From positions 1-61,474 of the forward strand of contig NZ_JAEL01000020.1 of NCBI RefSeq assembly GCF_000518885.1: a DNA stretch of 61,474 nucleotides, read 5' to 3'. The position numbers and the translations under genes are program-made. The notes under the pieces are model-generated. The model was not told where the DNA came from and did not search any database. It saw only the letters and a program-made list of their open reading frames with translations. This DNA comes from Bacillus sp. J33 (lineage in GTDB: Bacteria; Bacillota; Bacilli; Bacillales; Cytobacillaceae). Of the stretch, positions 1 through 61,474 are shown piece by piece; positions within the stretch are counted from its first letter, which is position 1, and every line of letters starts with the position of its first letter.

Positions 1-333
1 GAATCCTCCTGCATAGCGACCAAGGGTTTCAATATACATCCCGTCAATACAACAACCTAATTAAAAAATATCAAATGAAAGCGAGCATGTCTAGAAAGGG
101 CAACTGCTGGGACAATGCTTGTATGGAAAACTTCTTTAGTCATTTTAAGACTGAATGTTTTTATCTATATTCATTCAAAACAGCTCAAGAGGTTAAAGAC
201 GCCTTAAAAAAATATATGAGATTCTATAATCATGGACGTTTTCAAAAGAAATTAAAGAACCTGAGCCCTTATCAATTCAGGACTCAGGCTGCATAATTGT
301 GCTTTTTTATTACTGTCTACTTTACAGGGGTCA
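1..333 (+). mobile_element. IS3-family insertion sequence, right end (truncated by window edge)
   Basis: The segment holds the 3' part of an IS3-family transposase and then a terminal inverted repeat at 314-333, which begins TGTCTACTTTACAGG and ends TCA. The left part of the element lies outside the window. The repeat ends 23 bases before the stop codon of the next gene, so the insertion sits just past that gene's 3' end. The IS150-type subgroup is inferred from the catalytic-domain sequence style. Confidence 0.85.
3..296 (+). CDS. IS3-family transposase OrfB, C-terminal part (5' partial)
   Basis: The frame is open from base 3. It reads LHSDQGFQYTS, which carries the second catalytic Asp of the DDE integrase core. 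About 35 residues later it reads NACMENFFSHFKTE with the catalytic Glu, followed by a C-terminal YNHGR/LSPYQFR segment typical of IS3-family OrfB (rve fold). This enzyme cuts and joins the IS ends. About 97 residues are visible, roughly the last third of a protein of about 280-300 residues. The start is missing because the window begins inside the gene. Stop codon TAA. Confidence 0.9.
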   Translation: MLLHSDQGFQYTSRQYNNLIKKYQMKASMSRKGNCWDNACMENFFSHFKTECFYLYSFKTAQEVKDALKKYMRFYNHGRFQKKLKNLSPYQFRTQAA

Positions 334-355
334 CTTCAAAAAGACGCGTCCTTTC

Positions 356-568
356 TTATTTTTCCGCAAATGATAATCCTTTCTCCGCCATTGCCTTACG
401 GAGTTTGTCCATGGCATTCGGCCCCATACCATGCAGCTTACAAATTTCTGCTTCAGCGGCAGCAGTCAGCTGCTCCAACCGAAAATAACCTGCACCTTCA
501 AGCGCCCGGCGAGCTGGTTTTGCAAGCTTTTCCGGCAGGTCGTTCTCTTTGATTTGATTTTCCTCCAT
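356..568 (-). CDS. Small HhH / RNA-polymerase alpha-CTD-like protein
   Basis: A 70-residue protein with the pattern PARRALEGAGYFRLEQL ... KLHGMGPNAMDKLRKAM, matching the helix-hairpin-helix fold seen in the RNA polymerase alpha C-terminal domain. Such proteins are expected to bind DNA without sequence specificity; no enzyme motif is present. AGGAGG lies 6 bases before the ATG. It starts 13 bases after the stop codon of the upstream SNF2-family helicase on the same strand, so the two are probably co-transcribed and it may assist the helicase (inference). An IS end lies just past its stop. Confidence 0.75.
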   Translation of the reverse strand: MEENQIKENDLPEKLAKPARRALEGAGYFRLEQLTAAAEAEICKLHGMGPNAMDKLRKAMAEKGLSFAEK

Positions 569-581
569 CTGGGTCCTCCTG

Positions 582-3500
582 TTAAATCATTAAAATTTCA
601 CGGATCTCTTCTTCCGTCAGGCTCTTTGCTGCTCTGTCATCCGAGTCGATGATTTCTTCAATTAAGTTTTTCTTTTTTTCCTGCAGCTCATTCATTTTTT
701 CTTCAATTGTACCGCGTGCCAAAAGCTTGATGACTTGAACCGTATTTTTTTGGCCCATGCGGTGTGCCCGGTCGGCAGCTTGTTCCTCAACCGCAGGATT
801 CCACCACAAATCATATAAGATGACTGTATCCGCCCCAGTCAGATTGAGTCCTGTACCGCCTGCCTTCAGTGATATCAGGAAAAAGTCCCGTTCTCCTTCA
901 TTAAAGCGGCGGCATACCTCAACCCGCTCCTCTGAAGGTGTTTGTCCATCCAGATAGAAAAAGGGCATTCCCTCAAGCGCCATCTCCCTGCCTATCAGGT
1001 CAAGCATTTTGGTAAACTGTGAAAAAATAAGCACCCTTCTGCCTGATAGCCTTGATTCTTCTAAAATTCTCTTGAGCTGTTCAAATTTGGCCGAACTGCC
1101 TTTATATCCGTCCACAAATAATGCAGGATGGCAGCAAATTTGCCGGAGACGGGTCAAGCCGGCAAGGATTTTGATCCGATTTTTCCGGATCGTATCCTTA
1201 TTTAAATGCTTCAATGTGTCTTCTCTTAGTTTTGCCAAATAGGCGGCATACAGTTTTTTCTGTTCAGGCAGCAGCTCAGCGGACTCGACCGATTCCATTT
1301 TTTCAGGAAGCTCGGAAAGCACATCTTCCTTTAGTCTTCTCAGCAGGAATGGCTTAATTCTTCGGGCAATTGCTTTCCGAGTCAAATTACTGTAGTCCTT
1401 CAACCCCTGAAATAACTCAGGAAATACCACATGAAAAATAGACCACAGCTCTTCCGGTGAATTTTCAACCGGTGTGCCAGTCAGTGCAAATCGGTAACCA
1501 GCCTTGATCTTCTTAACTGCCTTAGCGGTTTGTGTTACCGGATTCTTAAATGCCTGGGCTTCATCAAAGAATACTGTGTGAAATTCCTGAACCTCATACC
1601 ATTTAATATCTTTAAGCAATAGCGGATAAGAAGTAATGATAACATCAATGCCTGTTAAATCCTTCTGCAGCTCCGCTCGCTCTTTTTGATTGCCATCGAT
1701 GACAACAGCTTGTATTTCTGAAGCAAATTTCATCAGTTCGCTTAACCAGTTGTACGTTAACGAGGAAGGACATACAATAAATGCCGGCTGCTTCTTTTCA
1801 CGGATATCAGAAAGCTCAGACAGAATATACGTAATGCTTTGCAGCGTCTTCCCGAGACCCATATCATCTGCCAGAATACCGCCAAAGCCATAATGCGCCA
1901 TTGTTTTCATCCATCTAAAGCCATGCCTTTGATAATCCCTGAGAACGGTATCCAGGCTTTCCGGCACTTCGATTTGCAGGCTGTCAGGGTCTTCAAGAGA
2001 TTCCAAAAACGACCTGAAGGATTCCTCCATGCGGAAAATCTCCTGTTCGTCAATCGTATCGAGCATTCTAAGGCCCTGGACAATCGGCATATTCAATCCG
2101 CTTTCAAGATCTTCTGCCTGCACAGGGACTGCGTTTAGAAACCGCTGGATTTCCTCATACTCCCTTGCTTCGAGGGAGAGAAGTGAGCCATTGCGAAGCC
2201 TGTAGTATTTCCGTTTTTCCTCAAGAGCAAATAGAATATCCCGGATTTCCTGATCGGCAATACCTGTCATTTCAAACTTGAATTCCAGCCAGTTTGTCCG
2301 TTCCTTTTTCATTCTGATCCGGATTTGCGGCTTGGCATTTTCTCTAAAAATACGGTTTCTAACCGATGTCGTTGCATAGATTTGAACAAGTTTTTGAAGC
2401 TTCGGAACGACATGGTAAAGAAATTCATACTCCAGCTCTTCATTTTGCAAAAAATAGCCGCCATCCGTTCTGGCAAACGAGCTCTCCTCCATCAGCTGCA
2501 GGATTTCCTCTTCCTTTTCAACATCCCTGATAATCCGTGCTCCGCCCCCTGGTTCTCTTCTTTCCAAAGGATTAATCACAATATTTTCATAGTGAAATTC
2601 CAGACCTGCAAGGAGGCGATTTTTTACCCGGTCCAGGTAGAGCCTGGCAGCCAGTGGTGTCTTCATAAACTGTTTGGCCATTTCTTCGGAAATTTGTACT
2701 TCTCCTAATTTCCTCAAGCCTGGAACGACTTTCTCCAAGAAAAGATCCATCTGCTCTGCTGCGATTGGGATCATATTCTTCCCTGTCGCCTCAATCATTT
2801 GCATGAGATCGTACAGCCGCTGGCAATCCTCTTTTTTAAGCGTAACAAATTTGCCGCCGTTTAATACGGCATGATATGAATTCAGGACAAGCAAACGGTC
2901 AAGCCCTTTAATTTTTAAATAGCATTTCCTATCCACTTCTGCTAATTCAAATCGCAAAGGCAAACCTTTGTCTGAAAAATGAAGCTTGTCAAAAGCTTTT
3001 CCAGCTAACTCAAGCTTTACGTTTTCCGCATGTGCCAGATATGGCTTTAGCCGCTCCCATGATGAAGGAGGAATCAAAAGCATATGCTTGCTTGCAGTAT
3101 ATTTAAACTCGTCCATTAAAGCATTCACGTATACAGACTCGTCATGAATAATCTGGATCAGCTGCTGGATGACAGCATCCGATTCTGATGAAAAGCAATG
3201 CAGACCGGGATCATATGTAATAGTTAACGACAGCAAACACCGTTTTCCCTCATTTACCGATTGTAAGAAATTCCGGATATCCAGCACCTGGACAGAATTG
3301 ATTTTTACTTTAATGGTAAACATATACTGTCCTTGTCCTAAATGCACAGGCTTGCATGTAAATTCCGTGCCAAGCACCTGCCTGTTTTCAAAATGCAGCT
3401 GATGGCCGCTTGACCGGACAGGAAAATCGCTGAAAAGCGTCAGCAAGCTATCTGTAAGGGAATTTTCTATTGCAGCAGCATTCTTTTTTTCAGGAGGCGC

Positions 3501-3791
3501 TGTTCCTTGCCGCTGCTGTTCATATATGGCGAGCAAAACAGCCGCAACATGCTGGCATTCTTTAGCAAAGGAAGCAAGCTTGGGACAGCTGCATGAAGTT
3601 TTAAAACTGGTTTCCGAATCCTTTACAATAGTCACGTGAAAATCTTCAGCCCCAGCCACAGCTGCCTCACAGCGATCAGCAGTATACTCAGAAAAACGTA
3701 CTTTATGATTACGAAAAAAAGCGTCCCCTTTTTTGAAGGAGACTGTTCCGCACAATTCTTTTATGCTTTTATGAGTCAATCTGATATCCAT
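582..3791 (-). CDS. SWIM zinc-finger SNF2-family DEAD/DEAH helicase (YwqA-like)
   Basis: A 1069-residue Swi2/Snf2 ATPase. The N-terminus carries a SWIM zinc motif (Cys67-x-Cys69 ... Cys79-x-His81). A long middle region of SNF2_N type follows, and then the helicase core: Walker A DDMGLGKT near residue 640, DEAQ box near 742, LTGTPVEN, and the C-terminal lobe with GGTGLNLTGADTVI and the arginine-finger segment RAHRMGQ near 1008. All ATPase motifs look intact, so it should be an active dsDNA translocase; the biological role is not established. In B. subtilis the SWIM and SNF2 parts are known as ywqB and ywqA; here they are one polypeptide. AAGGAGAT precedes the ATG. First gene of a likely two-gene operon with the small HhH protein. 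Confidence 0.9.
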   Translation of the reverse strand: MDIRLTHKSIKELCGTVSFKKGDAFFRNHKVRFSEYTADRCEAAVAGAEDFHVTIVKDSETSFKTSCSCPKLASFAKECQHVAAVLLAIYEQQRQGTAPPEKKNAAAIENSLTDSLLTLFSDFPVRSSGHQLHFENRQVLGTEFTCKPVHLGQGQYMFTIKVKINSVQVLDIRNFLQSVNEGKRCLLSLTITYDPGLHCFSSESDAVIQQLIQIIHDESVYVNALMDEFKYTASKHMLLIPPSSWERLKPYLAHAENVKLELAGKAFDKLHFSDKGLPLRFELAEVDRKCYLKIKGLDRLLVLNSYHAVLNGGKFVTLKKEDCQRLYDLMQMIEATGKNMIPIAAEQMDLFLEKVVPGLRKLGEVQISEEMAKQFMKTPLAARLYLDRVKNRLLAGLEFHYENIVINPLERREPGGGARIIRDVEKEEEILQLMEESSFARTDGGYFLQNEELEYEFLYHVVPKLQKLVQIYATTSVRNRIFRENAKPQIRIRMKKERTNWLEFKFEMTGIADQEIRDILFALEEKRKYYRLRNGSLLSLEAREYEEIQRFLNAVPVQAEDLESGLNMPIVQGLRMLDTIDEQEIFRMEESFRSFLESLEDPDSLQIEVPESLDTVLRDYQRHGFRWMKTMAHYGFGGILADDMGLGKTLQSITYILSELSDIREKKQPAFIVCPSSLTYNWLSELMKFASEIQAVVIDGNQKERAELQKDLTGIDVIITSYPLLLKDIKWYEVQEFHTVFFDEAQAFKNPVTQTAKAVKKIKAGYRFALTGTPVENSPEELWSIFHVVFPELFQGLKDYSNLTRKAIARRIKPFLLRRLKEDVLSELPEKMESVESAELLPEQKKLYAAYLAKLREDTLKHLNKDTIRKNRIKILAGLTRLRQICCHPALFVDGYKGSSAKFEQLKRILEESRLSGRRVLIFSQFTKMLDLIGREMALEGMPFFYLDGQTPSEERVEVCRRFNEGERDFFLISLKAGGTGLNLTGADTVILYDLWWNPAVEEQAADRAHRMGQKNTVQVIKLLARGTIEEKMNELQEKKKNLIEEIIDSDDRAAKSLTEEEIREILMI

Positions 3792-3871
3792 ATACGATCT
3801 CCTTCCGGGGAATGATATAAAAATTGTACCATAAGGAAGAACAAAAATTCATTACATGAATATACGCAAAA

Positions 3872-3897
3872 AGAGAGACCGACCGTCTCTCTAAGGT
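3872..3897 (-). terminator. Rho-independent terminator after the CBO0543-family gene
   Basis: Stem of AGAGAGAC and GTCTCTCT (3872-3879 with 3885-3892) with a five-base loop. On the minus strand it is followed by a T run. It lies 18 bases past the stop of the gene ending at 3910. Confidence 0.8.
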
Positions 3898-3909
3898 AAG
3901 AAGCAAATT

Positions 3910-4377
3910 TCATTTGCATGCCTCTTTTTCAAGCCTGAAAATCCATTTATAATACTTCAGAATAATGAGTAAAAGAATTGGATCCAAAATGGCAGCATGC
4001 CACAATTTCCACCATCCATAACGGAAGTAGCCCCAAGGTTCAGGAAGCAAGGCTACCACTTCATACAAAAGTATAGCAACGACCCAGAAGATTATATAGG
4101 ATACTCGTTTAATCAGGTCGGAGCTTAAAGGATACCAGTTCAGGTACATCATATTGACTGGCGGCACTATAAATAGATGCGCCGTCAGTCCTCCCCAATT
4201 CGGTTCTCTTGTAAAATACCAGTACCCCAAGTATTTAAATTCAATCATGCAGTCAAATGCCAGCTGAGCAGCTATCGTAAATGTCCAAATATGTACAATC
4301 TGATTTTTGGTCAGCCGTTTATTTGTTTTAAAAGCAACAACATTAAAAAGAACAATAGCTATAAGCATTCCTATCAT
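3910..4377 (-). CDS. CBO0543-family integral membrane protein
   Basis: A 155-residue hydrophobic protein with about four or five membrane segments. The C-terminus contains the signature KLWHAAILDPILLLIILKYY, characteristic of the CBO0543 family common in Bacillaceae. The function of the family is unknown. AAAAGGA lies about 8 bases before the ATG. It stands alone between the SNF2 operon and the LysE exporter, with its own terminator, and appears monocistronic. Confidence 0.75.
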   Translation of the reverse strand: MIGMLIAIVLFNVVAFKTNKRLTKNQIVHIWTFTIAAQLAFDCMIEFKYLGYWYFTREPNWGGLTAHLFIVPPVNMMYLNWYPLSSDLIKRVSYIIFWVVAILLYEVVALLPEPWGYFRYGWWKLWHAAILDPILLLIILKYYKWIFRLEKEACK

Positions 4378-4551
4378 ATGTATAATCCTTTTTATTTGTT
4401 AATGTCCCTTACACAGCTTTTATTATTCATCATTTGGTAAAAATATGGAAATAATTTTCTGGAAGGGGCTATTGTTAAAAGGCGTATTCATTGCTGCAGG
4501 ATTTCTTACGGACTATACAGACTTCTGAAACTATGGGTACTAAACAAAAAA

Positions 4552-4584
4552 GGACTGCTTTTTTATGATTCAGCTAAGCAGCCC
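4552..4584 (-). terminator. Terminator after the LysE-family gene
   Basis: CTGCTT pairs with AAGCAG around a 15-base loop, with further GG/CC pairing at the base. On the minus strand the hairpin runs into TTTTTTG. It lies directly past the stop at 4592. Confidence 0.65.
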
Positions 4585-4591
4585 CTTCTCC

Positions 4592-5212
4592 TTATGGCTG
4601 TTTTTCCAGAGCTAATTTAATGCCGAATCCCATTAATACCACTCCGGAAATACCTTGCAGAACATTATTTACAGCCGGCTTTTTCAGCCAATTTTTAAAA
4701 AAGTCGATCAAATAAACATAGAAAAAGAACCAAATGATTGTAATAACACTATAGGTGAATCCCATCGTCAGAAATTGAGCAAAGTGGTTCTCGCCAGGAC
4801 TTAAAAATTGAGGGAAAAACGTTAAAAAGAACACAGCAACCTTTGGGTTGGAGACACATGTGAAAAATCCCTGCAAAAAATGGGATTTGTTTTTCCGCTT
4901 CTTTTCAACCCCTGCAGCTTGGGCATCCTTGGATGTCAGGGATTTCAATGAAACAATCCCTAAATAAATGAGATAAACGGCACCGGCATATTTGATTATT
5001 GAAAAAACGTATGCAGATTTTACGATGATAGCTGACAATCCAAACACGACAGCCATAGTATGGACAAGGAGACCTGCCACTGAGCCGGACATTGTCTTTA
5101 AACCGCTTTTTTTGCCGCTCTTAATGGTATTCTGAATTAAGATGCCTGTATCAGGTCCTGGCAAAATCACCAGCAGAAACGACATAAACAAGAACAATAG
5201 AAAATTTTCCAT
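4592..5212 (-). CDS. LysE/RhtB-family amino-acid exporter
   Basis: A 206-residue membrane protein with about six hydrophobic segments. The N-terminus carries the family signature LLVILPGPDTGILIQNT, and the middle segment GFFTCVSNPKVAVFFLTFFPQF is the conserved loop of LysE/RhtB translocators. These proteins export amino acids or related metabolites using the proton gradient; the substrate cannot be read from sequence. Start at the ATG giving MENFLLFLF; the GGGTGTG before it is only a modest ribosome site. It appears to be transcribed alone. Confidence 0.85.
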   Translation of the reverse strand: MENFLLFLFMSFLLVILPGPDTGILIQNTIKSGKKSGLKTMSGSVAGLLVHTMAVVFGLSAIIVKSAYVFSIIKYAGAVYLIYLGIVSLKSLTSKDAQAAGVEKKRKNKSHFLQGFFTCVSNPKVAVFFLTFFPQFLSPGENHFAQFLTMGFTYSVITIIWFFFYVYLIDFFKNWLKKPAVNNVLQGISGVVLMGFGIKLALEKQP

Positions 5213-5272
5213 GCTTCACACCCGCTTGTTTTAAAAATATTAAGATAATTATAGCAGGTTTACATGAAAAAA

Positions 5273-5301
5273 GAGCAGATTTCCAAAAAAGAAATCTGCT
5301 C
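5273..5301 (-). terminator. Terminator after trhO
   Basis: A perfect 11-bp stem (GAGCAGATTTC with GAAATCTGCTC), then TTTTTT on the minus strand. It ends 9 bases past the trhO stop. Confidence 0.9.
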
Positions 5302-5309
5302 ATTCTATA

Positions 5310-6260
5310 TTACGCATTTACTTTTTCAAGACGCTCTTTAACTTCTGATTCTGTTAGCCCATGCTCCTCGATATAACGGTTTCTTGGGTGTGTTCGGCAT
5401 TCGTGTGAACAGCTGCGCATATATTTGTGCTCGTTTTCTTCAGAGCATAGAATCTTTTTGTTGCATTCAGGGTTGGCACAGTTTACATAGCGTTCACAAG
5501 GCTCGCCTGTGAAATAATCTTTCCCTACGATTACATGTTCCTTCTGATTGACCGGAATACCTATGCGGTCATCGAATACATACAGCTGGCCAACCCATAG
5601 CTCACCTTGCACTTCAGGATCTTTTCCATATGTTACTATGCCCCCGTGAAGCTGGGCAACGTCTTTAAAACCTTCTTTTAGAAGCCAGCCGGAGAATTTT
5701 TCACAGCGGATTCCGCCAGTGCAATACGTAATAATCTTTTTATCGCCAAGCAGCTCTTTATTTTCACGGACCCATTTTGGCAGGTCACGGAAATTTTTAA
5801 TATCCGGTCTGATAGCCCCTCTGAAATGTCCAAGATCATACTCATAATCATTGCGTGCATCTAATACGATCGTGTCTTCATCCTGCAGCCTCTTATAGAA
5901 TTCCTTAGGCTCAAGATATTCACCTGTCAGCTGGTTCGGATTGACATCATCTTCCAAACGCAATGTAACTAGCTCTGGACGTGCGCGCACCTTCATTTTC
6001 GGAAAGGCATGGCCATCCGCTTCATCTATTTTGAAAACCATCTCCGCAAAACGCGGATCCTGCTTCATCAGTTCCATATAGCGATCAGTCTGTTCCACAG
6101 TTCCGGAAACAGTCCCGTTAATCCCCTCATTCGCTACGAGAATGCGCCCTTTTAGGCCAAGCTCGCTGCAAAACGCTTTATGCTCTTTCGCGAACTCCTC
6201 GGGGTCCTCAATCGGAACATACATATAATACAGCAATACTCTGTATGGTTTTTGACTCAT
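5310..6260 (-). CDS. trhO: tRNA uridine(34) hydroxylase TrhO (rhodanese-related, YbfQ/YceA)
   Basis: About 316 residues. An N-terminal acylphosphatase-like domain ([12 protein letters not shown] ... [10 protein letters not shown]) is followed by a rhodanese domain with the active-site loop [15 protein letters not shown] and a C-terminal Cys-rich tail ([16 protein letters not shown] ... [11 protein letters not shown]). This is the layout of TrhO, which hydroxylates uridine 34 of tRNA on the route to 5-methoxyuridine. The start is taken as the ATG at 6260 (MSQKPYRV). A GTG four codons earlier lies inside the AGGTGG ribosome site and is therefore not the start. A single gene with its own terminator; a palindrome at 6324-6341 may control it. 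Confidence 0.93.
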
Positions 6261-6323
6261 TTTTATTTCCACCTATCACTTTATATTTGCAAGATATATC
6301 TGTTAATAGGTTTAAACAATATA

Positions 6324-6341
6324 TACTTACCTAGATAAGTA
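6324..6341 (-). promoter_or_regulatory. Operator-like palindrome upstream of trhO
   Basis: TACTTA-CCTAGA-TAAGTA is an inverted repeat with 6-bp perfect arms and a CTAG centre, about 65 bases before the trhO start. On the minus strand it directly follows a TATACT hexamer that could be a -10 element (TTGGAA 16 bases upstream as a weak -35). The arms resemble operators of HxlR/MarR-type redox regulators; this link is inference. Confidence 0.45.
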
Positions 6342-6428
6342 TAACAAATGCTGTCAAGTTTCCAAAAATCTATTTTGGGGTTAAAAAAAACGTGTCATTA
6401 AATGGACATCGTTTTAGAGAAAGAATCT

Positions 6429-6560
6429 TTTATCATATGTTGTTTTTACTTATAAATTCTGCCCGTTGATTTCAGCACGGGGCATTTGCTTTCCGCAGGG
6501 AGGGATGGGATCCTCCTTGGCTTCGCCTGTGGGGTCTCATAAACAGCATTGGGTAAAGCT
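6429..6560 (-). repeat. Dispersed repeat, copy A (shortened)
   Basis: Copy A of an intergenic repeat. It shares a 28-base identical block (including TTTTTACTTATAAATTCTGC) with the copy at 36652-36862, and the GACCCCACAGGCGAA and GAAATCAACGGGCA blocks with the copy at 43495-43745. It lacks the GAGGTGTTAATTC part seen in the other two. It fills most of the gene-free stretch between trhO and the nucleoside hydrolase gene. No reading frame is supported here. Confidence 0.75.
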
Positions 6561-6585
6561 TTCTTCCTAAAAGACGTTTATCCTG

Positions 6586-7542
6586 TCACTTTATGGGTTG
6601 TGTTTTAGCAGTCATGACACTGATAAAATCCTGAATAAAGGCATTATAATCAAATGCCATTGCGATTCGATCCAGGGTTTCTTTTGGTTCCTCTTTTGGA
6701 TTTGCCCGAAAGTCCGCAACTGTTCTTCCTCTTGATAAGCCCAAAGATTCCACTCTCAGCCTGCGTGATAAAAATTGAAAAGAACCAGGGCTTGTTAGTG
6801 CAAATAAGGTAATTACATCATGCATTGGGGCAGCATTCAATCCTGGCACCAATTTTTTGTAAGCATCAATATAGTAATCAATAATTGGTTTAATCAGTCC
6901 AGAGTAGGGATTATATTGATGCGATGCAATCAAATTGACTATCTGGGGAGTCACCAAAGCATGATTAGTCACGTTTAGCGGGATAACCGTTACATTTCTT
7001 CCCTTTTCTAGGACAAGATCACTTGCAATTGGATCACCGTAAAAATTAGCTTCTGCCACAGGGGTTACATTCCCGGGATAGAAAATAGCCCCTCCCATAA
7101 TGTAAATCCCTTTAACTAAGTTTACCTCTTTTGCGCCTTTCAATATAAAAGAGATAGCCAGGGACGTCGACCTGCCTACATCGACAAGCGTTAATTCATT
7201 TTTATACTTGTTGATCAGATCAAAAACGGCACTGTAATCCTGCACGTTTGTCACTAGATTTTCAGGCGGGCGGATTGGACCTAAACCCTCTGGACCATGT
7301 ATTTCCGGATAATAACCTACAAGCTCCCCTGAGAAAGGACCTTTTGCGCCTCTTATTACTGGGATATCCGGCCTCCCTCCCAATTGCAGCAGATAGGATG
7401 CATTATCTGTTGCCTGCCTTTCATCCACATTTCCATATCCCGTTACGACTCCAACCAAATCAATCCTCGGATTTAACAGTGCGTATATAATAGCTACCGC
7501 ATCATCAATCCCAGGATCGGCAAAAAGCAAGACCTTTTCCAT
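6586..7542 (-). CDS. Nucleoside hydrolase (IU-NH family)
   Basis: About 318 residues. The N-terminal calcium motif reads FADPGIDDA; the canonical form is DTDPGIDDA, so the second Asp and the paired DD are kept while the first Asp of the pattern is Phe. Other family landmarks are EANFYGDP and the C-terminal HDVITLFAL with the catalytic-site Asp. The enzyme should cut the N-glycosidic bond of ribonucleosides; whether it prefers inosine/uridine is not visible. Start is the ATG at 7542; a GTG three codons upstream is part of AAAGGTG, the ribosome site. It is the last gene of a run with a DUF2332 gene and a phosphatase, 113 bases downstream. Confidence 0.85.
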   Translation of the reverse strand: MEKVLLFADPGIDDAVAIIYALLNPRIDLVGVVTGYGNVDERQATDNASYLLQLGGRPDIPVIRGAKGPFSGELVGYYPEIHGPEGLGPIRPPENLVTNVQDYSAVFDLINKYKNELTLVDVGRSTSLAISFILKGAKEVNLVKGIYIMGGAIFYPGNVTPVAEANFYGDPIASDLVLEKGRNVTVIPLNVTNHALVTPQIVNLIASHQYNPYSGLIKPIIDYYIDAYKKLVPGLNAAPMHDVITLFALTSPGSFQFLSRRLRVESLGLSRGRTVADFRANPKEEPKETLDRIAMAFDYNAFIQDFISVMTAKTQPIK

Positions 7543-7655
7543 TACAGTCACCTTTTAATAAATAATGCTTTCGTACACGTATTATATTGGCTGTTTGCCT
7601 ATTGGGTGACAGTCCATTATAAACTAATAGGAGGCGGCAAATCGGAAAGCACAAA

Positions 7656-8678
7656 TTATAGCTCCCATGTAAACCATTTCCCATGGCCTTCCGTTTTTCC
7701 AGCCACCCTTTTATGTTCATGGGATTCCAGATAGTAATCCAGATGCAAATCCCGATCCTGAATATTGTTATAAATATGGAAAATGTCTCTGTTCTGGCCT
7801 ATTCTTTTTATCTCCTGAAGAAGTTTTTCTTTTGTCTTTGCCGGCATCTGATTGGCAACATGGGTATGGAAGACGCAGATGGCATGTCCATCTGGCATAT
7901 CCTTTATCAGCTCGGGAAGCAGCTGGACTCCATCGCCCTGTATTAAGGTAATGGGATTCTCTTTTACGCATTCTGCCGCTTTTTCAAATAACGCTCTTCT
8001 TTCCTGGTGCTCCGGCCAAATAAGTGAATTCAGCCAAAGGTAATCTTCCTTATCATTTAAGTCATTGGTATGAAGGTCTATCCCTAATCTCGATGCTACT
8101 GGCGGAATACTTTCAGGAAAAATCGGCTTTCGGCTGCCTTTTATTTCTGAGGATAAATGGACTTTTGACTCTTGATCTCCATATACTTCTCTTGTCCCAT
8201 ATGAATAGCAGTATTTATCCCACAATAGCTGCAGACCCGCACTTGTTCCAATCTCAATCAATGCTAATGGCTTTTTTGACTGTTCATGAATAAAATGAAA
8301 TACAGGAAATAAATAGGAACAGCGCCTAACTTCATTTGTCTGAACAAGCTTTGTTTTCAAAAGCTCTTTAATCTGCTGCGAATACAGCCGGCAAAATTCC
8401 TTAAAATAAAAAAATGATTCCTCCTCTCCTCGCGGATACTCGACTATAGTTGGATAAAATTCCTTAAGGCCATGATCCATCCCCTTTAAAAGCAAATAAT
8501 GAATTGCACCAAAAAGCAGATTTGGAACCGGCTGGCCTTCTCCAGCCTCTGATGCCAAGTTTAGCAGTTCCTCATCATCAGCAATTCTCAATGACAAAAA
8601 TTCATATAAATCACTGGAGCCTTGGCACTCTTTTAATGCAAAGGATTTAAATTTATTCGATATAATGCTGTTATCCAA
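7656..8678 (-). CDS. DUF2332 family protein
   Basis: A 340-residue soluble protein matching the DUF2332 family in length and in the segments VPNLLFGAIHYLLLKG, LIEIGTSAGLQLLWDKY and ICVFHTHVANQM. The GTSAG segment resembles the glycine-rich loop of SAM-binding folds, but no methyltransferase activity is established. Starts at a TTG preceded by GGAGGG. It lies 15 bases downstream of the histidine phosphatase gene and is likely co-transcribed with it. Function unknown. Confidence 0.75.
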   Translation of the reverse strand: MDNSIISNKFKSFALKECQGSSDLYEFLSLRIADDEELLNLASEAGEGQPVPNLLFGAIHYLLLKGMDHGLKEFYPTIVEYPRGEEESFFYFKEFCRLYSQQIKELLKTKLVQTNEVRRCSYLFPVFHFIHEQSKKPLALIEIGTSAGLQLLWDKYCYSYGTREVYGDQESKVHLSSEIKGSRKPIFPESIPPVASRLGIDLHTNDLNDKEDYLWLNSLIWPEHQERRALFEKAAECVKENPITLIQGDGVQLLPELIKDMPDGHAICVFHTHVANQMPAKTKEKLLQEIKRIGQNRDIFHIYNNIQDRDLHLDYYLESHEHKRVAGKTEGHGKWFTWEL

Positions 8679-8693
8679 CCCTCATCCCTCCAA

Positions 8694-9257
8694 TCAAGGT
8701 TTATAGGTTGCTGCATTCCAATGGCTGGAGCCGGTTTTTCGCTTTCCTTTCCATCCCATTTTTTGCAGCTCCTTTGCGATCATCATATTGAAAATACCGT
8801 GTCCTACCAGAATTGCTGCATGATGCTCGTTTGCATAAGTAATTAATTTTAATGCAGCATGCTTTGCCCTAATCTGTGCCTCCCGGTATGATTCACAGCC
8901 GCTGGAATAACCAAGAAACCACAGGATTCTTAACAATACAGCCCAGCTATTTGGTTTCAATTTCAAGGCCATAAGCCTGTTTGCAGCTGATGGCAATTCT
9001 GTTTCCCTAAAAAGCGGGTCTGCTTTTATATTTGCTGCCGGATTTATCTTTCTTGCCGACTCAATGGACCTTTGTAAATCGCTTGTGTACAGAAACGCTG
9101 CTGAATTTGCCAGATCAGCTGTTTCAGGGGGACACATTTCATTCATTATGATCCCGTTTCTGTTATACTTTTTAACCCAGTCTTTAAAATCTGAGATAGC
9201 CATTCGGCGTTCATCATTGTGCGATGAGCGGCCATGTCTGATAAGCGTAATTTCCAT
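8694..9257 (-). CDS. Histidine phosphatase family protein
   Basis: A 187-residue protein of the phosphoglycerate-mutase-like superfamily. The phosphohistidine motif is at the N-terminus (LIRHGRSSHND), an acid residue lies in REAQIRAKH, and the second catalytic His is in ILVGHGIFN. It probably hydrolyses a small phosphate ester; the substrate is unknown. GGAGG lies 6 bases before the ATG. First gene of the phosphatase-DUF2332 pair. It is divergent from a 46-codon gene starting at 9324. Confidence 0.85.
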   Translation of the reverse strand: MEITLIRHGRSSHNDERRMAISDFKDWVKKYNRNGIIMNEMCPPETADLANSAAFLYTSDLQRSIESARKINPAANIKADPLFRETELPSAANRLMALKLKPNSWAVLLRILWFLGYSSGCESYREAQIRAKHAALKLITYANEHHAAILVGHGIFNMMIAKELQKMGWKGKRKTGSSHWNAATYKP

Positions 9258-9323
9258 GCAAATCCTCCAAAATTTATATATTTTTTTATTATGGATAATT
9301 TAAATAACATGGAGGTGAAAACC

Positions 9324-9464
9324 ATGGCAGAACAAGAATATCCAAACGTTAAGCTCGGCGGAAAAAAGGCCCGTGAAAAAGGAAACGGCGGCGACCAGGT
9401 GCAGGGACATGAAAAAGAAAACAAAAACGGCACATTTAACACCAACCCGAAATCGGATTTATAA
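9324..9464 (+). CDS. Small hydrophilic protein of unknown function (46 aa)
   Basis: An ATG preceded by a strong GGAGGTG site (9311-9317) opens a 46-codon frame rich in Lys, Gly, Asn and Glu (MAEQEYPNVKLGG ... TFNTNPKSDL). It ends 12 bases before a clean terminator. The ribosome site and terminator support a real gene. The composition resembles small spore or stress proteins, but no family is recognised, so no function is proposed. Divergent from the phosphatase gene. Confidence 0.65.
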   Translation: MAEQEYPNVKLGGKKAREKGNGGDQVQGHEKENKNGTFNTNPKSDL

Positions 9465-9476
9465 TGGAATGGATGG

Positions 9477-9504
9477 ACACCCTCTTGGCTGGAGGGTGTT
9501 TTAT
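9477..9504 (+). terminator. Terminator after the 46-aa gene
   Basis: ACACCCTC (9477-9484) pairs with GAGGGTGT (9492-9499) around a seven-base loop and is followed by TTT. Confidence 0.85.
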
Positions 9505-9689
9505 CGATAAATATTCGCTGACCACCCGCTTTTTGCAGGAGGTAATGATGATCTCTTATCTATCAATCTCCACATCGCCAACAGGATTGAACCCGCATTT
9601 CTGCCAAGCTTTAATGGAGGTAACCCATTTGAAAGTTTAAAATGATTGGCGCAATAAATAAAACGGCCGCTAAAATAACTTGCTGTTTT

Positions 9690-9848
9690 TCATTTCTTTT
9701 TGGAGGATCCCAACGCAGCTCCTATGGCTATTCCAATCCCAAGTCCGAGTGCCAGGTTATCAAAAACTAGCCAAAAAGAAACGCCCAATGCCAGCCCTAT
9801 GGCCATCCCGCTTCCCATAAAACGTTCAGTCTTTTTTTCCTTATCCAA
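9690..9848 (-). CDS. Small glycine-zipper membrane protein (52 aa)
   Basis: A TTG start preceded by GAGGAGG opens a 52-codon frame. A charged N-terminus (MDKEKKTERF) is followed by a hydrophobic region with repeated Gly spacing (GSGMAIGLALG ... LGLGIGIAIGAALG) and a Lys-rich end. The pattern suggests one or two membrane helices packed through Gly zippers. Similar short proteins are frequent and uncharacterised in Bacillaceae. Monocistronic as far as can be seen. Confidence 0.7.
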   Translation of the reverse strand: MDKEKKTERFMGSGMAIGLALGVSFWLVFDNLALGLGIGIAIGAALGSSKKK

Positions 9849-9955
9849 ACTGTTAACCTCCTCACCCGTTTTTCATACCTTTCATACGTTTATAAGAAAA
9901 GGAAGTTTCATATTTTTGGTAAAATGTCAGAGGTTAGGTTTTGTTCCACAATGTC

Positions 9956-10060
9956 TTAACCTTTCATCTTCTGTGCCATCTGCCTTTTAATGGCTCTTAT
10001 TTGCCCGCGATGGCTAACCTCATCTTCCATAACGTGAAACCAAAACCAATAATTGTTGAA
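9956..10060 (-). pseudogene. DinB-family protein, C-terminal remnant
   Basis: The minus strand reads WFWFHVMEDEVSHRGQIR followed by AIKRQM and a stop. This matches the last helix of DinB/DUF664 four-helix proteins, where HRGQI carries a conserved metal-ligand His. The preceding three helices are missing; upstream lies the aminotransferase terminator. This is a decayed fragment of about 34 codons, not a functional gene. Confidence 0.65.
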
Positions 10061-10096
10061 AGAAACGCCTTTGGATAAAAAGGGTATAATCGACCG

Positions 10097-10131
10097 AAAA
10101 AGCTGCTTTGTTGATAAAAGCAGCTTTTTTG
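10097..10131 (-). terminator. Terminator after the class V aminotransferase gene
   Basis: AAAAGCTGCTTT (10097-10108) pairs with AAAGCAGCTTTT (10117-10128). The stem is AT-flanked on both sides, so it may work in both directions. Confidence 0.8.
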
Positions 10132-10206
10132 ATTCAGAAGACTTTATATGCCTTCTATTCAATTGTATCGAGAGCTCTATGAGGCCATCACATTAATTCC
10201 TTCTTA

Positions 10207-11367
10207 TTAAGCAACAGGCAAGGCAGATTCTCTGAACAATTTTACTGCTTCTTTAATATCAGCGGCAAAACCGAGTTCTTTAACCGTTTCACCGATTTTT
10301 ACAATTGCATCTTCAAGCATCTCTTCGGTTGTATTCCCCATATGGCCAATCCGGAATGCTTTCCCTGTAAGATGTGCCAGCGCCCCGGCAACGATTATGC
10401 CTTTCTTCGCCAAAGCTGCACGGAATTCAGCGTCATTCATACCTTCTGGATAGAGAATGCAGCTAAGAGTGGCGGCGGCAGCATTTTCATCCGCAAGGGC
10501 CTTCATGCCATATACTGCAAGTGCTGCACGAACTGCTTTTCCATATGCAGCATGGCGCTTATAGCGGCTCTCCATCCCTTCCTCCAAAACCAATCTCATT
10601 CCTTCATCATAGGCATAAATAAGATTAACAGGCGGAGTGGCAAAGTATTTTTGCGGATCATGCATAATAGGGATCCAATTATAAATATCACAATAATAGG
10701 CCGGGACTCTTTCTATTTTTTCACGTGATGCGAGTGCAGTCTGGTTACATGCAACAATCGCTAACCCTGGCGGAACGCCAATGGCTTTCTGAGAACCGGT
10801 CAGAACGACATCGATTTTTCCGTCTCCATAAGTCTTGCTCATATCCTCTTCCATCGCGGCAGTCGCACAGACCCCGTCCAAAATAACAAGGGCGCCATGC
10901 TTTTTAATTATAGGAACAAGCGCATCCAAATCGGCGGCAACTCCAGTAGACGTATCCGCATGTGTAATCGTCACTGCCTTATAAGATCCGCTTTCCAGCT
11001 TATTTTCGACCAATACAGGATCAACCTGCTTCCCCCATTCAGATTGAATGACGTCCGCTTCAATACCGAATGCCTTAGCTAAGTGAATGAAGCGATCCCC
11101 GAAAAATCCGTGGCTGATAATTAAAAGCTTCTCCCCTGCAGCAACCGTATTGACAAGAGCCATCTCCATAGCAATCGTTCTGGAGCCGGAGATTACAAAT
11201 ACCTCTCCATCCGTCTTCAGCATTTCCCTGGTCTTCTCAATCGCCCCCTTATAAATGGCTGCAAACCTTGGATCCGTATGTCCCCTGGTCTCCTGCGCCA
11301 TCGCATCATAAATAGAATCCACAACCGGTGTCGGTCCTGGAATCAGCAGCATCTCTTCATTCCGCAT
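10207..11367 (-). CDS. Class V PLP-dependent aminotransferase (alanine-glyoxylate type)
   Basis: A 386-residue fold-type I aminotransferase of the serine-pyruvate / alanine-glyoxylate group. The N-terminus MLLIPGPTPV is typical, SGSRTIAMEMAL forms the phosphate-binding region, and the PLP lysine sits in VVLTGSQKAIGVPPGLA. It should transfer an amino group to glyoxylate or pyruvate; relatives include PucG and PhnW, and substrate cannot be settled without flanking pathway genes. GGGGGAT precedes the ATG. It appears to be a single gene with its own terminator. Confidence 0.85.
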   Translation of the reverse strand: MRNEEMLLIPGPTPVVDSIYDAMAQETRGHTDPRFAAIYKGAIEKTREMLKTDGEVFVISGSRTIAMEMALVNTVAAGEKLLIISHGFFGDRFIHLAKAFGIEADVIQSEWGKQVDPVLVENKLESGSYKAVTITHADTSTGVAADLDALVPIIKKHGALVILDGVCATAAMEEDMSKTYGDGKIDVVLTGSQKAIGVPPGLAIVACNQTALASREKIERVPAYYCDIYNWIPIMHDPQKYFATPPVNLIYAYDEGMRLVLEEGMESRYKRHAAYGKAVRAALAVYGMKALADENAAAATLSCILYPEGMNDAEFRAALAKKGIIVAGALAHLTGKAFRIGHMGNTTEEMLEDAIVKIGETVKELGFAADIKEAVKLFRESALPVA

Positions 11368-11609
11368 GTTTCATCCCCCGTTTCCCTTAGTAGGTTTATA
11401 GCTTTCTAAATGTTTCGACACTTCCAGTAAGAAGTCCTTTTATTCTTTCAGGGCAGATTGTCTGATGACCGGAAGTTGAACAGTGACCATCAAATTACCT
11501 ATGTTACGGTAAATTAGATTCATTTTTTTAGTAATCAACCAATTTAATGGAATTTTCGTTTTATTCAGTTTTATAATTTAACTCTACTAAACTTACAGGA
11601 GGTAATTTA

Positions 11610-12641
11610 ATGAAGAAGAAAATCCTTGCACTATCCCTTTCTGCTGGATTAGCAGCTTCTGGTTTCTCTTTGCCAGTTTTTGCTGCAGGTAATGGCCCGG
11701 ATGTAAATGGAAATGAAACTGTCCAAACAGCCATGTTAACTACATATGATGAAATGGCTGCCTTCCTTAAAAAAGAAGAGGCAAAGCAAAGCCATTTGGA
11801 ACTTGAAGTGATTGGTCAATCTGTAAAAGGACGTGACCTATTTCTGGCTAAATACATATCAAACCCTGAAAACCCAACCATTCTTTATTTAACACAACAG
11901 CACGGAAATGAAGCAATGACAACGGAAGGCGCTTTAGATTATATCCGCCACCTTGGATCTAACAGTAAAAATGTCCAGGAAATGCTCCAAAATGTAAATA
12001 TTTTAATTGTCCCGATGCTGAATGTTGACGGAGCCATGGGAGATGTGAACTTCCCACTGGATGACTACATGGCAAGCGGGCGCCATCTTACTCGCTATAA
12101 TGCAGACAGAATTGATTTAAACAGAGATCATGTAAATTTAGCAGCACCTGAAACACAGGCTCTTCATAAAAATGTCCTGCAAAAGTACAAAATCGATTAC
12201 ATGATTGACCTCCATCACCAGGGCACGCAGGAGGATTACTATGGCAAACTAACAACTGGAGCAGTCCTAACGCCACAAAGCCCGGAAGTCGATCCAGAAG
12301 TCCTCTTAAATTCTAAAAAACTCGCAACTGTTCTTTATGAAGGGGTAGATACATCAGGGTGGTCTTTTATTTTAAAATTTGATGAACCTACAACAAACCC
12401 TGCTGTAGCATCAAATGCTATGGCACTTCAATATGATATTGCTGTCATGCTATTCGAAATGCGCGGAATGGCAGATCACGCCTATGAGCCTTACGTGCTT
12501 GGCCAAAAATCCAATGGCTACTTGATCAAACAGGCCTTTAACGCAATGGATGTAACCGCCAAAGCCATTGCTGACAGATCTATTAACAATGCTGACCCAG
12601 CTGTTTATGAAAACCTGCCTGAACAGCATTATAGCTACTAA
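11610..12641 (+). CDS. Secreted M14-family zinc carboxypeptidase
   Basis: A 343-residue protein. An N-terminal signal peptide is visible (MKKKILALSLSAGLAASGF, likely cut after VFAA). The M14 zinc ligands are HGNE near residue 98-101 and a His in DLHHQG near 202. VMLFEMRG near 280 carries the catalytic Glu, and LNVDG stands where NPDG is usual. It should remove C-terminal residues from peptides outside the cell. GGAGGT precedes the ATG. Transcribed alone; convergent with a decayed NERD gene. Confidence 0.85.
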   Translation: MKKKILALSLSAGLAASGFSLPVFAAGNGPDVNGNETVQTAMLTTYDEMAAFLKKEEAKQSHLELEVIGQSVKGRDLFLAKYISNPENPTILYLTQQHGNEAMTTEGALDYIRHLGSNSKNVQEMLQNVNILIVPMLNVDGAMGDVNFPLDDYMASGRHLTRYNADRIDLNRDHVNLAAPETQALHKNVLQKYKIDYMIDLHHQGTQEDYYGKLTTGAVLTPQSPEVDPEVLLNSKKLATVLYEGVDTSGWSFILKFDEPTTNPAVASNAMALQYDIAVMLFEMRGMADHAYEPYVLGQKSNGYLIKQAFNAMDVTAKAIADRSINNADPAVYENLPEQHYSY

Positions 12642-13635
12642 TATTATCGCCTCCCCAGCCGGGAGGTTTTTCATTTAGTATATCTAATGTATAGATTCTA
12701 TTTTTATACGCTCCAGTATGAGGAAGGTTAAGTGATTTAATGAACCTGCTGGCTGTAATAGGTGAAGCAATCTGAAGAAAATCCCGGAAAGCCTTATTGG
12801 TGATTGTACCGCCAATAAGCAGATAAAAATCGATAAGTGCATGAATATGAGCGTCCTGTGCGTTCTGTTTACACTTAGTGCAGTGCCACGTTCTTTTTAA
12901 TCTTTCAAGGGGCAAATAATTGCAATTGGGGCAGTAAACTCCTTTTAAAATTTCATTTTCCCCGATCTGAAGCCGGTCCATAATGGCGATTTCCTCCTCA
13001 CTATTTTGCTTTTTGAACAAACGGATCATTTTTTTAAGGAGTTTATCAGAAAGGATATTTTTATCATGACTTTTTTCGATTGAGTCAATTTTGGAAGGGA
13101 GAGAATTTTTATGAAGAATTTTGTGATTGAGGCGAACATGTGGAGGCATTGTTTTAATGCCAGTATAGGGATTGCTGATCATAACCATTGAAAGCACAGG
13201 CACTTCAGGCATTCCATTTTCAGAAAGCCACTTCTTCAACAGAATTTCATGCCTTTCAATCTGCATCAGCGGACACGGAAAAACAGTCTCTTCCCCATCC
13301 TTAATTCGGAAAAGCTGTTTGTAAATCGTGTCAAAATACAAAATGCCACTTATATTCTTAACCTCCAGGATGAGGATAAACTTATTAGAAAGTAAAAGGG
13401 TATCAATTTGAAAATGGTGATTCCCACTGGGGAGCCGGTAAATCATCCAGAATAAAGTATTTATTCTGGATAACTTCGAGGGGAAAATCCAATGAAACCT
13501 CGCCTTTGAAACCGGCCATCCTTTTACCCAATTCATCTTTTATTTGGGGGATTTTTGAATGGTTTGAGGGCAATCTCCGAAGCAGCGCTTCTAACTTCAG
13601 AATCGCAAGAGGAATATGCCGGTCGTTTTGATCAT
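12583..13635 (-). pseudogene. NERD-domain (nuclease-related) protein gene, frameshifted
   Basis: The main frame below about 13440 reads RLPSGNHHFQIDTLLL ... FILILEVKNISG, the core of the nuclease-related NERD domain, plus a zinc-ribbon-like CPNCNYLP...CTKCK. The N-terminal part continues upstream in another frame (KLEALLRRLPSNHSKIPQI ... QNKYFILDDL). One extra C near 13436 explains the change of frame. A second frame break near 13620 separates the only ATG with a ribosome site from that segment. At the 3' end the frame runs through the carboxypeptidase terminator and 59 bases into that gene, so the natural stop seems lost too. Probably inactive. Confidence 0.75.
12650..12671 (+). terminator. 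Terminator after the M14 carboxypeptidase gene
   Basis: CCTCCC pairs with GGGAGG (12661-12666) and is followed by TTTTT. It starts 8 bases past the stop codon. Confidence 0.85.
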
Positions 13636-13827
13636 ATTTTCACTCCATTTTATTCTTTTTTAATAAATAATTCTGTAATAGAGTTCCAAAATCATTGTTA
13701 GGATCGTGAATTTTGCTGCGATATTAAAGAATTTATCTGCGTAAAAAATCCCGAAAAACAGTAGAGTTTCATCACAATATAAGTGTGAAGCACTGTAAAA
13801 TACTAGGCTTTTACAGACTCCTTTTTT

Positions 13828-13921
13828 GTTTATCTGCTTTATAAAAGGATTTATCCCTCTTATAAAAAAGTTTATCTATCTTATAAAATAATTTATCTCC
13901 CTTATAAAAATTCTTATCCCC
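13828..13921 (-). repeat. 21-bp tandem repeat array, copy 1 (about 4.5 units)
   Basis: On the minus strand the unit is GATAAA-N-rich-TTTTATAA-NNN, 21 bases long, repeated four times plus a partial unit (for example GATAAACTTTTTTATAAG then AGG). The period equals seven codons and the frame can be read as DKLFYKR-like heptads with no stop. It lies between the cysI terminator and the NERD remnant. A second array of the same unit and same number of copies, on the opposite strand, is at 43831-43925. Confidence 0.85.
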
Positions 13922-13948
13922 TTTAAAAAATCCCCCTAACAAAAATAA

Positions 13949-13972
13949 GACAGGGCCTACGCCCTGTCCTTA
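13949..13972 (-). terminator. Terminator of the cysJI operon
   Basis: A perfect 8-bp stem GACAGGGC/GCCCTGTC with the loop GTAG on the minus strand, followed by TTATTTTTG. It begins 8 bases past the cysI stop. Confidence 0.9.
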
Positions 13973-13976
13973 ACCA

Positions 13977-15695
13977 TTAATCATGAAAATTTGTCCCATC
14001 AGTTGTCGCTTCAATAATCCCAGCCCGGATCACGAAGTCGCCGAAGCGCTCGCCTTCCAATCGCTCTTGGGCGTAGCGCGGCAATATGACGCGCAGCTCG
14101 TTGAGAATTTCTTCTTCCCCTATGTTTTCACGGTACATTTTGCTTAATCGGCTGCCGTCAAAGGCTGCGCCAAGAAACATGTTGTACTTGCCTACTGCTT
14201 TTCCGATGAATCCGATTTCGCCCAGCGCATGGCGGGCACAGCCGTTCGGGCAGCCGGTCATGCGTATCGTGATTTCTTCGTTCCGCAAACCCGCTTCATC
14301 CACAATTTCCTCTATTTTATCGATCAAAACAGGAAGATAGCGCTCTGCTTCCGCCATTGCCAATCCGCATGTCGGAAGCGCAACACATGCCATTGATCCA
14401 CGGCGAAGTGCGCTGTAGCGGCTGCCGTCTGTTAAGCCATACTGCTCAATCAGCGCTTCAATCTTGGCCTTATCTTTCGTAGCCACATTCCCAATAATCA
14501 AATTCTGATTCGCAGTCAGCCTAAATTCACCTTTATGAACCTTCGCAATCTCACGCAAGGCTGTTTTCAGCTTATATCCTGCAAAGTCAGCTACGCGACC
14601 GCCTTCAATGAACATTGTAAAATGCCATTTTCCGCGGACACCTTTTACCCAGCCATAGCGGTCTCCGTTAGAATCGAATTGGAACGGACGAGCCTCATCC
14701 AAGCTCCACCCCAGGCGATTCTCCAGCTCTTCTTTAACTGTCTCCAAGCCAAGACGGTCAACCGTATATTTAAAGCGGGCATTTTTCCGAACAGAGCGAT
14801 TGCCATAATCGCGCTGGATCGTAATGACCTTTTCAGCCACATCATAAATCTTGTCTGGCGTAACAAAACCGATTACTTTTGAAAGCTGCGGATATGTTTC
14901 CTTGTCACCGTGCGAGAAGCCCATGCCTCCGCCAATCGCCACATTAAAGCCAGCAAGCTTGCCGTTTTCAACAATCGCAATAAAACCGAGATCCTGTGAA
15001 AATACATCTATATCATTTGAAGGCGGAACAGCAATTCCGATCTTGAATTTACGTGGTAAATAAAGCGGGCCGTACATTGGCTCCACTTCATCCACTTCAG
15101 GGGAACCGGCTACTTTTTCCTCGTCCAGCCAGATTTCATGATATGCCCGGGTACGAGGAAGCAATTCGTCGCTTAGCATTTTTGAAAGCTCATACACTTC
15201 CGAATGAATTTCAGACTGATCAGGATTTGAAATACACATCACATTACGGTTTACATCCCCACATGCAGCAATGGTATCAAGCATTGTGTCATGTATGGCC
15301 TGGATCGTCTTTTTCATATTCCACTTTAAAATCCCATGCATTTGGAAGGTTTGCCGTGTTGTCAGCTTTAATGTGCCGTTTCCATATTTCTCGGCCAAAT
15401 CATCGACAACTAGCCATTGTTCAGGCGTTGCTACTCCTCCTGGCAATCTTAACCGCAGCATAAACTGGTAGGCAGGCTCAAGCTTCTGCCTTTGGCGTTC
15501 ATTCCGCAGATCGCGGTCGTCCTGCAAATAACTGCCGTGATGCTTCATTAACCGGTTATCATCGTCCGGAATTCCGGCACTGATCCTGTCCTGCATCACT
15601 TCCGCCAGTGTACCGCGCAAATAATTGCTTCGTTCCTTAATTCCTTCAACATCACTCGGAGGGCCATCGGGCGCTTTTAATTTCGGGTTCACCAT
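13977..15695 (-). CDS. cysI: Sulfite reductase (NADPH) hemoprotein beta subunit
   Basis: About 572 residues, the usual CysI length. [15 protein letters not shown] near residue 437 and [14 protein letters not shown] near 482 hold the four Cys that bind the 4Fe-4S cluster bridged to siroheme. The enzyme reduces sulfite to sulfide with six electrons in assimilatory sulfur metabolism, together with CysJ. The start is the ATG at 15695 ([11 protein letters not shown]), 9 bases after AAAGGAG; longer in-frame readings enter cysJ. It follows cysJ by 25 bases in one operon, closed by a strong terminator. Confidence 0.95.
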
Positions 15696-15720
15696 GCTGA
15701 AAAACTCCTTTCGATCCAAA

Positions 15721-17535
15721 TCAATATACATCACGCTGGTAGCGTTTATTTTTCTGCATGTCAGCAAGATAGGCAGAAGCCTGTTCACGGCTCATGCCGC
15801 CTTCTTTTTCAATAATATCTATGAGCGTGTTATGGACATCATGTGCCATGTTTTTCTCATCGCCGCAGATGTATACAGCAGCTCCTTCCTGCAGCCACTC
15901 AAATAGTTCCTGGCTGTTTTCCAGCATACGGTGCTGCACATAAACTTTTTCCTCGCCATCGCGGGAGAATGCCACATCCATCTTTGTTAGTACGCCATCC
16001 TTAAGCCACTGCTGCCATTCTGTCTGATAAAGGAAGTCTGTTACAAAATGCTGGTCACCAAAGAACATCCAGGACTTTCCTTCTGCTCCGGTTTCCTCAC
16101 GTTCCTGCATAAATGCGCGGAACGGTGCAACCCCGGTTCCTGGCCCGACCATTATAATTGGCGTTTCAGGATTCTCCGGCAATTTAAAGTTTTCATTATG
16201 CTGTACAAATACCGGCAATGTGTCCCCAGGCTGAAGACGCTCCGCACATAGAATCGAGCAAACGCCCTTGCGCTCACGGCCATGTGCATCATAACGGACC
16301 GCTCCGATTGTTAAATGGACTTCTTCAGGATTTGCCTCATAGCTGCTTGAAATCGAATAAAGACGAGCAGGCATTTTCCGTAAAATAGAAACAAAATCCT
16401 GTGCCGAACCATTCCAAGGTTTAAAATCGCGAATCAGATCAAGCAGATCCCGTCCATCCATATATACTTTTAATTGCTCGCTTTCTGAAACAAGCGATTG
16501 CAATTCTTCGTTACCAGAAAGCTTTGCTGCTTTTTCCACTATCGGTTTGGTAAGTACCGTAATCTCAAGACGGGAACGGAGGGCATCTTTCAAAGTCATT
16601 ACTTCATCCTTGACCTTCACCGCTTCCTCAGGATCCCAGTTCATTTCAGCCAACAGCAAATCTACCAGTTCAGGATCATTTTCCGGGTAAACACCTAAAC
16701 TATCACCAGGCTGATACGTCAATCCCGATCCTTCGAGAGACAATTCAAGATGACGTGTTTCCTTATTGGAACCGCGCCCGTTCAGATTAATATTTTCTAG
16801 CACTTCGGCCCTAAACGGATTGGACCTGGAATATACTGTTTCCGCCGGAGCTTGTGCGGATGGTGCAATTCCAGAAGCTGAAGCCGCAGTACCCTGCCCT
16901 TCATTCAATCCGGCAAACACAGCTTCCACCCATTCTGCAGCAGGCTCTTCAAAATCAAGATCGCAGTCTACACGCGAAGTGATGCGTGTTCCGCCAAGCT
17001 CCTCAAGCCGCTTATCGAAATCCTTCCCAGTCTGGCAAAAGAATTCATATGAACTGTCGCCTAGCGCCAAAACAGAGAATCGCAATTCCTCAAGCTTTGG
17101 CGCTCTTCTACCATGAACAAACTCATGGAAAGTCAATGCATTATCAGGCGGGTCTCCCTCACCATGTGTACTTACAACAATCAAAAGGTTTTTTAGCTTT
17201 TTTAAATTATTGGGCTTAAAATCACTCATTGAAGATACGGTGACTTGAAAGCCACGTTCCTCTAATGTTTTTCCAGCCTTTTTGGCAAGGCTTTGGGCAT
17301 TCCCTGTCTGTGAACCGAATAGAATGGTCACCTCTTTAGAGATAGCCTGGCCGGAAGCTGCTGCAGGCACTTCCTCCACTGCCACTGCCGGTGCAGCCTG
17401 TAATGATGATGACTGCAGTGCTGCAAGATAACCGCTCAGCCAGAGAGTTTGGCTTTCTGTCAATGTTGGCAGCAAGCGGTTAAGGAGCTCTGCCTGCTCC
17501 TGATTAAACGGACTGTTCATTACCTGAAGTTGCAA
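15721..17535 (-). CDS. cysJ: Sulfite reductase (NADPH) flavoprotein alpha subunit
   Basis: About 604 residues. An N-terminal flavodoxin domain binds FMN ([37 protein letters not shown]). A FAD-binding domain ([19 protein letters not shown]) and an NADPH-binding lobe ([21 protein letters not shown]) follow. It passes electrons from NADPH to CysI. The start is taken as the TTG at 17535 ([12 protein letters not shown]), 6 bases after GAGGTGG. The downstream ATG lacks a good site. First gene of cysJI, transcribed away from the LysR gene cysL. Confidence 0.95.
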
Positions 17536-17550
17536 CGTTATCCACCTCAC

Positions 17551-17730
17551 AAACCAGCTAAAGATCGCTGGCCTTATCGTATTTCTTTAAATTTCCTCTT
17601 TTCCTATAAAAAAAGTCGGTTTTAACCTTAAAAAATATATATCTATAACTTTACCGAATGATTTAAAATTAGTAAAATAAATATTAATTATCATAACTAT
17701 TAACATTACTAATTATAAAGTGGTGATCCT
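17551..17730. promoter_or_regulatory. Divergent cysJ-cysL control region
   Basis: An AT-rich stretch of 180 bases separates the divergent cysJ and cysL starts. LysR-type regulators usually bind T-N11-A palindromes in such gaps; candidates such as TAATTATCATAACTATTAAC occur near 17688-17705. No single operator or promoter can be fixed by eye. Confidence 0.45.
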
Positions 17731-18633
17731 TTGTATTATGATGCTTTAAAAACATTTGTCACTCTGGCAGAAGTGAAAAATTTTACGAAGACAGCCGAGC
17801 TCCTTCTCATGTCGCAGCCAAGCGTCAGCCTTCACATTAAAAATCTTGAGAAGGAATTCCAGACCAAGCTATTCCACCGCTCTCCCAAATATTTAAAAAT
17901 AACGCCAAGCGGTGAAATATTATATGACCGGGCCAAGCAGATGATTACGATCTATGAACAGACCCGGCAGGATATTTTAGAACGGCAGAACACCATCAAA
18001 GGCGAGCTGAAAATAGCTGCCAGCTTTACAATCGGCGAGTATATATTGCCTCCCTTGCTGCTTGAACTGCAAAAGGAGTATCCTGAATTAAACCTTCAGG
18101 TTACAATCGCCAACACTGAGGAGGTTATTCAATCCACTCGTTCACATCATGCAGATATTGGATTAATTGAAGGCCAGACAAATGAGAAGGAACTTGCTGT
18201 TACTCCTTTTATGCAGGATGAGTTGTTTATTGTTTCTTCTACCCGCCACGAGCTGGTCTATAAGGATGAGGTAACCATTTCGGACCTTCAAAACCAGGCA
18301 TGGATCATTAGAGAAACAGGTTCAGGCACCCGGGAATACTTTAACCATTTTATCCGATCAAATGGGCTGAAAGTAAAATCTCTCCTTACGATCAGCAGCA
18401 ATCAGGGAATAAAAGAAACGCTAATCAATGGAATGGGCATCAGCATCCTTTCAGGCAGTGTCGTAGAAAGGGACGTTAAACAAAAAAACCTATCAATCAT
18501 CCGGATTAAAAACCAGGAATTTAAACGGACACTTTCATATGTGGTTTCCCCTATCATGGAAGAAAAAAAGAATGTCAGCATCTTCGTTGACGCGCTTCGT
18601 AAAAAATGGCCAGACAAAACTCAGGCAAAATAG
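17731..18633 (+). CDS. cysL: LysR-family activator of sulfite reductase genes (CysL-like)
   Basis: A 300-residue LysR-type regulator. The N-terminal winged HTH reads NFTKTAELLLMSQPSVSLHI followed by KNLEKEF, and a type-2 periplasmic-binding-like effector domain covers residues about 90-295. Position, divergent from cysJI, and the HTH match CysL (YwfK) of B. subtilis, the activator of cysJI. The start is a TTG (MYYDALKTF) after a weak GGTGAT site; weak translation is common for such regulators. The gene symbol rests on context as well as sequence. Confidence 0.85.
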   Translation: MYYDALKTFVTLAEVKNFTKTAELLLMSQPSVSLHIKNLEKEFQTKLFHRSPKYLKITPSGEILYDRAKQMITIYEQTRQDILERQNTIKGELKIAASFTIGEYILPPLLLELQKEYPELNLQVTIANTEEVIQSTRSHHADIGLIEGQTNEKELAVTPFMQDELFIVSSTRHELVYKDEVTISDLQNQAWIIRETGSGTREYFNHFIRSNGLKVKSLLTISSNQGIKETLINGMGISILSGSVVERDVKQKNLSIIRIKNQEFKRTLSYVVSPIMEEKKNVSIFVDALRKKWPDKTQAK

Positions 18634-18964
18634 TACCCTGCTTTGTACATCCGGCACAGACTGCACAAACCTTCACTCTAAAGAGAAAAGAACGCAATGG
18701 GAATCCTTTCTATGTTGAATCCAATGACAAGTGGTTTTTTGACAATATTGAAATCAAAATAAAATATGATGATGCAATGAGTGAAATTTATACTATATAT
18801 AAAGAAATCTACTGAAACTTGTTTGCTCGTTTATATGTGATTAAAAAAATTTGGACAAACATTTTTTCACACTTGTCCCCTCTTTTTCATACTATATAGT
18901 GATGAAATGTATAAAATCTGCCCATTTTATTCAAAATAAGGAAAAAATGGCTGAGGTGAAAAAG
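18634..18964. other. Gap after cysL with no supported gene
   Basis: A frame at 18606-18815 overlaps the end of cysL, has no ribosome site and shows no family features, so it is not called. No clear terminator for cysL was found. The last part, around 18890, holds AT-rich sequence (TACTATATAGTGATG) that may carry the promoter of the next small gene. Confidence 0.5.
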
Positions 18965-19174
18965 ATGGGATTATTGAATGCCTTTAATGAATGGCGTGAG
19001 ATGAGATATCAAAATCATGTCAACCGCATGAAGGAAGAAAATAAGTGTCCGGACTGCTACGGAAGAGGCTTTTCTCTTTATCCTGGGAATGAGTTCGCTT
19101 ATCATGCAAACCAGTTTGACTGCCCAGGATGCAATGGAACCGGACTGTATTCAGAATGGAGCAGTCTTTCTTAA
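18965..19174 (+). CDS. Small zinc-ribbon protein with two CxxCxGxG motifs
   Basis: A 69-residue protein. CPDCYGRGF and CPGCNGTG form two DnaJ-type CxxCxGxG units spaced about 30 residues apart, enough to bind one zinc ion. The N-terminus (MGLLNAFNEWREMRYQNHV) is helical and charged. GAGGTG lies 6 bases before the ATG. There is no J domain, so it is not a DnaJ; function is unknown, perhaps protein or RNA binding. It has its own terminator. Confidence 0.7.
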   Translation: MGLLNAFNEWREMRYQNHVNRMKEENKCPDCYGRGFSLYPGNEFAYHANQFDCPGCNGTGLYSEWSSLS

Positions 19175-19220
19175 AAAAATCTAAGACGTCAAAACTTACT
19201 TTTATCGAAGTTCAATTATA

Positions 19221-19264
19221 AAAAAGCATGATCCTCCCCGCTAAACGGAAGAATCATGCTTTTA
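19221..19264. terminator. Bidirectional terminator between the zinc-ribbon gene and the M20 gene
   Basis: AAAAAGCATGAT pairs with ATCATGCTTTTT across a short GC-rich inner stem. A and T runs on both sides suit both converging genes. Confidence 0.8.
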
Positions 19265-19266
19265 TT

Positions 19267-20445
19267 CTATCCCAACGTTTTTTGAGCTTTAAATTCCGCT
19301 TTAATCTGTTGTAAAAGATCCTTGTTGGTTAATATTTCATATCCTGTCAGCGCCATTGTTTTTGCACCCAGGATCATGGCTTCTCTCCCTTGCTCACTCA
19401 TTGCCGCTTCGCGAAATTCATGTGTATGGCAGGCGTATGCCTCATTGCAAATTTTTATATACGGATGAATCGAAGGCGCTGCATGGCTGACATTCCCCAT
19501 GTCAAGGGAACCGGAGCCATCTTTTTGTTCCATTATTTCTTCCTCTTTCACTCCTAAAGAAATTAATTCTCTATTAAAAGCTTCCGATAAAGGCTTGTTG
19601 GTAACCATGTTATCGTATGAAAGCTCATAGAATGACCATTTCATCTCTGCGCCAGTTTGCAAAGCAGCACCTTCTGCACATTTTTTAACCTTTTCTACGA
19701 GTTCATTTACATATCCACGTTTTGCAGCTCGTACGTAAAATTGCGCCACAGCATAATCAGGAATCACATTGGCTGCTTTTCCGCCCTCTTTGATGATTCC
19801 ATGGATTCTGGCATCTGGGGTGATATGCTGGCGCAAAGCATTAATGCTGCTGAAGGTCTGCAAAACAGCATCCAATGCATTGATGCCGAGATGCGGGCTT
19901 GCAGCAGCGTGTGCTGATTTTCCAAAAAACTCAAACTGGATGGCATCCATTGCGAGTGATGAGCCGCTTTTTACATAATTATCCAACGGATGAACCATAA
20001 TGGCAGCATCAAGTGCATCAAATACACCTGCTTCAGCCATAGTCACTTTTCCACCCTTCGTTTCTTCTGCCGGCGTACCAAATACAATCACTTTCCCGCC
20101 TGTTTCATTGATTACTTTGCTTAATCCAATTCCTGCAGCAATTCCCATTGTGCCAATCAAATTATGGCCGCAGGCATGTCCGACTTCAGGCAGCGCATCG
20201 TATTCTGACATATAGCCAACAACAGGCCCCTCTTTCCCGCTGTCAAAGGTCGCCGTAAATGCTGTTGGCAAACCGCATGTTCCCACTTCTACCGAAAAGC
20301 CATGCTTTTTCAGTTCTTCTGTCAATAGCTCGCATGCTTTAAACTCTTCGTGCCCAAGTTCCGGGTTTTCACCAATATATTGGCTAATGCTATAAAAATC
20401 AGGTTTTAAACTGTCAATTTGATCGATGATAATTTTTTTCCCCAT
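19267..20445 (-). CDS. M20-family amidohydrolase / peptidase (PM20D2/AbgB-like)
   Basis: A 392-residue zinc hydrolase. Metal-site segments are MSEYDALPEVGHACGHNLIG (Asp, His), GTPAEETKGGK (catalytic Glu and metal Glu) and a C-terminal HPYIKICNEAYACHTHEF with His. The dimerisation domain lies at about 180-290. Relatives split N-acyl amino acids, dipeptides or p-aminobenzoyl-glutamate; the closest layout is the PM20D2/AbgB group, exact substrate unknown. GGGAGA precedes the ATG. Monocistronic and convergent with the zinc-ribbon gene. Confidence 0.87.
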   Translation of the reverse strand: MGKKIIIDQIDSLKPDFYSISQYIGENPELGHEEFKACELLTEELKKHGFSVEVGTCGLPTAFTATFDSGKEGPVVGYMSEYDALPEVGHACGHNLIGTMGIAAGIGLSKVINETGGKVIVFGTPAEETKGGKVTMAEAGVFDALDAAIMVHPLDNYVKSGSSLAMDAIQFEFFGKSAHAAASPHLGINALDAVLQTFSSINALRQHITPDARIHGIIKEGGKAANVIPDYAVAQFYVRAAKRGYVNELVEKVKKCAEGAALQTGAEMKWSFYELSYDNMVTNKPLSEAFNRELISLGVKEEEIMEQKDGSGSLDMGNVSHAAPSIHPYIKICNEAYACHTHEFREAAMSEQGREAMILGAKTMALTGYEILTNKDLLQQIKAEFKAQKTLG

Positions 20446-20660
20446 TAAGGCAATCTCCCATTCTATCTAATATACATACTATTAAATTATACAATTTTCT
20501 TACTAACTCTTTCCAATTGATTAATGCCATCATTTCAAAAGAAGGAACATTTTCATAGATGTAAAAAAAAAACAGTTCGTCACCGTATAAACCAGAATAT
20601 AAAAGACATATTAGTAAAGGAATTTACTCAAATGCAACTATAAATAGAGGTGTTTTATCC

Positions 20661-21428
20661 ATGCCAATCGCAGATTTAGGCGGAGCTACCCTGAATTATA
20701 CAGTTAAAGGAAGCGGTACTCCGATTGTTTTCATCCACCCGCCTGTATTGACTTCGATGAATTTCAAATATCAATTAGAAGAACTTTCAAAAAATTTTCA
20801 GGTTATTACGTTTGATATTCGCGGCCACGGAAAAAGTCCTTATTCCCCTGAACCTGTAACCTATCCGCTGATTGTTAAAGATATTATTCGTCTTTTGGAC
20901 TATTTAAATATTAACAAAGCCTTTATATGCGGATATTCTACAGGAGGCTCTATTGTTTTAGAATACATCCTGACATTTGCTGAAAGAGCTTTCGGAGGAA
21001 TCGCGATTGGTGCAATGCCAGATGTAAATGATGATTATTTGAGAAAGAAGATTTCTTTAGGAATTAAACTTTCAAGCAAGGGTGCCATAAACCTTTTAGC
21101 CTGGTCGATTTCCTGGAAGAATTCCAATAATATGAAGCTGTTCAAACAAATGTTTACAGAAGCAAAAAAAGGCGATTACCGAAATATTGAGCAGTATTAT
21201 CAATACAGTTTAAAATACAATTGCGTCAATCAGCTTTCAAAGATCCGCCTGCCGATTTTGCTGGTATATGGTCAAAAGGATAAGCCCTTCCATTCCTATG
21301 CCCGGCAATTGCATGAAAAATTGCCTCAAAACGAATTACATATTATCGAAAATGTTGACCACAGGATCCCGACAAAGGCTGCAAAAGAGCTGAACCAGTT
21401 AATTAGCAAATTTATAAATGCAATTTGA
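20661..21428 (+). CDS. Alpha/beta hydrolase
   Basis: A 255-residue alpha/beta-hydrolase. The oxyanion-hole turn is in IVFIHPPVLTS, the nucleophile elbow is GYSTGGS near residue 92, the acid lies in LLVYGQKDKPF and the catalytic His in ENVDHRIP near the end. All triad positions are present, so an active esterase-like enzyme is expected; the substrate is unknown. AGAGGTG precedes the ATG. Transcribed alone, convergent with the ywhH-like gene. Confidence 0.85.
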   Translation: MPIADLGGATLNYTVKGSGTPIVFIHPPVLTSMNFKYQLEELSKNFQVITFDIRGHGKSPYSPEPVTYPLIVKDIIRLLDYLNINKAFICGYSTGGSIVLEYILTFAERAFGGIAIGAMPDVNDDYLRKKISLGIKLSSKGAINLLAWSISWKNSNNMKLFKQMFTEAKKGDYRNIEQYYQYSLKYNCVNQLSKIRLPILLVYGQKDKPFHSYARQLHEKLPQNELHIIENVDHRIPTKAAKELNQLISKFINAI

Positions 21429-21471
21429 CAGCTGCCAGTACCAGTTAATCAATCTGGTATTGGCAGCTGTC
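21427..21471. terminator. Long bidirectional terminator hairpin
   Basis: An 18-bp near-perfect stem (GACAGCTGCCAGTACCAG with its complement, one mismatch) with a nine-base loop. It lies in the 52-base gap between two convergent genes. The minus strand runs into it from AGTTTTTTA, and the T runs around it are short. Confidence 0.75.
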
Positions 21472-21480
21472 AGTAAAAAA

Positions 21481-21996
21481 CTATTTTGTAATCGTCTCCG
21501 TAGCCCGTTCAATGATCACCTCATCTTCCCAGCCCTTGCACACATCCACCCAGCCTTTTGCATTCGAATATTCCTCAATCTCGGCAGGTGTTAGTTCAAT
21601 AGCCGAGTTGCTGCTGCCGCATGCCGGAAAAAGTGTGTCAAACCTTTTCATAGATTGATCCAGGAAAACATCAAGGTCATTAGCCAGTCCGAATGGGCAT
21701 ACTCCACCCACAGCGTGGCCGGTTTGTTCCAGGACCTCATCTGCAGAAAGCATGCGTGCCTTAAAACCAAAAGTATTCCGGAATTTCTTATTGTCTATTT
21801 TGGCATCCCCTGCTGCAACAACTAGAATAGCTTCATCCCCATCCCCTCTAAAGGAAAGAGTCTTGGCTATTTGTGCCGGAATAACACCGATCGTTTCAGC
21901 AGCCTGTTCTACTGTAGCACTTAAAGACTCAAACTCCATCACATCTTTTTCCCGGCCCCATTTCTTAAAATGGCCCTTCACCCTTTCAATCGACAT
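21481..21996 (-). CDS. YbaK/EbsC-family aminoacyl-tRNA deacylase-like protein (YwhH)
   Basis: A 171-residue YbaK-fold protein. Landmarks are PAQIAKTLSF, the core KIDNKKFRNTFG and GHAVGGVCPFGL, and near the end FPACGSSNSAIELTP. Family members remove wrongly attached amino acids from tRNA, chiefly Cys- or Ala-tRNA(Pro); which one applies here is not known. The match to B. subtilis YwhH is by length and motifs. The start ATG follows a GGGAAGGGTGAG stretch. Monocistronic. Confidence 0.85.
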   Translation of the reverse strand: MSIERVKGHFKKWGREKDVMEFESLSATVEQAAETIGVIPAQIAKTLSFRGDGDEAILVVAAGDAKIDNKKFRNTFGFKARMLSADEVLEQTGHAVGGVCPFGLANDLDVFLDQSMKRFDTLFPACGSSNSAIELTPAEIEEYSNAKGWVDVCKGWEDEVIIERATETITK

Positions 21997-22059
21997 TCAC
22001 ACTCACCCTTCCCCTATGTACCATGACTCTTTATTGCGGAACCTGGTATTCCTATTCTA

Positions 22060-22255
22060 TATCCCGCATTAACGGGCAGTATGATTGCTTCTCACTCCTT
22101 AGAGAGTCTCAAAAGATGCCCGTATAAGCCCGAGTATCAAAACTCAGACTAACTGCGGCAGCGCCTGAGTGACCCGCTTGTTGCGGGCCTCAACTAACCA
22201 ACGGAGATGAAAAAACCCTCACTATTGGAAGTTCACTTTATTTTAACATACTATC
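22060..22255. other. Structured GC-rich element; candidate RNA or interspersed repeat
   Basis: Several complementary blocks stand out in an otherwise AT-rich gap: ACGGGCA with TGCCCGT (about 22071-22123), CCCGC-TTGTT-GCGGG inside a TGAG/CTCA pair, ACTCAG with CTGAGT as an alternative, and CCAA/TTGG with GAG/CTC near the 3' end. No reading frame is supported. The order of hairpins is unlike a terminator. The style suggests a dispersed element or small RNA of Bacillaceae, but no named family is assigned. Confidence 0.5.
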
Positions 22256-22379
22256 CTTAACTGTCACGGAAGATACCCTTTTTTATCAGAATATTCATAT
22301 TTGCTCTTGCTGCATTAGTCCACTAAGATAGATATATAATTGAAACTTGAAATATACTTGCTTTAAAGAAGGATTGTTT

Positions 22380-23498
22380 ATGAAACCTATTCGATACAAG
22401 TTTATTGGCGGAAGGATTGCCAAAACGGGATTGGCTGTTTTTATAACAGCTTTTATCTGTCATATGCTCGATTGGCCTGCTATGTTTGCGGTCATAACAG
22501 CAATTGTTACAATCGAACCAACCGTTGCAGATTCGATTCGAAAAGCTTACGTCAGGTTTCCTGCAGCAGCCATTGGAGCCGGATTTGCAGTGCTATTTAC
22601 TTTTTTGTTTGGTGATAGTCCATATACCTATGCCTCAGTATCACTGGCTACGATCATTGCCTGCCATAAACTGAAGCTTCATGATGGAATGCTGGTCGCC
22701 ACCTTGACAGGTGTAGCAATGATTTCAACGGTTCATGACCATTATTTATCCTCTTTTTTTATCAGAATGGGGACAACCAGTACCGGTATCATTGTATCAA
22801 CTGCCGTCAACTTTTTTGTTATGCCTCCAAATTACTCAAAATCGATTATGCGAAGCATTCATTCCCTATACCGGAGATCCGGAGAGATTTTACACAAACG
22901 AGGATTGGAGATCTTTAATCTCCAGACTCCAGATCATGATATCCGCGCCGAATTTCAAAAGCTTATAAAAGATATTGATAAAACGGAGACATTATGCAAT
23001 TATCAGAAAGCTGAATATCGATTTCACCGGTTCAGCCGTGATGATATGCGTGACTTTCATTATGAATATAAAAAGCTTACGATTTTAAGGCAAATAACCT
23101 ATCATGTGGGCAACTTAATTTTTCTGCCGCCGGGCCAAATGGAGCTTGATGAAAGCAAGATGAATTTTGCTTCCTCTGTTCTTGATGATTTGAAGGACAG
23201 TTTATATGATCCTGGCTTTCTGATTACCGAAAGCCATCATCAAAAAATAAGCAAAGTTACACAATGGTTTATCGATCAAAAACAGCAGAACCCTGCAGGC
23301 GGCTTAAAACCGCGCATACACCATCACGTCCAGCCTGAAACAGCCATTTTATATGAAATTTTGTCTATCCATGATTTAATAGAGGAACTGAATCATATCC
23401 AATCTATGGAAATCAAGCACCGGAGGCTTCTAAAAAGTCCGGACGTGACAGGCTCCTATAATGGCATAAAAACGAATGATCAGGAATTGCGCGAATAA
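22380..23498 (+). CDS. FUSC/aromatic-acid-exporter family membrane protein
   Basis: About 372 residues. The N-terminal 150 residues hold about four to six membrane helices (TGLAVFITAFICHMLDWPAM, AIVTIEPTVADSIRKAYVRF), and the remainder is a soluble C-terminal domain. This is the layout of the DUF939/ArAE group of the FUSC superfamily, thought to export aromatic acids or similar compounds. The start is the ATG at 22380 (MKPIRYKF) after GAAGGA; an earlier in-frame TTG-type start has no site. Terminator follows. Confidence 0.8.
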   Translation: MKPIRYKFIGGRIAKTGLAVFITAFICHMLDWPAMFAVITAIVTIEPTVADSIRKAYVRFPAAAIGAGFAVLFTFLFGDSPYTYASVSLATIIACHKLKLHDGMLVATLTGVAMISTVHDHYLSSFFIRMGTTSTGIIVSTAVNFFVMPPNYSKSIMRSIHSLYRRSGEILHKRGLEIFNLQTPDHDIRAEFQKLIKDIDKTETLCNYQKAEYRFHRFSRDDMRDFHYEYKKLTILRQITYHVGNLIFLPPGQMELDESKMNFASSVLDDLKDSLYDPGFLITESHHQKISKVTQWFIDQKQQNPAGGLKPRIHHHVQPETAILYEILSIHDLIEELNHIQSMEIKHRRLLKSPDVTGSYNGIKTNDQELRE

Positions 23499-23547
23499 AA
23501 GCGAAGTGAAACGGGATTATCTTTTCCTACTAGCACCACCAAAAAAT

Positions 23548-23578
23548 AAAGACCGCGGATTCTTTTCCGTGGTCTTTT
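23548..23578 (+). terminator. Terminator between the FUSC-type and SDR genes
   Basis: AAGACCGCGGA pairs with TCCGTGGTCTT and is followed by TTCT. It lies in the gap between converging genes. Confidence 0.8.
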
Positions 23579-23585
23579 CTGCATA

Positions 23586-24647
23586 TTACATGGAAACTCT
23601 TATCTTATCTGCTAAATATCCCTCAATAATTCTTTTTAGAACTTTCTGATCCATTTCGAGCATAGGCTTACCTGCAGCTGAAAGCATTTTTGCCGTATTG
23701 TCTGCCGGAAAATCAATCGTCCGCTGAAAATAGCTGTGAAAAATGCTCATTGAATCATGAAAGTCCTTCTCCTCATTTGTCATATCCCCGATAGAAGAAG
23801 GCGGATGCATCTCCAATTGCGGAAAATCCAAGACCTCTTTAACAATCGACAAAACCTCTGATTGCAGCGGGGGGTTAGGATTAGTGATATTGAATATATC
23901 GCCATTTCTCCCATGAACCAAAGCTGTCTCCAGTACGTCTATGACAAAATCAACCGGCACAAAGTTCTGGGCCACACCTGGTTCCAGGAAAATTCTATAG
24001 TTTTGGTAATTCTTTTTCCGTTCTGAGCGTTTTTTCAAAATCTTAATTCCTTTTAAAAATCCATACAAGCCAAAATTGGTATCGGCCTCACCAGTCTTTG
24101 AATCACCGATTATAATAGCCGGACGGAGAATGACTGCCTCCAGCTTATTTCTATATCTGTAAACCAGATGCTCTGCCTCACATTTTGAAGCTTCATAAGG
24201 ATTTACAAAACTTCTTTCTGCAGAATAAAGCACTTCTGCCCCTGCAGTTTCCTTTCCAACCGTATAGGCAGTGCTAATATATAATACTTTGGGACAGCCA
24301 ATTTCCAAGGCGAGCTCCAAAACATTCTCTGTTCCCTCAACATTTACTTTATAGGTCTTATCCCGATCCTTTTCATCAAATGACAGCAATGCGGCACCAT
24401 GATAGATGGCATCAATCTTTCCCGTCAATGATTCCACAAGCTCTTTATTTAAACCGAGGTGATCTCCCGTTACATCTCCTTCTAATATATGAATCTGCCT
24501 TGAGTAAACCTCTCCCTCTTTATCCATGAAAGACTTCAACCTGGTTCTATTTCTAACTAATAAATACAGCTCATGCCCCTGCTCCAATAGCTTTATCGAA
24601 AGCTTCTTTCCTAAAAATCCATTTGCTCCAGTAATAAGTATATTCAA
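23586..24647 (-). CDS. Extended SDR / NAD(P)-dependent epimerase-reductase
   Basis: A 353-residue Rossmann-fold enzyme. NILITGANGFLGKKL is the nucleotide-binding loop, STAY and YEASKCEAE give the catalytic Ser/Tyr/Lys of extended short-chain dehydrogenases. The order of motifs (GAALLSF, VNVEGTENVLELA, LRPAIIIGDSKTGE) resembles the thioester-reductase/male-sterility group, which reduces acyl chains, but a sugar-epimerase role is also possible. Only a distant AAAGG lies before the ATG. Transcribed alone. Confidence 0.8.
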   Translation of the reverse strand: MNILITGANGFLGKKLSIKLLEQGHELYLLVRNRTRLKSFMDKEGEVYSRQIHILEGDVTGDHLGLNKELVESLTGKIDAIYHGAALLSFDEKDRDKTYKVNVEGTENVLELALEIGCPKVLYISTAYTVGKETAGAEVLYSAERSFVNPYEASKCEAEHLVYRYRNKLEAVILRPAIIIGDSKTGEADTNFGLYGFLKGIKILKKRSERKKNYQNYRIFLEPGVAQNFVPVDFVIDVLETALVHGRNGDIFNITNPNPPLQSEVLSIVKEVLDFPQLEMHPPSSIGDMTNEEKDFHDSMSIFHSYFQRTIDFPADNTAKMLSAAGKPMLEMDQKVLKRIIEGYLADKIRVSM

Positions 24648-24739
24648 AGAAGAATCGCAACCTTTCCTATCAATAAAGTCTATTAAAAACTTTAGCGGGA
24701 AAATCCTTTAAAAGCAATGGAAATCCCTTTCATTGCCCT

Positions 24740-25030
24740 AAGATCTGTAAGGCGGACCTTTTATTCTTGGATATCCCGCTTAATCCGATAATTGGTGTAA
24801 TTGGAGTCGGACCGGAGGACGAAGCGGTTTCTGCAGGAACACCTGGCTCCCACTGCGGGAATATGGATAATATGGATACAAAGCTGATTACAGAAGGTTC
24901 TACATTGAATTTGCCTGTCTTTGCAGAAGGAGCTCTTTTGGGGCTTGGGGATTTCCATGCTGCCATGGGAGATGGGAAGATTGGTGTATCCGGCATCGAG
25001 ATATCCGGAAGGTTTCTTTACAAGATCTAA
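24740..25030 (+). pseudogene. Acetamidase/formamidase remnant
   Basis: The frame reads DIPLNPIIGVIGVGPEDEAV, then GTPGSHCGNMDN and GALLGLGDFHAAMGDGKIG, which is the conserved core of the FmdA/AmdA amidase family. Only about 90 of some 300 residues remain. Both the N-terminal and C-terminal parts are missing and there is no ribosome site. This is a gene relic with no expected activity. Confidence 0.75.
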
Positions 25031-25112
25031 TTTAAAGCAATTCATTAAAAAAACCACTTCTTGTAAATGGTGAAAGCATTGCGGCCCTTAGGCTATTCAG
25101 CTCTTTAAATAG

Positions 25113-25138
25113 AAAAGACGCTCGTTCATGCGTCTTTT
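25113..25138 (-). terminator. Terminator after the PD-(D/E)XK-like gene
   Basis: AAAAGACG pairs with CGTCTTTT around a ten-base partly paired loop. A T run follows on the minus strand. It ends two bases past the stop codon at 25141. Confidence 0.7.
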
Positions 25139-25140
25139 TC

Positions 25141-25908
25141 CTACGATAAGTATTTATTCTTTTTATCAGTCTGTTCATCCTTTTCACAAACCTCCAGAAA
25201 AGGGCAGGATGGACATTCATTGGTATTATATAATTCAGTCATACGCTGTGAATCCTCAATCAAATTTTTCATTAGCTGCAGATAGCTAATTCCGTTTTCA
25301 AGGCTATATTCATCAGGTGTGAAAATATGCTTTTGTCCATCCATTAAAGTAATAACTTCTATTCTTTCCGGCCTTATTCCAAAGACTTTTTCAGAAAAAA
25401 TAACGATTAAATGGAAATACAGCTTCAACATTTGCTCATCTGCATCAACTAAATATTTTTTCACAATAAATGAAGAGTTCTCCCATTCTGCAACATCGAA
25501 GGTTAGAGAAAGGTCAGCATCCACTTCTTTTACATTCAGGCTAAATTTTTCATAAAGAAACAAGGGCTGTTCAACGTTCGAATCACTCGATAAATTTTTC
25601 ATTAATCCGTCCGTTATGGCTGCAGCAGCCATATAAAATTGCAGCTTATTATCAAACATGCGAAGTTCGAGCTTACTCCAATATTTCTCAATTAATGCAA
25701 GAACTTTGGCTGGTGTTCTATGCCCTAACGGATATTGATAATAAGAATATACCACCCTATTTACAACATGCTGGATTGCCTGGCGCCAGCCAAAAGGATG
25801 CTTTTTCTTTTCTATATGTGTGTAGTAAAACCTGTATGGGCATCGGATAAAATCTGTTAAATGCTGGTCAGTTATGGTCTGAACAGATATCTGTGTGTTT
25901 TTAACCAT
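25141..25908 (-). CDS. Cas4/AddB-like Fe-S PD-(D/E)XK superfamily protein
   Basis: A 255-residue protein. An N-terminal Cys in LTDFIRCPYRFYY and a C-terminal cluster CPSCPFLEVC reproduce the 1+3 Cys layout that binds a 4Fe-4S cluster in Cas4, AddB and RecB-type nucleases. Between them, LSLTFDVAEW ... FIVKKYLVD sits where the nuclease motifs D...ExK should be; the Glu appears replaced, so catalysis is doubtful. No CRISPR or recBCD gene is near. AAGGAGG precedes the ATG. Two Fur-box-like sites lie 58-100 bases upstream, suggesting iron control. Function unknown. Confidence 0.65.
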   Translation of the reverse strand: MVKNTQISVQTITDQHLTDFIRCPYRFYYTHIEKKKHPFGWRQAIQHVVNRVVYSYYQYPLGHRTPAKVLALIEKYWSKLELRMFDNKLQFYMAAAAITDGLMKNLSSDSNVEQPLFLYEKFSLNVKEVDADLSLTFDVAEWENSSFIVKKYLVDADEQMLKLYFHLIVIFSEKVFGIRPERIEVITLMDGQKHIFTPDEYSLENGISYLQLMKNLIEDSQRMTELYNTNECPSCPFLEVCEKDEQTDKKNKYLS

Positions 25909-25965
25909 TTAGCTGCCTCCTTAGTCCTTCAAACTGTTATATGTAATAAGCTAAAGTAGCATAAT

Positions 25966-25980
25966 TGAAAATTATTATCA
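25966..25980. promoter_or_regulatory. Fur-box-like site 1
   Basis: TGAAAATTATTATCA differs from the 7-1-7 Fur consensus TGATAATNATTATCA at one position. It is 58 bases upstream of the gene starting at 25908. Confidence 0.7.
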
Positions 25981-25993
25981 GTATTATTTTAAT

Positions 25994-26008
25994 TGAAAAT
26001 GATTATCA
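25994..26008. promoter_or_regulatory. Fur-box-like site 2
   Basis: TGAAAATGATTATCA also differs from the consensus at one position. It lies 13 bases after site 1. It is 203 bases before the molybdoenzyme start at 26211, so the 25908 gene is the likelier target. The rest of the 25909-26210 gap shows no gene. Confidence 0.7.
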
Positions 26009-26210
26009 AAATCAACCCTTAATAAAAACTGTATTGCCAAAAATGCCTCCTTACAACTATGAAAGGTATTCATGCATTTAATCTGGGGCGTTTCAGCGAA
26101 TTTCTCTTGAATTCACTGGTTTAAAGTCAAAAACAATCTTCTCAGGCTTCCCAACTATTCTGATTTTTGTGATATTATCAGTTTAATAAGTTCAGAGAAG
26201 GTGTTTTGAA

Positions 26211-28268
26211 ATGAGCTCTTACAGTAATACACATAATGGCATTTTTCCTTCGGTTTGTTCACTTGATTGCCCTGATCAATGCGGGCTTCTCGTTCATAAA
26301 GAAAACGGCAGAATCGTGAAAATCGAAGGGGATCCCAATCACCCGGTTACAAAGGGAAATATCTGCAACAAAGTAAGGAATATGCCCGCACGTCTATACG
26401 ATGAGAAGCGGCTGAAATACCCATTGAAAAGGGTGGGTGCCAAAGGTGATGGCAGGTTTGAACGGATCAGCTGGAAGGAAGCCATTGAAACGATTACAGC
26501 CCGCTGGCAAGATCTGATTAAAACGGAAGGGCCTGAAAGCATATTGCCATATAGCTTTTATGGGAATATGGGCCGGCTGAATGCGGAGGGAATGGACCGC
26601 CGCTTCTTTCATAGGCTCGGGGCATCACGTCTTGATCGCACAATTTGCCAATCGGCTGGAACAGTTGGATATACGTATACAATGGGAGGAAGTTTCGGGA
26701 TTGATCCAGAAGATACCATCCATTCGAAGCTTCTAATTTTTTGGGGAATTAATGCGGTAAGCACCAACATGCATCAAGTCGTACTGGCACAGAAAGCACG
26801 GAAAAATGGTGCTAAGATTATTGTGATAGATGTGCATAAAAACCAGACAGGCAAAATGGCCGATTGGTTTATTCCGATAAAACCCGGTACCGATTCCGCA
26901 CTGGCCCTGGGCATGATTCATGTATTGTTTGCGGAAAACATGGTCGATGACCATTTTCTGCACAAGTACACTGTGGGCCATGAAGAGCTCCGCGATCATG
27001 TGGTTCAATATGATCCTGCGACTGTTTCAGCCATTACTGGAGTGCCCATTGAGGATATTTACAAGCTTGCTCGTATGTATGGCCATACGTCCCCTTCATT
27101 TATCAGGATTGGCAATGGCCCTCAGCATCATGATAATGGGGGTATGTGCATCCGTACCATTTCCTGTCTTCCTGCCATGACTGGACAATGGCTAGTGAAA
27201 GGCGGCGGTGCCATAAAAGGAAATTCTGGTTACCTTGCTTTTAACACATCTGCATTACAGCGTCCCGACTTTCTGGAGAAAAAGAATACACGCACAATCA
27301 ATATGAATCAGCTTGGCTATGCCCTGCTTGAGCTGGAAAATCCGGTAAAGTCCTTGTATGTGTATGGCACAAACCCGGCTGTAGTAGCGCCAGAAGGAAA
27401 CAAGGTCAAAAAAGGGCTGCAGCGGGATGATCTATTCCTGGTTGTTCACGATTTATTTATAACCGAAACTGCGAAATACGCTGATATCGTACTGCCTGCA
27501 ACTTCTTCCTATGAAAATATCGATTTCTATTCTTCTTACTGGCACCATTACATGCAAATCCAGCAGCCGGTTATGGAAGCGCATGGGGAATCCAAATCGA
27601 ATGTGGAGGTATTCCGGCTTCTGGCTAAGGCTATGGGATTTGATGAACCAGCTTTTCAGGAAACAGAAGAGGTAATGATTGAAAAGGCGCTGGATTTTCC
27701 TGCAAATCCATTTATTGATGAAATTAATTTCGAGTCTCTAAAGAAAAACCAATTTATAAAAGCCAAGATCAAGCCGCTTTTCCCTGGCAAACTTCCGACC
27801 CCAAGCGGAAAAATTGAATTATATTCACAGAGAATGAAAGATGCAGGCTACCCTCCTCTGCCAACTTATATTCCTTTGAAGGATGAAAGCAGCTTGCCAT
27901 TCCTATTTGTCCCTGCACCGAACCATAACTTCTTAAATTCCACCTTTTCCAACAATGCCAAGCATGTCTTGTTCGAAAAGGAACCCCGCCTTCATATGAA
28001 TATCAAAGATGCAAAAGCTGCGGGAATAAATGATGGAGACATGGTGCGAGTGTGGAATGAACGTGGAGAATGCGAGCTGAAAGCAGCTGTTGGCGAACTC
28101 GTCCTCAAAGGTGTTGTTGTTTCGCAAGGCTTATGGGCAGACATGCCTGGGACCAATCAGCTTGTGAACTCCCTGACTCCGGACCGGCTTTCTGACATGG
28201 GCGGTGGAGCAGTGTTTTTCTCCGGGCGGGTTAACGTGGCAAAATGCCAATCCACTAGTAAAATATAA
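26211..28268 (+). CDS. Molybdopterin oxidoreductase family protein (YoaE-like)
   Basis: A 685-residue enzyme of the DMSO-reductase superfamily. The N-terminus has the 4Fe-4S ligands Cys16, Cys20, Cys24 and Cys52 (CSLDCPDQC ... GNICNK). Bis-MGD binding segments follow, such as FYGNMGRLN, and GTNPAVV; a molybdopterin dinucleotide-binding domain ends the protein (GDMVRVWNERGECEL). There is no Tat signal, so it should act in the cytoplasm. The physiological substrate is unknown; B. subtilis YoaE is the named relative. AGGTG precedes the ATG. Single gene with terminator. A modAB molybdate transporter lies 21 kb away. Confidence 0.87.
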   Translation: MSSYSNTHNGIFPSVCSLDCPDQCGLLVHKENGRIVKIEGDPNHPVTKGNICNKVRNMPARLYDEKRLKYPLKRVGAKGDGRFERISWKEAIETITARWQDLIKTEGPESILPYSFYGNMGRLNAEGMDRRFFHRLGASRLDRTICQSAGTVGYTYTMGGSFGIDPEDTIHSKLLIFWGINAVSTNMHQVVLAQKARKNGAKIIVIDVHKNQTGKMADWFIPIKPGTDSALALGMIHVLFAENMVDDHFLHKYTVGHEELRDHVVQYDPATVSAITGVPIEDIYKLARMYGHTSPSFIRIGNGPQHHDNGGMCIRTISCLPAMTGQWLVKGGGAIKGNSGYLAFNTSALQRPDFLEKKNTRTINMNQLGYALLELENPVKSLYVYGTNPAVVAPEGNKVKKGLQRDDLFLVVHDLFITETAKYADIVLPATSSYENIDFYSSYWHHYMQIQQPVMEAHGESKSNVEVFRLLAKAMGFDEPAFQETEEVMIEKALDFPANPFIDEINFESLKKNQFIKAKIKPLFPGKLPTPSGKIELYSQRMKDAGYPPLPTYIPLKDESSLPFLFVPAPNHNFLNSTFSNNAKHVLFEKEPRLHMNIKDAKAAGINDGDMVRVWNERGECELKAAVGELVLKGVVVSQGLWADMPGTNQLVNSLTPDRLSDMGGGAVFFSGRVNVAKCQSTSKI

Positions 28269-28344
28269 AATAAGCTAAAAAGTACAACCTGCAAAGGAAA
28301 TCATAGTTTTTTGATCCCCCAACTGTAAAAAAATATTGAAATAA

Positions 28345-28377
28345 CCCTCTTGAAGTTGTGTTCAAGAGGGCTTTTTT
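28345..28377 (+). terminator. Terminator after the YoaE-like gene
   Basis: CCCTCTTGAA pairs perfectly with TTCAAGAGGG across a six-base loop and is followed by CTTTTTTG. It also lies past the end of the converging mdc operon. Confidence 0.9.
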
Positions 28378-28399
28378 GCCTTTATACCGAGCCAAAACA

Positions 28400-29026
28400 T
28401 CATTTGCAGCTCTCTACTAATTGTACCTTCCAGGGATTATCGCAAAGTAACGGACCATTTTTTGTTTTTAACAATAATGATGAACCTTTCGCATACTCCA
28501 TTAAAGAAATTGCACCAAATGGCGTCTCAGCCTGTATATCCACTCTTGCAGGACAGTCCTGCAAGTCCTTTGTTATGCTTGCTGCTTGGTTAACACTTAT
28601 TGGATTTGGAGTCCGAAGAACAATGTCCAGATCGCTCTCACTTGTTACAGCCCTAACTTCGGCTGCAAGTTCAAACCCTGCACTTCCTCCAGGTCCCCAT
28701 ACAAGTTTATATTTATCCAGTATTTCCCTTGCTATTTTAAGAGAAGAAAAGACAGGTGATTGTTTATTTTCCCAGAGTTTCGTATCCGTCAAATTCTCAG
28801 GCTTGATTTGATGAATGATGGCATCCTCCGGTATAAATGCACCAAATCTTTCGCTCCTTGCCCTCCCCCTAATTCCAATAGCTATCTTTCCCTTTGGAGT
28901 ATTTGCCCTTCGGACAACAACATATGGTGCAATCCTCAACGATTGAATCGCCCAGGCTGGAATTGGAGAATAACTTATGAGATTTTTTGGATCAATCTTC
29001 AATAAATCATGAGGTTCGATCACCAT
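28400..29026 (-). CDS. mdcG: Malonate decarboxylase holo-ACP synthase (phosphoribosyl-dephospho-CoA transferase)
   Basis: A 208-residue nucleotidyltransferase-fold enzyme. WGPGGSAGFELA ... ESDLDIVLR gives the Gly-Ser loop and paired Asp residues that bind metal. It attaches the 2'-(5''-triphosphoribosyl)-3'-dephospho-CoA group made by MdcB to the acyl-carrier subunit MdcC, activating the decarboxylase. It overlaps the end of mdcDE by 7 bases, with GGCGGAG as ribosome site inside that gene, so translation is probably coupled. Last gene of the mdc operon. Confidence 0.9.
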   Translation of the reverse strand: MVIEPHDLLKIDPKNLISYSPIPAWAIQSLRIAPYVVVRRANTPKGKIAIGIRGRARSERFGAFIPEDAIIHQIKPENLTDTKLWENKQSPVFSSLKIAREILDKYKLVWGPGGSAGFELAAEVRAVTSESDLDIVLRTPNPISVNQAASITKDLQDCPARVDIQAETPFGAISLMEYAKGSSLLLKTKNGPLLCDNPWKVQLVESCK

Positions 29027-30711
29027 TGCTCCGCCAGCTTCTTTCTGACTAAAATTGAAGCTGATCTGCCGCCTTTTATAGCATTAACCGAGTTAAGCCT
29101 GTTGCTCAAGTCACGCGGGCTGCTTTGAATGTCTTCTATAGCTGTATTTATGCTTCTATAAATTAAGTCACGGGCTGCTTCAGCAGGTTCTTCAGCATTT
29201 ACATTGGAAATCAATTCATGAAGTGCTCCCAATTTTTCAAAGGAACGTATATCATAGGCCATTGACGGGACTTGTTTCGCTGCTTCTTCAAGTTCTTCAA
29301 TGGTTCTTTGAGTAATTCTTGCAGCTGACTGCTTTGACATTACATGTACATTGACACCTTCATCATCCAGGGCAATTAATCGGCTGGCTTGCAATCCATG
29401 TGCTAAAAATGCTCCCGAGATAGCCTTTCCTGGAATAAATGAAATCACCGGATGACCTGCTAACCTTGCTGTTGCATAAGCATCAACTGCCGCAGCACAG
29501 GCCTGATGGATCCCTAAAAGTTCCTCCCGATACCCATAAGCCTGGCTAGGGACATCAACAATAGCTACAATTGCACGTTTTTCTTCTTTATTCTTATCTT
29601 CTTCTATTGCATCCCGGACATGCTTGGCAATCATCCACCCTTGCTCAAGGCCAAATTCACCTGAACGAGCTCTTGGAAAACGGCTTGATTCATCTGGCAC
29701 TACAGCAAGGAAGCGAATAGGCTTGCTGCCAATTATTGAATCAGAACATAAAACCGAAGGAACACCCCCAATATTTTTGCTGCCCGCTGTCAAAAGGTTA
29801 AACCATCTATGTCCCCTGCTTTTCATTTTAACAGCAGTATGATCAGCAGCTTTCTTGTATTGATTTAAACTATCTGGATCGGATTCTGCCCACAGGTCCT
29901 GTACTTTCTGTGGATAGAGGACTTGTGATGTATTTACAGATCCGATAAATGAAAGGTATCTGTCAACCTGTGAGCTTCTTGGTTTTTCCACTGTTCCCTG
30001 CTTGATTACAGTAAATATGGCCTCTCTTAATGAGCTGATATTATCCTCAGCCTCTATGTCCGCAAAGCCAGCAGCCACCCTTTGTCTTCCTCCAATTGTA
30101 TTCCAAATCCGCTGTCGATCGGCTGAATCGAATTCCTGAATGCCGGCTTCCTGCTCAATTACTTCCGGTCCATTTAATCCAAGCCTGCCTTCACGTGTTA
30201 TGATTAAGGTACTGCATAAACCTGCGTTAATTGACATCCCGCCAAAGGCTCCGATTTTACCTGGAATTATCCCAATAACGGGCACATATTCCCTTAACGC
30301 CACAATGGCTGCACCAATTTCGGCAATTGATAAAAGGCCATAGTTGGCTTCCTGGAGCCTGACACCTCCAGTATCTAATATCAAAATGGGGTAAATCGTA
30401 TTGCCCATTTTATTATTTTCGAGTGCCATCTCTAAAGCCCCGGCAATCTTTGCACCTGAGACCTCACCTATTCCGCCTCCCTGAAAGCTGCCTTCAATGG
30501 AGATGACTACTGTTGACTGTCCATTTACCATTCCCTTGCCAATTATGACTCCATCATCACTTTGTGGAACAATGCCCTGCGTTTCCAGGTGCGGCGATTC
30601 AAGGCCTTCAAATGGCCCCAAAAGCTCCCTGAAGGTACCCTTGTCAAGAAGTACTTGAGCACGCTCCCTGCCGCCGCATTCAACAAAGCTACTTTTTAAT
30701 GTATCCAGCAT
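29020..30711 (-). CDS. mdcDE: Malonate decarboxylase beta-gamma fusion subunit
   Basis: A 563-residue protein joining two carboxyltransferase-like halves. Residues 1 to about 270 match MdcD (beta), with GGGIGEVSGAKIAGALE and GGVRLQEANYGLL. Residues from about 290 match MdcE (gamma), with FPRARSGEFGLEQGW and GKAISGAFLAHGL. The beta-gamma unit decarboxylates malonyl-S-ACP to acetyl-S-ACP without biotin. In Klebsiella and Pseudomonas these are separate genes; here there is no stop or second start between them. GGAGGTGG precedes the ATG, which overlaps the end of mdcC by 23 bases. Part of a seven-gene operon. Confidence 0.9.
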   Translation of the reverse strand: MLDTLKSSFVECGGRERAQVLLDKGTFRELLGPFEGLESPHLETQGIVPQSDDGVIIGKGMVNGQSTVVISIEGSFQGGGIGEVSGAKIAGALEMALENNKMGNTIYPILILDTGGVRLQEANYGLLSIAEIGAAIVALREYVPVIGIIPGKIGAFGGMSINAGLCSTLIITREGRLGLNGPEVIEQEAGIQEFDSADRQRIWNTIGGRQRVAAGFADIEAEDNISSLREAIFTVIKQGTVEKPRSSQVDRYLSFIGSVNTSQVLYPQKVQDLWAESDPDSLNQYKKAADHTAVKMKSRGHRWFNLLTAGSKNIGGVPSVLCSDSIIGSKPIRFLAVVPDESSRFPRARSGEFGLEQGWMIAKHVRDAIEEDKNKEEKRAIVAIVDVPSQAYGYREELLGIHQACAAAVDAYATARLAGHPVISFIPGKAISGAFLAHGLQASRLIALDDEGVNVHVMSKQSAARITQRTIEELEEAAKQVPSMAYDIRSFEKLGALHELISNVNAEEPAEAARDLIYRSINTAIEDIQSSPRDLSNRLNSVNAIKGGRSASILVRKKLAEQW

Positions 30712-31003
30712 CTCTGCCCACCTCCAAAGCTTGTGAAAGCCTTAATGATACAACCCCTGGAGTTGCCCCAAAATCATTGATTCTAATAATTGCTGAAATA
30801 TCATTTTTACTAAAGAACCGCTCTAATACCGTTTCCCAGAGCTGATGAAATCCAGTGGTGCCTGTACGGACAGTTACATCTGCATATCCCTGGTCCGAAG
30901 GTTCCATTAAAATCTCCAGGTCACCTGAACCTACGACTCCAACATGAGCTTTTGAATCCAGCATTTTGGTTGCAGGGAAACGAAAGTTTAATTTTTCCAT
31001 CAT
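30689..31003 (-). CDS. mdcC: Malonate decarboxylase acyl carrier protein (delta subunit)
   Basis: A 104-residue acyl-carrier protein. VGVVGSGDLEILMEP holds the Ser (about residue 26) that carries the triphosphoribosyl-dephospho-CoA prosthetic group. Malonyl and acetyl groups ride on this arm during turnover. The usual length of the family is about 100 residues. GGGGAG precedes ATGATG; either Met could start. It sits between mdcB (15-base gap) and mdcDE (overlap). Confidence 0.92.
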   Translation of the reverse strand: MMEKLNFRFPATKMLDSKAHVGVVGSGDLEILMEPSDQGYADVTVRTGTTGFHQLWETVLERFFSKNDISAIIRINDFGATPGVVSLRLSQALEVGRDAGYIKK

Positions 31004-31018
31004 ACAGCTCCCCTTCTA

Positions 31019-31897
31019 TTAAATTGGTAAAGCTTCGTTTCTCTTAAATTTGCTTTTCATATGTTGATCTAAATAATCCATAAAAATGGTGGCAGCAAGC
31101 AGATCTGCGCTTCCCCCAGGAGATACATTTCGAAGGCATAGTGATTGGTCCAATTGCTCTAATAACTGCCAGCCTCTGATAGTAGAAACTCCTCCAGCTT
31201 TTAAAATTTCTTTTGCACGCTCCTTTGTGCCTTCCAAAGCTTCCTTCCCGCCTCTATGCAAAATACAGGTGTCATTAAGCTCTGCCATAAGGGCAATTAA
31301 CACGTTAAGCCTGCAAAGATTCTCATTCTTGCATTTTTTTCTGGAATCATAAAGGACTGGCAGGCCAATAAGCCTTACATGAGGAAATCCTTGCTCCGCC
31401 TCCACTTTGGCTCCGCCTACTCCGAACCTTGCTTTAACACTGCTGCCATTTGTTTTAATCGGAGGCAGTTTTCGATCAGGAAAGAGAGCCAGCCTTCCTG
31501 CTTGAACAGCTACATCTTCAATTTCGCAATTACCTAAGTACATCGCAGCACTTGAAACCAGCAGCCCTAATGCCCATATAGCTCCTTTATGGGTATTTAC
31601 CCCACCAGTGGCCATAAACATTTCCCGTTCTCCCTGCCGCCCAATGGCCGCAATCTCTTCCCGCAGTTCCTGTGAAGGAGACCGGTTAAAGCTTTTTTTC
31701 GCTATTTCAATAAATGTGCCTTCTAGTGCTTTAGCAGATTTAATCATTGTTTTTAGTGACATATCTGTATGAGAGCCTGAATTTTTCTTATCAACAAGAC
31801 CTGGTTTTGGTGTAAGCTCAGCCTCTTCTATAAGTGATTGTACTGCCATCTTTCCAAGGCATAGGCTGTAAGAGTGCAAGTCTATCATTGAATTCAC
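31019..31897 (-). CDS. mdcB: Triphosphoribosyl-dephospho-CoA synthase
   Basis: A 292-residue CitG/MdcB-family enzyme. Signature segments are ELTPKPGLVDKKNSGSH, TGGVNTHKGAIWALGLL and SPGGSADLLAATIF. It condenses ATP with 3'-dephospho-CoA to make the precursor of the MdcC prosthetic group, which MdcG then attaches. It lies 11 bases downstream of mdcA in the same operon. GGAAGTGA precedes the ATG. Confidence 0.92.
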   Translation of the reverse strand: MNSMIDLHSYSLCLGKMAVQSLIEEAELTPKPGLVDKKNSGSHTDMSLKTMIKSAKALEGTFIEIAKKSFNRSPSQELREEIAAIGRQGEREMFMATGGVNTHKGAIWALGLLVSSAAMYLGNCEIEDVAVQAGRLALFPDRKLPPIKTNGSSVKARFGVGGAKVEAEQGFPHVRLIGLPVLYDSRKKCKNENLCRLNVLIALMAELNDTCILHRGGKEALEGTKERAKEILKAGGVSTIRGWQLLEQLDQSLCLRNVSPGGSADLLAATIFMDYLDQHMKSKFKRNEALPI

Positions 31898-31908
31898 TTC
31901 CGTCCCTT

Positions 31909-33555
31909 TTACCAGCTTCTAAATTTGGCAGGCGGTTCATATAAACCTTCTGACCATTCCACGAGTTCTTCAACATTTTTGGCTGCCAGCAGTGATCTTT
32001 TTGCTTCCGTCCTTCTAATTCCGAGATCTTCCGGAAGAGCAATTATCCCTTCTCTTCTCAGCCTATCCGTCTTCTTCACATCATGCTTCAGGCCTATTGG
32101 CGTTACACCGGCAATAGCTGAGATTGCCTGCCTTCGTTCTTCCATGCTGTCCGTTTTATATAGATAGGCAATGCCTTCTTCGGTCACTATATGTGTAACA
32201 TCATTTCCATAAATCATGACAGGTGCTGTCTCAAGCCCTATGTCCTTTTTGGCTCCCACAGCATCCAGCGATTCAACAAAAACTGGTTTATTTCCGTTTT
32301 GGAATGTTTCGACTACCTGAACTACTAATTTTCTTCCGCGTGCAAGCGGGTCCGTATCAGTCATCATGTCCAGCCAGGCTTGAGAGGAATGGCGCCTGCC
32401 TCCCGGATCATGCCCCATGTTCGGTGCTCCCCCAAAGCCTGCCAGCCTTCCTCTTGTTACGGTTGAAGAATTGCCTGCTTCGTCAATCTGCAGGCTAGAC
32501 CCCACAAATAAATCTACAGCATATTGACCTGCAAGCTGGCAAAGTGTTCTGTTTGAACGCAAGCTTCCATCATGACCGGTAAAAAATACATCACGCCTGG
32601 CAGCTACGTATTTTTCCATTCCTACTTCTCCGCCAAAACAGTGGATACTCTCTACCCAGCCGCTTTCAATTGCTGGAATAAGAGTCGGATGGGGATTCAA
32701 TGCCCAATGCTTGCAAATTTTCCCCTTCAGGCCCAAGGATTCACCGTAAGTCGGGAGTAGCAATTCAATTGCGGCAGTATTGTAGCCAATCCCATGGTTC
32801 AGAGATTTCACCCCGTGTTTTTCATAAATTCCACGAATGATCATCATTGCCTGGAGAATTTGAATATCTGTTATATGGCGCGGATCGCGGGTGAACAACG
32901 GCTCCAGTTGGTAAGGCTTATCAGCAACAACCACAAAATCAATCCAGGAGCCCGGGATGTCAACACGAGGCAAGTCGTCAACTAATTCATTCACCTGGGC
33001 AATAACAATGCCGCTGCTAAATCCCGCTGCCTCAACAAGGGTTGGAGTTTCTTCAGTATTTGGTCCTGTATATAAGTTCCCTGCAGCATCAGCTTTATCT
33101 GCAGCCACTAAAGCGACCGAAGGAATCAAATCAATGAATAGCCTGCCATATAGCTCGACATATGTATGAATCTCACCCATTGTCAGCTTTCCATCTTCCA
33201 GCATTTGAGCCATTCGCAGACTTTGTGGGCCTGCATAAGAAAAATCCACTTTGTTAGCGATTCCATTCTCGAATAAATCCAAGTGTTCAGGCCGGGAAAT
33301 GCTTGACATAATCATGTGCAGATCAAATAGTTTTTTAGGATCCGCCTTGGCAAGAGCAGCTGAAAGGAAGGATGCCTGCTTTTGATTATTTCCTTCCAGA
33401 ACCACCCGGTCTCCTGGCATAATCAGTGTTTCCAAAGCCTCGACGATTTGGTGTGTGGGAATAATTCTGCTGCTGGTGATTTCCTTCATTTTCTCTATTC
33501 TTTTTTGCTTGGCTTCAAGACGGGTATTCCAAGATCGTTGTTTAGTAGCCTGCAT
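31909..33555 (-). CDS. mdcA: Malonate decarboxylase alpha subunit (acetyl-S-ACP:malonate ACP transferase)
   Basis: A 548-residue CoA-transferase-like protein of typical MdcA length. Landmarks are IPTHQIVEALETLIMPGDRV, YTGPNTEETPTLVEAAGF, HCFGGEVGMEKYVAARRDVF and GFGGAPNMGHDPGGRRHSS. It swaps malonate for acetate on the ACP thioester. GGGAGA lies 8 bases before the ATG. It is the third gene of the operon, 34 bases after mdcH. Confidence 0.95.
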   Translation of the reverse strand: MQATKQRSWNTRLEAKQKRIEKMKEITSSRIIPTHQIVEALETLIMPGDRVVLEGNNQKQASFLSAALAKADPKKLFDLHMIMSSISRPEHLDLFENGIANKVDFSYAGPQSLRMAQMLEDGKLTMGEIHTYVELYGRLFIDLIPSVALVAADKADAAGNLYTGPNTEETPTLVEAAGFSSGIVIAQVNELVDDLPRVDIPGSWIDFVVVADKPYQLEPLFTRDPRHITDIQILQAMMIIRGIYEKHGVKSLNHGIGYNTAAIELLLPTYGESLGLKGKICKHWALNPHPTLIPAIESGWVESIHCFGGEVGMEKYVAARRDVFFTGHDGSLRSNRTLCQLAGQYAVDLFVGSSLQIDEAGNSSTVTRGRLAGFGGAPNMGHDPGGRRHSSQAWLDMMTDTDPLARGRKLVVQVVETFQNGNKPVFVESLDAVGAKKDIGLETAPVMIYGNDVTHIVTEEGIAYLYKTDSMEERRQAISAIAGVTPIGLKHDVKKTDRLRREGIIALPEDLGIRRTEAKRSLLAAKNVEELVEWSEGLYEPPAKFRSW

Positions 33556-33589
33556 TGTAGAATCTCCCTTCTGATTTCAAATTTTCATT

Positions 33590-34516
33590 TTACGAACATA
33601 GCCTCTTTGCCAGGAAGACACAGTTTTCGAAACCATTTTCTTCCACCGAAACAGATCGGGCACCAGGCAGCGTTTTTTTATTTAAATTGGTTAGAACACT
33701 TCCAGATGGCATTTCAATTAGGAGCCTTGTTCCATACTCACAAAGTAAAGAGCATATTTCATACCAACGGACCGGATGTGAAACATTTAACGCGAGATCC
33801 TCCTTGATTTGTTCCGAATTCCTAATTAACCGGGCTTTCCTATTTGAGGCATAAGGAACTGCAGGTGTACTGATTTTGATATGTTTAAGCTTGTCATATA
33901 AGATATCACCTACAGAATTTAGCAATGGACAATGTGACGGTACACTTACGTTAAGAAGTTCAGCCCTCCTTGCACCACTTTTTGCTGCTTGATCAAGAAC
34001 CATATTGATGCCTGGAATGGAGCCGGAGATTGTAATTTGGTCGGCTGCATTAATATTGGAGGAATATACTGGGGTCACTTCTGTAAATATGGTTTCAACT
34101 GCTTTCCTTACCGACCTTGGATCTAACCCTGAAATCACCCCCATCCCATAACCAGAAGGAAAAGCCTGTTCCATCAGTTCCCCCCTTAGCTTTACAAGCC
34201 TCAAAGCATCGGTAAAATCCATTGCCCCGCAAGTAACGGCAGCTCCAAAGGCACCAACTGAATGGCCTGCCACAAAGTCAGGCCTCACCCCTTCTGAAAC
34301 GAGTGCTTTTGATACAGCAACTGACGCAATAAGCAAACACAATTGAACTGATACAGTGGACATCAATGCTTCAGCAGTATCGAGATTATAAACACCTTCA
34401 CCAATTACTTCACTCGCTTCCTGCATAACGTCACTTACGGCTGGATGGTCAGGCAGGTGGTGAAGCATCCTAATTTTTTGTGAACCTTGGCCAGGAAATA
34501 AGAATGCAAGTTTCAT
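33590..34516 (-). CDS. mdcH: Malonyl-CoA:ACP acyltransferase of malonate decarboxylase
   Basis: A 308-residue FabD-type acyltransferase. FLFPGQGSQ opens the protein and the nucleophile Ser86 lies in FVAGHSVGAFG; SVPSHCPLLNSV carries the catalytic His. It primes the MdcC subunit with malonyl groups from malonyl-CoA. MdcH is distinguished from housekeeping FabD by its place in the mdc operon. AGGAGG is 4 bases before the ATG. It lies 11 bases past the gntR gene. Confidence 0.9.
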   Translation of the reverse strand: MKLAFLFPGQGSQKIRMLHHLPDHPAVSDVMQEASEVIGEGVYNLDTAEALMSTVSVQLCLLIASVAVSKALVSEGVRPDFVAGHSVGAFGAAVTCGAMDFTDALRLVKLRGELMEQAFPSGYGMGVISGLDPRSVRKAVETIFTEVTPVYSSNINAADQITISGSIPGINMVLDQAAKSGARRAELLNVSVPSHCPLLNSVGDILYDKLKHIKISTPAVPYASNRKARLIRNSEQIKEDLALNVSHPVRWYEICSLLCEYGTRLLIEMPSGSVLTNLNKKTLPGARSVSVEENGFENCVFLAKRLCS

Positions 34517-34527
34517 CTCCTCTCCTC

Positions 34528-35178
34528 CTATTTACCCAGCTTTCTCTTCATGCTGGCTATTACATCCTGATTATGTTTTGTTAGCAGCTCTGTTGCCTCT
34601 GCTATTTTTTCTTCGTATAGAAGACCGATTAACATTTCATGCTCACGTACTGACTTTTCAATATTTCCCTGGTTAGCGAATGAAAGGCTCTGTATTCTCA
34701 ATAAAGGCCATCCAAGCCGGGAATACATTGTCTTAATGGTTTCGCTTTTGCTCATTTCTACAAGTGCGGTATGGAATGAATGATTCAACTGCGTATATTG
34801 ATGAATATCAGTAACATTCTTCATCGTGTCTAAGAGTAATGACATTTTTTCCAGCCCATTTTTGTCGATCCCATTTCTATTGATTCTATCTATGGCCATG
34901 GACTCCAGCATGACTCTAATTTCCAGCAGATCATAAATTTCATTTTCTGTATAATCTTTAACTACCGCTCCTTTTCGGGGAATCCTTTCGACAAGCCCTT
35001 CAATTGAAAGTAAGTAAATGGCCTCCCTTACTGGTGCACGGCTTGTACCATACTCCTCGGCATAAATATGTTCAATCAATTTTTCACCTGGAACCAGCTC
35101 CCCCTTAATAATTTGTTCAGTGATGTGTTCGGCTATATGATTTGACAAAGCATTTTGATTAATTTTATCTGTTTTCAT
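34528..35178 (-). CDS. GntR/FadR-type regulator of malonate utilisation
   Basis: A 216-residue regulator. The N-terminal winged HTH contains GELVPGEKLIEHIYAEEYG and TSRAPVREAIYLL; the C-terminal all-helical FCD effector domain spans about residues 85-210. It is the first gene of the mdc operon and faces madLM. Two related inverted repeats in the gap (35211-35221 and 35324-35335) sit just past the -10 boxes of both promoters, so it probably represses both units and itself, and releases DNA when malonate or malonyl-CoA is present (inference). GAGGAGA precedes the ATG. Confidence 0.88.
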   Translation of the reverse strand: MKTDKINQNALSNHIAEHITEQIIKGELVPGEKLIEHIYAEEYGTSRAPVREAIYLLSIEGLVERIPRKGAVVKDYTENEIYDLLEIRVMLESMAIDRINRNGIDKNGLEKMSLLLDTMKNVTDIHQYTQLNHSFHTALVEMSKSETIKTMYSRLGWPLLRIQSLSFANQGNIEKSVREHEMLIGLLYEEKIAEATELLTKHNQDVIASMKRKLGK

Positions 35179-35210
35179 GACACCGTCTCCTCTATTAAAA
35201 AATGTTTTGG

Positions 35211-35221
35211 TCGACTGTCGA
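35211..35221. promoter_or_regulatory. Operator 1 (mdc side)
   Basis: TCGACTGTCGA is a perfect inverted repeat within GTCGACTGTCGATTT. It begins 4 bases downstream of the mdc -10 element. The core GTCGACTGT-N-GATTT is shared with operator 2. Confidence 0.7.
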
Positions 35222-35225
35222 TTTT

Positions 35226-35254
35226 ATTATACTCTTTCATTTTTAATAATTCAA
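35226..35254 (-). promoter_or_regulatory. Sigma-A promoter of the gntR-mdc operon
   Basis: On the minus strand TTGAAT (35254-35249), a 17-base spacer and TATAAT (35231-35226) form a near-consensus promoter. The start point would fall in operator 1. Confidence 0.8.
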
Positions 35255-35280
35255 TATTTTAAGAAAATTTGAAAAATAAA

Positions 35281-35310
35281 TTGACTTATGCTTTTCATTC
35301 GTTTTATTAT
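35281..35310 (+). promoter_or_regulatory. Sigma-A promoter of madLM
   Basis: TTGACT (35281-35286), an 18-base spacer and TATTAT (35305-35310). Operator 2 starts 13 bases further downstream. Confidence 0.7.
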
Positions 35311-35323
35311 GGTTTCTAGGAAT

Positions 35324-35335
35324 ACAGTCGACTGT
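35324..35335. promoter_or_regulatory. Operator 2 (madLM side)
   Basis: ACAGTCGACTGT is a perfect 12-bp palindrome. It shares GTCGACTGT-N-GATTT with operator 1 and overlaps the expected start of transcription of madLM. Confidence 0.7.
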
Positions 35336-35346
35336 AGATTTACAAA

Positions 35347-35362
35347 ATGCAAGCGCTTTCCT
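35347..35362 (+). promoter_or_regulatory. cre-like (CcpA) site in the madLM leader
   Basis: ATGCAAGCGCTTTCCT matches the catabolite-responsive element pattern TGNAANCGNTNNCA except at the last base. It lies about 30 bases past the expected madLM start, where cre sites block elongation. Confidence 0.5.
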
Positions 35363-35461
35363 GTGTAATTTTTCCTGCAGCCTAGTCCAGACAGATTTTC
35401 TAAGACTCACTTTGCATCCCTGTCCCTAAGCTCACAGCAAAAAATTAAAAGGAGAGATGAA

Positions 35462-35875
35462 ATGGTTATATATGGGGTTGCTTTACTATCTATCTGTTTA
35501 CTATCGGGTATATTTTTGGGAGACCTTTTTGGAAAATTCCTTGGGATTGATGCAAATGTCGGCGGTGTCGGCATTGCTATGCTAATGTTAATTCTTCTAG
35601 TTGAATACCTAAAGAAGAAAGATAAACTAAAAACCCAGACTCAGGAAGGATTATCATTCTGGAGTGCCATGTATATCCCTATAGTTATTGCAATGTCGGC
35701 ACAGCAAAATGTTGTAGCTGCTTTGGACGGAGGACCCCTTGCCATTACAGCAGGAGCAGCAGCAGTCTTGATCAGCTGGGCAGCAGTACCTGCTTTAAGC
35801 AAGGGCGGAAAGGCAAGCAAAACCCTGGAAACTAATATAACTGGAGGGGATCAGCATGCTGGAAATAGTAAGTAA
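35462..35875 (+). CDS. madL: Malonate transporter subunit MadL
   Basis: A 137-residue membrane protein with about four hydrophobic segments (VALLSICLLSGIFLGDLFG, GGVGIAMLMLILLVEYL, AITAGAAAVLISWAAVPAL). Length and segments match MadL of the sodium-coupled malonate carrier MadLM. It should import malonate with MadM for the adjacent decarboxylase. AAAGGAGAGATG precedes the ATG. It overlaps madM by 20 bases. Confidence 0.88.
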   Translation: MVIYGVALLSICLLSGIFLGDLFGKFLGIDANVGGVGIAMLMLILLVEYLKKKDKLKTQTQEGLSFWSAMYIPIVIAMSAQQNVVAALDGGPLAITAGAAAVLISWAAVPALSKGGKASKTLETNITGGDQHAGNSK

Positions 35876-36620
35876 TGCACTAATGGATAATGGTCTAATT
35901 GTAGCCTTCACTGTTGTAGGGATTACTATGTTTATCTCCTATTACCTCTCCGATAAACTAACAAAAGGGCGTATTCATGGCTCAGCAATTGCCATAGCCC
36001 TTGGTTTAGTGCTTGCTTATATTGGCGGATTGGCGACCGGCGGGGAAAAAGGCCTGTCAGACATTGGTGTGTTCGCTGGCATCGGTCTGATGGGCGGAGG
36101 CATGCTTCGGGATTTTGCCATTGTGGCCACAGCGTTTGGAGCCAACTTCAGTGAAATCAAAAAGGCAGGATTAAATGGAATTATGTCTCTCTTTTTGGGA
36201 GTAGTGCTTTCATTCATTGTAGGTGTAGGTATTGCTTTGGCATTTGGATATAAAGACGCAGTCAGCTTAACAACAATTGGAGCGGGTACAGCAACATACA
36301 TAGTTGGCCCTGTAACAGGAACAGCTATTGGGGCAAGTTCTGAAGTAATCACTCTCAGTATTGCGGCTGGATTGGTAAAATCCATTCTGACCATGATAGG
36401 CACTCCTTTTGTAGCGAAGTATATCGGATTGAATAATCCTCGCTCTGCAATGGTTTATGGAGGTCTTATGGGAACTACAAGCGGAGTAGCAGGTGGATTG
36501 GCTGCAACTGACCCTAAACTAGTGCCATATGGAGCGGTTACTGCAACATTTTATACAGGTTTGGGCTGTCTGTTAGCACCCTCTGTTCTATTTTTAATGA
36601 CAAAAGCAGTTTTTGGCTAA
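35856..36620 (+). CDS. madM: Malonate transporter subunit MadM
   Basis: A 254-residue protein with about eight membrane helices, glycine-rich (GVFAGIGLMGGGMLRDFAIV, GGLMGTTSGVAGGLAATDP). It is the large subunit of the MadLM malonate:Na+ symporter. Overlap with madL indicates coupled translation. No clear terminator follows; a dispersed repeat begins 31 bases past the stop. Confidence 0.88.
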   Translation: MLEIVSNALMDNGLIVAFTVVGITMFISYYLSDKLTKGRIHGSAIAIALGLVLAYIGGLATGGEKGLSDIGVFAGIGLMGGGMLRDFAIVATAFGANFSEIKKAGLNGIMSLFLGVVLSFIVGVGIALAFGYKDAVSLTTIGAGTATYIVGPVTGTAIGASSEVITLSIAAGLVKSILTMIGTPFVAKYIGLNNPRSAMVYGGLMGTTSGVAGGLAATDPKLVPYGAVTATFYTGLGCLLAPSVLFLMTKAVFG

Positions 36621-36651
36621 AGCAGCCGGTCTGCTAATTAAATATGGTTTT

Positions 36652-36862
36652 TTTATCATAAATGTTGTTTTTACTTATAAATTCTGCCCGATGATTTCCG
36701 CTAAGAGCATTTTCTTTTCACGGGGAGGGATGAGAGCCACCTCGCTTTCGCCTGTGGGGTCTTCCCTCTCTCCAGAGCAGGACATTGGAGAAGCATCCTT
36801 GAATTAACACCTCGTCGTTAGAAAATGCGAATGATTTTTGAGGAGTCAAATGCCCTCCTCTG
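36652..36862 (-). repeat. Dispersed repeat, copy B (full length)
   Basis: In reverse orientation this copy contains the blocks TTTTCTAACGACGAGGTGTTAATTC-like (36810-36835), GACCCCACAGGCGAAAG and GAAATCATCGGGCAG, in the same order as copy C at 43495-43745. It shares 28 identical bases with copy A at 6429-6560. Open frames across it have no ribosome site and are not called. Confidence 0.8.
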
Positions 36863-36921
36863 CAATCAACTCAGTTGGTTATCCTTGAAAAGCAACAAAC
36901 TTTACGAAAACATCGCTAAGT

Positions 36922-36947
36922 AAAAAAGCGGCAGTTGCCGCTTTTTT
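36922..36947. terminator. Bidirectional terminator before the Nudix gene
   Basis: AAAAAAGCGGCA and TGCCGCTTTTTT form a perfect stem. It can serve both madLM and the converging Nudix gene. Confidence 0.85.
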
Positions 36948-36976
36948 ACTGCTTTTTTCACAGTATTGATAATGAA

Positions 36977-37408
36977 TTATTCTCTATCATGTGGAGAATT
37001 ATTAAAATCCACATAAAAAGGCTGAAACTCATCATTCAAACAATATTCAATTCTCTGCCGGAAGTTCTTCCACGTTACCATTTCCAATGCCTTTTCAATG
37101 GGAAAGAACCCGGCTTCCAGGCTTTCCGGACTGGTTGTTAATTTCCCTCCAACTGGTTTTCCCAGAAATAAAGTATTACATATGCAATTGCTGACATTTT
37201 GAAAAATACCGCAGAATTTCGTTATCTCGATATCAATTCCTGACTCTTCCTTCGTTTCTCTGATTGCTGCATCTTTAAGAGATTCTCCTTCTTCTACCTG
37301 TCCGCCAGGCATCTCCCACCCTCTGCGCGGCCCTTTGATCAGCAGGATTTCATTATTATCATTTAAAACAATGGCAGCTGCTGAAACAATATGCTTTGGA
37401 GGATTCAT
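36977..37408 (-). CDS. Nudix hydrolase
   Basis: A 143-residue protein with a complete Nudix box, GGQVEEGESLKDAAIRETKE then ESGI (Gx5Ex7REUxEExGU). It hydrolyses a nucleoside diphosphate linked to some moiety; the substrate is not visible. AGGGATAAA precedes the ATG. Separated from the next kinase-like gene by 97 bases. Confidence 0.88.
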   Translation of the reverse strand: MNPPKHIVSAAAIVLNDNNEILLIKGPRRGWEMPGGQVEEGESLKDAAIRETKEESGIDIEITKFCGIFQNVSNCICNTLFLGKPVGGKLTTSPESLEAGFFPIEKALEMVTWKNFRQRIEYCLNDEFQPFYVDFNNSPHDRE

Positions 37409-37505
37409 TTTATCCCTGCTTTCATTGAAAAACTTATATTTTATCAGCTAAAGATTGAATGAAACTTTCTTCATCACGTATATTCTGGTGTCATCAAGAT
37501 ACCCA

Positions 37506-38048
37506 TTAGCTAACCCGATTGGCATCAATGTTTAACTTCTCTATGTATAAATCAATTTCTTTTTTACCATTCAGCACAATCACATTTTTCCCCGCTATTT
37601 CAAATTTCCGCAATCGGTCTTCCATTTTCTTCTTTCTTGGTCTGTACGTGGTAAGGATGAATTTAATAAAGGCCCAGTCTATTTTTTCTTTGCAGCCTTC
37701 ACCCATATCAGGCCTGGTCTTGCCGATGTTGGTAATCCACCTTTTCAAAACCCTGTACAGGCAAATAACTAATGGGAGTTCGAGATAGATTACCGTATCG
37801 CACTGATCTGCTCTGATGTCAAATGTATTACTGTAATTGCCTTCTATAATCCACTGCCTCTTTTTAACAATTTCCAGCTGCTTTGATGAAAACTCTTCAA
37901 GTTCGCTCTCGATCCATCCAGGTTTCCAAAACAAACTGTCCAAATGATAAACCTCTATTCCTAAAGCTTTTCCCAAATGCCGGGCAAACGTTGATTTGCC
38001 TGCACCTGCCGAAATCCCAATAACCATAACCCGATTCAGCCCAATCAA
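37506..38048 (-). CDS. P-loop NTPase, topology-modulation/adenylate-kinase-like (FlaR type)
   Basis: A 180-residue P-loop protein. The Walker A loop VIGISAGAGKSTFARHLG is at the N-terminus and YHLDSLFWKPGW follows, both typical of the family annotated as topology modulation protein. It probably phosphorylates a small molecule; true function unknown. The start is uncertain: the TTG at 38048 lacks a clear site, and the Met at the seventh codon position is an alternative. Confidence 0.78.
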   Translation of the reverse strand: MIGLNRVMVIGISAGAGKSTFARHLGKALGIEVYHLDSLFWKPGWIESELEEFSSKQLEIVKKRQWIIEGNYSNTFDIRADQCDTVIYLELPLVICLYRVLKRWITNIGKTRPDMGEGCKEKIDWAFIKFILTTYRPRKKKMEDRLRKFEIAGKNVIVLNGKKEIDLYIEKLNIDANRVS

Positions 38049-38385
38049 CCCGCTTTCGATAAGTAATACGGCTCCAGCGAATCAGCAATTTAAATTAGCT
38101 CATCCCTGAGAATATTGCTCTTTGCCGCGATTATTTAAATATACGGCAATAGTATAGTTTTGTCCTCCATCATTCCAAGTAATAATTTGGAATAATTAAT
38201 GCTCCCAAAGCAGGTTACTTATTTGGGGCAGAAAAAATGATGTACGTTTACACAGGTTTGAGGGTGAAATATTTTAAACATCTCTTTTTACTACTAATAA
38301 TATTTCTTGAAGGAATAATAAGCCTTTAAAAGGAAAAAATATGTATCATACATACTTACGCATTTTATAGGAGGCTGGCTTAGGA
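38049..38385. other. Gap before the first DUF3231 gene
   Basis: An AT-rich stretch with no supported gene. The only clear signal is AGGAGG at about 38370, 11 bases before the ATG of the DUF3231 gene. No promoter stands out with confidence. Confidence 0.5.
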
Positions 38386-39405
38386 ATGCACCAGAACAAG
38401 ATACATTTAACGGCAGCTGAAATAGCTTCCCTCTGGACTTCGTATATGAATGATAGCATGGCAAAGTGCATTTTGGGGTTTATGCTTAAGCATCTTGGTG
38501 ACAAGGAAATTAAAGGTGCTGTCCAATTTGCGCATGATCTGGCAGCCGGCCATCTGAAGAAATTGTTAAAGATTTACAAACAGGAACAGCTCCCCGTCCC
38601 GGACGGTTTTTCTGAAAAGGATGTAAATATGGCAGCCCCATGGCTTTTTTCGGATATATTCTGTCTAACATATATTAATCACATGGCAAAAACAGGCTTA
38701 CTTGCATACAGCGGATTTTTGTCCATGAGCTCAAGAGAAGACATATGCGATTATTACACAAAAGGGCTAAATGAAACCTCCATTCTTTATAATAAATCCA
38801 ATCGGATAGCTCTTACTAAAGGACTGCTTGCAAGGCATCCATATATAGAGACGCCCAAAGTAGCGGAATATATTGATGACAAGAGTTATTTAAGCGGCTT
38901 AAATCCATTGGCAAATAAAAGGCCGTTAAATGCTATAGAGATTTCCCACCTATATATGAATGTCATGACCAATGCGATTGGTGTCAATTTAAGTCTCAGT
39001 TTTGCTCAGACCTCCCCTACGAAAGAAGTATCGGATTATATGTTAAGGGGAGCCGATATAGCCAATAAGCATATTAAGGTTTTTACGAATATTTTACTGC
39101 AGAATGATATCCCTACCCCTCGATTGCCTGATGTAAGTGTTAGCAATTCGGTGACGCAGACTTTTTCTGATAAGTTAATGATGTTTCATATGAGTTTGAT
39201 TAGCGCCGCTGGAACTGGAAATTATGCAACTGCTGCAGCAGCCAGCCAGCGAAGCGATTTGGCCATGAATTATGAACGCCTATCGATTGAAATTGGCAAG
39301 TATGCCAAAACCGGGGCCGATATCATGATCAAGCACCACTGGATGGAAAAACCGCCTGGAACAAAAAACCGAAAAAAACTTGCCCAATCTAAAAATGGTT
39401 CCTAA
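38386..39405 (+). CDS. DUF3231 family protein, paralogue 1
   Basis: A 339-residue soluble protein of the DUF3231 family. It has two similar halves (LTAAEIASLWTSYMNDS at the start and NAIEISHLYMNVMTNAIG near residue 190), each a predicted helical bundle. Such bundles resemble ferritin-like folds, but no function is known. The same gene type occurs again at 47268-48281 with the same length and domain order, so this is a paralogue pair. Terminator follows. Confidence 0.8.
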   Translation: MHQNKIHLTAAEIASLWTSYMNDSMAKCILGFMLKHLGDKEIKGAVQFAHDLAAGHLKKLLKIYKQEQLPVPDGFSEKDVNMAAPWLFSDIFCLTYINHMAKTGLLAYSGFLSMSSREDICDYYTKGLNETSILYNKSNRIALTKGLLARHPYIETPKVAEYIDDKSYLSGLNPLANKRPLNAIEISHLYMNVMTNAIGVNLSLSFAQTSPTKEVSDYMLRGADIANKHIKVFTNILLQNDIPTPRLPDVSVSNSVTQTFSDKLMMFHMSLISAAGTGNYATAAAASQRSDLAMNYERLSIEIGKYAKTGADIMIKHHWMEKPPGTKNRKKLAQSKNGS

Positions 39406-39430
39406 GGGAACTAATTAACTGTAAATTTAA

Positions 39431-39456
39431 AAAGAGCTTTGACGCTCTTTTTTTGT
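39431..39456 (+). terminator. Terminator after DUF3231 paralogue 1
   Basis: AAAGAGC pairs with GCTCTTT across a six-base loop and is followed by TTTT. It also suits the converging Nudix gene. Confidence 0.85.
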
Positions 39457-39467
39457 TTTACTACAAC

Positions 39468-39959
39468 TTACGTATTCCTTAATGCATACTTAAGCACCTC
39501 CGCAAGTACTGCATGCCACCCCTCGAAATACTCCGGCACCTTATTCGGATCAATCAGCATTCTTTCCTCAGATTCAAATTCCCCTTCAAAATTATGCATT
39601 TTCTTAATGTCCATCCGATAGAATACCTGAAAGCCCAGTTTTGGATACGGACTGCTTTCACTCCATTCCAGGTTTTCGCTATGGCCTACAATTACATACC
39701 CTAAAAGTTCACATTCTCCTTCTGCATAGCCTTCTTCCATAGCCTCCCGCTTAAAGCATGCTTCCGGAAATTCATCAGGTTCCATATGTCCGCCTGGCAA
39801 ATCCCATCCCCGGTGTTTTAGCTTTACTATTAACAATTTTCCTTCCAAAAAACAAAGGCCATGAACACTGGTAATTAATTTATATTCCGGAAGCTCTTTT
39901 GCCGCCTGCCAATCCATCCTAATTCTGGAATTTCCCCAGTTCACATAGGTAGCTGTCAT
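39468..39959 (-). CDS. Nudix hydrolase
   Basis: A 163-residue protein. Its Nudix box reads GGHMEPDEFPEACFKREAME then EGYAEG, which fits Gx5Ex7REUxEExGU. It belongs to the ADP-ribose pyrophosphatase-like group in general; the substrate is unknown. It is not closely similar to the Nudix protein at 36977-37408. GGGGAAAG precedes the ATG. Single gene. Confidence 0.87.
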   Translation of the reverse strand: MTATYVNWGNSRIRMDWQAAKELPEYKLITSVHGLCFLEGKLLIVKLKHRGWDLPGGHMEPDEFPEACFKREAMEEGYAEGECELLGYVIVGHSENLEWSESSPYPKLGFQVFYRMDIKKMHNFEGEFESEERMLIDPNKVPEYFEGWHAVLAEVLKYALRNT

Positions 39960-40087
39960 TTTTTCTTTCCCCGCTTTTAATATTTTTTCTTTTAACCTTC
40001 TGCGTAGTGGTTGCTTATCCCTCTGTCTAATACAATTTTTCTCTCAGCGGCTTTTTCTTAAAGACTTTGCGTGAAAAGTGCTATAAT

Positions 40088-40875
40088 ATGAAAGGATTTT
40101 GCAAAAAGAAGGGCTTGATATTTTTGGCAATAAAGAAGTGATTGGCCTTTCCATCATTGCTGCCGAGTTAACCGGGATGACAATGAGTATATTTTTAATT
40201 ATTTTGAATTTGCCGTTCCTTTACATTGGCTATCGAAAAATAGGGACAAAGTTTACGATACATACCTTATATGGGGTCATTGTTCTATCAGTATGTACAG
40301 CCTATTTACATCATTTCGAGCCGGTAACAGATGATCTATTTTTAGCGACCATTATTGGAGCTGTTATTTTGGGTACTGGTGTTGGACTTGTTATCAGAAC
40401 AGGCGGCTCATTGGATGGAACTGAAATTATCGCCATCCTGGTCAGCAAGAAAAGGCCAGTATCTGTTGGCCAGTTTATTATGATCGTCAATGTATTTATT
40501 TTTATTCTGGCAGCTCTGCTTGTTTTCAGCCTGGAAACTGCCATGTATTCTATTATTACCTATTATATCGCTTATAAGATGATCGATATTGTTGTAGAAG
40601 GCATGGAAGAATTAAAATCAGTTACGATTATTTCGGATGTGCCAGAGGAAATATCCGATGCACTTATTAAACAATTGGGTCGCGGCATGACCTATATCCA
40701 AGGCCAGGGTGTTTTTACTGGTGAGCCCAAGAAAATTATCTATACCATTGTGACACGGATTGAATTATCTGCACTTCGATCCATTGTAGAAGACATAGAT
40801 CCAAACGCTTTAGTGGCTATTGAGAATATTGCAGATGTCAGCGGGAGCAATTTCGATAAAGGCCCAGCTCATTAA
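40088..40875 (+). pseudogene. YitT-family membrane protein gene with N-terminal deletion/frameshift
   Basis: From about 40135 the frame encodes a typical YitT/DUF2179 protein (GLSIIAAELTGM, VIRTGGSLDGTEIIAILVS, and the C-terminal DUF2179 domain RLGRGMTY-like). The first membrane helix and following loop are missing. Just upstream, in another frame, an ATG at 40088 opens MKGFCKKKGLIFLAI, which looks like the natural N-terminus. About 20 codons between the two seem to be deleted with a frame change. TATAAT abuts the ATG and no normal ribosome site serves the long frame. Likely inactive, unless this is an assembly error. Confidence 0.65.
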
Positions 40876-40890
40876 ATGGGCTGACAATCC

Positions 40891-40934
40891 AAAAAGGCAG
40901 TCACTCCTAATAATGGAGGGACTGCCTTTTTTGA
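40891..40934. terminator. Bidirectional terminator between the YitT and ZIP genes
   Basis: AAAAAGGCAGTC pairs with GACTGCCTTTTTT; an inner CCT/AGG pair extends the stem. Confidence 0.85.
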
Positions 40935-40942
40935 ATTTCATA

Positions 40943-41752
40943 TTAAATAAAAAGCAGCAGGCTAAGTGCCATAACCGCCATCCCGGCGACAAGACCGTAA
41001 ATGGAGGTATGGGCTTCATCATATTTCTTGGCAGCCGGCAACAACTCATCAAGAGAGATGAATACCATAATCCCGGCAACTGCCGCAAATATAACCCCGA
41101 ACATAATATCATTTAAATAAGGCATTAAGATCAGATAGGCAACCAATGCCCCGATTGGTTCGGAGAGGCCCGATAAAAACGATAGCTTAAAAGCCTTTTT
41201 CTTGCTTCCTGTTGCGTAATAAATCGGGACTGATACCGCTATTCCCTCAGGAATATTATGGATGGCTATTGCTGCTGCGATGGCAATTCCCAGAGCTGGA
41301 TCCTGCAGTGCAGATGTAAAAGTTGCAATTCCTTCCGGGAAGTTGTGAATACCAATGGCAAGGGCTGCAAAAGTCCCCATTTTTAATAGGCCTTGGTGTT
41401 CAATCACTTTGCCATGGTCATTCATTTCTTCGACCGTTCTTACTTCATGGGGATTTTCTTGCTTTGGAATAAATCTATCAATTAATGCAATGAGAATCAT
41501 TCCCCCAAAGAAGCCTCCGACTGTTGCCCAGTTCCCGCTCACTTCACCCATTGCTCCAACAAGTGCATCCTTTGCTTTAACAAATATTTCAATCATAGAT
41601 ACATATATCATGACCCCTGCAGAAAAGCCAAGTGCCAAGGACAAGAACTTGGTATTTGTTCTCGAAGTGAAAAAAGCCATTAAACTGCCAATACCTGTCG
41701 CTAAACCTGCAAACAACGTTAAACTAAACGCAAAAAGTACTTCCTGCGACAT
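40943..41752 (-). CDS. ZIP-family divalent metal transporter (ZupT-like)
   Basis: About 269 residues with eight membrane helices. Two metal-binding helices carry IHNFPEGIATF and IHNIPEGIAV, the His/Glu signature of ZIP transporters, and the loop between is acidic. It imports zinc or other divalent metals across the cytoplasmic membrane; Zn preference is likely but not provable. The start is the ATG at 41752 (MSQEVLFAF) after AAGGAGAG; longer upstream reading lacks a site. No Zur box was recognised upstream. Confidence 0.9.
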   Translation of the reverse strand: MSQEVLFAFSLTLFAGLATGIGSLMAFFTSRTNTKFLSLALGFSAGVMIYVSMIEIFVKAKDALVGAMGEVSGNWATVGGFFGGMILIALIDRFIPKQENPHEVRTVEEMNDHGKVIEHQGLLKMGTFAALAIGIHNFPEGIATFTSALQDPALGIAIAAAIAIHNIPEGIAVSVPIYYATGSKKKAFKLSFLSGLSEPIGALVAYLILMPYLNDIMFGVIFAAVAGIMVFISLDELLPAAKKYDEAHTSIYGLVAGMAVMALSLLLFI

Positions 41753-42053
41753 CTTCTTCTCTCCTTTTTCACTGTTGCCAAAAAGTTTCTCCAGGGCAAC
41801 TTTCATGTTAAAAAAATATATATCCTTTATTTATAAAGTATATGCGCCTAACTCAAGAAGTTTCATTTGGTAAACATTTTATCTTCAAGGCAAACTAAAT
41901 GCAATGAAAAGATATTCTGTTTATAAAAATCTTTAAATCTTCTCTTATTTTCCATTAGATATTATAAGAATTTCCTGAAAAAAGTGTGCATTCTATTTTC
42001 ATTTCAAAGAATGATTTCAAGTTATCTTTAGATAAAAATTGGAGGTTTAAGCA
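41753..42053. other. AT-rich gap upstream of the ZIP gene
   Basis: About 300 bases without a supported frame. TATATATCCTTTATTTATAA near 41815-41835 may contain a -10 region for the ZIP gene. Nothing else recognisable. Confidence 0.4.
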
Positions 42054-42054
42054 A

Positions 42055-42090
42055 AAAACCCAATCCGGGAAACACCCGGTTTGGGTTTTA
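42055..42090. terminator. Terminator downstream of the methyltransferase gene
   Basis: AAAACCCAA plus CCGGG pairs with CCCGG plus TTGGGTTTT. The stem is long and flanked by A and T runs on both sides. It lies about 130 bases past the methyltransferase stop at 42220; nothing is coded between. Confidence 0.8.
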
Positions 42091-42219
42091 TAAGAAGTTC
42101 CAGGAGCCTTATATTGTTTTTGTAGGATGTCGATTGTTATTCACCTTGTTACTTTAGCTGCGGTTTCATGTTTTTTCATTTTTCTCCAAGAATTTTTGAT
42201 TTGCAAATTTCTTTAGCTA

Positions 42220-42984
42220 TTAGTATTTTTGGCATACGTAAATCATTTCTGAACTGCCCTGCGAAATTGGTGTCTCATTCCAATCTCCGTATAGTTCTAT
42301 GATTTTTAACCCTTGTTCAGTTAACAACCTTTCCATCTCTTTTGGAAAACTATATCTTAATCTGATGTTTGTCCTATTTTCATTAAGATATTTACCGGCT
42401 GAATTTTTATATCTTCTAATCGTTTCGTAATGCTGTATCTGGCTAAGGAGATCAAAGCTGCTTACCGTATAAACATCAACCTCTTGTTTTGTATTGTAGT
42501 TAATATATGACCTCCAGTATTCTTCTGCTGGCGGCTGCAATAGTTCTTCTGCATTTGGAAACCTCGAATTAAAAATAAAAACACCATCATCCCGCAGATG
42601 CCTATGTACGGATTTCATTAGCTTATTCTGATCTTCATTCGTTAAAAAATGCTGAAAAGAGTTGCCAACCATATAAATCATTGAACTTTGCACGTCCAGG
42701 TACAAATTCCTGCAATCCTGAAAGACCCATTTAATAAGATAACCTTTTTTAGAAGCTTTCTTTTTTGCTTGTTCCAGCATCCCAGAATGTATGTCGACAC
42801 CAATTATTTCAAAGCCTTTTTCGACTAGCGGAATGGCTGTTCTTCCTGTACCGCACGCCAAATCAATAATCGGTCCTTTACTCCTGGCAGCCCATTTAGC
42901 TAAAAAGGGAAGCTCATAAACTGTTTCATTTTCCCAATCGTATAAATCAGGGTCTTGGTACTCCTCTAAATTATCAATGTACAC
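42220..42984 (-). CDS. Class I SAM-dependent methyltransferase
   Basis: A 254-residue methyltransferase. IIDLACGTGRTAIPLVEKG is motif I, EIIGVDIHSGMLEQA the acidic loop, and NSFQHFLTNED a later conserved segment. A methyl group from S-adenosylmethionine goes to an unknown acceptor. GTG start with GGAGGG 10 bases upstream. It follows the DUF1801 gene by 19 bases and is likely co-transcribed. Confidence 0.85.
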   Translation of the reverse strand: MYIDNLEEYQDPDLYDWENETVYELPFLAKWAARSKGPIIDLACGTGRTAIPLVEKGFEIIGVDIHSGMLEQAKKKASKKGYLIKWVFQDCRNLYLDVQSSMIYMVGNSFQHFLTNEDQNKLMKSVHRHLRDDGVFIFNSRFPNAEELLQPPAEEYWRSYINYNTKQEVDVYTVSSFDLLSQIQHYETIRRYKNSAGKYLNENRTNIRLRYSFPKEMERLLTEQGLKIIELYGDWNETPISQGSSEMIYVCQKY

Positions 42985-43003
42985 TTATTTTTGCCCTCCA
43001 GCA

Positions 43004-43426
43004 CTATTTCTCCGGATACGTCTCCCTTAGAAATGCAATTGATTGAAGAATTAATTCCTTTAAAACATCCACATCAATATCTGCGACTTTGTTTATGTAC
43101 ACACAAGCTTTCCCGGACGTATGTTTTCCGAATTTCTCAAGCAGCTTATCTCTTTTCGGATCACCTGTCGCGAAATATAAGCTGATTTTCGCTTTTCTCG
43201 GAGAGAAGCCAACAAGCGGAGCATCGCCTTCATGCCCCGTCGCATATTTGTAATGATAAGATCCAAACCCTATAATGCTTGGCCCCCACATTTTCGCCTG
43301 ATACCCAGTAGTTTCTGTAAAAATATCCAGCAGTTTATATGCATCCTTGCGCTTTTTCGGACTTTCAACTCTTTCTATAAATTCAATAACACTGCTATCA
43401 TTCTCTTTTGTTTTTAATTCGTACAT
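43004..43426 (-). CDS. DUF1801 domain protein
   Basis: A 140-residue protein with the DUF1801 (YdhG-like) pattern: MWGPSIIGFGSYHYKY and GFSPRKAKISLYF, then EKFGKHTSGKACVYINKV. The fold is related to frataxin-like and iron-chaperone-like proteins; role unclear. GGAGGG lies 6 bases before the ATG. First gene of a pair with the methyltransferase. Confidence 0.85.
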   Translation of the reverse strand: MYELKTKENDSSVIEFIERVESPKKRKDAYKLLDIFTETTGYQAKMWGPSIIGFGSYHYKYATGHEGDAPLVGFSPRKAKISLYFATGDPKRDKLLEKFGKHTSGKACVYINKVADIDVDVLKELILQSIAFLRETYPEK

Positions 43427-43494
43427 GAAAAGCCCTCCGTTATAAAGATGATTAATACTTCTCTAAAATTGTTTGGAATCCTTTATTTTTCTTT

Positions 43495-43745
43495 TGGCTG
43501 TGTTAAAGCTTATTGTTGATTTTAGCACCCTGTTGATTGGAGCGGAAGGTACGAGCTCCTCGAAAATGCTAACGCATTTCCTTACGAAGAGGTGTTAATT
43601 CGGGGAAGCTTATTCAATGACCTGCGGGAAAAGCATGTCAGCGGGAGACCCCGCAGGTGCGAATGCACCGAGGAGCGTCGGAACACCTGCTGAACGCTTG
43701 AGTGCCTCGAGCTGAAATCAACAGGCAAATTTAACAGAGCCTTTC
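43495..43745 (+). repeat. Dispersed repeat, copy C (full length)
   Basis: An intergenic repeat with GATTGGAGCGGAAGG, GAAGAGGTGTTAATTC, GGGAGACCCCGCAGG and CTGAAATCAACAGGC in order. The last three blocks reappear, in reverse orientation, in copy B (36652-36862), and partly in copy A (6429-6560). Repeats of this style are widespread between genes in Bacillaceae. No gene is supported across it. Confidence 0.8.
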
Positions 43746-43830
43746 TTTTTTTAAAATGTACCTTGGATGCCGCTTTCCGCTTTTAAGCTGCTCTTCTAAG
43801 GGGAAGCAAACTGAAAAATGCCAAAAAGGG

Positions 43831-43925
43831 GATAAAAATTTTTATATGATGGATAAAATTTTTTATAACACAGATAAAAATTATTATAAGAGGAATAAAT
43901 CCTTCTATAACGTAGATAAACGCAT
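43831..43925 (+). repeat. 21-bp tandem repeat array, copy 2 (about 4.5 units)
   Basis: Units of 21 bases of the form GATAAAAATTTTTATATGATG, with the last full unit beginning AATAAATCCTTCTATAA. Compared with copy 1 (13828-13921, other strand), unit number, period and even the sequence of the fourth unit agree. It could be read as DKNFYMM-DKIFYNT heptads in a short frame 43756-43938, but that frame has no ribosome site. Confidence 0.85.
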
Positions 43926-44127
43926 TGGCAGATTATAAAAGCTTATTAAAGCCGATGCAGGCACCAGCTTTCCGCCTGCAGGTACGCTTTTTCCCGCAGG
44001 ATAAACACAGCTTATAAAAATCTTTTTACAGTAATGCGTTATTTTGTCTCTCAATCAGATAAAAATCCACCATTCCTGCATAAATTTTTCCAAATTCCAT
44101 GAAATTTTATACGGCCGCAAAAAAAAA

Positions 44128-44150
44128 GAGCAACCATAAAGATTGCGCTT
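44128..44150 (-). terminator. Terminator downstream of mhqD
   Basis: AGAGCAA pairs imperfectly with ATTGCGCT; on the minus strand a run of nine or more T follows. It is about 215 bases past the mhqD stop, leaving room for one small gene. Confidence 0.7.
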
Positions 44151-44166
44151 CCCCAAACGTCTTATT

Positions 44167-44328
44167 TCAAAAGTATTCCCTATGAAACCCAATACGGATT
44201 TTTTCCTCTGTGTTCATTGCAAAATGGCCGCAAACAAAAACTGGCTTTTCAAGCTTGCCTGCGTAAAGCAACAAGCCCAATGGCTTTTCTCTTGCGATAC
44301 GATTGTGCCTGCTACTATTTCCCGCCAC
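44167..44328 (-). CDS. Possible small protein after mhqD (53 aa)
   Basis: A GTG start right after an in-frame TAG opens a 53-codon frame ending 18 bases before the terminator. It reads KPLGLLLYAGKLEKPVFVCG then HFAMNTEEKIRIGFHREYF, which has a protein-like composition. The ribosome site (AGG) is weak. No family is recognised. It lies 36 bases past mhqD on the same strand. Confidence 0.35.
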   Translation of the reverse strand: MAGNSSRHNRIAREKPLGLLLYAGKLEKPVFVCGHFAMNTEEKIRIGFHREYF

Positions 44329-44364
44329 TGCCTAGTTCAAGGACCTGTCTTTTTGAAGAAGTAC

Positions 44365-44970
44365 CTATTGAACTTGTTTATACCAGCGGGCTGCCGCTTG
44401 GACCTCGCCCATGGTTAATTGGTGACCGAAATTTTCCCAGTGCAGTTCTACCTTAGCACCTGCATTCTCCAATAATGACTTAAGCTCATTGGACTCCTCT
44501 GCCGGGCAGATTGGATCATTGGTTCCAGCTGCGATAAACACTGATTTTCCTTTTAAATCAGGCAGGTTAACGCCGCGTCTTGGAACCATCGGATGATGCA
44601 GAATAGCTGCTCTTAACGAGTTTTGATAGTGGAATAACAAGCTGCCTGCGATATTGGCCCCATTGGAGTAGCCAATGGCCACAATATTTTTACGGTCAAA
44701 CTCATATTTATCTGCTGCTTCATCTAAAAACTCATTTAATTCCTTCGTGCGGAAAACCAGGTCCTCTTCATCGAAAACACCTTCAGCCAGCCTTCTGAAA
44801 AATCGCGGCATGCCATTTTCCAGAACATTTCCTCGCACACTTAGTACAGAGGCATCTGGATCAATATGGCTTGCAAGCGGAAGCAAATCATTTTCAGTGC
44901 CTCCTGTTCCGTGCAGCAATAATAATGTTGGTTTAGATGGGTCCTTCCCTTTTTGAATAATATGTTTCAT
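44365..44970 (-). CDS. mhqD: Carboxylesterase of the MhqD (YodD) type
   Basis: About 201 residues, alpha/beta-hydrolase fold of the phospholipase/carboxylesterase family. LLLLHGTGGTENDLLPLA forms the oxyanion hole, GYSNGANIAGSLL near residue 97 the nucleophile elbow, GTNDPICP the acid and FGHQL the His. B. subtilis MhqD is induced by quinones and similar electrophiles. Start is the second of two adjacent ATG codons, 7 bases after AAAGGAGA. A MarR-type gene lies 375 bases upstream, as expected of an Mhq-like locus. Confidence 0.85.
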   Translation of the reverse strand: MKHIIQKGKDPSKPTLLLLHGTGGTENDLLPLASHIDPDASVLSVRGNVLENGMPRFFRRLAEGVFDEEDLVFRTKELNEFLDEAADKYEFDRKNIVAIGYSNGANIAGSLLFHYQNSLRAAILHHPMVPRRGVNLPDLKGKSVFIAAGTNDPICPAEESNELKSLLENAGAKVELHWENFGHQLTMGEVQAAARWYKQVQ

Positions 44971-45344
44971 CATGTCGTCTCCTTTATCAATCGGGTTCTC
45001 ATGGTTCAAAAGGGAGTATCTCCCGTACGAGCGGTCGCGCATTTTCTCATGCTTTTCGGCAGCATCCATTCTTTTCTTTAAGGAATGGTATAGGACCTCC
45101 TATTAATCGCTTAAAAGCACCCTCCAAAGGAAAAAATGCAATGATGTACCTACTTTCCAATTCTAGATGGGATGCTTTGCATGATTCTATTCAGCCCCAA
45201 AACACCTGCAGCTGCAGATATATGATAGGTCCCTTTTGTTTTCGGCCCAATTGAGCCACCTCATTCCCTTTAATTTCTCCTAACTAAATTCATTAAAACT
45301 CATTCTGATTCAAATATGTTCATTTCGAGAGATAAAATCAAAAT

Positions 45345-45773
45345 CTATTTCTCAGTTTTATTTTTGATTTTTTCCAACAGGTTCTTAAGGTTTTCCATCT
45401 CAACTGGATTTAATTCTTTAAAAAAAGAATCCACCCATTTCTGATGCTTCGGCATGATTTCTTCCAGTAATTTATCGCCTTTATCTGTTAAGGCAATATG
45501 GATTGCCCGTCGGTCTTTTGGACATGATGTTCTTTTTGCAAGTCCTTTCTCAACGAGTTTATCAATTATATAAGTCATAGAACCACTGGTAATTAAAATT
45601 CTTTTGCTAATCTCATGGATTGTTTGCATATCTTTCTGATAAAGAGCCTCTAATACAGAAAACTCTGTCATGCTTAGGCTGTAGCTGGTGATATATTCCC
45701 TGACACGTTCCTGAATGGACTTGGAAGTTTGCATTAGGATCAGGAATGTTTGGTTGGGACAAAGCCTTTCCAT
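45345..45773 (-). CDS. MarR-family regulator (MhqR-like)
   Basis: A 142-residue winged-HTH regulator: MTEFSVLEALYQKDMQTIHE for helix packing, ITSGSMTYIIDKLVEKGL as the DNA-recognition part and CPKDRRAIHIALTDKG for the wing. It resembles MhqR, which represses mhq detoxification genes. AAGGTGAT precedes the ATG. Its promoter region shares an 8+8 palindrome with the divergent alcohol dehydrogenase gene. MhqR of B. subtilis lacks the key redox Cys; two Cys are seen here (one in the first few residues, one in SCPKD), so redox sensing is possible but unproven. Confidence 0.83.
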   Translation of the reverse strand: MERLCPNQTFLILMQTSKSIQERVREYITSYSLSMTEFSVLEALYQKDMQTIHEISKRILITSGSMTYIIDKLVEKGLAKRTSCPKDRRAIHIALTDKGDKLLEEIMPKHQKWVDSFFKELNPVEMENLKNLLEKIKNKTEK

Positions 45774-45803
45774 TTTATCACCTTCCTCAATACCTTGAAA
45801 TTG

Positions 45804-45825
45804 TTTATCTCTATTTCGAGATAAA
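45804..45825. promoter_or_regulatory. MarR/MhqR-like operator
   Basis: TTTATCTC-TATTTC-GAGATAAA has perfect 8-bp arms around six bases. It lies 31 bases upstream of the marR start and about 70 bases before the facing dehydrogenase promoter. Known MhqR boxes carry the same ATCTC...GAGAT core. Confidence 0.7.
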
Positions 45826-45893
45826 TATAAAATAGTTTAAATGCCTTGTCAAACTTTATCTCTTTTATAAACTTATTTATCCCATTCCACATA

Positions 45894-45923
45894 TTGACAC
45901 CCCTCTAAACATAAAGGTATATA
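45894..45923 (+). promoter_or_regulatory. Sigma-A promoter of the alcohol dehydrogenase gene
   Basis: TTGACA (45894-45899), an 18-base spacer and TATATA (45918-45923). A TATAAA hexamer shortly after is an alternative -10. Confidence 0.6.
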
Positions 45924-45969
45924 TAAATTGCAGAAATTTAATATTCTAAAAATTTTTGGGGGTGAGGAA

Positions 45970-47172
45970 ATGTACAAAGCCTATTGCAGGGCATATCAAA
46001 GAACCTTAAAATTTTTATCCCCTATTTTGACCTGGCGTGAACCGGAACTAATAGAGGGCGCAAATAGCGTGGAGAAACTTCCAGAGGTTATTAAATCTAT
46101 AGGAATTAATAAGATCTTGATTGTCACTGACAGTGATATCCGATCCCTGGGTCTGATAAATGGCCTTCTTGAAGCGCTGAAGACATCTCAAATTGAATTT
46201 TTCATTTATGATAAAACGGTACCAAATCCGACTATTGAGAATATCGAGGAAGCACTTGAATTATATCAAAATAGTGAATGTCAGGGGATTATTGCTTTTG
46301 GGGGCGGATCGCCAATGGATTGTGCAAAAGGGGTTGGCGCCCGTGTGGCAAGGCCGGAAAAGAGCATCACACAAATGAAAGGACAATTTAAAATAAGAAA
46401 AGAAATCCCGCCTCTCTTTGCGGTGCCAACTACATCAGGCACTGGAAGTGAGGCGACTATAGCTGCAGTTATCACTGATAGTCAGTCCCACGAAAAATAT
46501 GCGATCATTGATCTGAACTTAATGCCGCATTATGCCGTACTGGACCCTCTCCTGACAATCAAATTGCCGGCTACCATTACGGCGGCTACAGGCTTGGATG
46601 CATTAACACATGCAGTAGAAGCCTATATTGGAAAAAGCAATACGATAGAAACAAGGAAATACAGCATAGAGGCAGTTCGGCTTATTTACGGAAATCTTTA
46701 TGAGGCCTATAGCAATGGATCCAATCTGGCAGCTCGGGAAAATATGCAAAAAGCTGCTTTTCTTGCCGGTGCAGCTTTTACGCGCGCATACGTAGGGAAT
46801 GTCCACGCTATCGCCCATACGCTTGGAGGATTCTATTTAGTGCCGCATGGTTTAGCAAATGCCATTATTCTTCCCCATGTACTCGAACACTATGAAAAAA
46901 CGGTTCATAAGCCTTTAGCCGAATTGGCTGATGCAGCCGGAATTGCTGAAGGTTCAGAGACAATAGATCAAAAAGCTGTAAAATTTATTAACAGCATTAA
47001 AACACTTAACAGTAAAATGGATATACCCACAAAGGTAAGCGGAATCAAAGACAGTGATATTCCGATCATGGCTGATCATGCACTTAAAGAAGCCAACCCT
47101 CTATATCCAGTGCCAAAAATTTTTAACAAAGATGACATGCTAAAGATCTACGGGCTTATAAAAGAAGCATGA
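45970..47172 (+). CDS. Iron-containing alcohol dehydrogenase
   Basis: About 400 residues, group III metal-dependent ADH. FGGGSPMDCAKG binds NAD(P), PTTSGTGSEAT follows, and the metal ligands lie in GLDALTHAVEAYIG, and in VHAIAHTLGGFYLVPHGLAN. It should interconvert an alcohol and an aldehyde; substrate unknown. Start is the ATG at 45970 (MYKAYCRAYQ) with GGTGAGG before it; a longer upstream TTG reading is unlikely. It faces the MarR-type gene across a shared operator, so it may belong to the electrophile response. Confidence 0.88.
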   Translation: MYKAYCRAYQRTLKFLSPILTWREPELIEGANSVEKLPEVIKSIGINKILIVTDSDIRSLGLINGLLEALKTSQIEFFIYDKTVPNPTIENIEEALELYQNSECQGIIAFGGGSPMDCAKGVGARVARPEKSITQMKGQFKIRKEIPPLFAVPTTSGTGSEATIAAVITDSQSHEKYAIIDLNLMPHYAVLDPLLTIKLPATITAATGLDALTHAVEAYIGKSNTIETRKYSIEAVRLIYGNLYEAYSNGSNLAARENMQKAAFLAGAAFTRAYVGNVHAIAHTLGGFYLVPHGLANAIILPHVLEHYEKTVHKPLAELADAAGIAEGSETIDQKAVKFINSIKTLNSKMDIPTKVSGIKDSDIPIMADHALKEANPLYPVPKIFNKDDMLKIYGLIKEA

Positions 47173-47267
47173 CGTTTTTTTATCGGCACCGTTTTTTTAC
47201 ATAGATATGTCCCTCTTCTCCCATAATAGTATATAAGCAATTTACAGACGGTAAGGAGAGAAGGACT

Positions 47268-48281
47268 TTGTCTAATGAAGATAAGCAAACCCGTTTAACC
47301 TCCGCAGAAATCTCCAATCTTTGGAGCACTTACATTAATGATAGCCTGGTTGTATGTGTGTTAAGCCATTTTCTTGAAACGGCAGAAGACGAAGAAGTAC
47401 GTCCCCTTCTTCAGGAAACCATTAAGGTTGCATCCAGCCATCTGCGGGTCCTGGAGGAGCTTTATCAGCAGGAGGGGATCTCAGTGCCTAAAGCGTTTCC
47501 TGTCGACGAACATGTAAATTTAAATGCTCCCCGCCTCTTCTCTGATATTTTTTATTTGGAATATATCCATCATATGAGTAAATTCGGCTTGTCTTCTCAT
47601 GCTTCTGCCATTGCTATTTCATCACGCAATGATATCAGGCAGATGTTTGAGTCTTTTATTGGTGACGGCATCGGCCTGAATAAGAAAGTAACAGATCTCA
47701 TGAAATCAAAAGGGGTCTATATCCGGCCGCCTTACATGAATTACCCAAAACAAGTGGACTTTGTTGAGAAACAAAACTTTCTTACAGGATGGTTTGGTAA
47801 AAGAAGGCCTCTATTGGGGATGGAAGTCAGCCACTTATATATAACATCCCTCCATAATGAAATTGGCAAGTCAACACTGCTCGGTTTTGCTCAGGTGGCC
47901 AAAGATAAGGAATTGAAAAGCTACTTTATGCGTGGTGCCGATTTATGCTCGAAAATTTTAAACCAGACACATGATGTATTTCAGGATAGCAATGTCCCTG
48001 CTTCAATGACATGGGATTCAAATGTATCAGACTCGACAGAAGCTCCCTACTCGGAACAGCTTATGCTGTTTCTTGTAAGCTCTTTGTCCTTGCTGGGCAT
48101 ATCAGCGTATGGGATTGCGCTCTCCATGAGCATTCGCCACGACCTGGGCGGACTCTATAGCTCCTTCATTTATCGGGCAACCGCGTATGCAGAAGACGGT
48201 GCAAACCTGCTGATAGAACGCGGCTGGTTGGAACAGCCGCCTGGATTTTTGGATCGGGATGCGATTATAAAAGGATCATAA
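47268..48281 (+). CDS. DUF3231 family protein, paralogue 2
   Basis: A 337-residue DUF3231 protein with the same two-half design as paralogue 1 (38386-39405): LTSAEISNLWSTYINDSL at the N-terminus, LLGMEVSHLYITSLHNEIG near residue 185. TTG start after AAGGAGAGAAGGAC. The family has no known function. Transcribed alone, after the dehydrogenase gene. Confidence 0.8.
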   Translation: MSNEDKQTRLTSAEISNLWSTYINDSLVVCVLSHFLETAEDEEVRPLLQETIKVASSHLRVLEELYQQEGISVPKAFPVDEHVNLNAPRLFSDIFYLEYIHHMSKFGLSSHASAIAISSRNDIRQMFESFIGDGIGLNKKVTDLMKSKGVYIRPPYMNYPKQVDFVEKQNFLTGWFGKRRPLLGMEVSHLYITSLHNEIGKSTLLGFAQVAKDKELKSYFMRGADLCSKILNQTHDVFQDSNVPASMTWDSNVSDSTEAPYSEQLMLFLVSSLSLLGISAYGIALSMSIRHDLGGLYSSFIYRATAYAEDGANLLIERGWLEQPPGFLDRDAIIKGS

Positions 48282-48286
48282 AAAAA

Positions 48287-48312
48287 GGCAGCAGATTTTG
48301 GCTGCTGCCTTA
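48287..48312. terminator. Hairpin after DUF3231 paralogue 2
   Basis: GGCAGCAG pairs perfectly with CTGCTGCC across seven bases. The T run is clear only on the minus strand (AAAAAA precedes the stem), so termination of the plus-strand gene may be partial. Confidence 0.55.
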
Positions 48313-48552
48313 CGTATTACTTGCTTTTTAGAGAGCCTTCTTTGTTTCTTCCGGTACTCCTCAACAAAAAAGCATATTCCCACGTTATTTATTCTGGAGA
48401 ATATACCTGTGTCTCTAGCATATACCCCTTAAAGTCTGCTTCCTTATTATCCTGACGAAGCTGATATGTAGCCTATATTTTTTTTGTATGTTTTCAATAT
48501 CCCTGGTGAAAATATCATTTGATTGAAATTTTTATAGAAAAGAGGATTACAA

Positions 48553-48666
48553 ATGAATGAAATTTTGCAGCAAGTAAAGCAGGAACTTGAAAAAGCTTAT
48601 AGTAACCCTGGCTCCCATGATCTGGAGAGCAGCATCAGGATGCTTCAGGAAGCCAGAGAAACATAG
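48553..48666 (+). CDS. Small helical protein (37 aa), or first part of an interrupted gene
   Basis: ATG after AGAGGA opens a frame MNEILQQVKQELEKAYSN then SSIRMLQEARET, ended by TAG. The sequence is a helical, charged peptide. The next small gene lies in the same frame 15 bases further on. Either two peptides or one 98-codon protein cut by an amber codon. No family recognised. Confidence 0.5.
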   Translation: MNEILQQVKQELEKAYSNPGSHDLESSIRMLQEARET

Positions 48667-48681
48667 GGAGATAAAGGCACA

Positions 48682-48849
48682 ATGATTGAAAATGCCATTC
48701 GAGCCCTGGAACAGGCGAAGAATGCACGCCCTGCTCTTCAAATCGCAGGTGACATTTCCTCTTCTGCCGCTTTTGGACAAGCCTATAATGCCCTTGAACA
48801 TGCAATAGAATCATATGCTGATTATAATAATGACCCTTATCAATCGTAA
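48682..48849 (+). CDS. Small helical protein (55 aa), in frame with the preceding ORF
   Basis: ATG preceded by GGGAGATAAAGG. It reads MIENAIRALEQAKNARPALQ ... AYNALEHAIESYADYNNDP, helical with Ala-rich heptad-like spacing. It is followed directly by a terminator, supporting expression. Function unknown. Confidence 0.55.
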   Translation: MIENAIRALEQAKNARPALQIAGDISSSAAFGQAYNALEHAIESYADYNNDPYQS

Positions 48850-48851
48850 AG

Positions 48852-48877
48852 CCTTGGTTTATGCCAGGGTTTTTTTC
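48852..48877 (+). terminator. Terminator after the small helical ORFs
   Basis: CCTTGG pairs with CCAGGG (one G-U) across six bases and is followed by seven T. Confidence 0.75.
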
Positions 48878-48878
48878 G

Positions 48879-49295
48879 TTATTTTAGTGTCAAGGTACTT
48901 ATATTTTCTAAAGGTATGCCAGCTTCAATATAGCTCCTGGCCAGCTTCCATTCCCCGAGGGTATCTTCCTTGAAAGTTTGAAAAAACAAATTGGCTGTAT
49001 CCAGGCTTATCCCATTAGTAATAATGGTTGCTGAAATGATGGCCAGCATTTCTCCTTCTCTCAGCTGCACGGTGGAAATCTTGCTAATATCCCATTGGGC
49101 CTGATTGTCTTTAATAAATTCAAAACCCTTTTCCCAGCCTGTAATCGATTCCTGATAACCAAAATCGGAAACCACACCGTTCGAAACTTCCCTAGCCATG
49201 TAGTCTCTTGCTATTACTTGCTTCATTTCCGCCAAAGAACAATTTCTCCAAACATTCAAATACTTGTCCAGAAAGAGATCAAATGAATGCCCCAC
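48879..49295 (-). CDS. NTF2-like (SnoaL/DUF4440-type) protein
   Basis: A 138-residue protein. The pattern FLDKYLNVWRNCSLAEMKQV at the start, GWEKGFEFI in the middle and WKLARSYIEAG at the end fits the cone-shaped NTF2 fold used by many small-molecule-binding proteins. Function unknown. GTG start 6 bases after GGAGGT. Transcribed alone, convergent with the small helical ORFs. Confidence 0.6.
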   Translation of the reverse strand: MGHSFDLFLDKYLNVWRNCSLAEMKQVIARDYMAREVSNGVVSDFGYQESITGWEKGFEFIKDNQAQWDISKISTVQLREGEMLAIISATIITNGISLDTANLFFQTFKEDTLGEWKLARSYIEAGIPLENISTLTLK

Positions 49296-49485
49296 TGTAT
49301 ACCTCCAATTTTTGTAAGTATTAAAACTGAAATTCGAGATAACTTGTCGTATTCCTTCTAAAATTTTAAAGACCCTGCAATCATTAATATAGAAATTTTT
49401 AACATATCAAGGATAACAAGTGATAGATTAAAGATTCCGGGAAAGAAAAGAAATTATGCTATAATGAACCAAAAAAGGTGATTTT

Positions 49486-49665
49486 ATGAATATTGGGGAT
49501 CTGTTTTTTCAGCTGATGATGCTCCTCGTTTTATTGGGCCTGATCTTCTCGGTATACTTTTTTATCCGGTCCATCGCTCTCCGGAACAAAAGTGAAACTA
49601 AGTCAATAGAAAAGAAACTGGACAGAATAATCGAATTGCTTGAGGAAAATAAAAGGGCAGATTAA
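49486..49665 (+). CDS. DUF4083-like small membrane protein (59 aa)
   Basis: AAAGGTG precedes the ATG and a TATAAT hexamer lies near 49460. The N-terminal half is one membrane helix (MMLLVLLGLIFSVYFFIRSI); the C-terminal half is a Lys/Glu-rich coil ending KLDRIIELLEENKRAD. This is the pattern of DUF4083 proteins of Bacillaceae. Function unknown. It is followed by a GTCTGAAT hairpin and modA. Confidence 0.65.
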   Translation: MNIGDLFFQLMMLLVLLGLIFSVYFFIRSIALRNKSETKSIEKKLDRIIELLEENKRAD

Positions 49666-49681
49666 CCCATCATCCATCTAA

Positions 49682-49710
49682 ATTCAGACCAGTCCCGTCC
49701 GTGTCTGAAT
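49682..49710 (+). other. Hairpin upstream of modA
   Basis: ATTCAGAC (49682-49689) pairs perfectly with GTCTGAAT (49703-49710). A second hairpin, CATCATT/AATGATG, follows at 49748-49767. No T run follows, so neither is a clear terminator. It does not fit the molybdenum-cofactor riboswitch consensus as far as can be judged by eye. Confidence 0.4.
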
Positions 49711-49831
49711 CCCTTATTACGGTCCTGGGATGTCACCGTTTTTCAACAACATCATTCCCGAAATGATGATTATTGGTGTTATAATGTCCTTATTATTGAT
49801 GTTTTACATACATATGGAAGGTTCGGGTTGG

Positions 49832-50578
49832 ATGAATAGACATTTAATATTTTTGTTATTAGCACTACTAATAATGCTTAGCGGCTGCAGCCAAGAAAAA
49901 AGTGAAAAGGAAATGATATATGTAGCGGCTGCTTCTGATTTATATCATGCCTTAACAGAAATAGGCGATGAATTTACGAAGGAAACAGGTATTGAAGTTG
50001 AATTTACTTTTGGCTCCACTGGCCTCCTAACACAGCAAATCCAGGAGGGGGCCCCATTCGATTTGTTTGCAGCTGCCCAGGAATCCTATATTGATAAGCT
50101 CATTGATAACAATGCAGTGGTAACAGATTCAAAAAAATATTACGCATCAGGAAGAATTGCCATTCTTGGTTCTGGTTCAAAAATGAATATGGACGACCTC
50201 TTAAATCCTGACGTAACGTCCATCACAATTGCCAACCCTGAGCATGCCCCATACGGAAAAGCCGCTAAAGAGGCATTAGAATCTGCAGGAATCTGGGAAG
50301 AAATAGAGCCAAAAATCGTCTATGCGGAAAATATCAGGCAAGCTTTTCAATATGTTGAATCAGGCAATGCGGATGCAGGAATTATCGCATATGCTCTGCT
50401 TCAGAAAACCGATTTGCCATTTGAGCTCATTAACCCAAAAGCTCATTCGCCAATTAGGCAAACACTGGGAATCCCTGTCCAATCGGACAAAAAAGAAGAA
50501 AGCAATAGATTCTCCGAGTTTATCTTAAGCAAACAGGGCCAGGAAATCCTAACAAAGTATGGATTTGATTTGCCATAA
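49832..50578 (+). CDS. modA: Molybdate ABC transporter substrate-binding lipoprotein
   Basis: About 248 residues. A signal peptide with lipobox (LLIMLSGC) is followed by the ModA domain: VYVAAASDLYHAL-type start, FGSTGLLTQQIQEGAPFDLF, and ANPEHAPYGKAAKEAL. It captures molybdate or tungstate outside the membrane. The start is taken as the ATG at 49832 (MNRHLIF), which gives a proper signal sequence; earlier in-frame starts add a second hydrophobic stretch. It overlaps modB (TAATG). No modC was found in the window. Confidence 0.87.
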   Translation: MNRHLIFLLLALLIMLSGCSQEKSEKEMIYVAAASDLYHALTEIGDEFTKETGIEVEFTFGSTGLLTQQIQEGAPFDLFAAAQESYIDKLIDNNAVVTDSKKYYASGRIAILGSGSKMNMDDLLNPDVTSITIANPEHAPYGKAAKEALESAGIWEEIEPKIVYAENIRQAFQYVESGNADAGIIAYALLQKTDLPFELINPKAHSPIRQTLGIPVQSDKKEESNRFSEFILSKQGQEILTKYGFDLP

Positions 50579-51231
50579 TGGAATCGATAATTGCACCTTT
50601 AACCTTGTCGTTAAGAGTTGCCATATTTGCCACCATAATAGCCTTTATAATCGGGATTTTCTTTTCATGGTGGTTTGCTTTTAAGAAAAATAAACTGACG
50701 AAATTTTTATCTATCATTGTGACAATTCCACTTGTCATACCGCCAACTGTTTTGGGCTATTATTTAATTTTGCTGCTTGGCAGAAATTCCTTCCTCGGAA
50801 AGTGGATGGAAGCAGTTGCCGGAGGGCCAATCATTTTCACGTGGAAAGCAGCTGTGATTGCAGCAATGATTGCTTCTCTTCCCCTGCTGATTAGTCCCAT
50901 ACAGGCAGCTTTTGAATCAATCAATAAAGATATTATTGGCGCTGCAGAACTGGATGGAGCCAGCCAGTTAAAGCTGCTGCTTCATATCATTATTCCGCTT
51001 TCATATAAAGGCGTTCTTGCCGGTCTGGTCCTCGGATTTGCAAGGGCGATGGGAGAGTTCGGCGCAACCTTAATGGTAGCAGGCAATATTCCTGGGAAAA
51101 CACAGACACTCTCTATCGCGATTTATGATGCCGTACAGGCAAACCGAATGGCAGATGCACATCTTATGGTTATCATCTTAACAAGTACGACTATCTTCTT
51201 TTTGTATATCATACACAGGTGGTTTAAATAA
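50578..51231 (+). CDS. modB: Molybdate ABC transporter permease
   Basis: A 217-residue membrane protein with about five helices. The permease loop EFGATLMVAGNIPGKTQTLS after AAELDGASQLKLLLHI-IIPL is the EAA-type contact for the ATPase. It forms the molybdate channel with ModA. It starts one base inside the modA stop codon, so translation is coupled. The usual third gene modC is missing here; the next gene is an acetyltransferase on the other strand. Confidence 0.9.
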   Translation: MESIIAPLTLSLRVAIFATIIAFIIGIFFSWWFAFKKNKLTKFLSIIVTIPLVIPPTVLGYYLILLLGRNSFLGKWMEAVAGGPIIFTWKAAVIAAMIASLPLLISPIQAAFESINKDIIGAAELDGASQLKLLLHIIIPLSYKGVLAGLVLGFARAMGEFGATLMVAGNIPGKTQTLSIAIYDAVQANRMADAHLMVIILTSTTIFFLYIIHRWFK

Positions 51232-51233
51232 AA

Positions 51234-51270
51234 GCAGCAACCCTCGCTTTCTGAGGGACGCTGTTTTTTT
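51234..51270. terminator. Terminator after modAB
   Basis: CAGC/GCTG and CCCTC/GAGGG pair in one stem, followed by TTTTTTT on the plus strand. The GNAT gene converges here. Confidence 0.85.
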
Positions 51271-51748
51271 ATGAATTAATAGAAAGACTGTATATGTATT
51301 GTTCACCGATTTTCCCCATTTTCCTTCTGCCTGTATCCTGAAAGCCGGCTTTTTCATATAGCTTCTGGGCTGCAAGATTCCGCCTGTTTACGGCCAAAAC
51401 AACCTCGCAGCAGCTTGGAAATTGCCTTTTTAAAAAAGAGTGCAGCTGTGCCATGCCTTTCCCGGCATATCCTTTTCCCTGCTGTGAATAATTGATGGAC
51501 AATGCAGTCAGCAGCATAGCATGAGGATTGTCACTATATTCCTTTACTCTCTTAGTAGCATGCAGAATGAAAAAACCGACAGGATCATTGTTCTTTACTA
51601 TAACAACGGGAAATTGTCCCTCTCCCGATTCCATAACATCTTTTGGCAAAGCCGTGAACTGTTCCTGCTCCTCCGGAAGTTCAAATGACAATAGCGCCTG
51701 AATATGTTCAGGGCGAAGTATTTGCAGATCAATCATCTCGTTGGTCAC
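51269..51748 (-). CDS. GNAT-family N-acetyltransferase
   Basis: About 159 residues with the GNAT fold: SINYSQQGKGYAGKGMAQLH holds the Q/RxxGxG/A acetyl-CoA loop, and LAVNRRNLAAQKLYEKAGF the C-terminal helix. Substrate unknown. The start is the GTG at 51748 (MTNEMIDL), 6 bases after AGGAGG, in preference to the Met four codons later. It follows a small membrane-protein frame on the same strand. Confidence 0.87.
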   Translation of the reverse strand: MTNEMIDLQILRPEHIQALLSFELPEEQEQFTALPKDVMESGEGQFPVVIVKNNDPVGFFILHATKRVKEYSDNPHAMLLTALSINYSQQGKGYAGKGMAQLHSFLKRQFPSCCEVVLAVNRRNLAAQKLYEKAGFQDTGRRKMGKIGEQYIYSLSINS

Positions 51749-51765
51749 TGTTTTCCTCCTAGTCC

Positions 51766-51912
51766 TTAATCCAAAAGGTTCATAATCATAATAAATAGGA
51801 TTGCTGCAGCAAAGAAGCTGATAAAACAATATCCAAAATACCTTAGAGGCTTCGGCAGCTTCTTTAACTCCATATCCGTTGGGTACCCCTCTACCTTATT
51901 TAGATGATCCAT
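51766..51912 (-). CDS. Small membrane protein (48 aa), start uncertain
   Basis: The ATG at 51912 opens a 48-codon frame MDHLNKVEGYPTDMELKKLP followed by one hydrophobic helix (FISFFAAAILFIMIM). A strong AAGGAGGGG site lies 35 bases further upstream. The TTG next to it is in another frame, separated by a run of seven A. One base less in that run would fuse them into MSKKSNNDAMDHLNK-like. So either the real start is weak or the gene carries a frameshift. Function unknown. Confidence 0.5.
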   Translation of the reverse strand: MDHLNKVEGYPTDMELKKLPKPLRYFGYCFISFFAAAILFIMIMNLLD

Positions 51913-51952
51913 TGCATCATTATTAGATTTTTTTCTGACAAGATACCCCTCC

Positions 51953-52450
51953 TTAAATATTTTTATAGTAAAAAATCGTTGCATCCAATTGGCCATTTGA
52001 AGATTGGGCAAAATTAGGAATTTTGCCGGCAGCAGTATAGCCCATCGATTGATATAGGTGGTTTGATGGGTCACCTTCTCTTGTATCAAGTACAAGCAGC
52101 CTTCTGTTCTCCTTCTGTGCTCTTTCCTCAGCCGTCTTCATCAGCAATCGCCCAAGGCCCTTTCGGCGGATGGTACGATCTGTCATCAGTTTTGCAATCT
52201 CTGCACGATGGCTTCCATTCGGTTTTGTACATAAATGCAGCTGTACTGTTCCCACAACTTTATCATCAATAAGGGCTGCAAATAAGATTGCTTCATCCGA
52301 TTGTTTTACCCCTGACCAATAGGCAGCAGCCCCCGACTTTCCCAGCGGCGGCAAGAACCCGATTGAGGCCCCTTCGTCTACTACCTTTACTAAAAGTTCT
52401 GTTAAACCAGTTAGATATCTTTCAATTGACTTAACCTCAAGTATCTCCAT
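51953..52450 (-). CDS. GNAT-family N-acetyltransferase
   Basis: A 165-residue acetyltransferase. AEIAKLMTDRTIRRKGLGRL gives the acetyl-CoA-binding R/QxxGxG loop, LVLDTREGDPSNHLYQSMGY the later strands. The substrate is unknown. Only a distant AGAGGA precedes the ATG. It is upstream of the small membrane-protein frame and another GNAT gene in the same direction. Confidence 0.87.
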   Translation of the reverse strand: MEILEVKSIERYLTGLTELLVKVVDEGASIGFLPPLGKSGAAAYWSGVKQSDEAILFAALIDDKVVGTVQLHLCTKPNGSHRAEIAKLMTDRTIRRKGLGRLLMKTAEERAQKENRRLLVLDTREGDPSNHLYQSMGYTAAGKIPNFAQSSNGQLDATIFYYKNI

Positions 52451-52734
52451 GTTTTCAAAATTGTCCTCTCTTTTCTCCCTTTAGTTTTTAACTTCTTTAA
52501 CCAATAAACCATGTGTTTATGGATTTTATAACAAATTGGCAGATACGCAATAATCATAATCGCCAACCACCCCATTATCTTGATTCTCCCTTCTTTATTT
52601 CTCTACTTATATTCGATTTTTACATATTAATTTCCTTTTCCGACTGTCAATTAGGAATTTTCTGCATTAGCAAGAGGCAGAAAAAATAGGTTGAAACCCC
52701 TGCCCTCTAAATATATGATAAAGGTATACCACGT

Positions 52735-52900
52735 AAAGGAGTTGATATTTTTGAGTAGCTACGGTTCCTTAGAACCCGACCCTGAGAATTTGCAGGAGGA
52801 AGCGGGACATATCTGTTTGTTGAGCGGGAAGTACTATTGCTTAAATATCAACAATGCTAGAGGTATTTTTGCTTCCTCTTTATAACGAGGAGGTTTTTTT
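52735..52900 (+). promoter_or_regulatory. corA leader: long-range stem, leader ORF and terminator overlapping the corA ribosome site
   Basis: GTTGATATTT (52741-52750) is perfectly complementary to AAATATCAAC (52843-52852), closing a 102-base domain that includes the hairpin GGTTC-CTTA-GAACC. AGAGG (52859-52863) can pair with CCTCT (52875-52879). Alternatively, the bases 52871-52878 pair with 52887-52894 as an 8-bp terminator followed by seven T and then the corA ATG. The terminator's 3' arm is GAGGAGG, the corA ribosome site. This is a classic attenuator design. A leader ORF with an EPDP motif lies inside. It does not match M-box or yybP-ykoY consensus well, though GAGTAGC occurs. Confidence 0.75.
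52751..52885 (+). CDS. corA leader peptide (44 aa) with EPDP motif
   Basis: A TTG lies 9 bases after AAAGGAG (52735-52741). The peptide begins MSSYGSLEPDPENLQEEAGH and ends GIFASSL; its TAA (52883-52885) falls in the loop of the corA terminator. EPDP and the following acidic residues resemble the start of enterobacterial MgtL (MEPDP...), where acidic-proline stretches destabilise the ribosome when Mg2+ is low. The P1 stem covers the start region, so initiation may depend on RNA folding. Translation of this peptide is not proven. Confidence 0.6.
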   Translation: MSSYGSLEPDPENLQEEAGHICLLSGKYYCLNINNARGIFASSL

Positions 52901-53839
52901 ATGATTGAAATTTTTAAAACAGATCAGGACTGCAAAGTAATAGCAGCTGATGAAATATCAAAAGGATGCTGGATAAACATGGTCAAGCCTTCCCATGAAG
53001 AGGTTGAGCTCGTTTCCGGCAAGCTGAACGTTCCGGTTGACTTTATTAAGAATGCATTGGATGACGATGAATGGTCACGAATTGAAAAAGAAGATGAGAA
53101 TGTTTTTATTATCATCGACTTTCCTTATATGACGCATGATGATGCAGGATTTCCCATTTATGAAACAATTCCGATTGGCATAATTATGACAGATCATTGC
53201 TTTGTAACGGTGTCCTCAAAGGAAACACCGATTTTGGAAGTCTTCAAGAAAAACAAGGTTAAGGGGTTTTTTACAAATAAGAAGACCCGGTTTGCTCTCC
53301 AGATTTTATACATTATTTCTACTTACTACCTTCGCTATCTTAAGCAAATTAATAGAAAAACGAATGAAATTGAGCGCGAACTCCACCAGTCCTTAAAAAA
53401 TAAGGAATTATATGCTTTTCTTGCATTGGAAAAGAGCCTTGTTTATTTTACGACTTCATTGAAGTCGAACAAAGTTGTACTTCAAAAAATACTGCGCATG
53501 AATTACGTGAAAATGTATGAAGAGGATAAGGATCTGCTGGAAGATGTTATGATCGAAAATCAGCAGGCAATCGAAATGGCCGAAACTTATAGTTCAATTT
53601 TAAGCGGAATGATGGATGCCTTCGCCTCAGTCATTTCTAACAATTTAAACATGGTAATGAAATTTCTCACGTCCGTAACCATTATCCTGGCTTTGCCTAC
53701 TATGGTTGCCAGCTTTTACGGAATGAATGTAAACTTGCCTTATCAGAACCATCCTTATGCTTTCATTATGATACTCGTATTAGTTTTCCTATTATCCAGT
53801 TTTACCGCACTCATTTTTTGGAAGAAAAAATTCTTCTAA
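52901..53839 (+). CDS. corA: CorA-family Mg2+ transporter, leader-controlled copy
   Basis: A 312-residue CorA-type channel. A large cytoplasmic N-terminal domain is followed by two C-terminal membrane helices with the selectivity motif YGMNVNLP between them, and a basic tail (FWKKKFF). It takes up Mg2+ (or Co2+/Ni2+) as a pentamer. GAGGAGG lies 7 bases before the ATG and is part of the upstream terminator hairpin, so expression should depend on the leader. It converges with a second, distinct corA gene. Confidence 0.9.
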   Translation: MIEIFKTDQDCKVIAADEISKGCWINMVKPSHEEVELVSGKLNVPVDFIKNALDDDEWSRIEKEDENVFIIIDFPYMTHDDAGFPIYETIPIGIIMTDHCFVTVSSKETPILEVFKKNKVKGFFTNKKTRFALQILYIISTYYLRYLKQINRKTNEIERELHQSLKNKELYAFLALEKSLVYFTTSLKSNKVVLQKILRMNYVKMYEEDKDLLEDVMIENQQAIEMAETYSSILSGMMDAFASVISNNLNMVMKFLTSVTIILALPTMVASFYGMNVNLPYQNHPYAFIMILVLVFLLSSFTALIFWKKKFF

Positions 53840-53842
53840 ACA

Positions 53843-53876
53843 AAAAGCTGTGTCGATCAATTCGACACAGCTTTTC
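53843..53876. terminator. Bidirectional terminator between two corA genes
   Basis: A perfect 14-bp stem AAAAGCTGTGTCGA/TCGACACAGCTTTT with a five-base loop. A and T runs on both sides suit the two convergent corA genes. Confidence 0.92.
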
Positions 53877-53894
53877 AATTTCAGGACCCCATAC

Positions 53895-54851
53895 TTAACG
53901 AAACCAGCCTTTCTTTTTGAACCACCAAAACATGCCTGCAGCAATGATAAACATTAAGAACAGTGTTTCATAGTAGCCATATTTCCAAGACAGCTCCGGC
54001 ATGTTTTCGAAGTTCATCCCATAAATGCCGGCAATAAACGTCAGCGGCATAAAAATGGTTGTAATAACTGTCAGCACCTTCATTACACGGTTTGTTTGGT
54101 GGGAGTTGATGGACAAATAGCTATCACGTATATCATTTGTCAATTCCCGGTTTCCATCAATCATCTCTGTAAGCTTTAACAAATGATCATGAATATCTGC
54201 GAAGTACTCATACCTATCTTTTACACCCATAAGCCGATGAGAGTTAATAACACGGTATATAAGATCCCTCATTGGAATCACGGTATACCTAATCTGCAGT
54301 AAATGATGCCTGATATCAAATAATTTCTCCAATAACTCTTCCATGGACTCATCGTTTGGATTATCTTCAATCAGGTTTAATCGATCTTCAAGCTGATAAA
54401 CGATGGGAAAATAATTATCAACAATCTTATCCATAATATGGTACATTGCTAAAAAAGGATCCCATTTATTGATTTTTTTGCTTAGGGCAAAACAATCCCA
54501 TACCTCGTCTATCTCTTCAGAACTTTCATGATGATAAGAAACAATGTAATTCGGTCCTATAAAAAAGTTAATTTCCTGTTTTTCTTCATTTATCTGATTT
54601 AGACTATGGGTCACAAAAAAGCTATAGTCTTCATAGTAATCCAATTTGGGCCGCTGCAGTTTGACTACGCAATCTTCAATAGCCAGGGGATGGAATTGAA
54701 ATGTCTTCTCAAGCTCAGCTGTTTCTTCATCTGAGGGCTGGTCAAAGTCTACCCAATACCATTTGATGTTTGCTGAATCTGTATGCAGATTCTCGAGGGC
54801 AATGTCTTTTATGAATTCATTTTTCTTATTGACTGCTTGTATTCTGATCAT
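53895..54851 (-). CDS. corA: CorA-family Mg2+ transporter, second copy (YfjQ-like)
   Basis: A 318-residue CorA protein. The N-terminal domain has WYWVDFDQPSDEE and HPLAIEDCVVKLQRPKLDYY; the C-terminus carries IYGMNFENMPELSWKYGY between two membrane helices, then FKKKGWF. It matches B. subtilis YfjQ more closely than the leader-controlled copy. AGGGGAG precedes the ATG. No leader ORF, long hairpin or terminator was seen upstream, so it is probably regulated differently from its neighbour. Confidence 0.9.
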   Translation of the reverse strand: MIRIQAVNKKNEFIKDIALENLHTDSANIKWYWVDFDQPSDEETAELEKTFQFHPLAIEDCVVKLQRPKLDYYEDYSFFVTHSLNQINEEKQEINFFIGPNYIVSYHHESSEEIDEVWDCFALSKKINKWDPFLAMYHIMDKIVDNYFPIVYQLEDRLNLIEDNPNDESMEELLEKLFDIRHHLLQIRYTVIPMRDLIYRVINSHRLMGVKDRYEYFADIHDHLLKLTEMIDGNRELTNDIRDSYLSINSHQTNRVMKVLTVITTIFMPLTFIAGIYGMNFENMPELSWKYGYYETLFLMFIIAAGMFWWFKKKGWFR

Positions 54852-55084
54852 GTTACTCCCCTAATAATCGTTAGTTAAAGATATTTTAAACATTATTGAT
54901 TACTATATCCTGAACAAACAGAAATTTCTCCTTATCAATCAGATAGAGGATGGCGTATGGGATGGTATTAAATAGTTGTAAACACCCTTTACTGCTGGGA
55001 TGCTTTATTGTATTTTCTTAAAAACTAATTTAAATTGCCAAAAAATATTGACTACAATAAATTTGTCTGATAAATTATTTTCAA

Positions 55085-55350
55085 ATAATAAATCGCTGAC
55101 GAGAAGAGTAAGACAGGAAAACTGTTCCCAAGAGAGCTGGCATTTGGTGAAAGCTGGCGTTCAGTTCCTATCCGAAGATCATCTCCGAGATGCAAAGCTG
55201 AAATCAAGTAAGCTTTGACGGGTTTTCCGCCGTTACAATGGAACGCGTATGATTGTACGTGACTGAGTGCTGCAGTATTTTTTAAAACTGCAGAATTAGG
55301 GTGGTATCGCGAGTACAGACTCGTCCCTTTCATAGGGACGGGTCTTTTTT
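55085..55350 (+). promoter_or_regulatory. T-box leader of brnQ, likely isoleucine-specific
   Basis: Stem I carries AGAGAGCTGG and GGTGAAAGCTGG. The T-box motif reads AGGGTGGTATCGCG (55298-55311), one base off the common form. An 11-bp terminator follows at 55318-55344 with a T run. The specifier region CCGAAGATCATCTCC offers ATC (55178-55180) followed by A, as in ileS-type T boxes. Uncharged tRNA-Ile should therefore switch on brnQ; the codon choice is inferred. Confidence 0.88.
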
Positions 55351-55381
55351 ATTTTTATTTACAAAGGAGAGTATACGAACT

Positions 55382-56719
55382 ATGAAAAAATTTGACAGCT
55401 TATTTATCGGACTTATGTTATTTTCAATGTTTTTCGGTGCTGGAAATCTGATTTTCCCACCGTTTCTTGGAGCGCTATCAGGTACCTCCCATTGGCTGGC
55501 CATGGCCGGTTTTATCCTTACAGCAGTAGGGTTGCCATTTGCTGTTCTACTGGCTATTTCATTAGCTAAAGGCGGTGTTGATACGATTGCCAGTCGTGTC
55601 CATCCTCTTTTCAGCAAAGTATTTATGGTTGTTATCTATCTATCAATCGGGCCATTCCTTGCCATTCCGCGAAATGCAGGTGTTGCTTTTGAAATGGGCG
55701 TAATGCCCTTCGCAAAAGATTCCTGGAATTCCACCCTGGTTCTGTTTTTGTATACGGCGGTTTTCTTTTTGCTGGTATACGCCGTCAGCTTAAACCCTGC
55801 CAAAATGGAGAAATTTATGGGACGCTGGATCACTCCTGTTTTGCTTCTATCAGTCGTTGCCCTTTGTACATCTGGACTATTAAACTTAGACACAGCTAAG
55901 CTTGCTCCATCAGCCGGCTATGAAAGCGGCGCATTTTTCAAAGGCTTCCTTGAAGGCTATAACACGATGGATGCTCTAGCTGCACTTGCATTTGGAATTG
56001 TCATTCTTACAGCCATTCAGAAAAAGGGTGTACACGATGAAAAACAATTATCCCGCCATACTTTAAAAGCTGCCCTTGTGGCAGGTAGCTTATTGGCATT
56101 AGTATATGTTTCCCTTGGTTTGTTGGGTGGAAACATGGCTTCCCACGGCATATATGAAAACGGAACAGCTATTCTTTCCTCTGCCTCTACCCTGTTATTC
56201 GGAAAAGCCGGCACTGCCTTTATTGGCTTCATTTTTACTCTTGCCTGCTTCACTACGGTTGTTGGGTTAACTGCAGCATGCGGGCAGTATTTCTCTAATC
56301 TAATGCCAAAAGCAAGCTATAAAACAGTAGTCATAGCTGTAACACTCATTGGATTTACACTTTCAAATCTGGGTTTAAACCAAATTCTGAAAGTATCAGT
56401 CCCATTCCTTGTAACTGCTTACCCGCTAACCATTGTGCTTATGACGTTGTGCTTCTTTAACCGCTGCTTTAAAAGTCCTCGCAAAGTTTATGGAAGTGCG
56501 ATGCTATTCACAGGAATTTTTGCAGCTATGGGAGGTTTAAGTGCATCCGGCATTAATCTTGGTGTTCTTCAAAACGTAAGAATGATTCTTCCTTTCTCAT
56601 CAGCAGGTATGGAATGGGTGATCCCCGCTCTGGCAGGGACAGCAATTGGAATGCTCTTAAGCAATGGCGGAAAACAGGAACCCTCTAGAGCTGAAGAGCT
56701 AAATGCCAAAGCTTCCTAA
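55382..56719 (+). CDS. brnQ: Branched-chain amino acid:cation symporter
   Basis: About 445 residues with twelve hydrophobic segments; MKKFDSLFIGLMLFSMFFG, GAGNLIFPPFLG and AIPRNAGVAFE are family signatures of LIVCS transporters. It imports Ile, Leu and Val with Na+ or H+. The start is the ATG at 55382, 9 bases after AAAGGAGAG; a reading that starts in the leader is not used. Controlled by the T-box leader just upstream, probably in response to isoleucine supply. Terminator follows. Confidence 0.93.
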   Translation: MKKFDSLFIGLMLFSMFFGAGNLIFPPFLGALSGTSHWLAMAGFILTAVGLPFAVLLAISLAKGGVDTIASRVHPLFSKVFMVVIYLSIGPFLAIPRNAGVAFEMGVMPFAKDSWNSTLVLFLYTAVFFLLVYAVSLNPAKMEKFMGRWITPVLLLSVVALCTSGLLNLDTAKLAPSAGYESGAFFKGFLEGYNTMDALAALAFGIVILTAIQKKGVHDEKQLSRHTLKAALVAGSLLALVYVSLGLLGGNMASHGIYENGTAILSSASTLLFGKAGTAFIGFIFTLACFTTVVGLTAACGQYFSNLMPKASYKTVVIAVTLIGFTLSNLGLNQILKVSVPFLVTAYPLTIVLMTLCFFNRCFKSPRKVYGSAMLFTGIFAAMGGLSASGINLGVLQNVRMILPFSSAGMEWVIPALAGTAIGMLLSNGGKQEPSRAEELNAKAS

Positions 56720-56726
56720 CATGTGA

Positions 56727-56758
56727 AAAACAGGCTGTCTTCCATAGCAGCCTGTTTT
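56727..56758 (+). terminator. Terminator after brnQ
   Basis: AAAACAGGCTG pairs with CAGCCTGTTTT across ten bases. Confidence 0.85.
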
Positions 56759-57003
56759 CAATATTTTTTGACCACGTAACGCAGCTCCGCAAATTGGTTG
56801 TTTTGCAACTGTTTCATAAAAGGCCGAATAACCATTGTCACCTTCCCCTTCAACTTTAAAGATCCAATCAAGGGATTCTTCCTTGCGATGTACCTATCCA
56901 AACTGGCAGCAATGTATAACACTAATTTTCGCGATTTGCCATTCCTTTATCCTTCAGAATATTTCTTTCCATTTATGATGTACCTTACTAATAGATAAAT
57001 AAA
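56759..57003. other. Gap between brnQ and aprX
   Basis: A plus-strand frame at 56798-56998 has no ribosome site and no recognisable features, so no gene is called. Nothing else stands out. Confidence 0.4.
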
Positions 57004-57030
57004 GCGATTCCCCTTTGGGAGAATCGCCAT
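57004..57030 (-). terminator. Terminator after aprX
   Basis: GCGATTC pairs with GAATCGC, extended by CCC/GGG; TTTATTT follows on the minus strand. Confidence 0.8.
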
Positions 57031-57036
57031 GAAATA

Positions 57037-58386
57037 TTATTGATCGTCTATTTCAAAAATCGAATTCTTGGCACTAATATATCCGGCTCCGTACGTATAA
57101 TCTGGCTCTCCCCCTGGCTGTTCACCCCAGGCATCTGCCCCTGCCATTAGCCTGTATTTTACCTGATCAGGCGATAGCTCCCTGTTGCTTTCAAGGATTA
57201 ATGCGGCCACACCTGCGCAAATTGGCGTTGCCATTGATGTACCGGATAATGAGAAATATTCAGCGCCCAAGCGCGCTGACTTTTGCAGCTTATCTAAATA
57301 GGAATTGGGGGAACGCAATGAAATGATATTCACACCAGGTGCGACAACATCAGGTTTAGCTCCCCCATTTGGGGTTGGTCCCCTGCTAGAAAAGCTGGCG
57401 ATTGTGTCATCTTCACGAGCTGGAGTATTTCGGTCATCCATTGCACCGACTGTTATTACTTTTTCACTAATCCCTGGACTGGAGATGGTGCCTGCATCCG
57501 GACCTGAATTTCCTGCTGCAGCGCAAACAACTATACCAGAATTCCAAGCTGTCTCGACCGCCTTTACCATTAAATCATCCTCTATATTGCCTACGGGTGA
57601 ACTGCCAAGTGACATGCTAATAATGTCAATTTTCGGCTGGTTTTCAGCGCTGCTGTTATAATCAATACACCATTGAACCCCTGCCATGACTGTGGATAAT
57701 GACCCTGAACCAAGTTTATCGAGCACTTTAACGCCAATTATGCTAGCGTTCGGAGCAGGGGCTCTATAAACCCCGCCTGATGCGGTTCCATCACCGGCAG
57801 CATCTCCTGCACAATGGGTGCCATGGCCATTATCGTCATATGCTTCTGTACGGTCATTTACAAAGTCCTTGAAATTTATTAGGCGCTCTCCTAAATCCCG
57901 GTGCGGGTACACTCCCGTATCAATGATAGCAATCGTTACATCTTTTCCTGTAAAGGGGCTGCTTTCACTCAGTGCTTCTCCTGCTTCAATTGAGGGTGTA
58001 GCAACATCCAGCAGTGCGTGGACTTTTCGGTCATAGTAGATTTTCTGTATATCGGAGCAAGAGGTTAGTAGATCGTCCAATGCAGCTGGTGTTATATCCA
58101 TACTGCAGCAAGAAATGCTCGAAAAGCTTCTGTTTACCTTTGCTCGAAAATGCCGTTCTGAAATAACATGGCATTCCTTGACTGCATCAGAAAAATTGCA
58201 GTTATTATTAAATTCAACGACTACAGGAAAACTCTTTGTCCTCTTCATTACCTTTTCTAAAGGAGAATGCAAAAAGCAAGGCGTCCATTTAAAGGGGGTA
58301 TAAAGATGAATTAAATCTTGGCGAAGGGGTAAATCCAGCTTATCTGCATATGTGCGAACCATTTGTATCATAGAAAATCCAAACAT
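57037..58386 (-). CDS. aprX: S8-family intracellular serine protease AprX
   Basis: About 449 residues. The subtilisin triad is complete: Asp in IIDTGVYPHRD near residue 157, His in GHGTHCAGDA near 190, Ser in SGTSMATPICAG near 380, with the oxyanion Asn in AAAGNSGP. There is no signal peptide; the N-terminus MFGFSMIQMVRTYADKLDLP matches AprX of B. subtilis, a cytoplasmic subtilase of unclear role. The start is the ATG at 58386 because the ATG six codons earlier lies within the GGAAAGGAGG ribosome site. Single gene. Confidence 0.92.
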   Translation of the reverse strand: MFGFSMIQMVRTYADKLDLPLRQDLIHLYTPFKWTPCFLHSPLEKVMKRTKSFPVVVEFNNNCNFSDAVKECHVISERHFRAKVNRSFSSISCCSMDITPAALDDLLTSCSDIQKIYYDRKVHALLDVATPSIEAGEALSESSPFTGKDVTIAIIDTGVYPHRDLGERLINFKDFVNDRTEAYDDNGHGTHCAGDAAGDGTASGGVYRAPAPNASIIGVKVLDKLGSGSLSTVMAGVQWCIDYNSSAENQPKIDIISMSLGSSPVGNIEDDLMVKAVETAWNSGIVVCAAAGNSGPDAGTISSPGISEKVITVGAMDDRNTPAREDDTIASFSSRGPTPNGGAKPDVVAPGVNIISLRSPNSYLDKLQKSARLGAEYFSLSGTSMATPICAGVAALILESNRELSPDQVKYRLMAGADAWGEQPGGEPDYTYGAGYISAKNSIFEIDDQ

Positions 58387-58470
58387 GTTTGTCCTCCTTT
58401 CCATAAGCTAGTTACATGCTATGAAAAGGCGGAAAATAGGGAACGGTGTTTGTCCCGCAGAAATTAAAAA

Positions 58471-58492
58471 GAGAAGGCATCACGCCCTCTCT
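58471..58492 (-). terminator. Probable terminator after the GNAT gene
   Basis: GAGA-GGC pairs imperfectly with GCC-TCTC; a T run follows on the minus strand. Confidence 0.55.
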
Positions 58493-58510
58493 CTTCCATT
58501 GCATCTATTA

Positions 58511-58978
58511 TTATATATGGTTTTTAACAAACCCTGTGCTTTTATCCTGATAGCCCATTTTTTTATAAAATAGATGGGCAGCATCCCGTTCAGCCCGGTT
58601 GCCGCTATTTAATACGATTCCATTTGCCCCCAAATCCCGGGCAAGCTTCTCAGCTGCCAGCAAAAGCCGGCTGCCAATACCCAAACCTCGATATTTCTGA
58701 TCGACAACTAAGGCAATCAATCTGGCATGAAAGCCGTCATTATTATATAGAAGTGCAGTATGAAACCCGGCCATACCCAGAGCCTTTTCACCATCACAGG
58801 CAATTAGCGTATAGTAGATGGGATTTGATTGGATCTCGTTAAACCTAACTCTCATTTGTTCAACCGAAGTGGGATAACCCAAGCATCCCATCAGGTGTGC
58901 CAGCTGTGGAATATCCTTATCGGCAGCTTTACGTAAATGAATAGAATTGGCCAATGCTTTTCCCGCTTCTCCTTTCAA
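58511..58978 (-). CDS. GNAT-family N-acetyltransferase
   Basis: About 145-155 residues. LIALVVDQKYRGLGIGSRLL is the acetyl-CoA loop and LNSGNRAERDAAHLFYKKMG the C-terminal signature. It resembles small-molecule or aminoglycoside-type acetyltransferases, but the substrate is unknown. The start is ambiguous: the TTG at 58978 begins before AAAGGAG, and a TTG eight codons later (ANSIHLRK) is better placed. It precedes no other gene in its operon. Confidence 0.82.
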   Translation of the reverse strand: MKGEAGKALANSIHLRKAADKDIPQLAHLMGCLGYPTSVEQMRVRFNEIQSNPIYYTLIACDGEKALGMAGFHTALLYNNDGFHARLIALVVDQKYRGLGIGSRLLLAAEKLARDLGANGIVLNSGNRAERDAAHLFYKKMGYQDKSTGFVKNHI

Positions 58979-59008
58979 TCTATTCTATTTTTTCATGCAA
59001 ATAAGATC

Positions 59009-59823
59009 CTATATATGATCTCTAATCCAGATTGCTTTCGTATACGCAATCTTCAGGCCCGATTTTTCCATATTATTCTGGCTGACTGATCCAAACTTTG
59101 CCTGCCCTGTGATTAGCTTGCACTGATCAGTTATGGCCTGATAAATACGGGCTTGTATTAAAGCAGAGTGGACTCCTTTTGCCCTAAATTCCGGAAGGGT
59201 TGCTGCAGCTGCCAGACTTGCAAATCCATCCTTCATAAATAGCACAGCTATGCCAGCTGGCTCATTGCCGACACTTGCCAGGTAAAATCTCCAATAGTTA
59301 TTTTCATAAAGAATCACATTGTTTTCTGCTACTCCGCTCTTTAAAAAATCTGGCAGGCCAAACCCCTTTGTGTAAATTTCTCCAAACAGATTAAATTCAT
59401 GTTTCTTTAGCCTGCGAATTTCGATGGCAGGATTTATGGGGCAGTCAGTTAAGACTGATGGCACTGCATACATCGTAGTATGGAAATCACATTGATAAAA
59501 CCCTTTAGAATGAAGGAATTTCATTAGAGCAGCCGAAGAGTAGGATGGTGTTAATTCCAAACGGACTGGTATCTCTTTTCACTGTAAAACCTAATGATTT
59601 CATCGACTGCTTCTTCATCTCCATCCCGTAAACCCTTCACCAGATTATAGGATGGACCTGGGATATTTCTCGAAAAAAAGGCTGTTGCATGGCCAAACTT
59701 TCCTATTTCAATTCCGATGGGATTCCCATTTCTTTCTTTTATAGCTGTTAATCTGGAAATAAGGGCATCTGTTTCAGCCCCATCCAGCTTATTGGCTAAA
59801 TCACTTTTCATCACCAGATTCAT
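59009..59823 (-). pseudogene. GNAT-family acetyltransferase gene split by a frameshift
   Basis: Two frames together make one protein. The first (59823-59551) reads MNLVMKSDLANKLDGAETDA ... FYSEKR and then runs into a stop. The second (59560-59009) continues as IPVRLELTPSYSSAALMKFL ... LPEFRAKGVHSALIQARIY, with a GNAT acetyl-CoA loop. A single missing or extra base near 59570 separates them. The full form would have about 270 residues, the usual length of this GNAT subgroup. Probably non-functional, or a sequencing error. Confidence 0.75.
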
Positions 59824-59832
59824 AGTCCCACC

Positions 59833-60783
59833 TCAATCCCTATTATGTTCCAGACGGCCAAAGGCAAGAAGTATCTTATATCTCTGAACCGCAAGAATTC
59901 CCTGCCACTGCCTGCGTGCAATTTGAAACTCCCTTTCAAACTGCCCCCAGCTCCAGGAGATATCCCAAACCCCTTCCACTGAGAGCTGCTGTATATAAAA
60001 ATCCAGATTGTCATCAATTAATTTGCCAAACATCTCATTCAGAGGATCATCAGGATGTTGGACAAAGTCCATAGGCAAAGCCTTATATCCGGTTCCCCAA
60101 CTCGCTTTGTCTACATCAGCAGCTTTAAATACCAGAAAGTTAACTTTCTCTGCAGCTTGTTTGAGTGAATATGCCATTCTCGAATTAAATTCTGCCTCCC
60201 GCATCGCCATTATTCTAACTAGCTGCTGAAAATTATTGACTTCATGTCTATCCATTTGGCTTGTTTCCATTAAGTATCTGATACCTTTTTCTATAGTTTC
60301 CCATCCGACTTCCGAGGGTTTGCTGCCTGCCGGAGACCAATATACAAGAAATGCAGCCAGTTCTGCACTGGGATTATAAGACCACCTCTGCTGGGCATCT
60401 TTTGTCCAGCGCCACCAGGGCGCATGCGGAAAATGGTTGTTCGAAGGCACAACGGAAGGCCACAAGCCATCTTCCGGTAAATAGGTTTTTACTAAATACC
60501 CTATCATCCTTTGAACGGCCTTTTCTTCTGAATCTGCGCCTATCTCTATCAGAATCCTCCCTGCCGCCCATGTCGCCATCGGTGAAGAATCCGGCGTCCA
60601 GAAATCCGGTTCAATTCCATGCCCGAACCCTCCATCTTCATTCTGAAAGGATTCGAGGCAATTAATAATCTCTTTAGCGGACCCATTTTCAAAATAAAAG
60701 GACCATAAAGCTTCTTCCAGCGGCCGCGCATTCCGTTTAATCCACCTTCCCGCTGTTTCATATGTATTTTTGGAAACTTTCAT
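59833..60783 (-). CDS. Prenyltransferase/squalene-cyclase-like alpha-alpha toroid protein
   Basis: A 316-residue protein. ESFQNEDGGFGHGIEPDFW looks like a QW-type repeat of terpene cyclases and prenyltransferases, and helical pairs repeat along the sequence. The catalytic Asp-rich motifs of squalene-hopene cyclase are not visible, so it may be a non-enzymatic relative. AGGAAAGAG precedes the ATG. It starts 15 bases after the VOC gene and ends 9 bases before the split GNAT gene, so the three form one operon. Confidence 0.65.
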   Translation of the reverse strand: MKVSKNTYETAGRWIKRNARPLEEALWSFYFENGSAKEIINCLESFQNEDGGFGHGIEPDFWTPDSSPMATWAAGRILIEIGADSEEKAVQRMIGYLVKTYLPEDGLWPSVVPSNNHFPHAPWWRWTKDAQQRWSYNPSAELAAFLVYWSPAGSKPSEVGWETIEKGIRYLMETSQMDRHEVNNFQQLVRIMAMREAEFNSRMAYSLKQAAEKVNFLVFKAADVDKASWGTGYKALPMDFVQHPDDPLNEMFGKLIDDNLDFYIQQLSVEGVWDISWSWGQFEREFQIARRQWQGILAVQRYKILLAFGRLEHNRD

Positions 60784-60798
60784 TGAGCTCTTTCCTTT

Positions 60799-61194
60799 CT
60801 ATGGGGCTACCAGCTCGATCTTTATTCTGTCCGGGTCTTCGAAGTACACTGCATAATGGCCGGGCCCACCAGCATAAGGGTGCTTATCTTTATAAAGAAT
60901 GGCCACTCCCTTTTCTTCCATCTGTCCAGTAATGTAATCAACTTGCTCACGCGACCTCCCATGAAAAGCCAGGTGATTCAGGCCAACTCTTGATCGATGA
61001 TACGGAACAGCAAGAAACCTTTGTTCTGTTTGCACAAAGACGATATAGGTATCACCTAATTTCCAGCTTTGTCCCTTTTCCCATTTCTGAAAAGGGCTGT
61101 ATCCCATTTCCTCTAAAAACCATCCCCAAAAACTGACAGAAGCCTTTAAATCTGAAACATTCAATTCAATGTGATGAATAAGTCCGGCAGCCAT
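60799..61194 (-). CDS. VOC-family (glyoxalase/dioxygenase-like) protein
   Basis: A 131-residue protein of the vicinal-oxygen-chelate fold. HHIELNVSDLKASVSFW begins the first module with the metal-binding His, LNHLAFHGR holds the second ligand region, and YAVYFEDPDRIKIELVAP ends with the metal Glu. Relatives detoxify small electrophiles or antibiotics; the substrate is unknown. GGGGGG precedes the ATG. First gene of the cluster with the toroid-fold and GNAT genes. Confidence 0.85.
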   Translation of the reverse strand: MAAGLIHHIELNVSDLKASVSFWGWFLEEMGYSPFQKWEKGQSWKLGDTYIVFVQTEQRFLAVPYHRSRVGLNHLAFHGRSREQVDYITGQMEEKGVAILYKDKHPYAGGPGHYAVYFEDPDRIKIELVAP

Positions 61195-61239
61195 ATTGCC
61201 CCCCCCCTAGCGTATCCGTATTGTCAAAACTTCTATAAG

Positions 61240-61383
61240 AAATAGGTTATAAAATATCTCCATAGAGGGCTTTATAGGCAAAAAAATTGCCACCCCCTAA
61301 ATTCTTTGGATAATTGAGGTTACCACACACCCAACAACCAAGAATGGAAGTGACAATTTGTACCCTCAAATTATAACCTATTT
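61240..61383. repeat. 12-bp inverted repeat near the right edge
   Basis: AAATAGGTTATA (61240-61251) is the exact complement of TATAACCTATTT (61372-61383). It spans the gap before the partial transposase-like frame. A GGCAA/TTGCC hairpin at about 61277-61293 lies between them. Confidence 0.4.
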
Positions 61384-61474
61384 ATTAACTTTTATAAACT
61401 ATCAAGAACAACTCATTCGAACATTGCTTACTTTATTGATTGGTAAAAGCATGTTCGTTAAACCTACTGAACAG
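61358..61474 (+). CDS. Probable transposase, N-terminal part (3' cut by window edge)
   Basis: A TTG preceded by GGAAGTG opens a 39-codon frame that runs off the window (LYPQIITYLLTFINYQEQLI ... KSMFVKPTEQ). The helical, Leu/Ile-rich start is like the N-terminus of some DDE transposases of Firmicutes, and its place at a contig edge suits a multicopy IS. The family cannot be fixed from this much sequence. Confidence 0.4.
   Translation, partial: MYPQIITYLLTFINYQEQLIRTLLTLLIGKSMFVKPTEQ

Follow-up and report, generated by a model that had tools for sequence, protein, structure and literature searches.

A leader peptide with an acidic/proline motif and alternative RNA helices precede corA in Bacilli: a probable attenuator that may respond to magnesium

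The corA leader of Bacillus sp. J33 combines a short upstream open reading frame (uORF), whose peptide carries an acidic/proline motif near its N-terminus, with RNA helices of which one hides the corA Shine-Dalgarno (SD) sequence and another competes with it for the same strand. Comparison with related genomes indicates that this arrangement is almost certainly a real and widespread leader-peptide attenuator, and very likely one that answers ribosome trouble at the acidic/proline motif. That Mg2+ is the signal, with low Mg2+ as the ON condition, is our best guess, rated somewhat above even chances; the explanation as a whole, a motif-sensing leader-peptide attenuator through which Mg2+ starvation raises CorA, we consider probable.

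The corA leader of Bacillus sp. J33

The window analyzed here is a stretch of 61,474 nucleotides from Bacillus sp. J33 (contig NZ_JAEL01000020.1). The parts that an initial annotation had read in it, namely the SD, the ORF, EPDP, a 10-bp stem, mutually exclusive hairpins and a stop codon in a loop, are all present in the sequence (Table 1, where the three helices are called P1, AT and T). The gene behind the leader encodes a CorA channel both by its profile match and by the GMN motif (residues G274, M275 and N276, invariant in an alignment of 18 sequences), which we take to be the signature of the CorA family. Taken as a single sequence, the window leader has a fold that exceeds chance only slightly (z -2.03; 7 of 200 shuffles do as well), and the proof therefore rests on comparison; by that comparative evidence the leader is real and above chance. 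At the promoter-like site TATGATAAAGGTATACC is common to three close relatives, and promoter-like sites in the leader region are not above shuffles in the consensus scan (8 found against a mean of 9.4).

Table 1. Parts of the corA leader in the window, with their coordinates.
Feature	Position	Strand	Basis
Promoter-like TTGAAA-17-TATGAT	52691-52719	+	Consensus scan, 10/12 matches
uORF SD, AAAGGAG	52735-52741	+	Read in sequence
P1 5' arm GTTGATATTT, between uORF SD and start codon	52741-52750	+	Pairs with 52843-52852; family tests
uORF, TTG start, 44 aa, MSSYGSLEPDPENLQEEAGHICLLSGKYYCLNINNARGIFASSL	52751-52885	+	Sequence; motif kept as protein in family
EPDP, uORF codons 8-11	52772-52783	+	Sequence; strict motif in 71/91 leaders
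AT 5' arm	52794-52807	+	Helix with 52867-52880; family test
AT 5' core GAGGAAGC, 12 nt past motif, in frame Glu-Glu-Ala	52796-52803	+	Pairs with GCTTCCTC
P1 3' arm AAATATCAAC, inside distal uORF	52843-52852	+	10-bp long-range stem; family tests
AT 3' arm, overlaps T 5' arm; core GCTTCCTC at 52871-52878	52867-52880	+	Helix; family alignment
T hairpin, reuses the same GCTTCCTC and hides corA SD GAGGAGG (52887-52893)	52871-52894	+	96.0% paired cells, 57 sequences
uORF stop TAA in T hairpin loop	52883-52885	+	Sequence
T7 run after T hairpin	52894-52900	+	Sequence
corA, 312 aa, CorA-type divalent-cation channel	52901-53839	+	Pfam CorA PF01544, E 4.3e-59

A second CorA-family gene of the window (53895-54851, minus strand; E 4.3e-82) is convergent with corA and by eye has no such leader. 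The genome holds three CorA-family matches, one of them on contig C141, and two MgtE-family matches; reading by eye upstream of the other two CorA-family genes found no such leader. A T-box leader (RF00230, 129 bits; 55087-55331, plus strand) lies directly upstream of a 472-aa ORF that we presume, from its resemblance, to be a branched-chain amino acid carrier. Known Rfam 15 families were rejected as an identity for the corA leader, since positions 52600-53000 gave only matches far below the gathering cut-off; across nine related loci the sole Rfam 15 match was a tRNA.

Distribution among corA orthologues

Genomes were surveyed in two collections, 41 comprising the window's own genome and relatives and then 397 of the order, of which 105 matched at E <= 1e-60. 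From 116 corA loci read, 111 with at least 50% identity were kept (the partial gene L132 is retained in this denominator; L010 and L133-L136, below 50%, were dropped). An acidic/proline uORF of 25-73 aa, lying at most 200 nt upstream and behind an SD-like site, which was itself one of the search criteria, precedes 91 of the 111 orthologues, and the other 20 were not counted as leader-bearing. With a loose motif an automatic finder recovered 90 of the 111, whereas the reverse complements yielded none and dinucleotide shuffles averaged 0.75 per 111; with a strict motif the figures were 70, 0 and 0.0 per 111. Few genomes of the window's own genus carry this corA: of 24 others, three have it at 95-96% identity and 21 have no close copy, including one that carries a 46% relative without the leader.

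In a scan of named genomes the uORF was found at 41 of the best 80 of 409 relatives, among others in Neobacillus, Peribacillus, Geobacillus, Parageobacillus, Anoxybacillus, Metabacillus, Rossellomorea, Heyndrickxia, Sporolactobacillus, Scopulibacillus and Paenibacillus prosopidis, and also in Listeria grandensis and L. rustica (MNTSIAPSEPDPHQR, MKTSIAPSEPDPHQR), whose further elements were judged by eye; at the Clostridia, Exiguobacterium, Ectobacillus and Fictibacillus loci among these 80 the finder gave none. A survey of the class, in which most of the other match rows came without a locus, allowed 20 corA loci from outside the order to be read; one of them (L143) has the leader, with which the RNA model agrees (E 1.0e-8).

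Measured from the corA start, the end of the uORF ranges between -54 and +82, and at three loci (L005, L068 and L106) the uORF crosses that start and terminates within corA in a different frame (+59, +44 and +82). The stop codon in the hairpin loop was dropped as a candidate part of the mechanism because its position varies among leaders. At L048, which was left out of the leader counts, an SD-preceded uORF starting LSSHQINEPEPEPNSF lies about 350 nt upstream of corA and is possibly a remnant or a rearranged leader.

Two further observations concern loci at the margins of this set. A different leader precedes a more distant CorA clade of about 45-47% identity (L010, L153 and L155), with GGGGGGAAC near an apparent short-ORF start and, by eye, a GTTCCCC stretch about 100-140 nt further downstream; at L153 the short ORF, also by eye, would read MDSSPSCGMNNCNQYCVRRIFRPCGAAACSPYLI. 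The record L162 (JAGGRA010000025.1), titled Pseudomonas sp. ISL-84, holds a corA of 94% identity with the leader, and its title looks wrong; this corA occupies the same position as the one on contig C20 of G012, which is assigned to the genus of the window.

The leader-peptide motif

Among the 91 leaders the strict motif [EKDQN]P[DEG]P is present in 71, as EPEP (24), EPDP (22), DPEP (9), DPDP (7), KPGP (3), KPDP (2), NPGP (2), NPDP (1) and QPDP (1). It starts at codons 6-8 in 62 of the 71 and at codons 5-10 over its full span. In 48 strict-motif representatives the entropy at third positions is 1.65-1.81 of 2 bits at the four motif codons, and all four proline codons are used at both motif prolines; the low entropy at first and second positions is partly built in, as the rows were selected by motif. 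Since the leaders had been collected through a uORF with a loose motif, the motif counts are biased upward.

A count from the start codon, with no alignment on the motif, gives the same picture for 63 dereplicated leaders: D or E at codon 8 in 70%, P at codon 9 in 73%, D or E at codon 10 in 56% and P at codon 11 in 54%. Within codons 2-13 of these leaders [DE]x[DE] occurs in 53, PxP in 53 and at least one of them in 61, whereas within codons 19-30 the counts are 2 and 0. An acidic/proline motif near the N-terminus, the mark of an MgtL-type sensor, is thus found in 61 of 63 leaders from a collection made with a loose motif. The acidic pattern stands alone in 8 of the 63 (e.g., DPDT, DPEG, MDSDAHP), PxP alone in another 8 (e.g., KPGP, NPGP), and two (L084 and L116) have neither. 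One leader that the motif search had missed (L086, G198:C6) was matched by the RNA model (E 1.2e-7), and its uORF has, by eye, an acidic D-L-E. The initial annotation had proposed conservation of the EPDP codons as a check, and the outcome bears it out: the strict motif recurs in most leaders while its synonymous codons vary, a pattern that shows, at the level of sequence, selection on the uORF motif as protein.

The RNA helices P1, AT and T

Pairing was analyzed in 63 leaders dereplicated by shared 8-mers from a set of 130, which includes genomes met twice via the two collections, the Listeria loci L201 and L203 being left out of both sets and of the pairing tests, and in a MAFFT alignment (A2) of 57 leaders, the 63 representatives minus L043, L044, L056, L089, L120 and L121. 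When each arm was scored against its own partner in the 63 leaders, P1 reached 24.41 versus 16.32 (sd 0.52) with permuted partners and AT 22.54 versus 18.48 (sd 0.42), values attained in 0 of 5000 permutations in either case, while three control regions gave z of 1.1-1.9. In the alignment the doubly changed cells of P1 plus AT number 94, compared with 47.5 in shuffles (0/500); 75.2% of cells are paired, compared with 69.2% after shuffling and 44.7-53.9% after sliding; and the covariation score is 0.277, compared with 0.202 after shuffling (0/500) and 0.115-0.199 after sliding. Because sliding by one column leaves 88 doubly changed cells, that count alone is not discriminating. Paired cells amount to 67.3% for P1, 87.9% for AT and 96.0% for T.

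These comparisons establish P1 and AT as conserved helices, and the bases proposed as paired in the initial annotation do change together. T shows no compensatory excess (z 1.6 in the partner test) and in the 57-leader alignment a covariation score the same as shuffles; judged from the alignment it is conserved in sequence rather than covarying, as expected for an SD. The alignment further shows that AT and T share one strand, so that as predicted helices they are mutually exclusive, and that AT starts close behind the motif. Between motif and AT core, 54 of 71 leaders have a spacing of 9 or 12 nt. Taken to the helix end the spacing is more spread out: 41 of 48 leaders fall within 7-13 nt, and 20 of 48 have 9 or 12 nt. 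When the last proline occupies the P-site, the ribosome extends some 15 nt past the first base of that codon, which would place the ribosome edge roughly at the start of AT.

The arms follow the order P1 5', AT 5', P1 3', AT 3' in all 63 dereplicated leaders, an order that the search windows favour. P1 and AT thus cross and would form either a pseudoknot or a pair of mutually exclusive helices. RNAalifold, which cannot represent crossing helices, found T alone in the 57 leaders. The leader presents two features of a leader-peptide attenuator, a conserved uORF selected as protein and exclusive structures of which one hides the downstream SD.

Proposed switch and folding simulations

We propose that the leader senses how well ribosomes pass the acidic/proline stretch early in the short uORF. 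A ribosome that pauses or drops off at the motif would leave the 5' arm of AT uncovered; AT would then form, block T and leave the corA SD free (ON). A ribosome that reads through would cover and open AT and P1, T would re-form and corA would be OFF. In most species translation of corA would then fail to start, and in the window's genus intrinsic termination may contribute as well. P1 would mask the uORF start when no ribosome occupies it. If P1 and AT can coexist as a pseudoknot, P1 would lock the ON state after drop-off; if they cannot, it would force OFF when the uORF is untranslated. Intrinsic destabilization of ribosomes on such sequences at low Mg2+ is known from E. coli. Low cytoplasmic Mg2+ would correspondingly destabilize ribosomes on the motif, and Mg2+ starvation would raise CorA.

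This scheme was compared with simulations in which the RNA was refolded with a ribosome footprint masking each codon in turn, by a program that cannot form P1 and AT together. In the window, accessibility of the corA SD is 0.28-0.59 (0.12 at one codon) with the P-site at codon 1 through motif residue 3, falls to 0.00-0.01 for the 17 codons beyond, is 0.18-0.43 for the next five and reopens, up to 1.0, with the ribosome near the uORF end. The window simulation therefore fits the proposed switch well, apart from the fairly open free RNA, whose SD accessibility of 0.34 is nearly that with a paused ribosome. Averaged over the 63 leaders of the family, accessibility is 0.16-0.24 before the motif, declines to 0.14, 0.13 and 0.10 as the P-site moves through motif residues 1-3, settles at about 0.05 and rises again towards the end of the uORF; the mean for free RNA is 0.086. 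The family medians at residues 1-3 are 0.016, 0.011 and 0.009, already near zero, so that a minority of leaders, the window included, drives the mean; for a family-wide switch the modeling thus lends weak support, less by its medians than by its means. The direction of control, a point that the initial annotation left undecided, is suggested, with a pause as the ON state, by the anatomy and, in the window, by these simulations.

The same element at DUF1003 genes

The element, which the initial annotation described at corA, proves wider in scope. A strict pattern scan of 397 genomes, so narrow that it missed the window itself, gave 30 sites in 29 genomes, 19 of them before corA (assigned by position), the other 11 preceding genes that encode a DUF1003 membrane protein. 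The 11 uORFs before DUF1003 genes, all in the window's order, read M[GS][SN]P.I.ESD..., with ESD kept and no PxP, and the four of these leaders that were scored gave 16.0-24.5 for P1 and 23.5-27 for AT. DUF1003 matches at E <= 1e-15 were found in 14 genomes of the order, 11 of which have the leader; the DUF1003 genes of G175, G356 and G091 and a second copy in G417 have none. In 10 of the 11 genomes the corA orthologue is without the element, and one (G084) has it at both genes.

At E < 1e-6 a covariance model (R1) had 56 matches in 239 genomes, of which 51 were assigned to corA and 5 to DUF1003 genes from their positions; in the window's genome its one match is at corA. In 165 genomes of the class it detected DUF1003 leaders at two loci from outside the window's order; their uORFs are of the proline/acidic type (MGSRCSDVPEPRSRKRG, VGSQCSSWNSKTDPSPRWRG), and their AT arms have changed together (GGGAGTC/GGCTCCC and GGGGGTC/GGCCCCC). 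Six matches besides the main set have E of 8e-4 to 6.1e-3, and three weak matches at class level (L327-L329) have no such uORF by eye.

Because in ten genomes the element is absent from the corA orthologue and present at the DUF1003 gene, DUF1003 may be a Mg2+-homeostasis factor, and an element common to a magnesium channel and to uncharacterized DUF1003 proteins offers a functional lead to the latter in these bacteria. In our literature search no paper with both 'DUF1003' and 'magnesium' was found; two papers mention DUF1003. The broadest reading, a Bacilli-wide Mg2+ sensor that works by drop-off, independent of enteric MgtL and MgtQ and with a crossing, possibly pseudoknotted, helix as its lock, together with a corA/DUF1003 regulon that marks DUF1003 as a new Mg2+-homeostasis factor, seems to us evenly balanced between right and wrong.

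Alternative explanations

The same leader-peptide switch might respond to another signal, such as a shortage of EF-P or ABC-F, low charged tRNA-Pro or general translation stress, with Mg2+ at most indirectly involved. The anatomy names no signal, proline patterns are as frequent as acidic ones (PxP and [DE]x[DE] in 53 of 63 each), and EttA acts on MgtL in E. coli, as described in the sources cited below. However, the regulated gene is a CorA-family channel with GMN, which an ion signal fits better; the commonest motifs alternate as [DE]P[DE]P, the destabilizing type of MgtL, and not as PP, the classic EF-P target; and the 11 DUF1003 leaders of the window's order keep ESD with no PxP, all of which makes a different signal unlikely. 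Classic intrinsic-terminator attenuation of corA transcription, as put forward in the initial annotation, would account for the T7 run that follows the hairpin in the window and three close relatives. It is less likely still, as a U-run follows T in 14 of 91 leaders, these four included, whereas 96.0% of cells across 57 leaders preserve a hairpin whose 3' arm contains the corA SD. In B. subtilis, moreover, transcription and translation are generally regarded as uncoupled, so that termination timed by a ribosome is less to be expected. The constant property is the hairpin that holds the corA SD: of the original claim the leader peptide and RNA switch at corA pass the proposed conservation check, with the motif kept and the paired bases co-changing, and 'terminator' as a general name is given up. 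Hiding of the SD would be the family function of T, with added termination possible in the window's genus.

A protein-independent Mg2+ riboswitch, in which P1, AT and T would bind Mg2+ or fold in a Mg2+-dependent manner with the ORF incidental, could draw on the strong conservation of the helices and on the crossing of AT by P1, which makes a metal-stabilized pseudoknot possible. We consider it improbable, because the motif codons are free at third positions while their residues are kept and because the acidic and proline patterns, frequent at codons 2-13, are nearly absent at codons 19-30. The M-box (ykoK) riboswitch, a ligand-binding RNA without a sensing peptide, exerts cis-control of Mg2+ transporters in Bacilli, and it (RF00380) has no match in the window or its genome. 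Stems that had lost the ORF or the motif, the case said beforehand to point to a riboswitch, were not seen, which is weak evidence in a set collected by uORF and loose motif. Very improbable, finally, is a conserved ORF that encodes a functional small protein, for example a CorA partner, behind helices of ordinary translational coupling: its first dozen residues are conserved in pattern, but its length (25-73 aa), C-terminus and stop position vary freely and its distal codons follow the RNA pairing.

Comparison with known systems

The nearest mechanism is that of Salmonella mgtQ, upstream of mgtB, where acidic codons abort uORF translation and the mgtB SD is freed as a 2:3 stem takes the place of 3:4 (Choi et al., 2021, PMC8092293). 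Both systems place a short uORF with destabilizing acidic codons before a Mg2+ transporter gene, both have alternative stem-loops (1:2 and 3:4 versus 2:3 in mgtQ), and aborted uORF translation frees the transporter SD in mgtQ and would do so here. However, mgtQ has 8 aa, is intergenic and relies on Asp2 and Glu5, whereas the present uORFs have 25-73 aa with a [DE]P[DE]P-type motif starting at codons 5-10, occur in Bacilli before corA and DUF1003 genes and have a long helix that crosses AT. The likeness, drawn from published descriptions, would be one of working and not of membership.

The MgtL leader peptide of mgtA is reportedly the subject of Chadani et al. (2017). In E. coli and Salmonella drop-off at its EPDP raises mgtA, and in E. 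coli EttA acts on it (PMC11282234, PMC11552253). As in MgtL, EPDP stands near the N-terminus, and translation failure there is proposed to favour expression of a Mg2+ transporter; unlike MgtL, which in those descriptions works through Rho-dependent termination and has the motif at codons 2-5, the Bacilli element has an output that hides an SD and a motif that mostly starts at codons 6-8 (62 of 71).

A corA motif has been described in Gamma-proteobacteria and in metagenomic DNA (Stav et al., 2019, PMC6429828; PMC11552253), and corL is described as Rho-linked with a single proline in its conserved N-terminal region (PMC11552253). It shares with the present element a uORF in a structured corA leader and a uORF SD held in a stem (stem A there); in contrast, judged by these descriptions, the element found here belongs to Bacilli. 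A description of the element was not found in Rfam or in the literature searched, which covered the top 10-20 of longer listings and lay mostly outside subscription journals. Mg2+ sensing by ribosome destabilization on an EPDP-type peptide is known from enteric bacteria. If the explanation is true, this physical principle also operates in Gram-positive Bacilli, where it may have arisen convergently and has another RNA layout, and the natural variants EPDP, EPEP, DPDP, DPDT, KPGP, ESD, DSD and DLE provide a set from which to learn which nascent peptides destabilize Gram-positive ribosomes.
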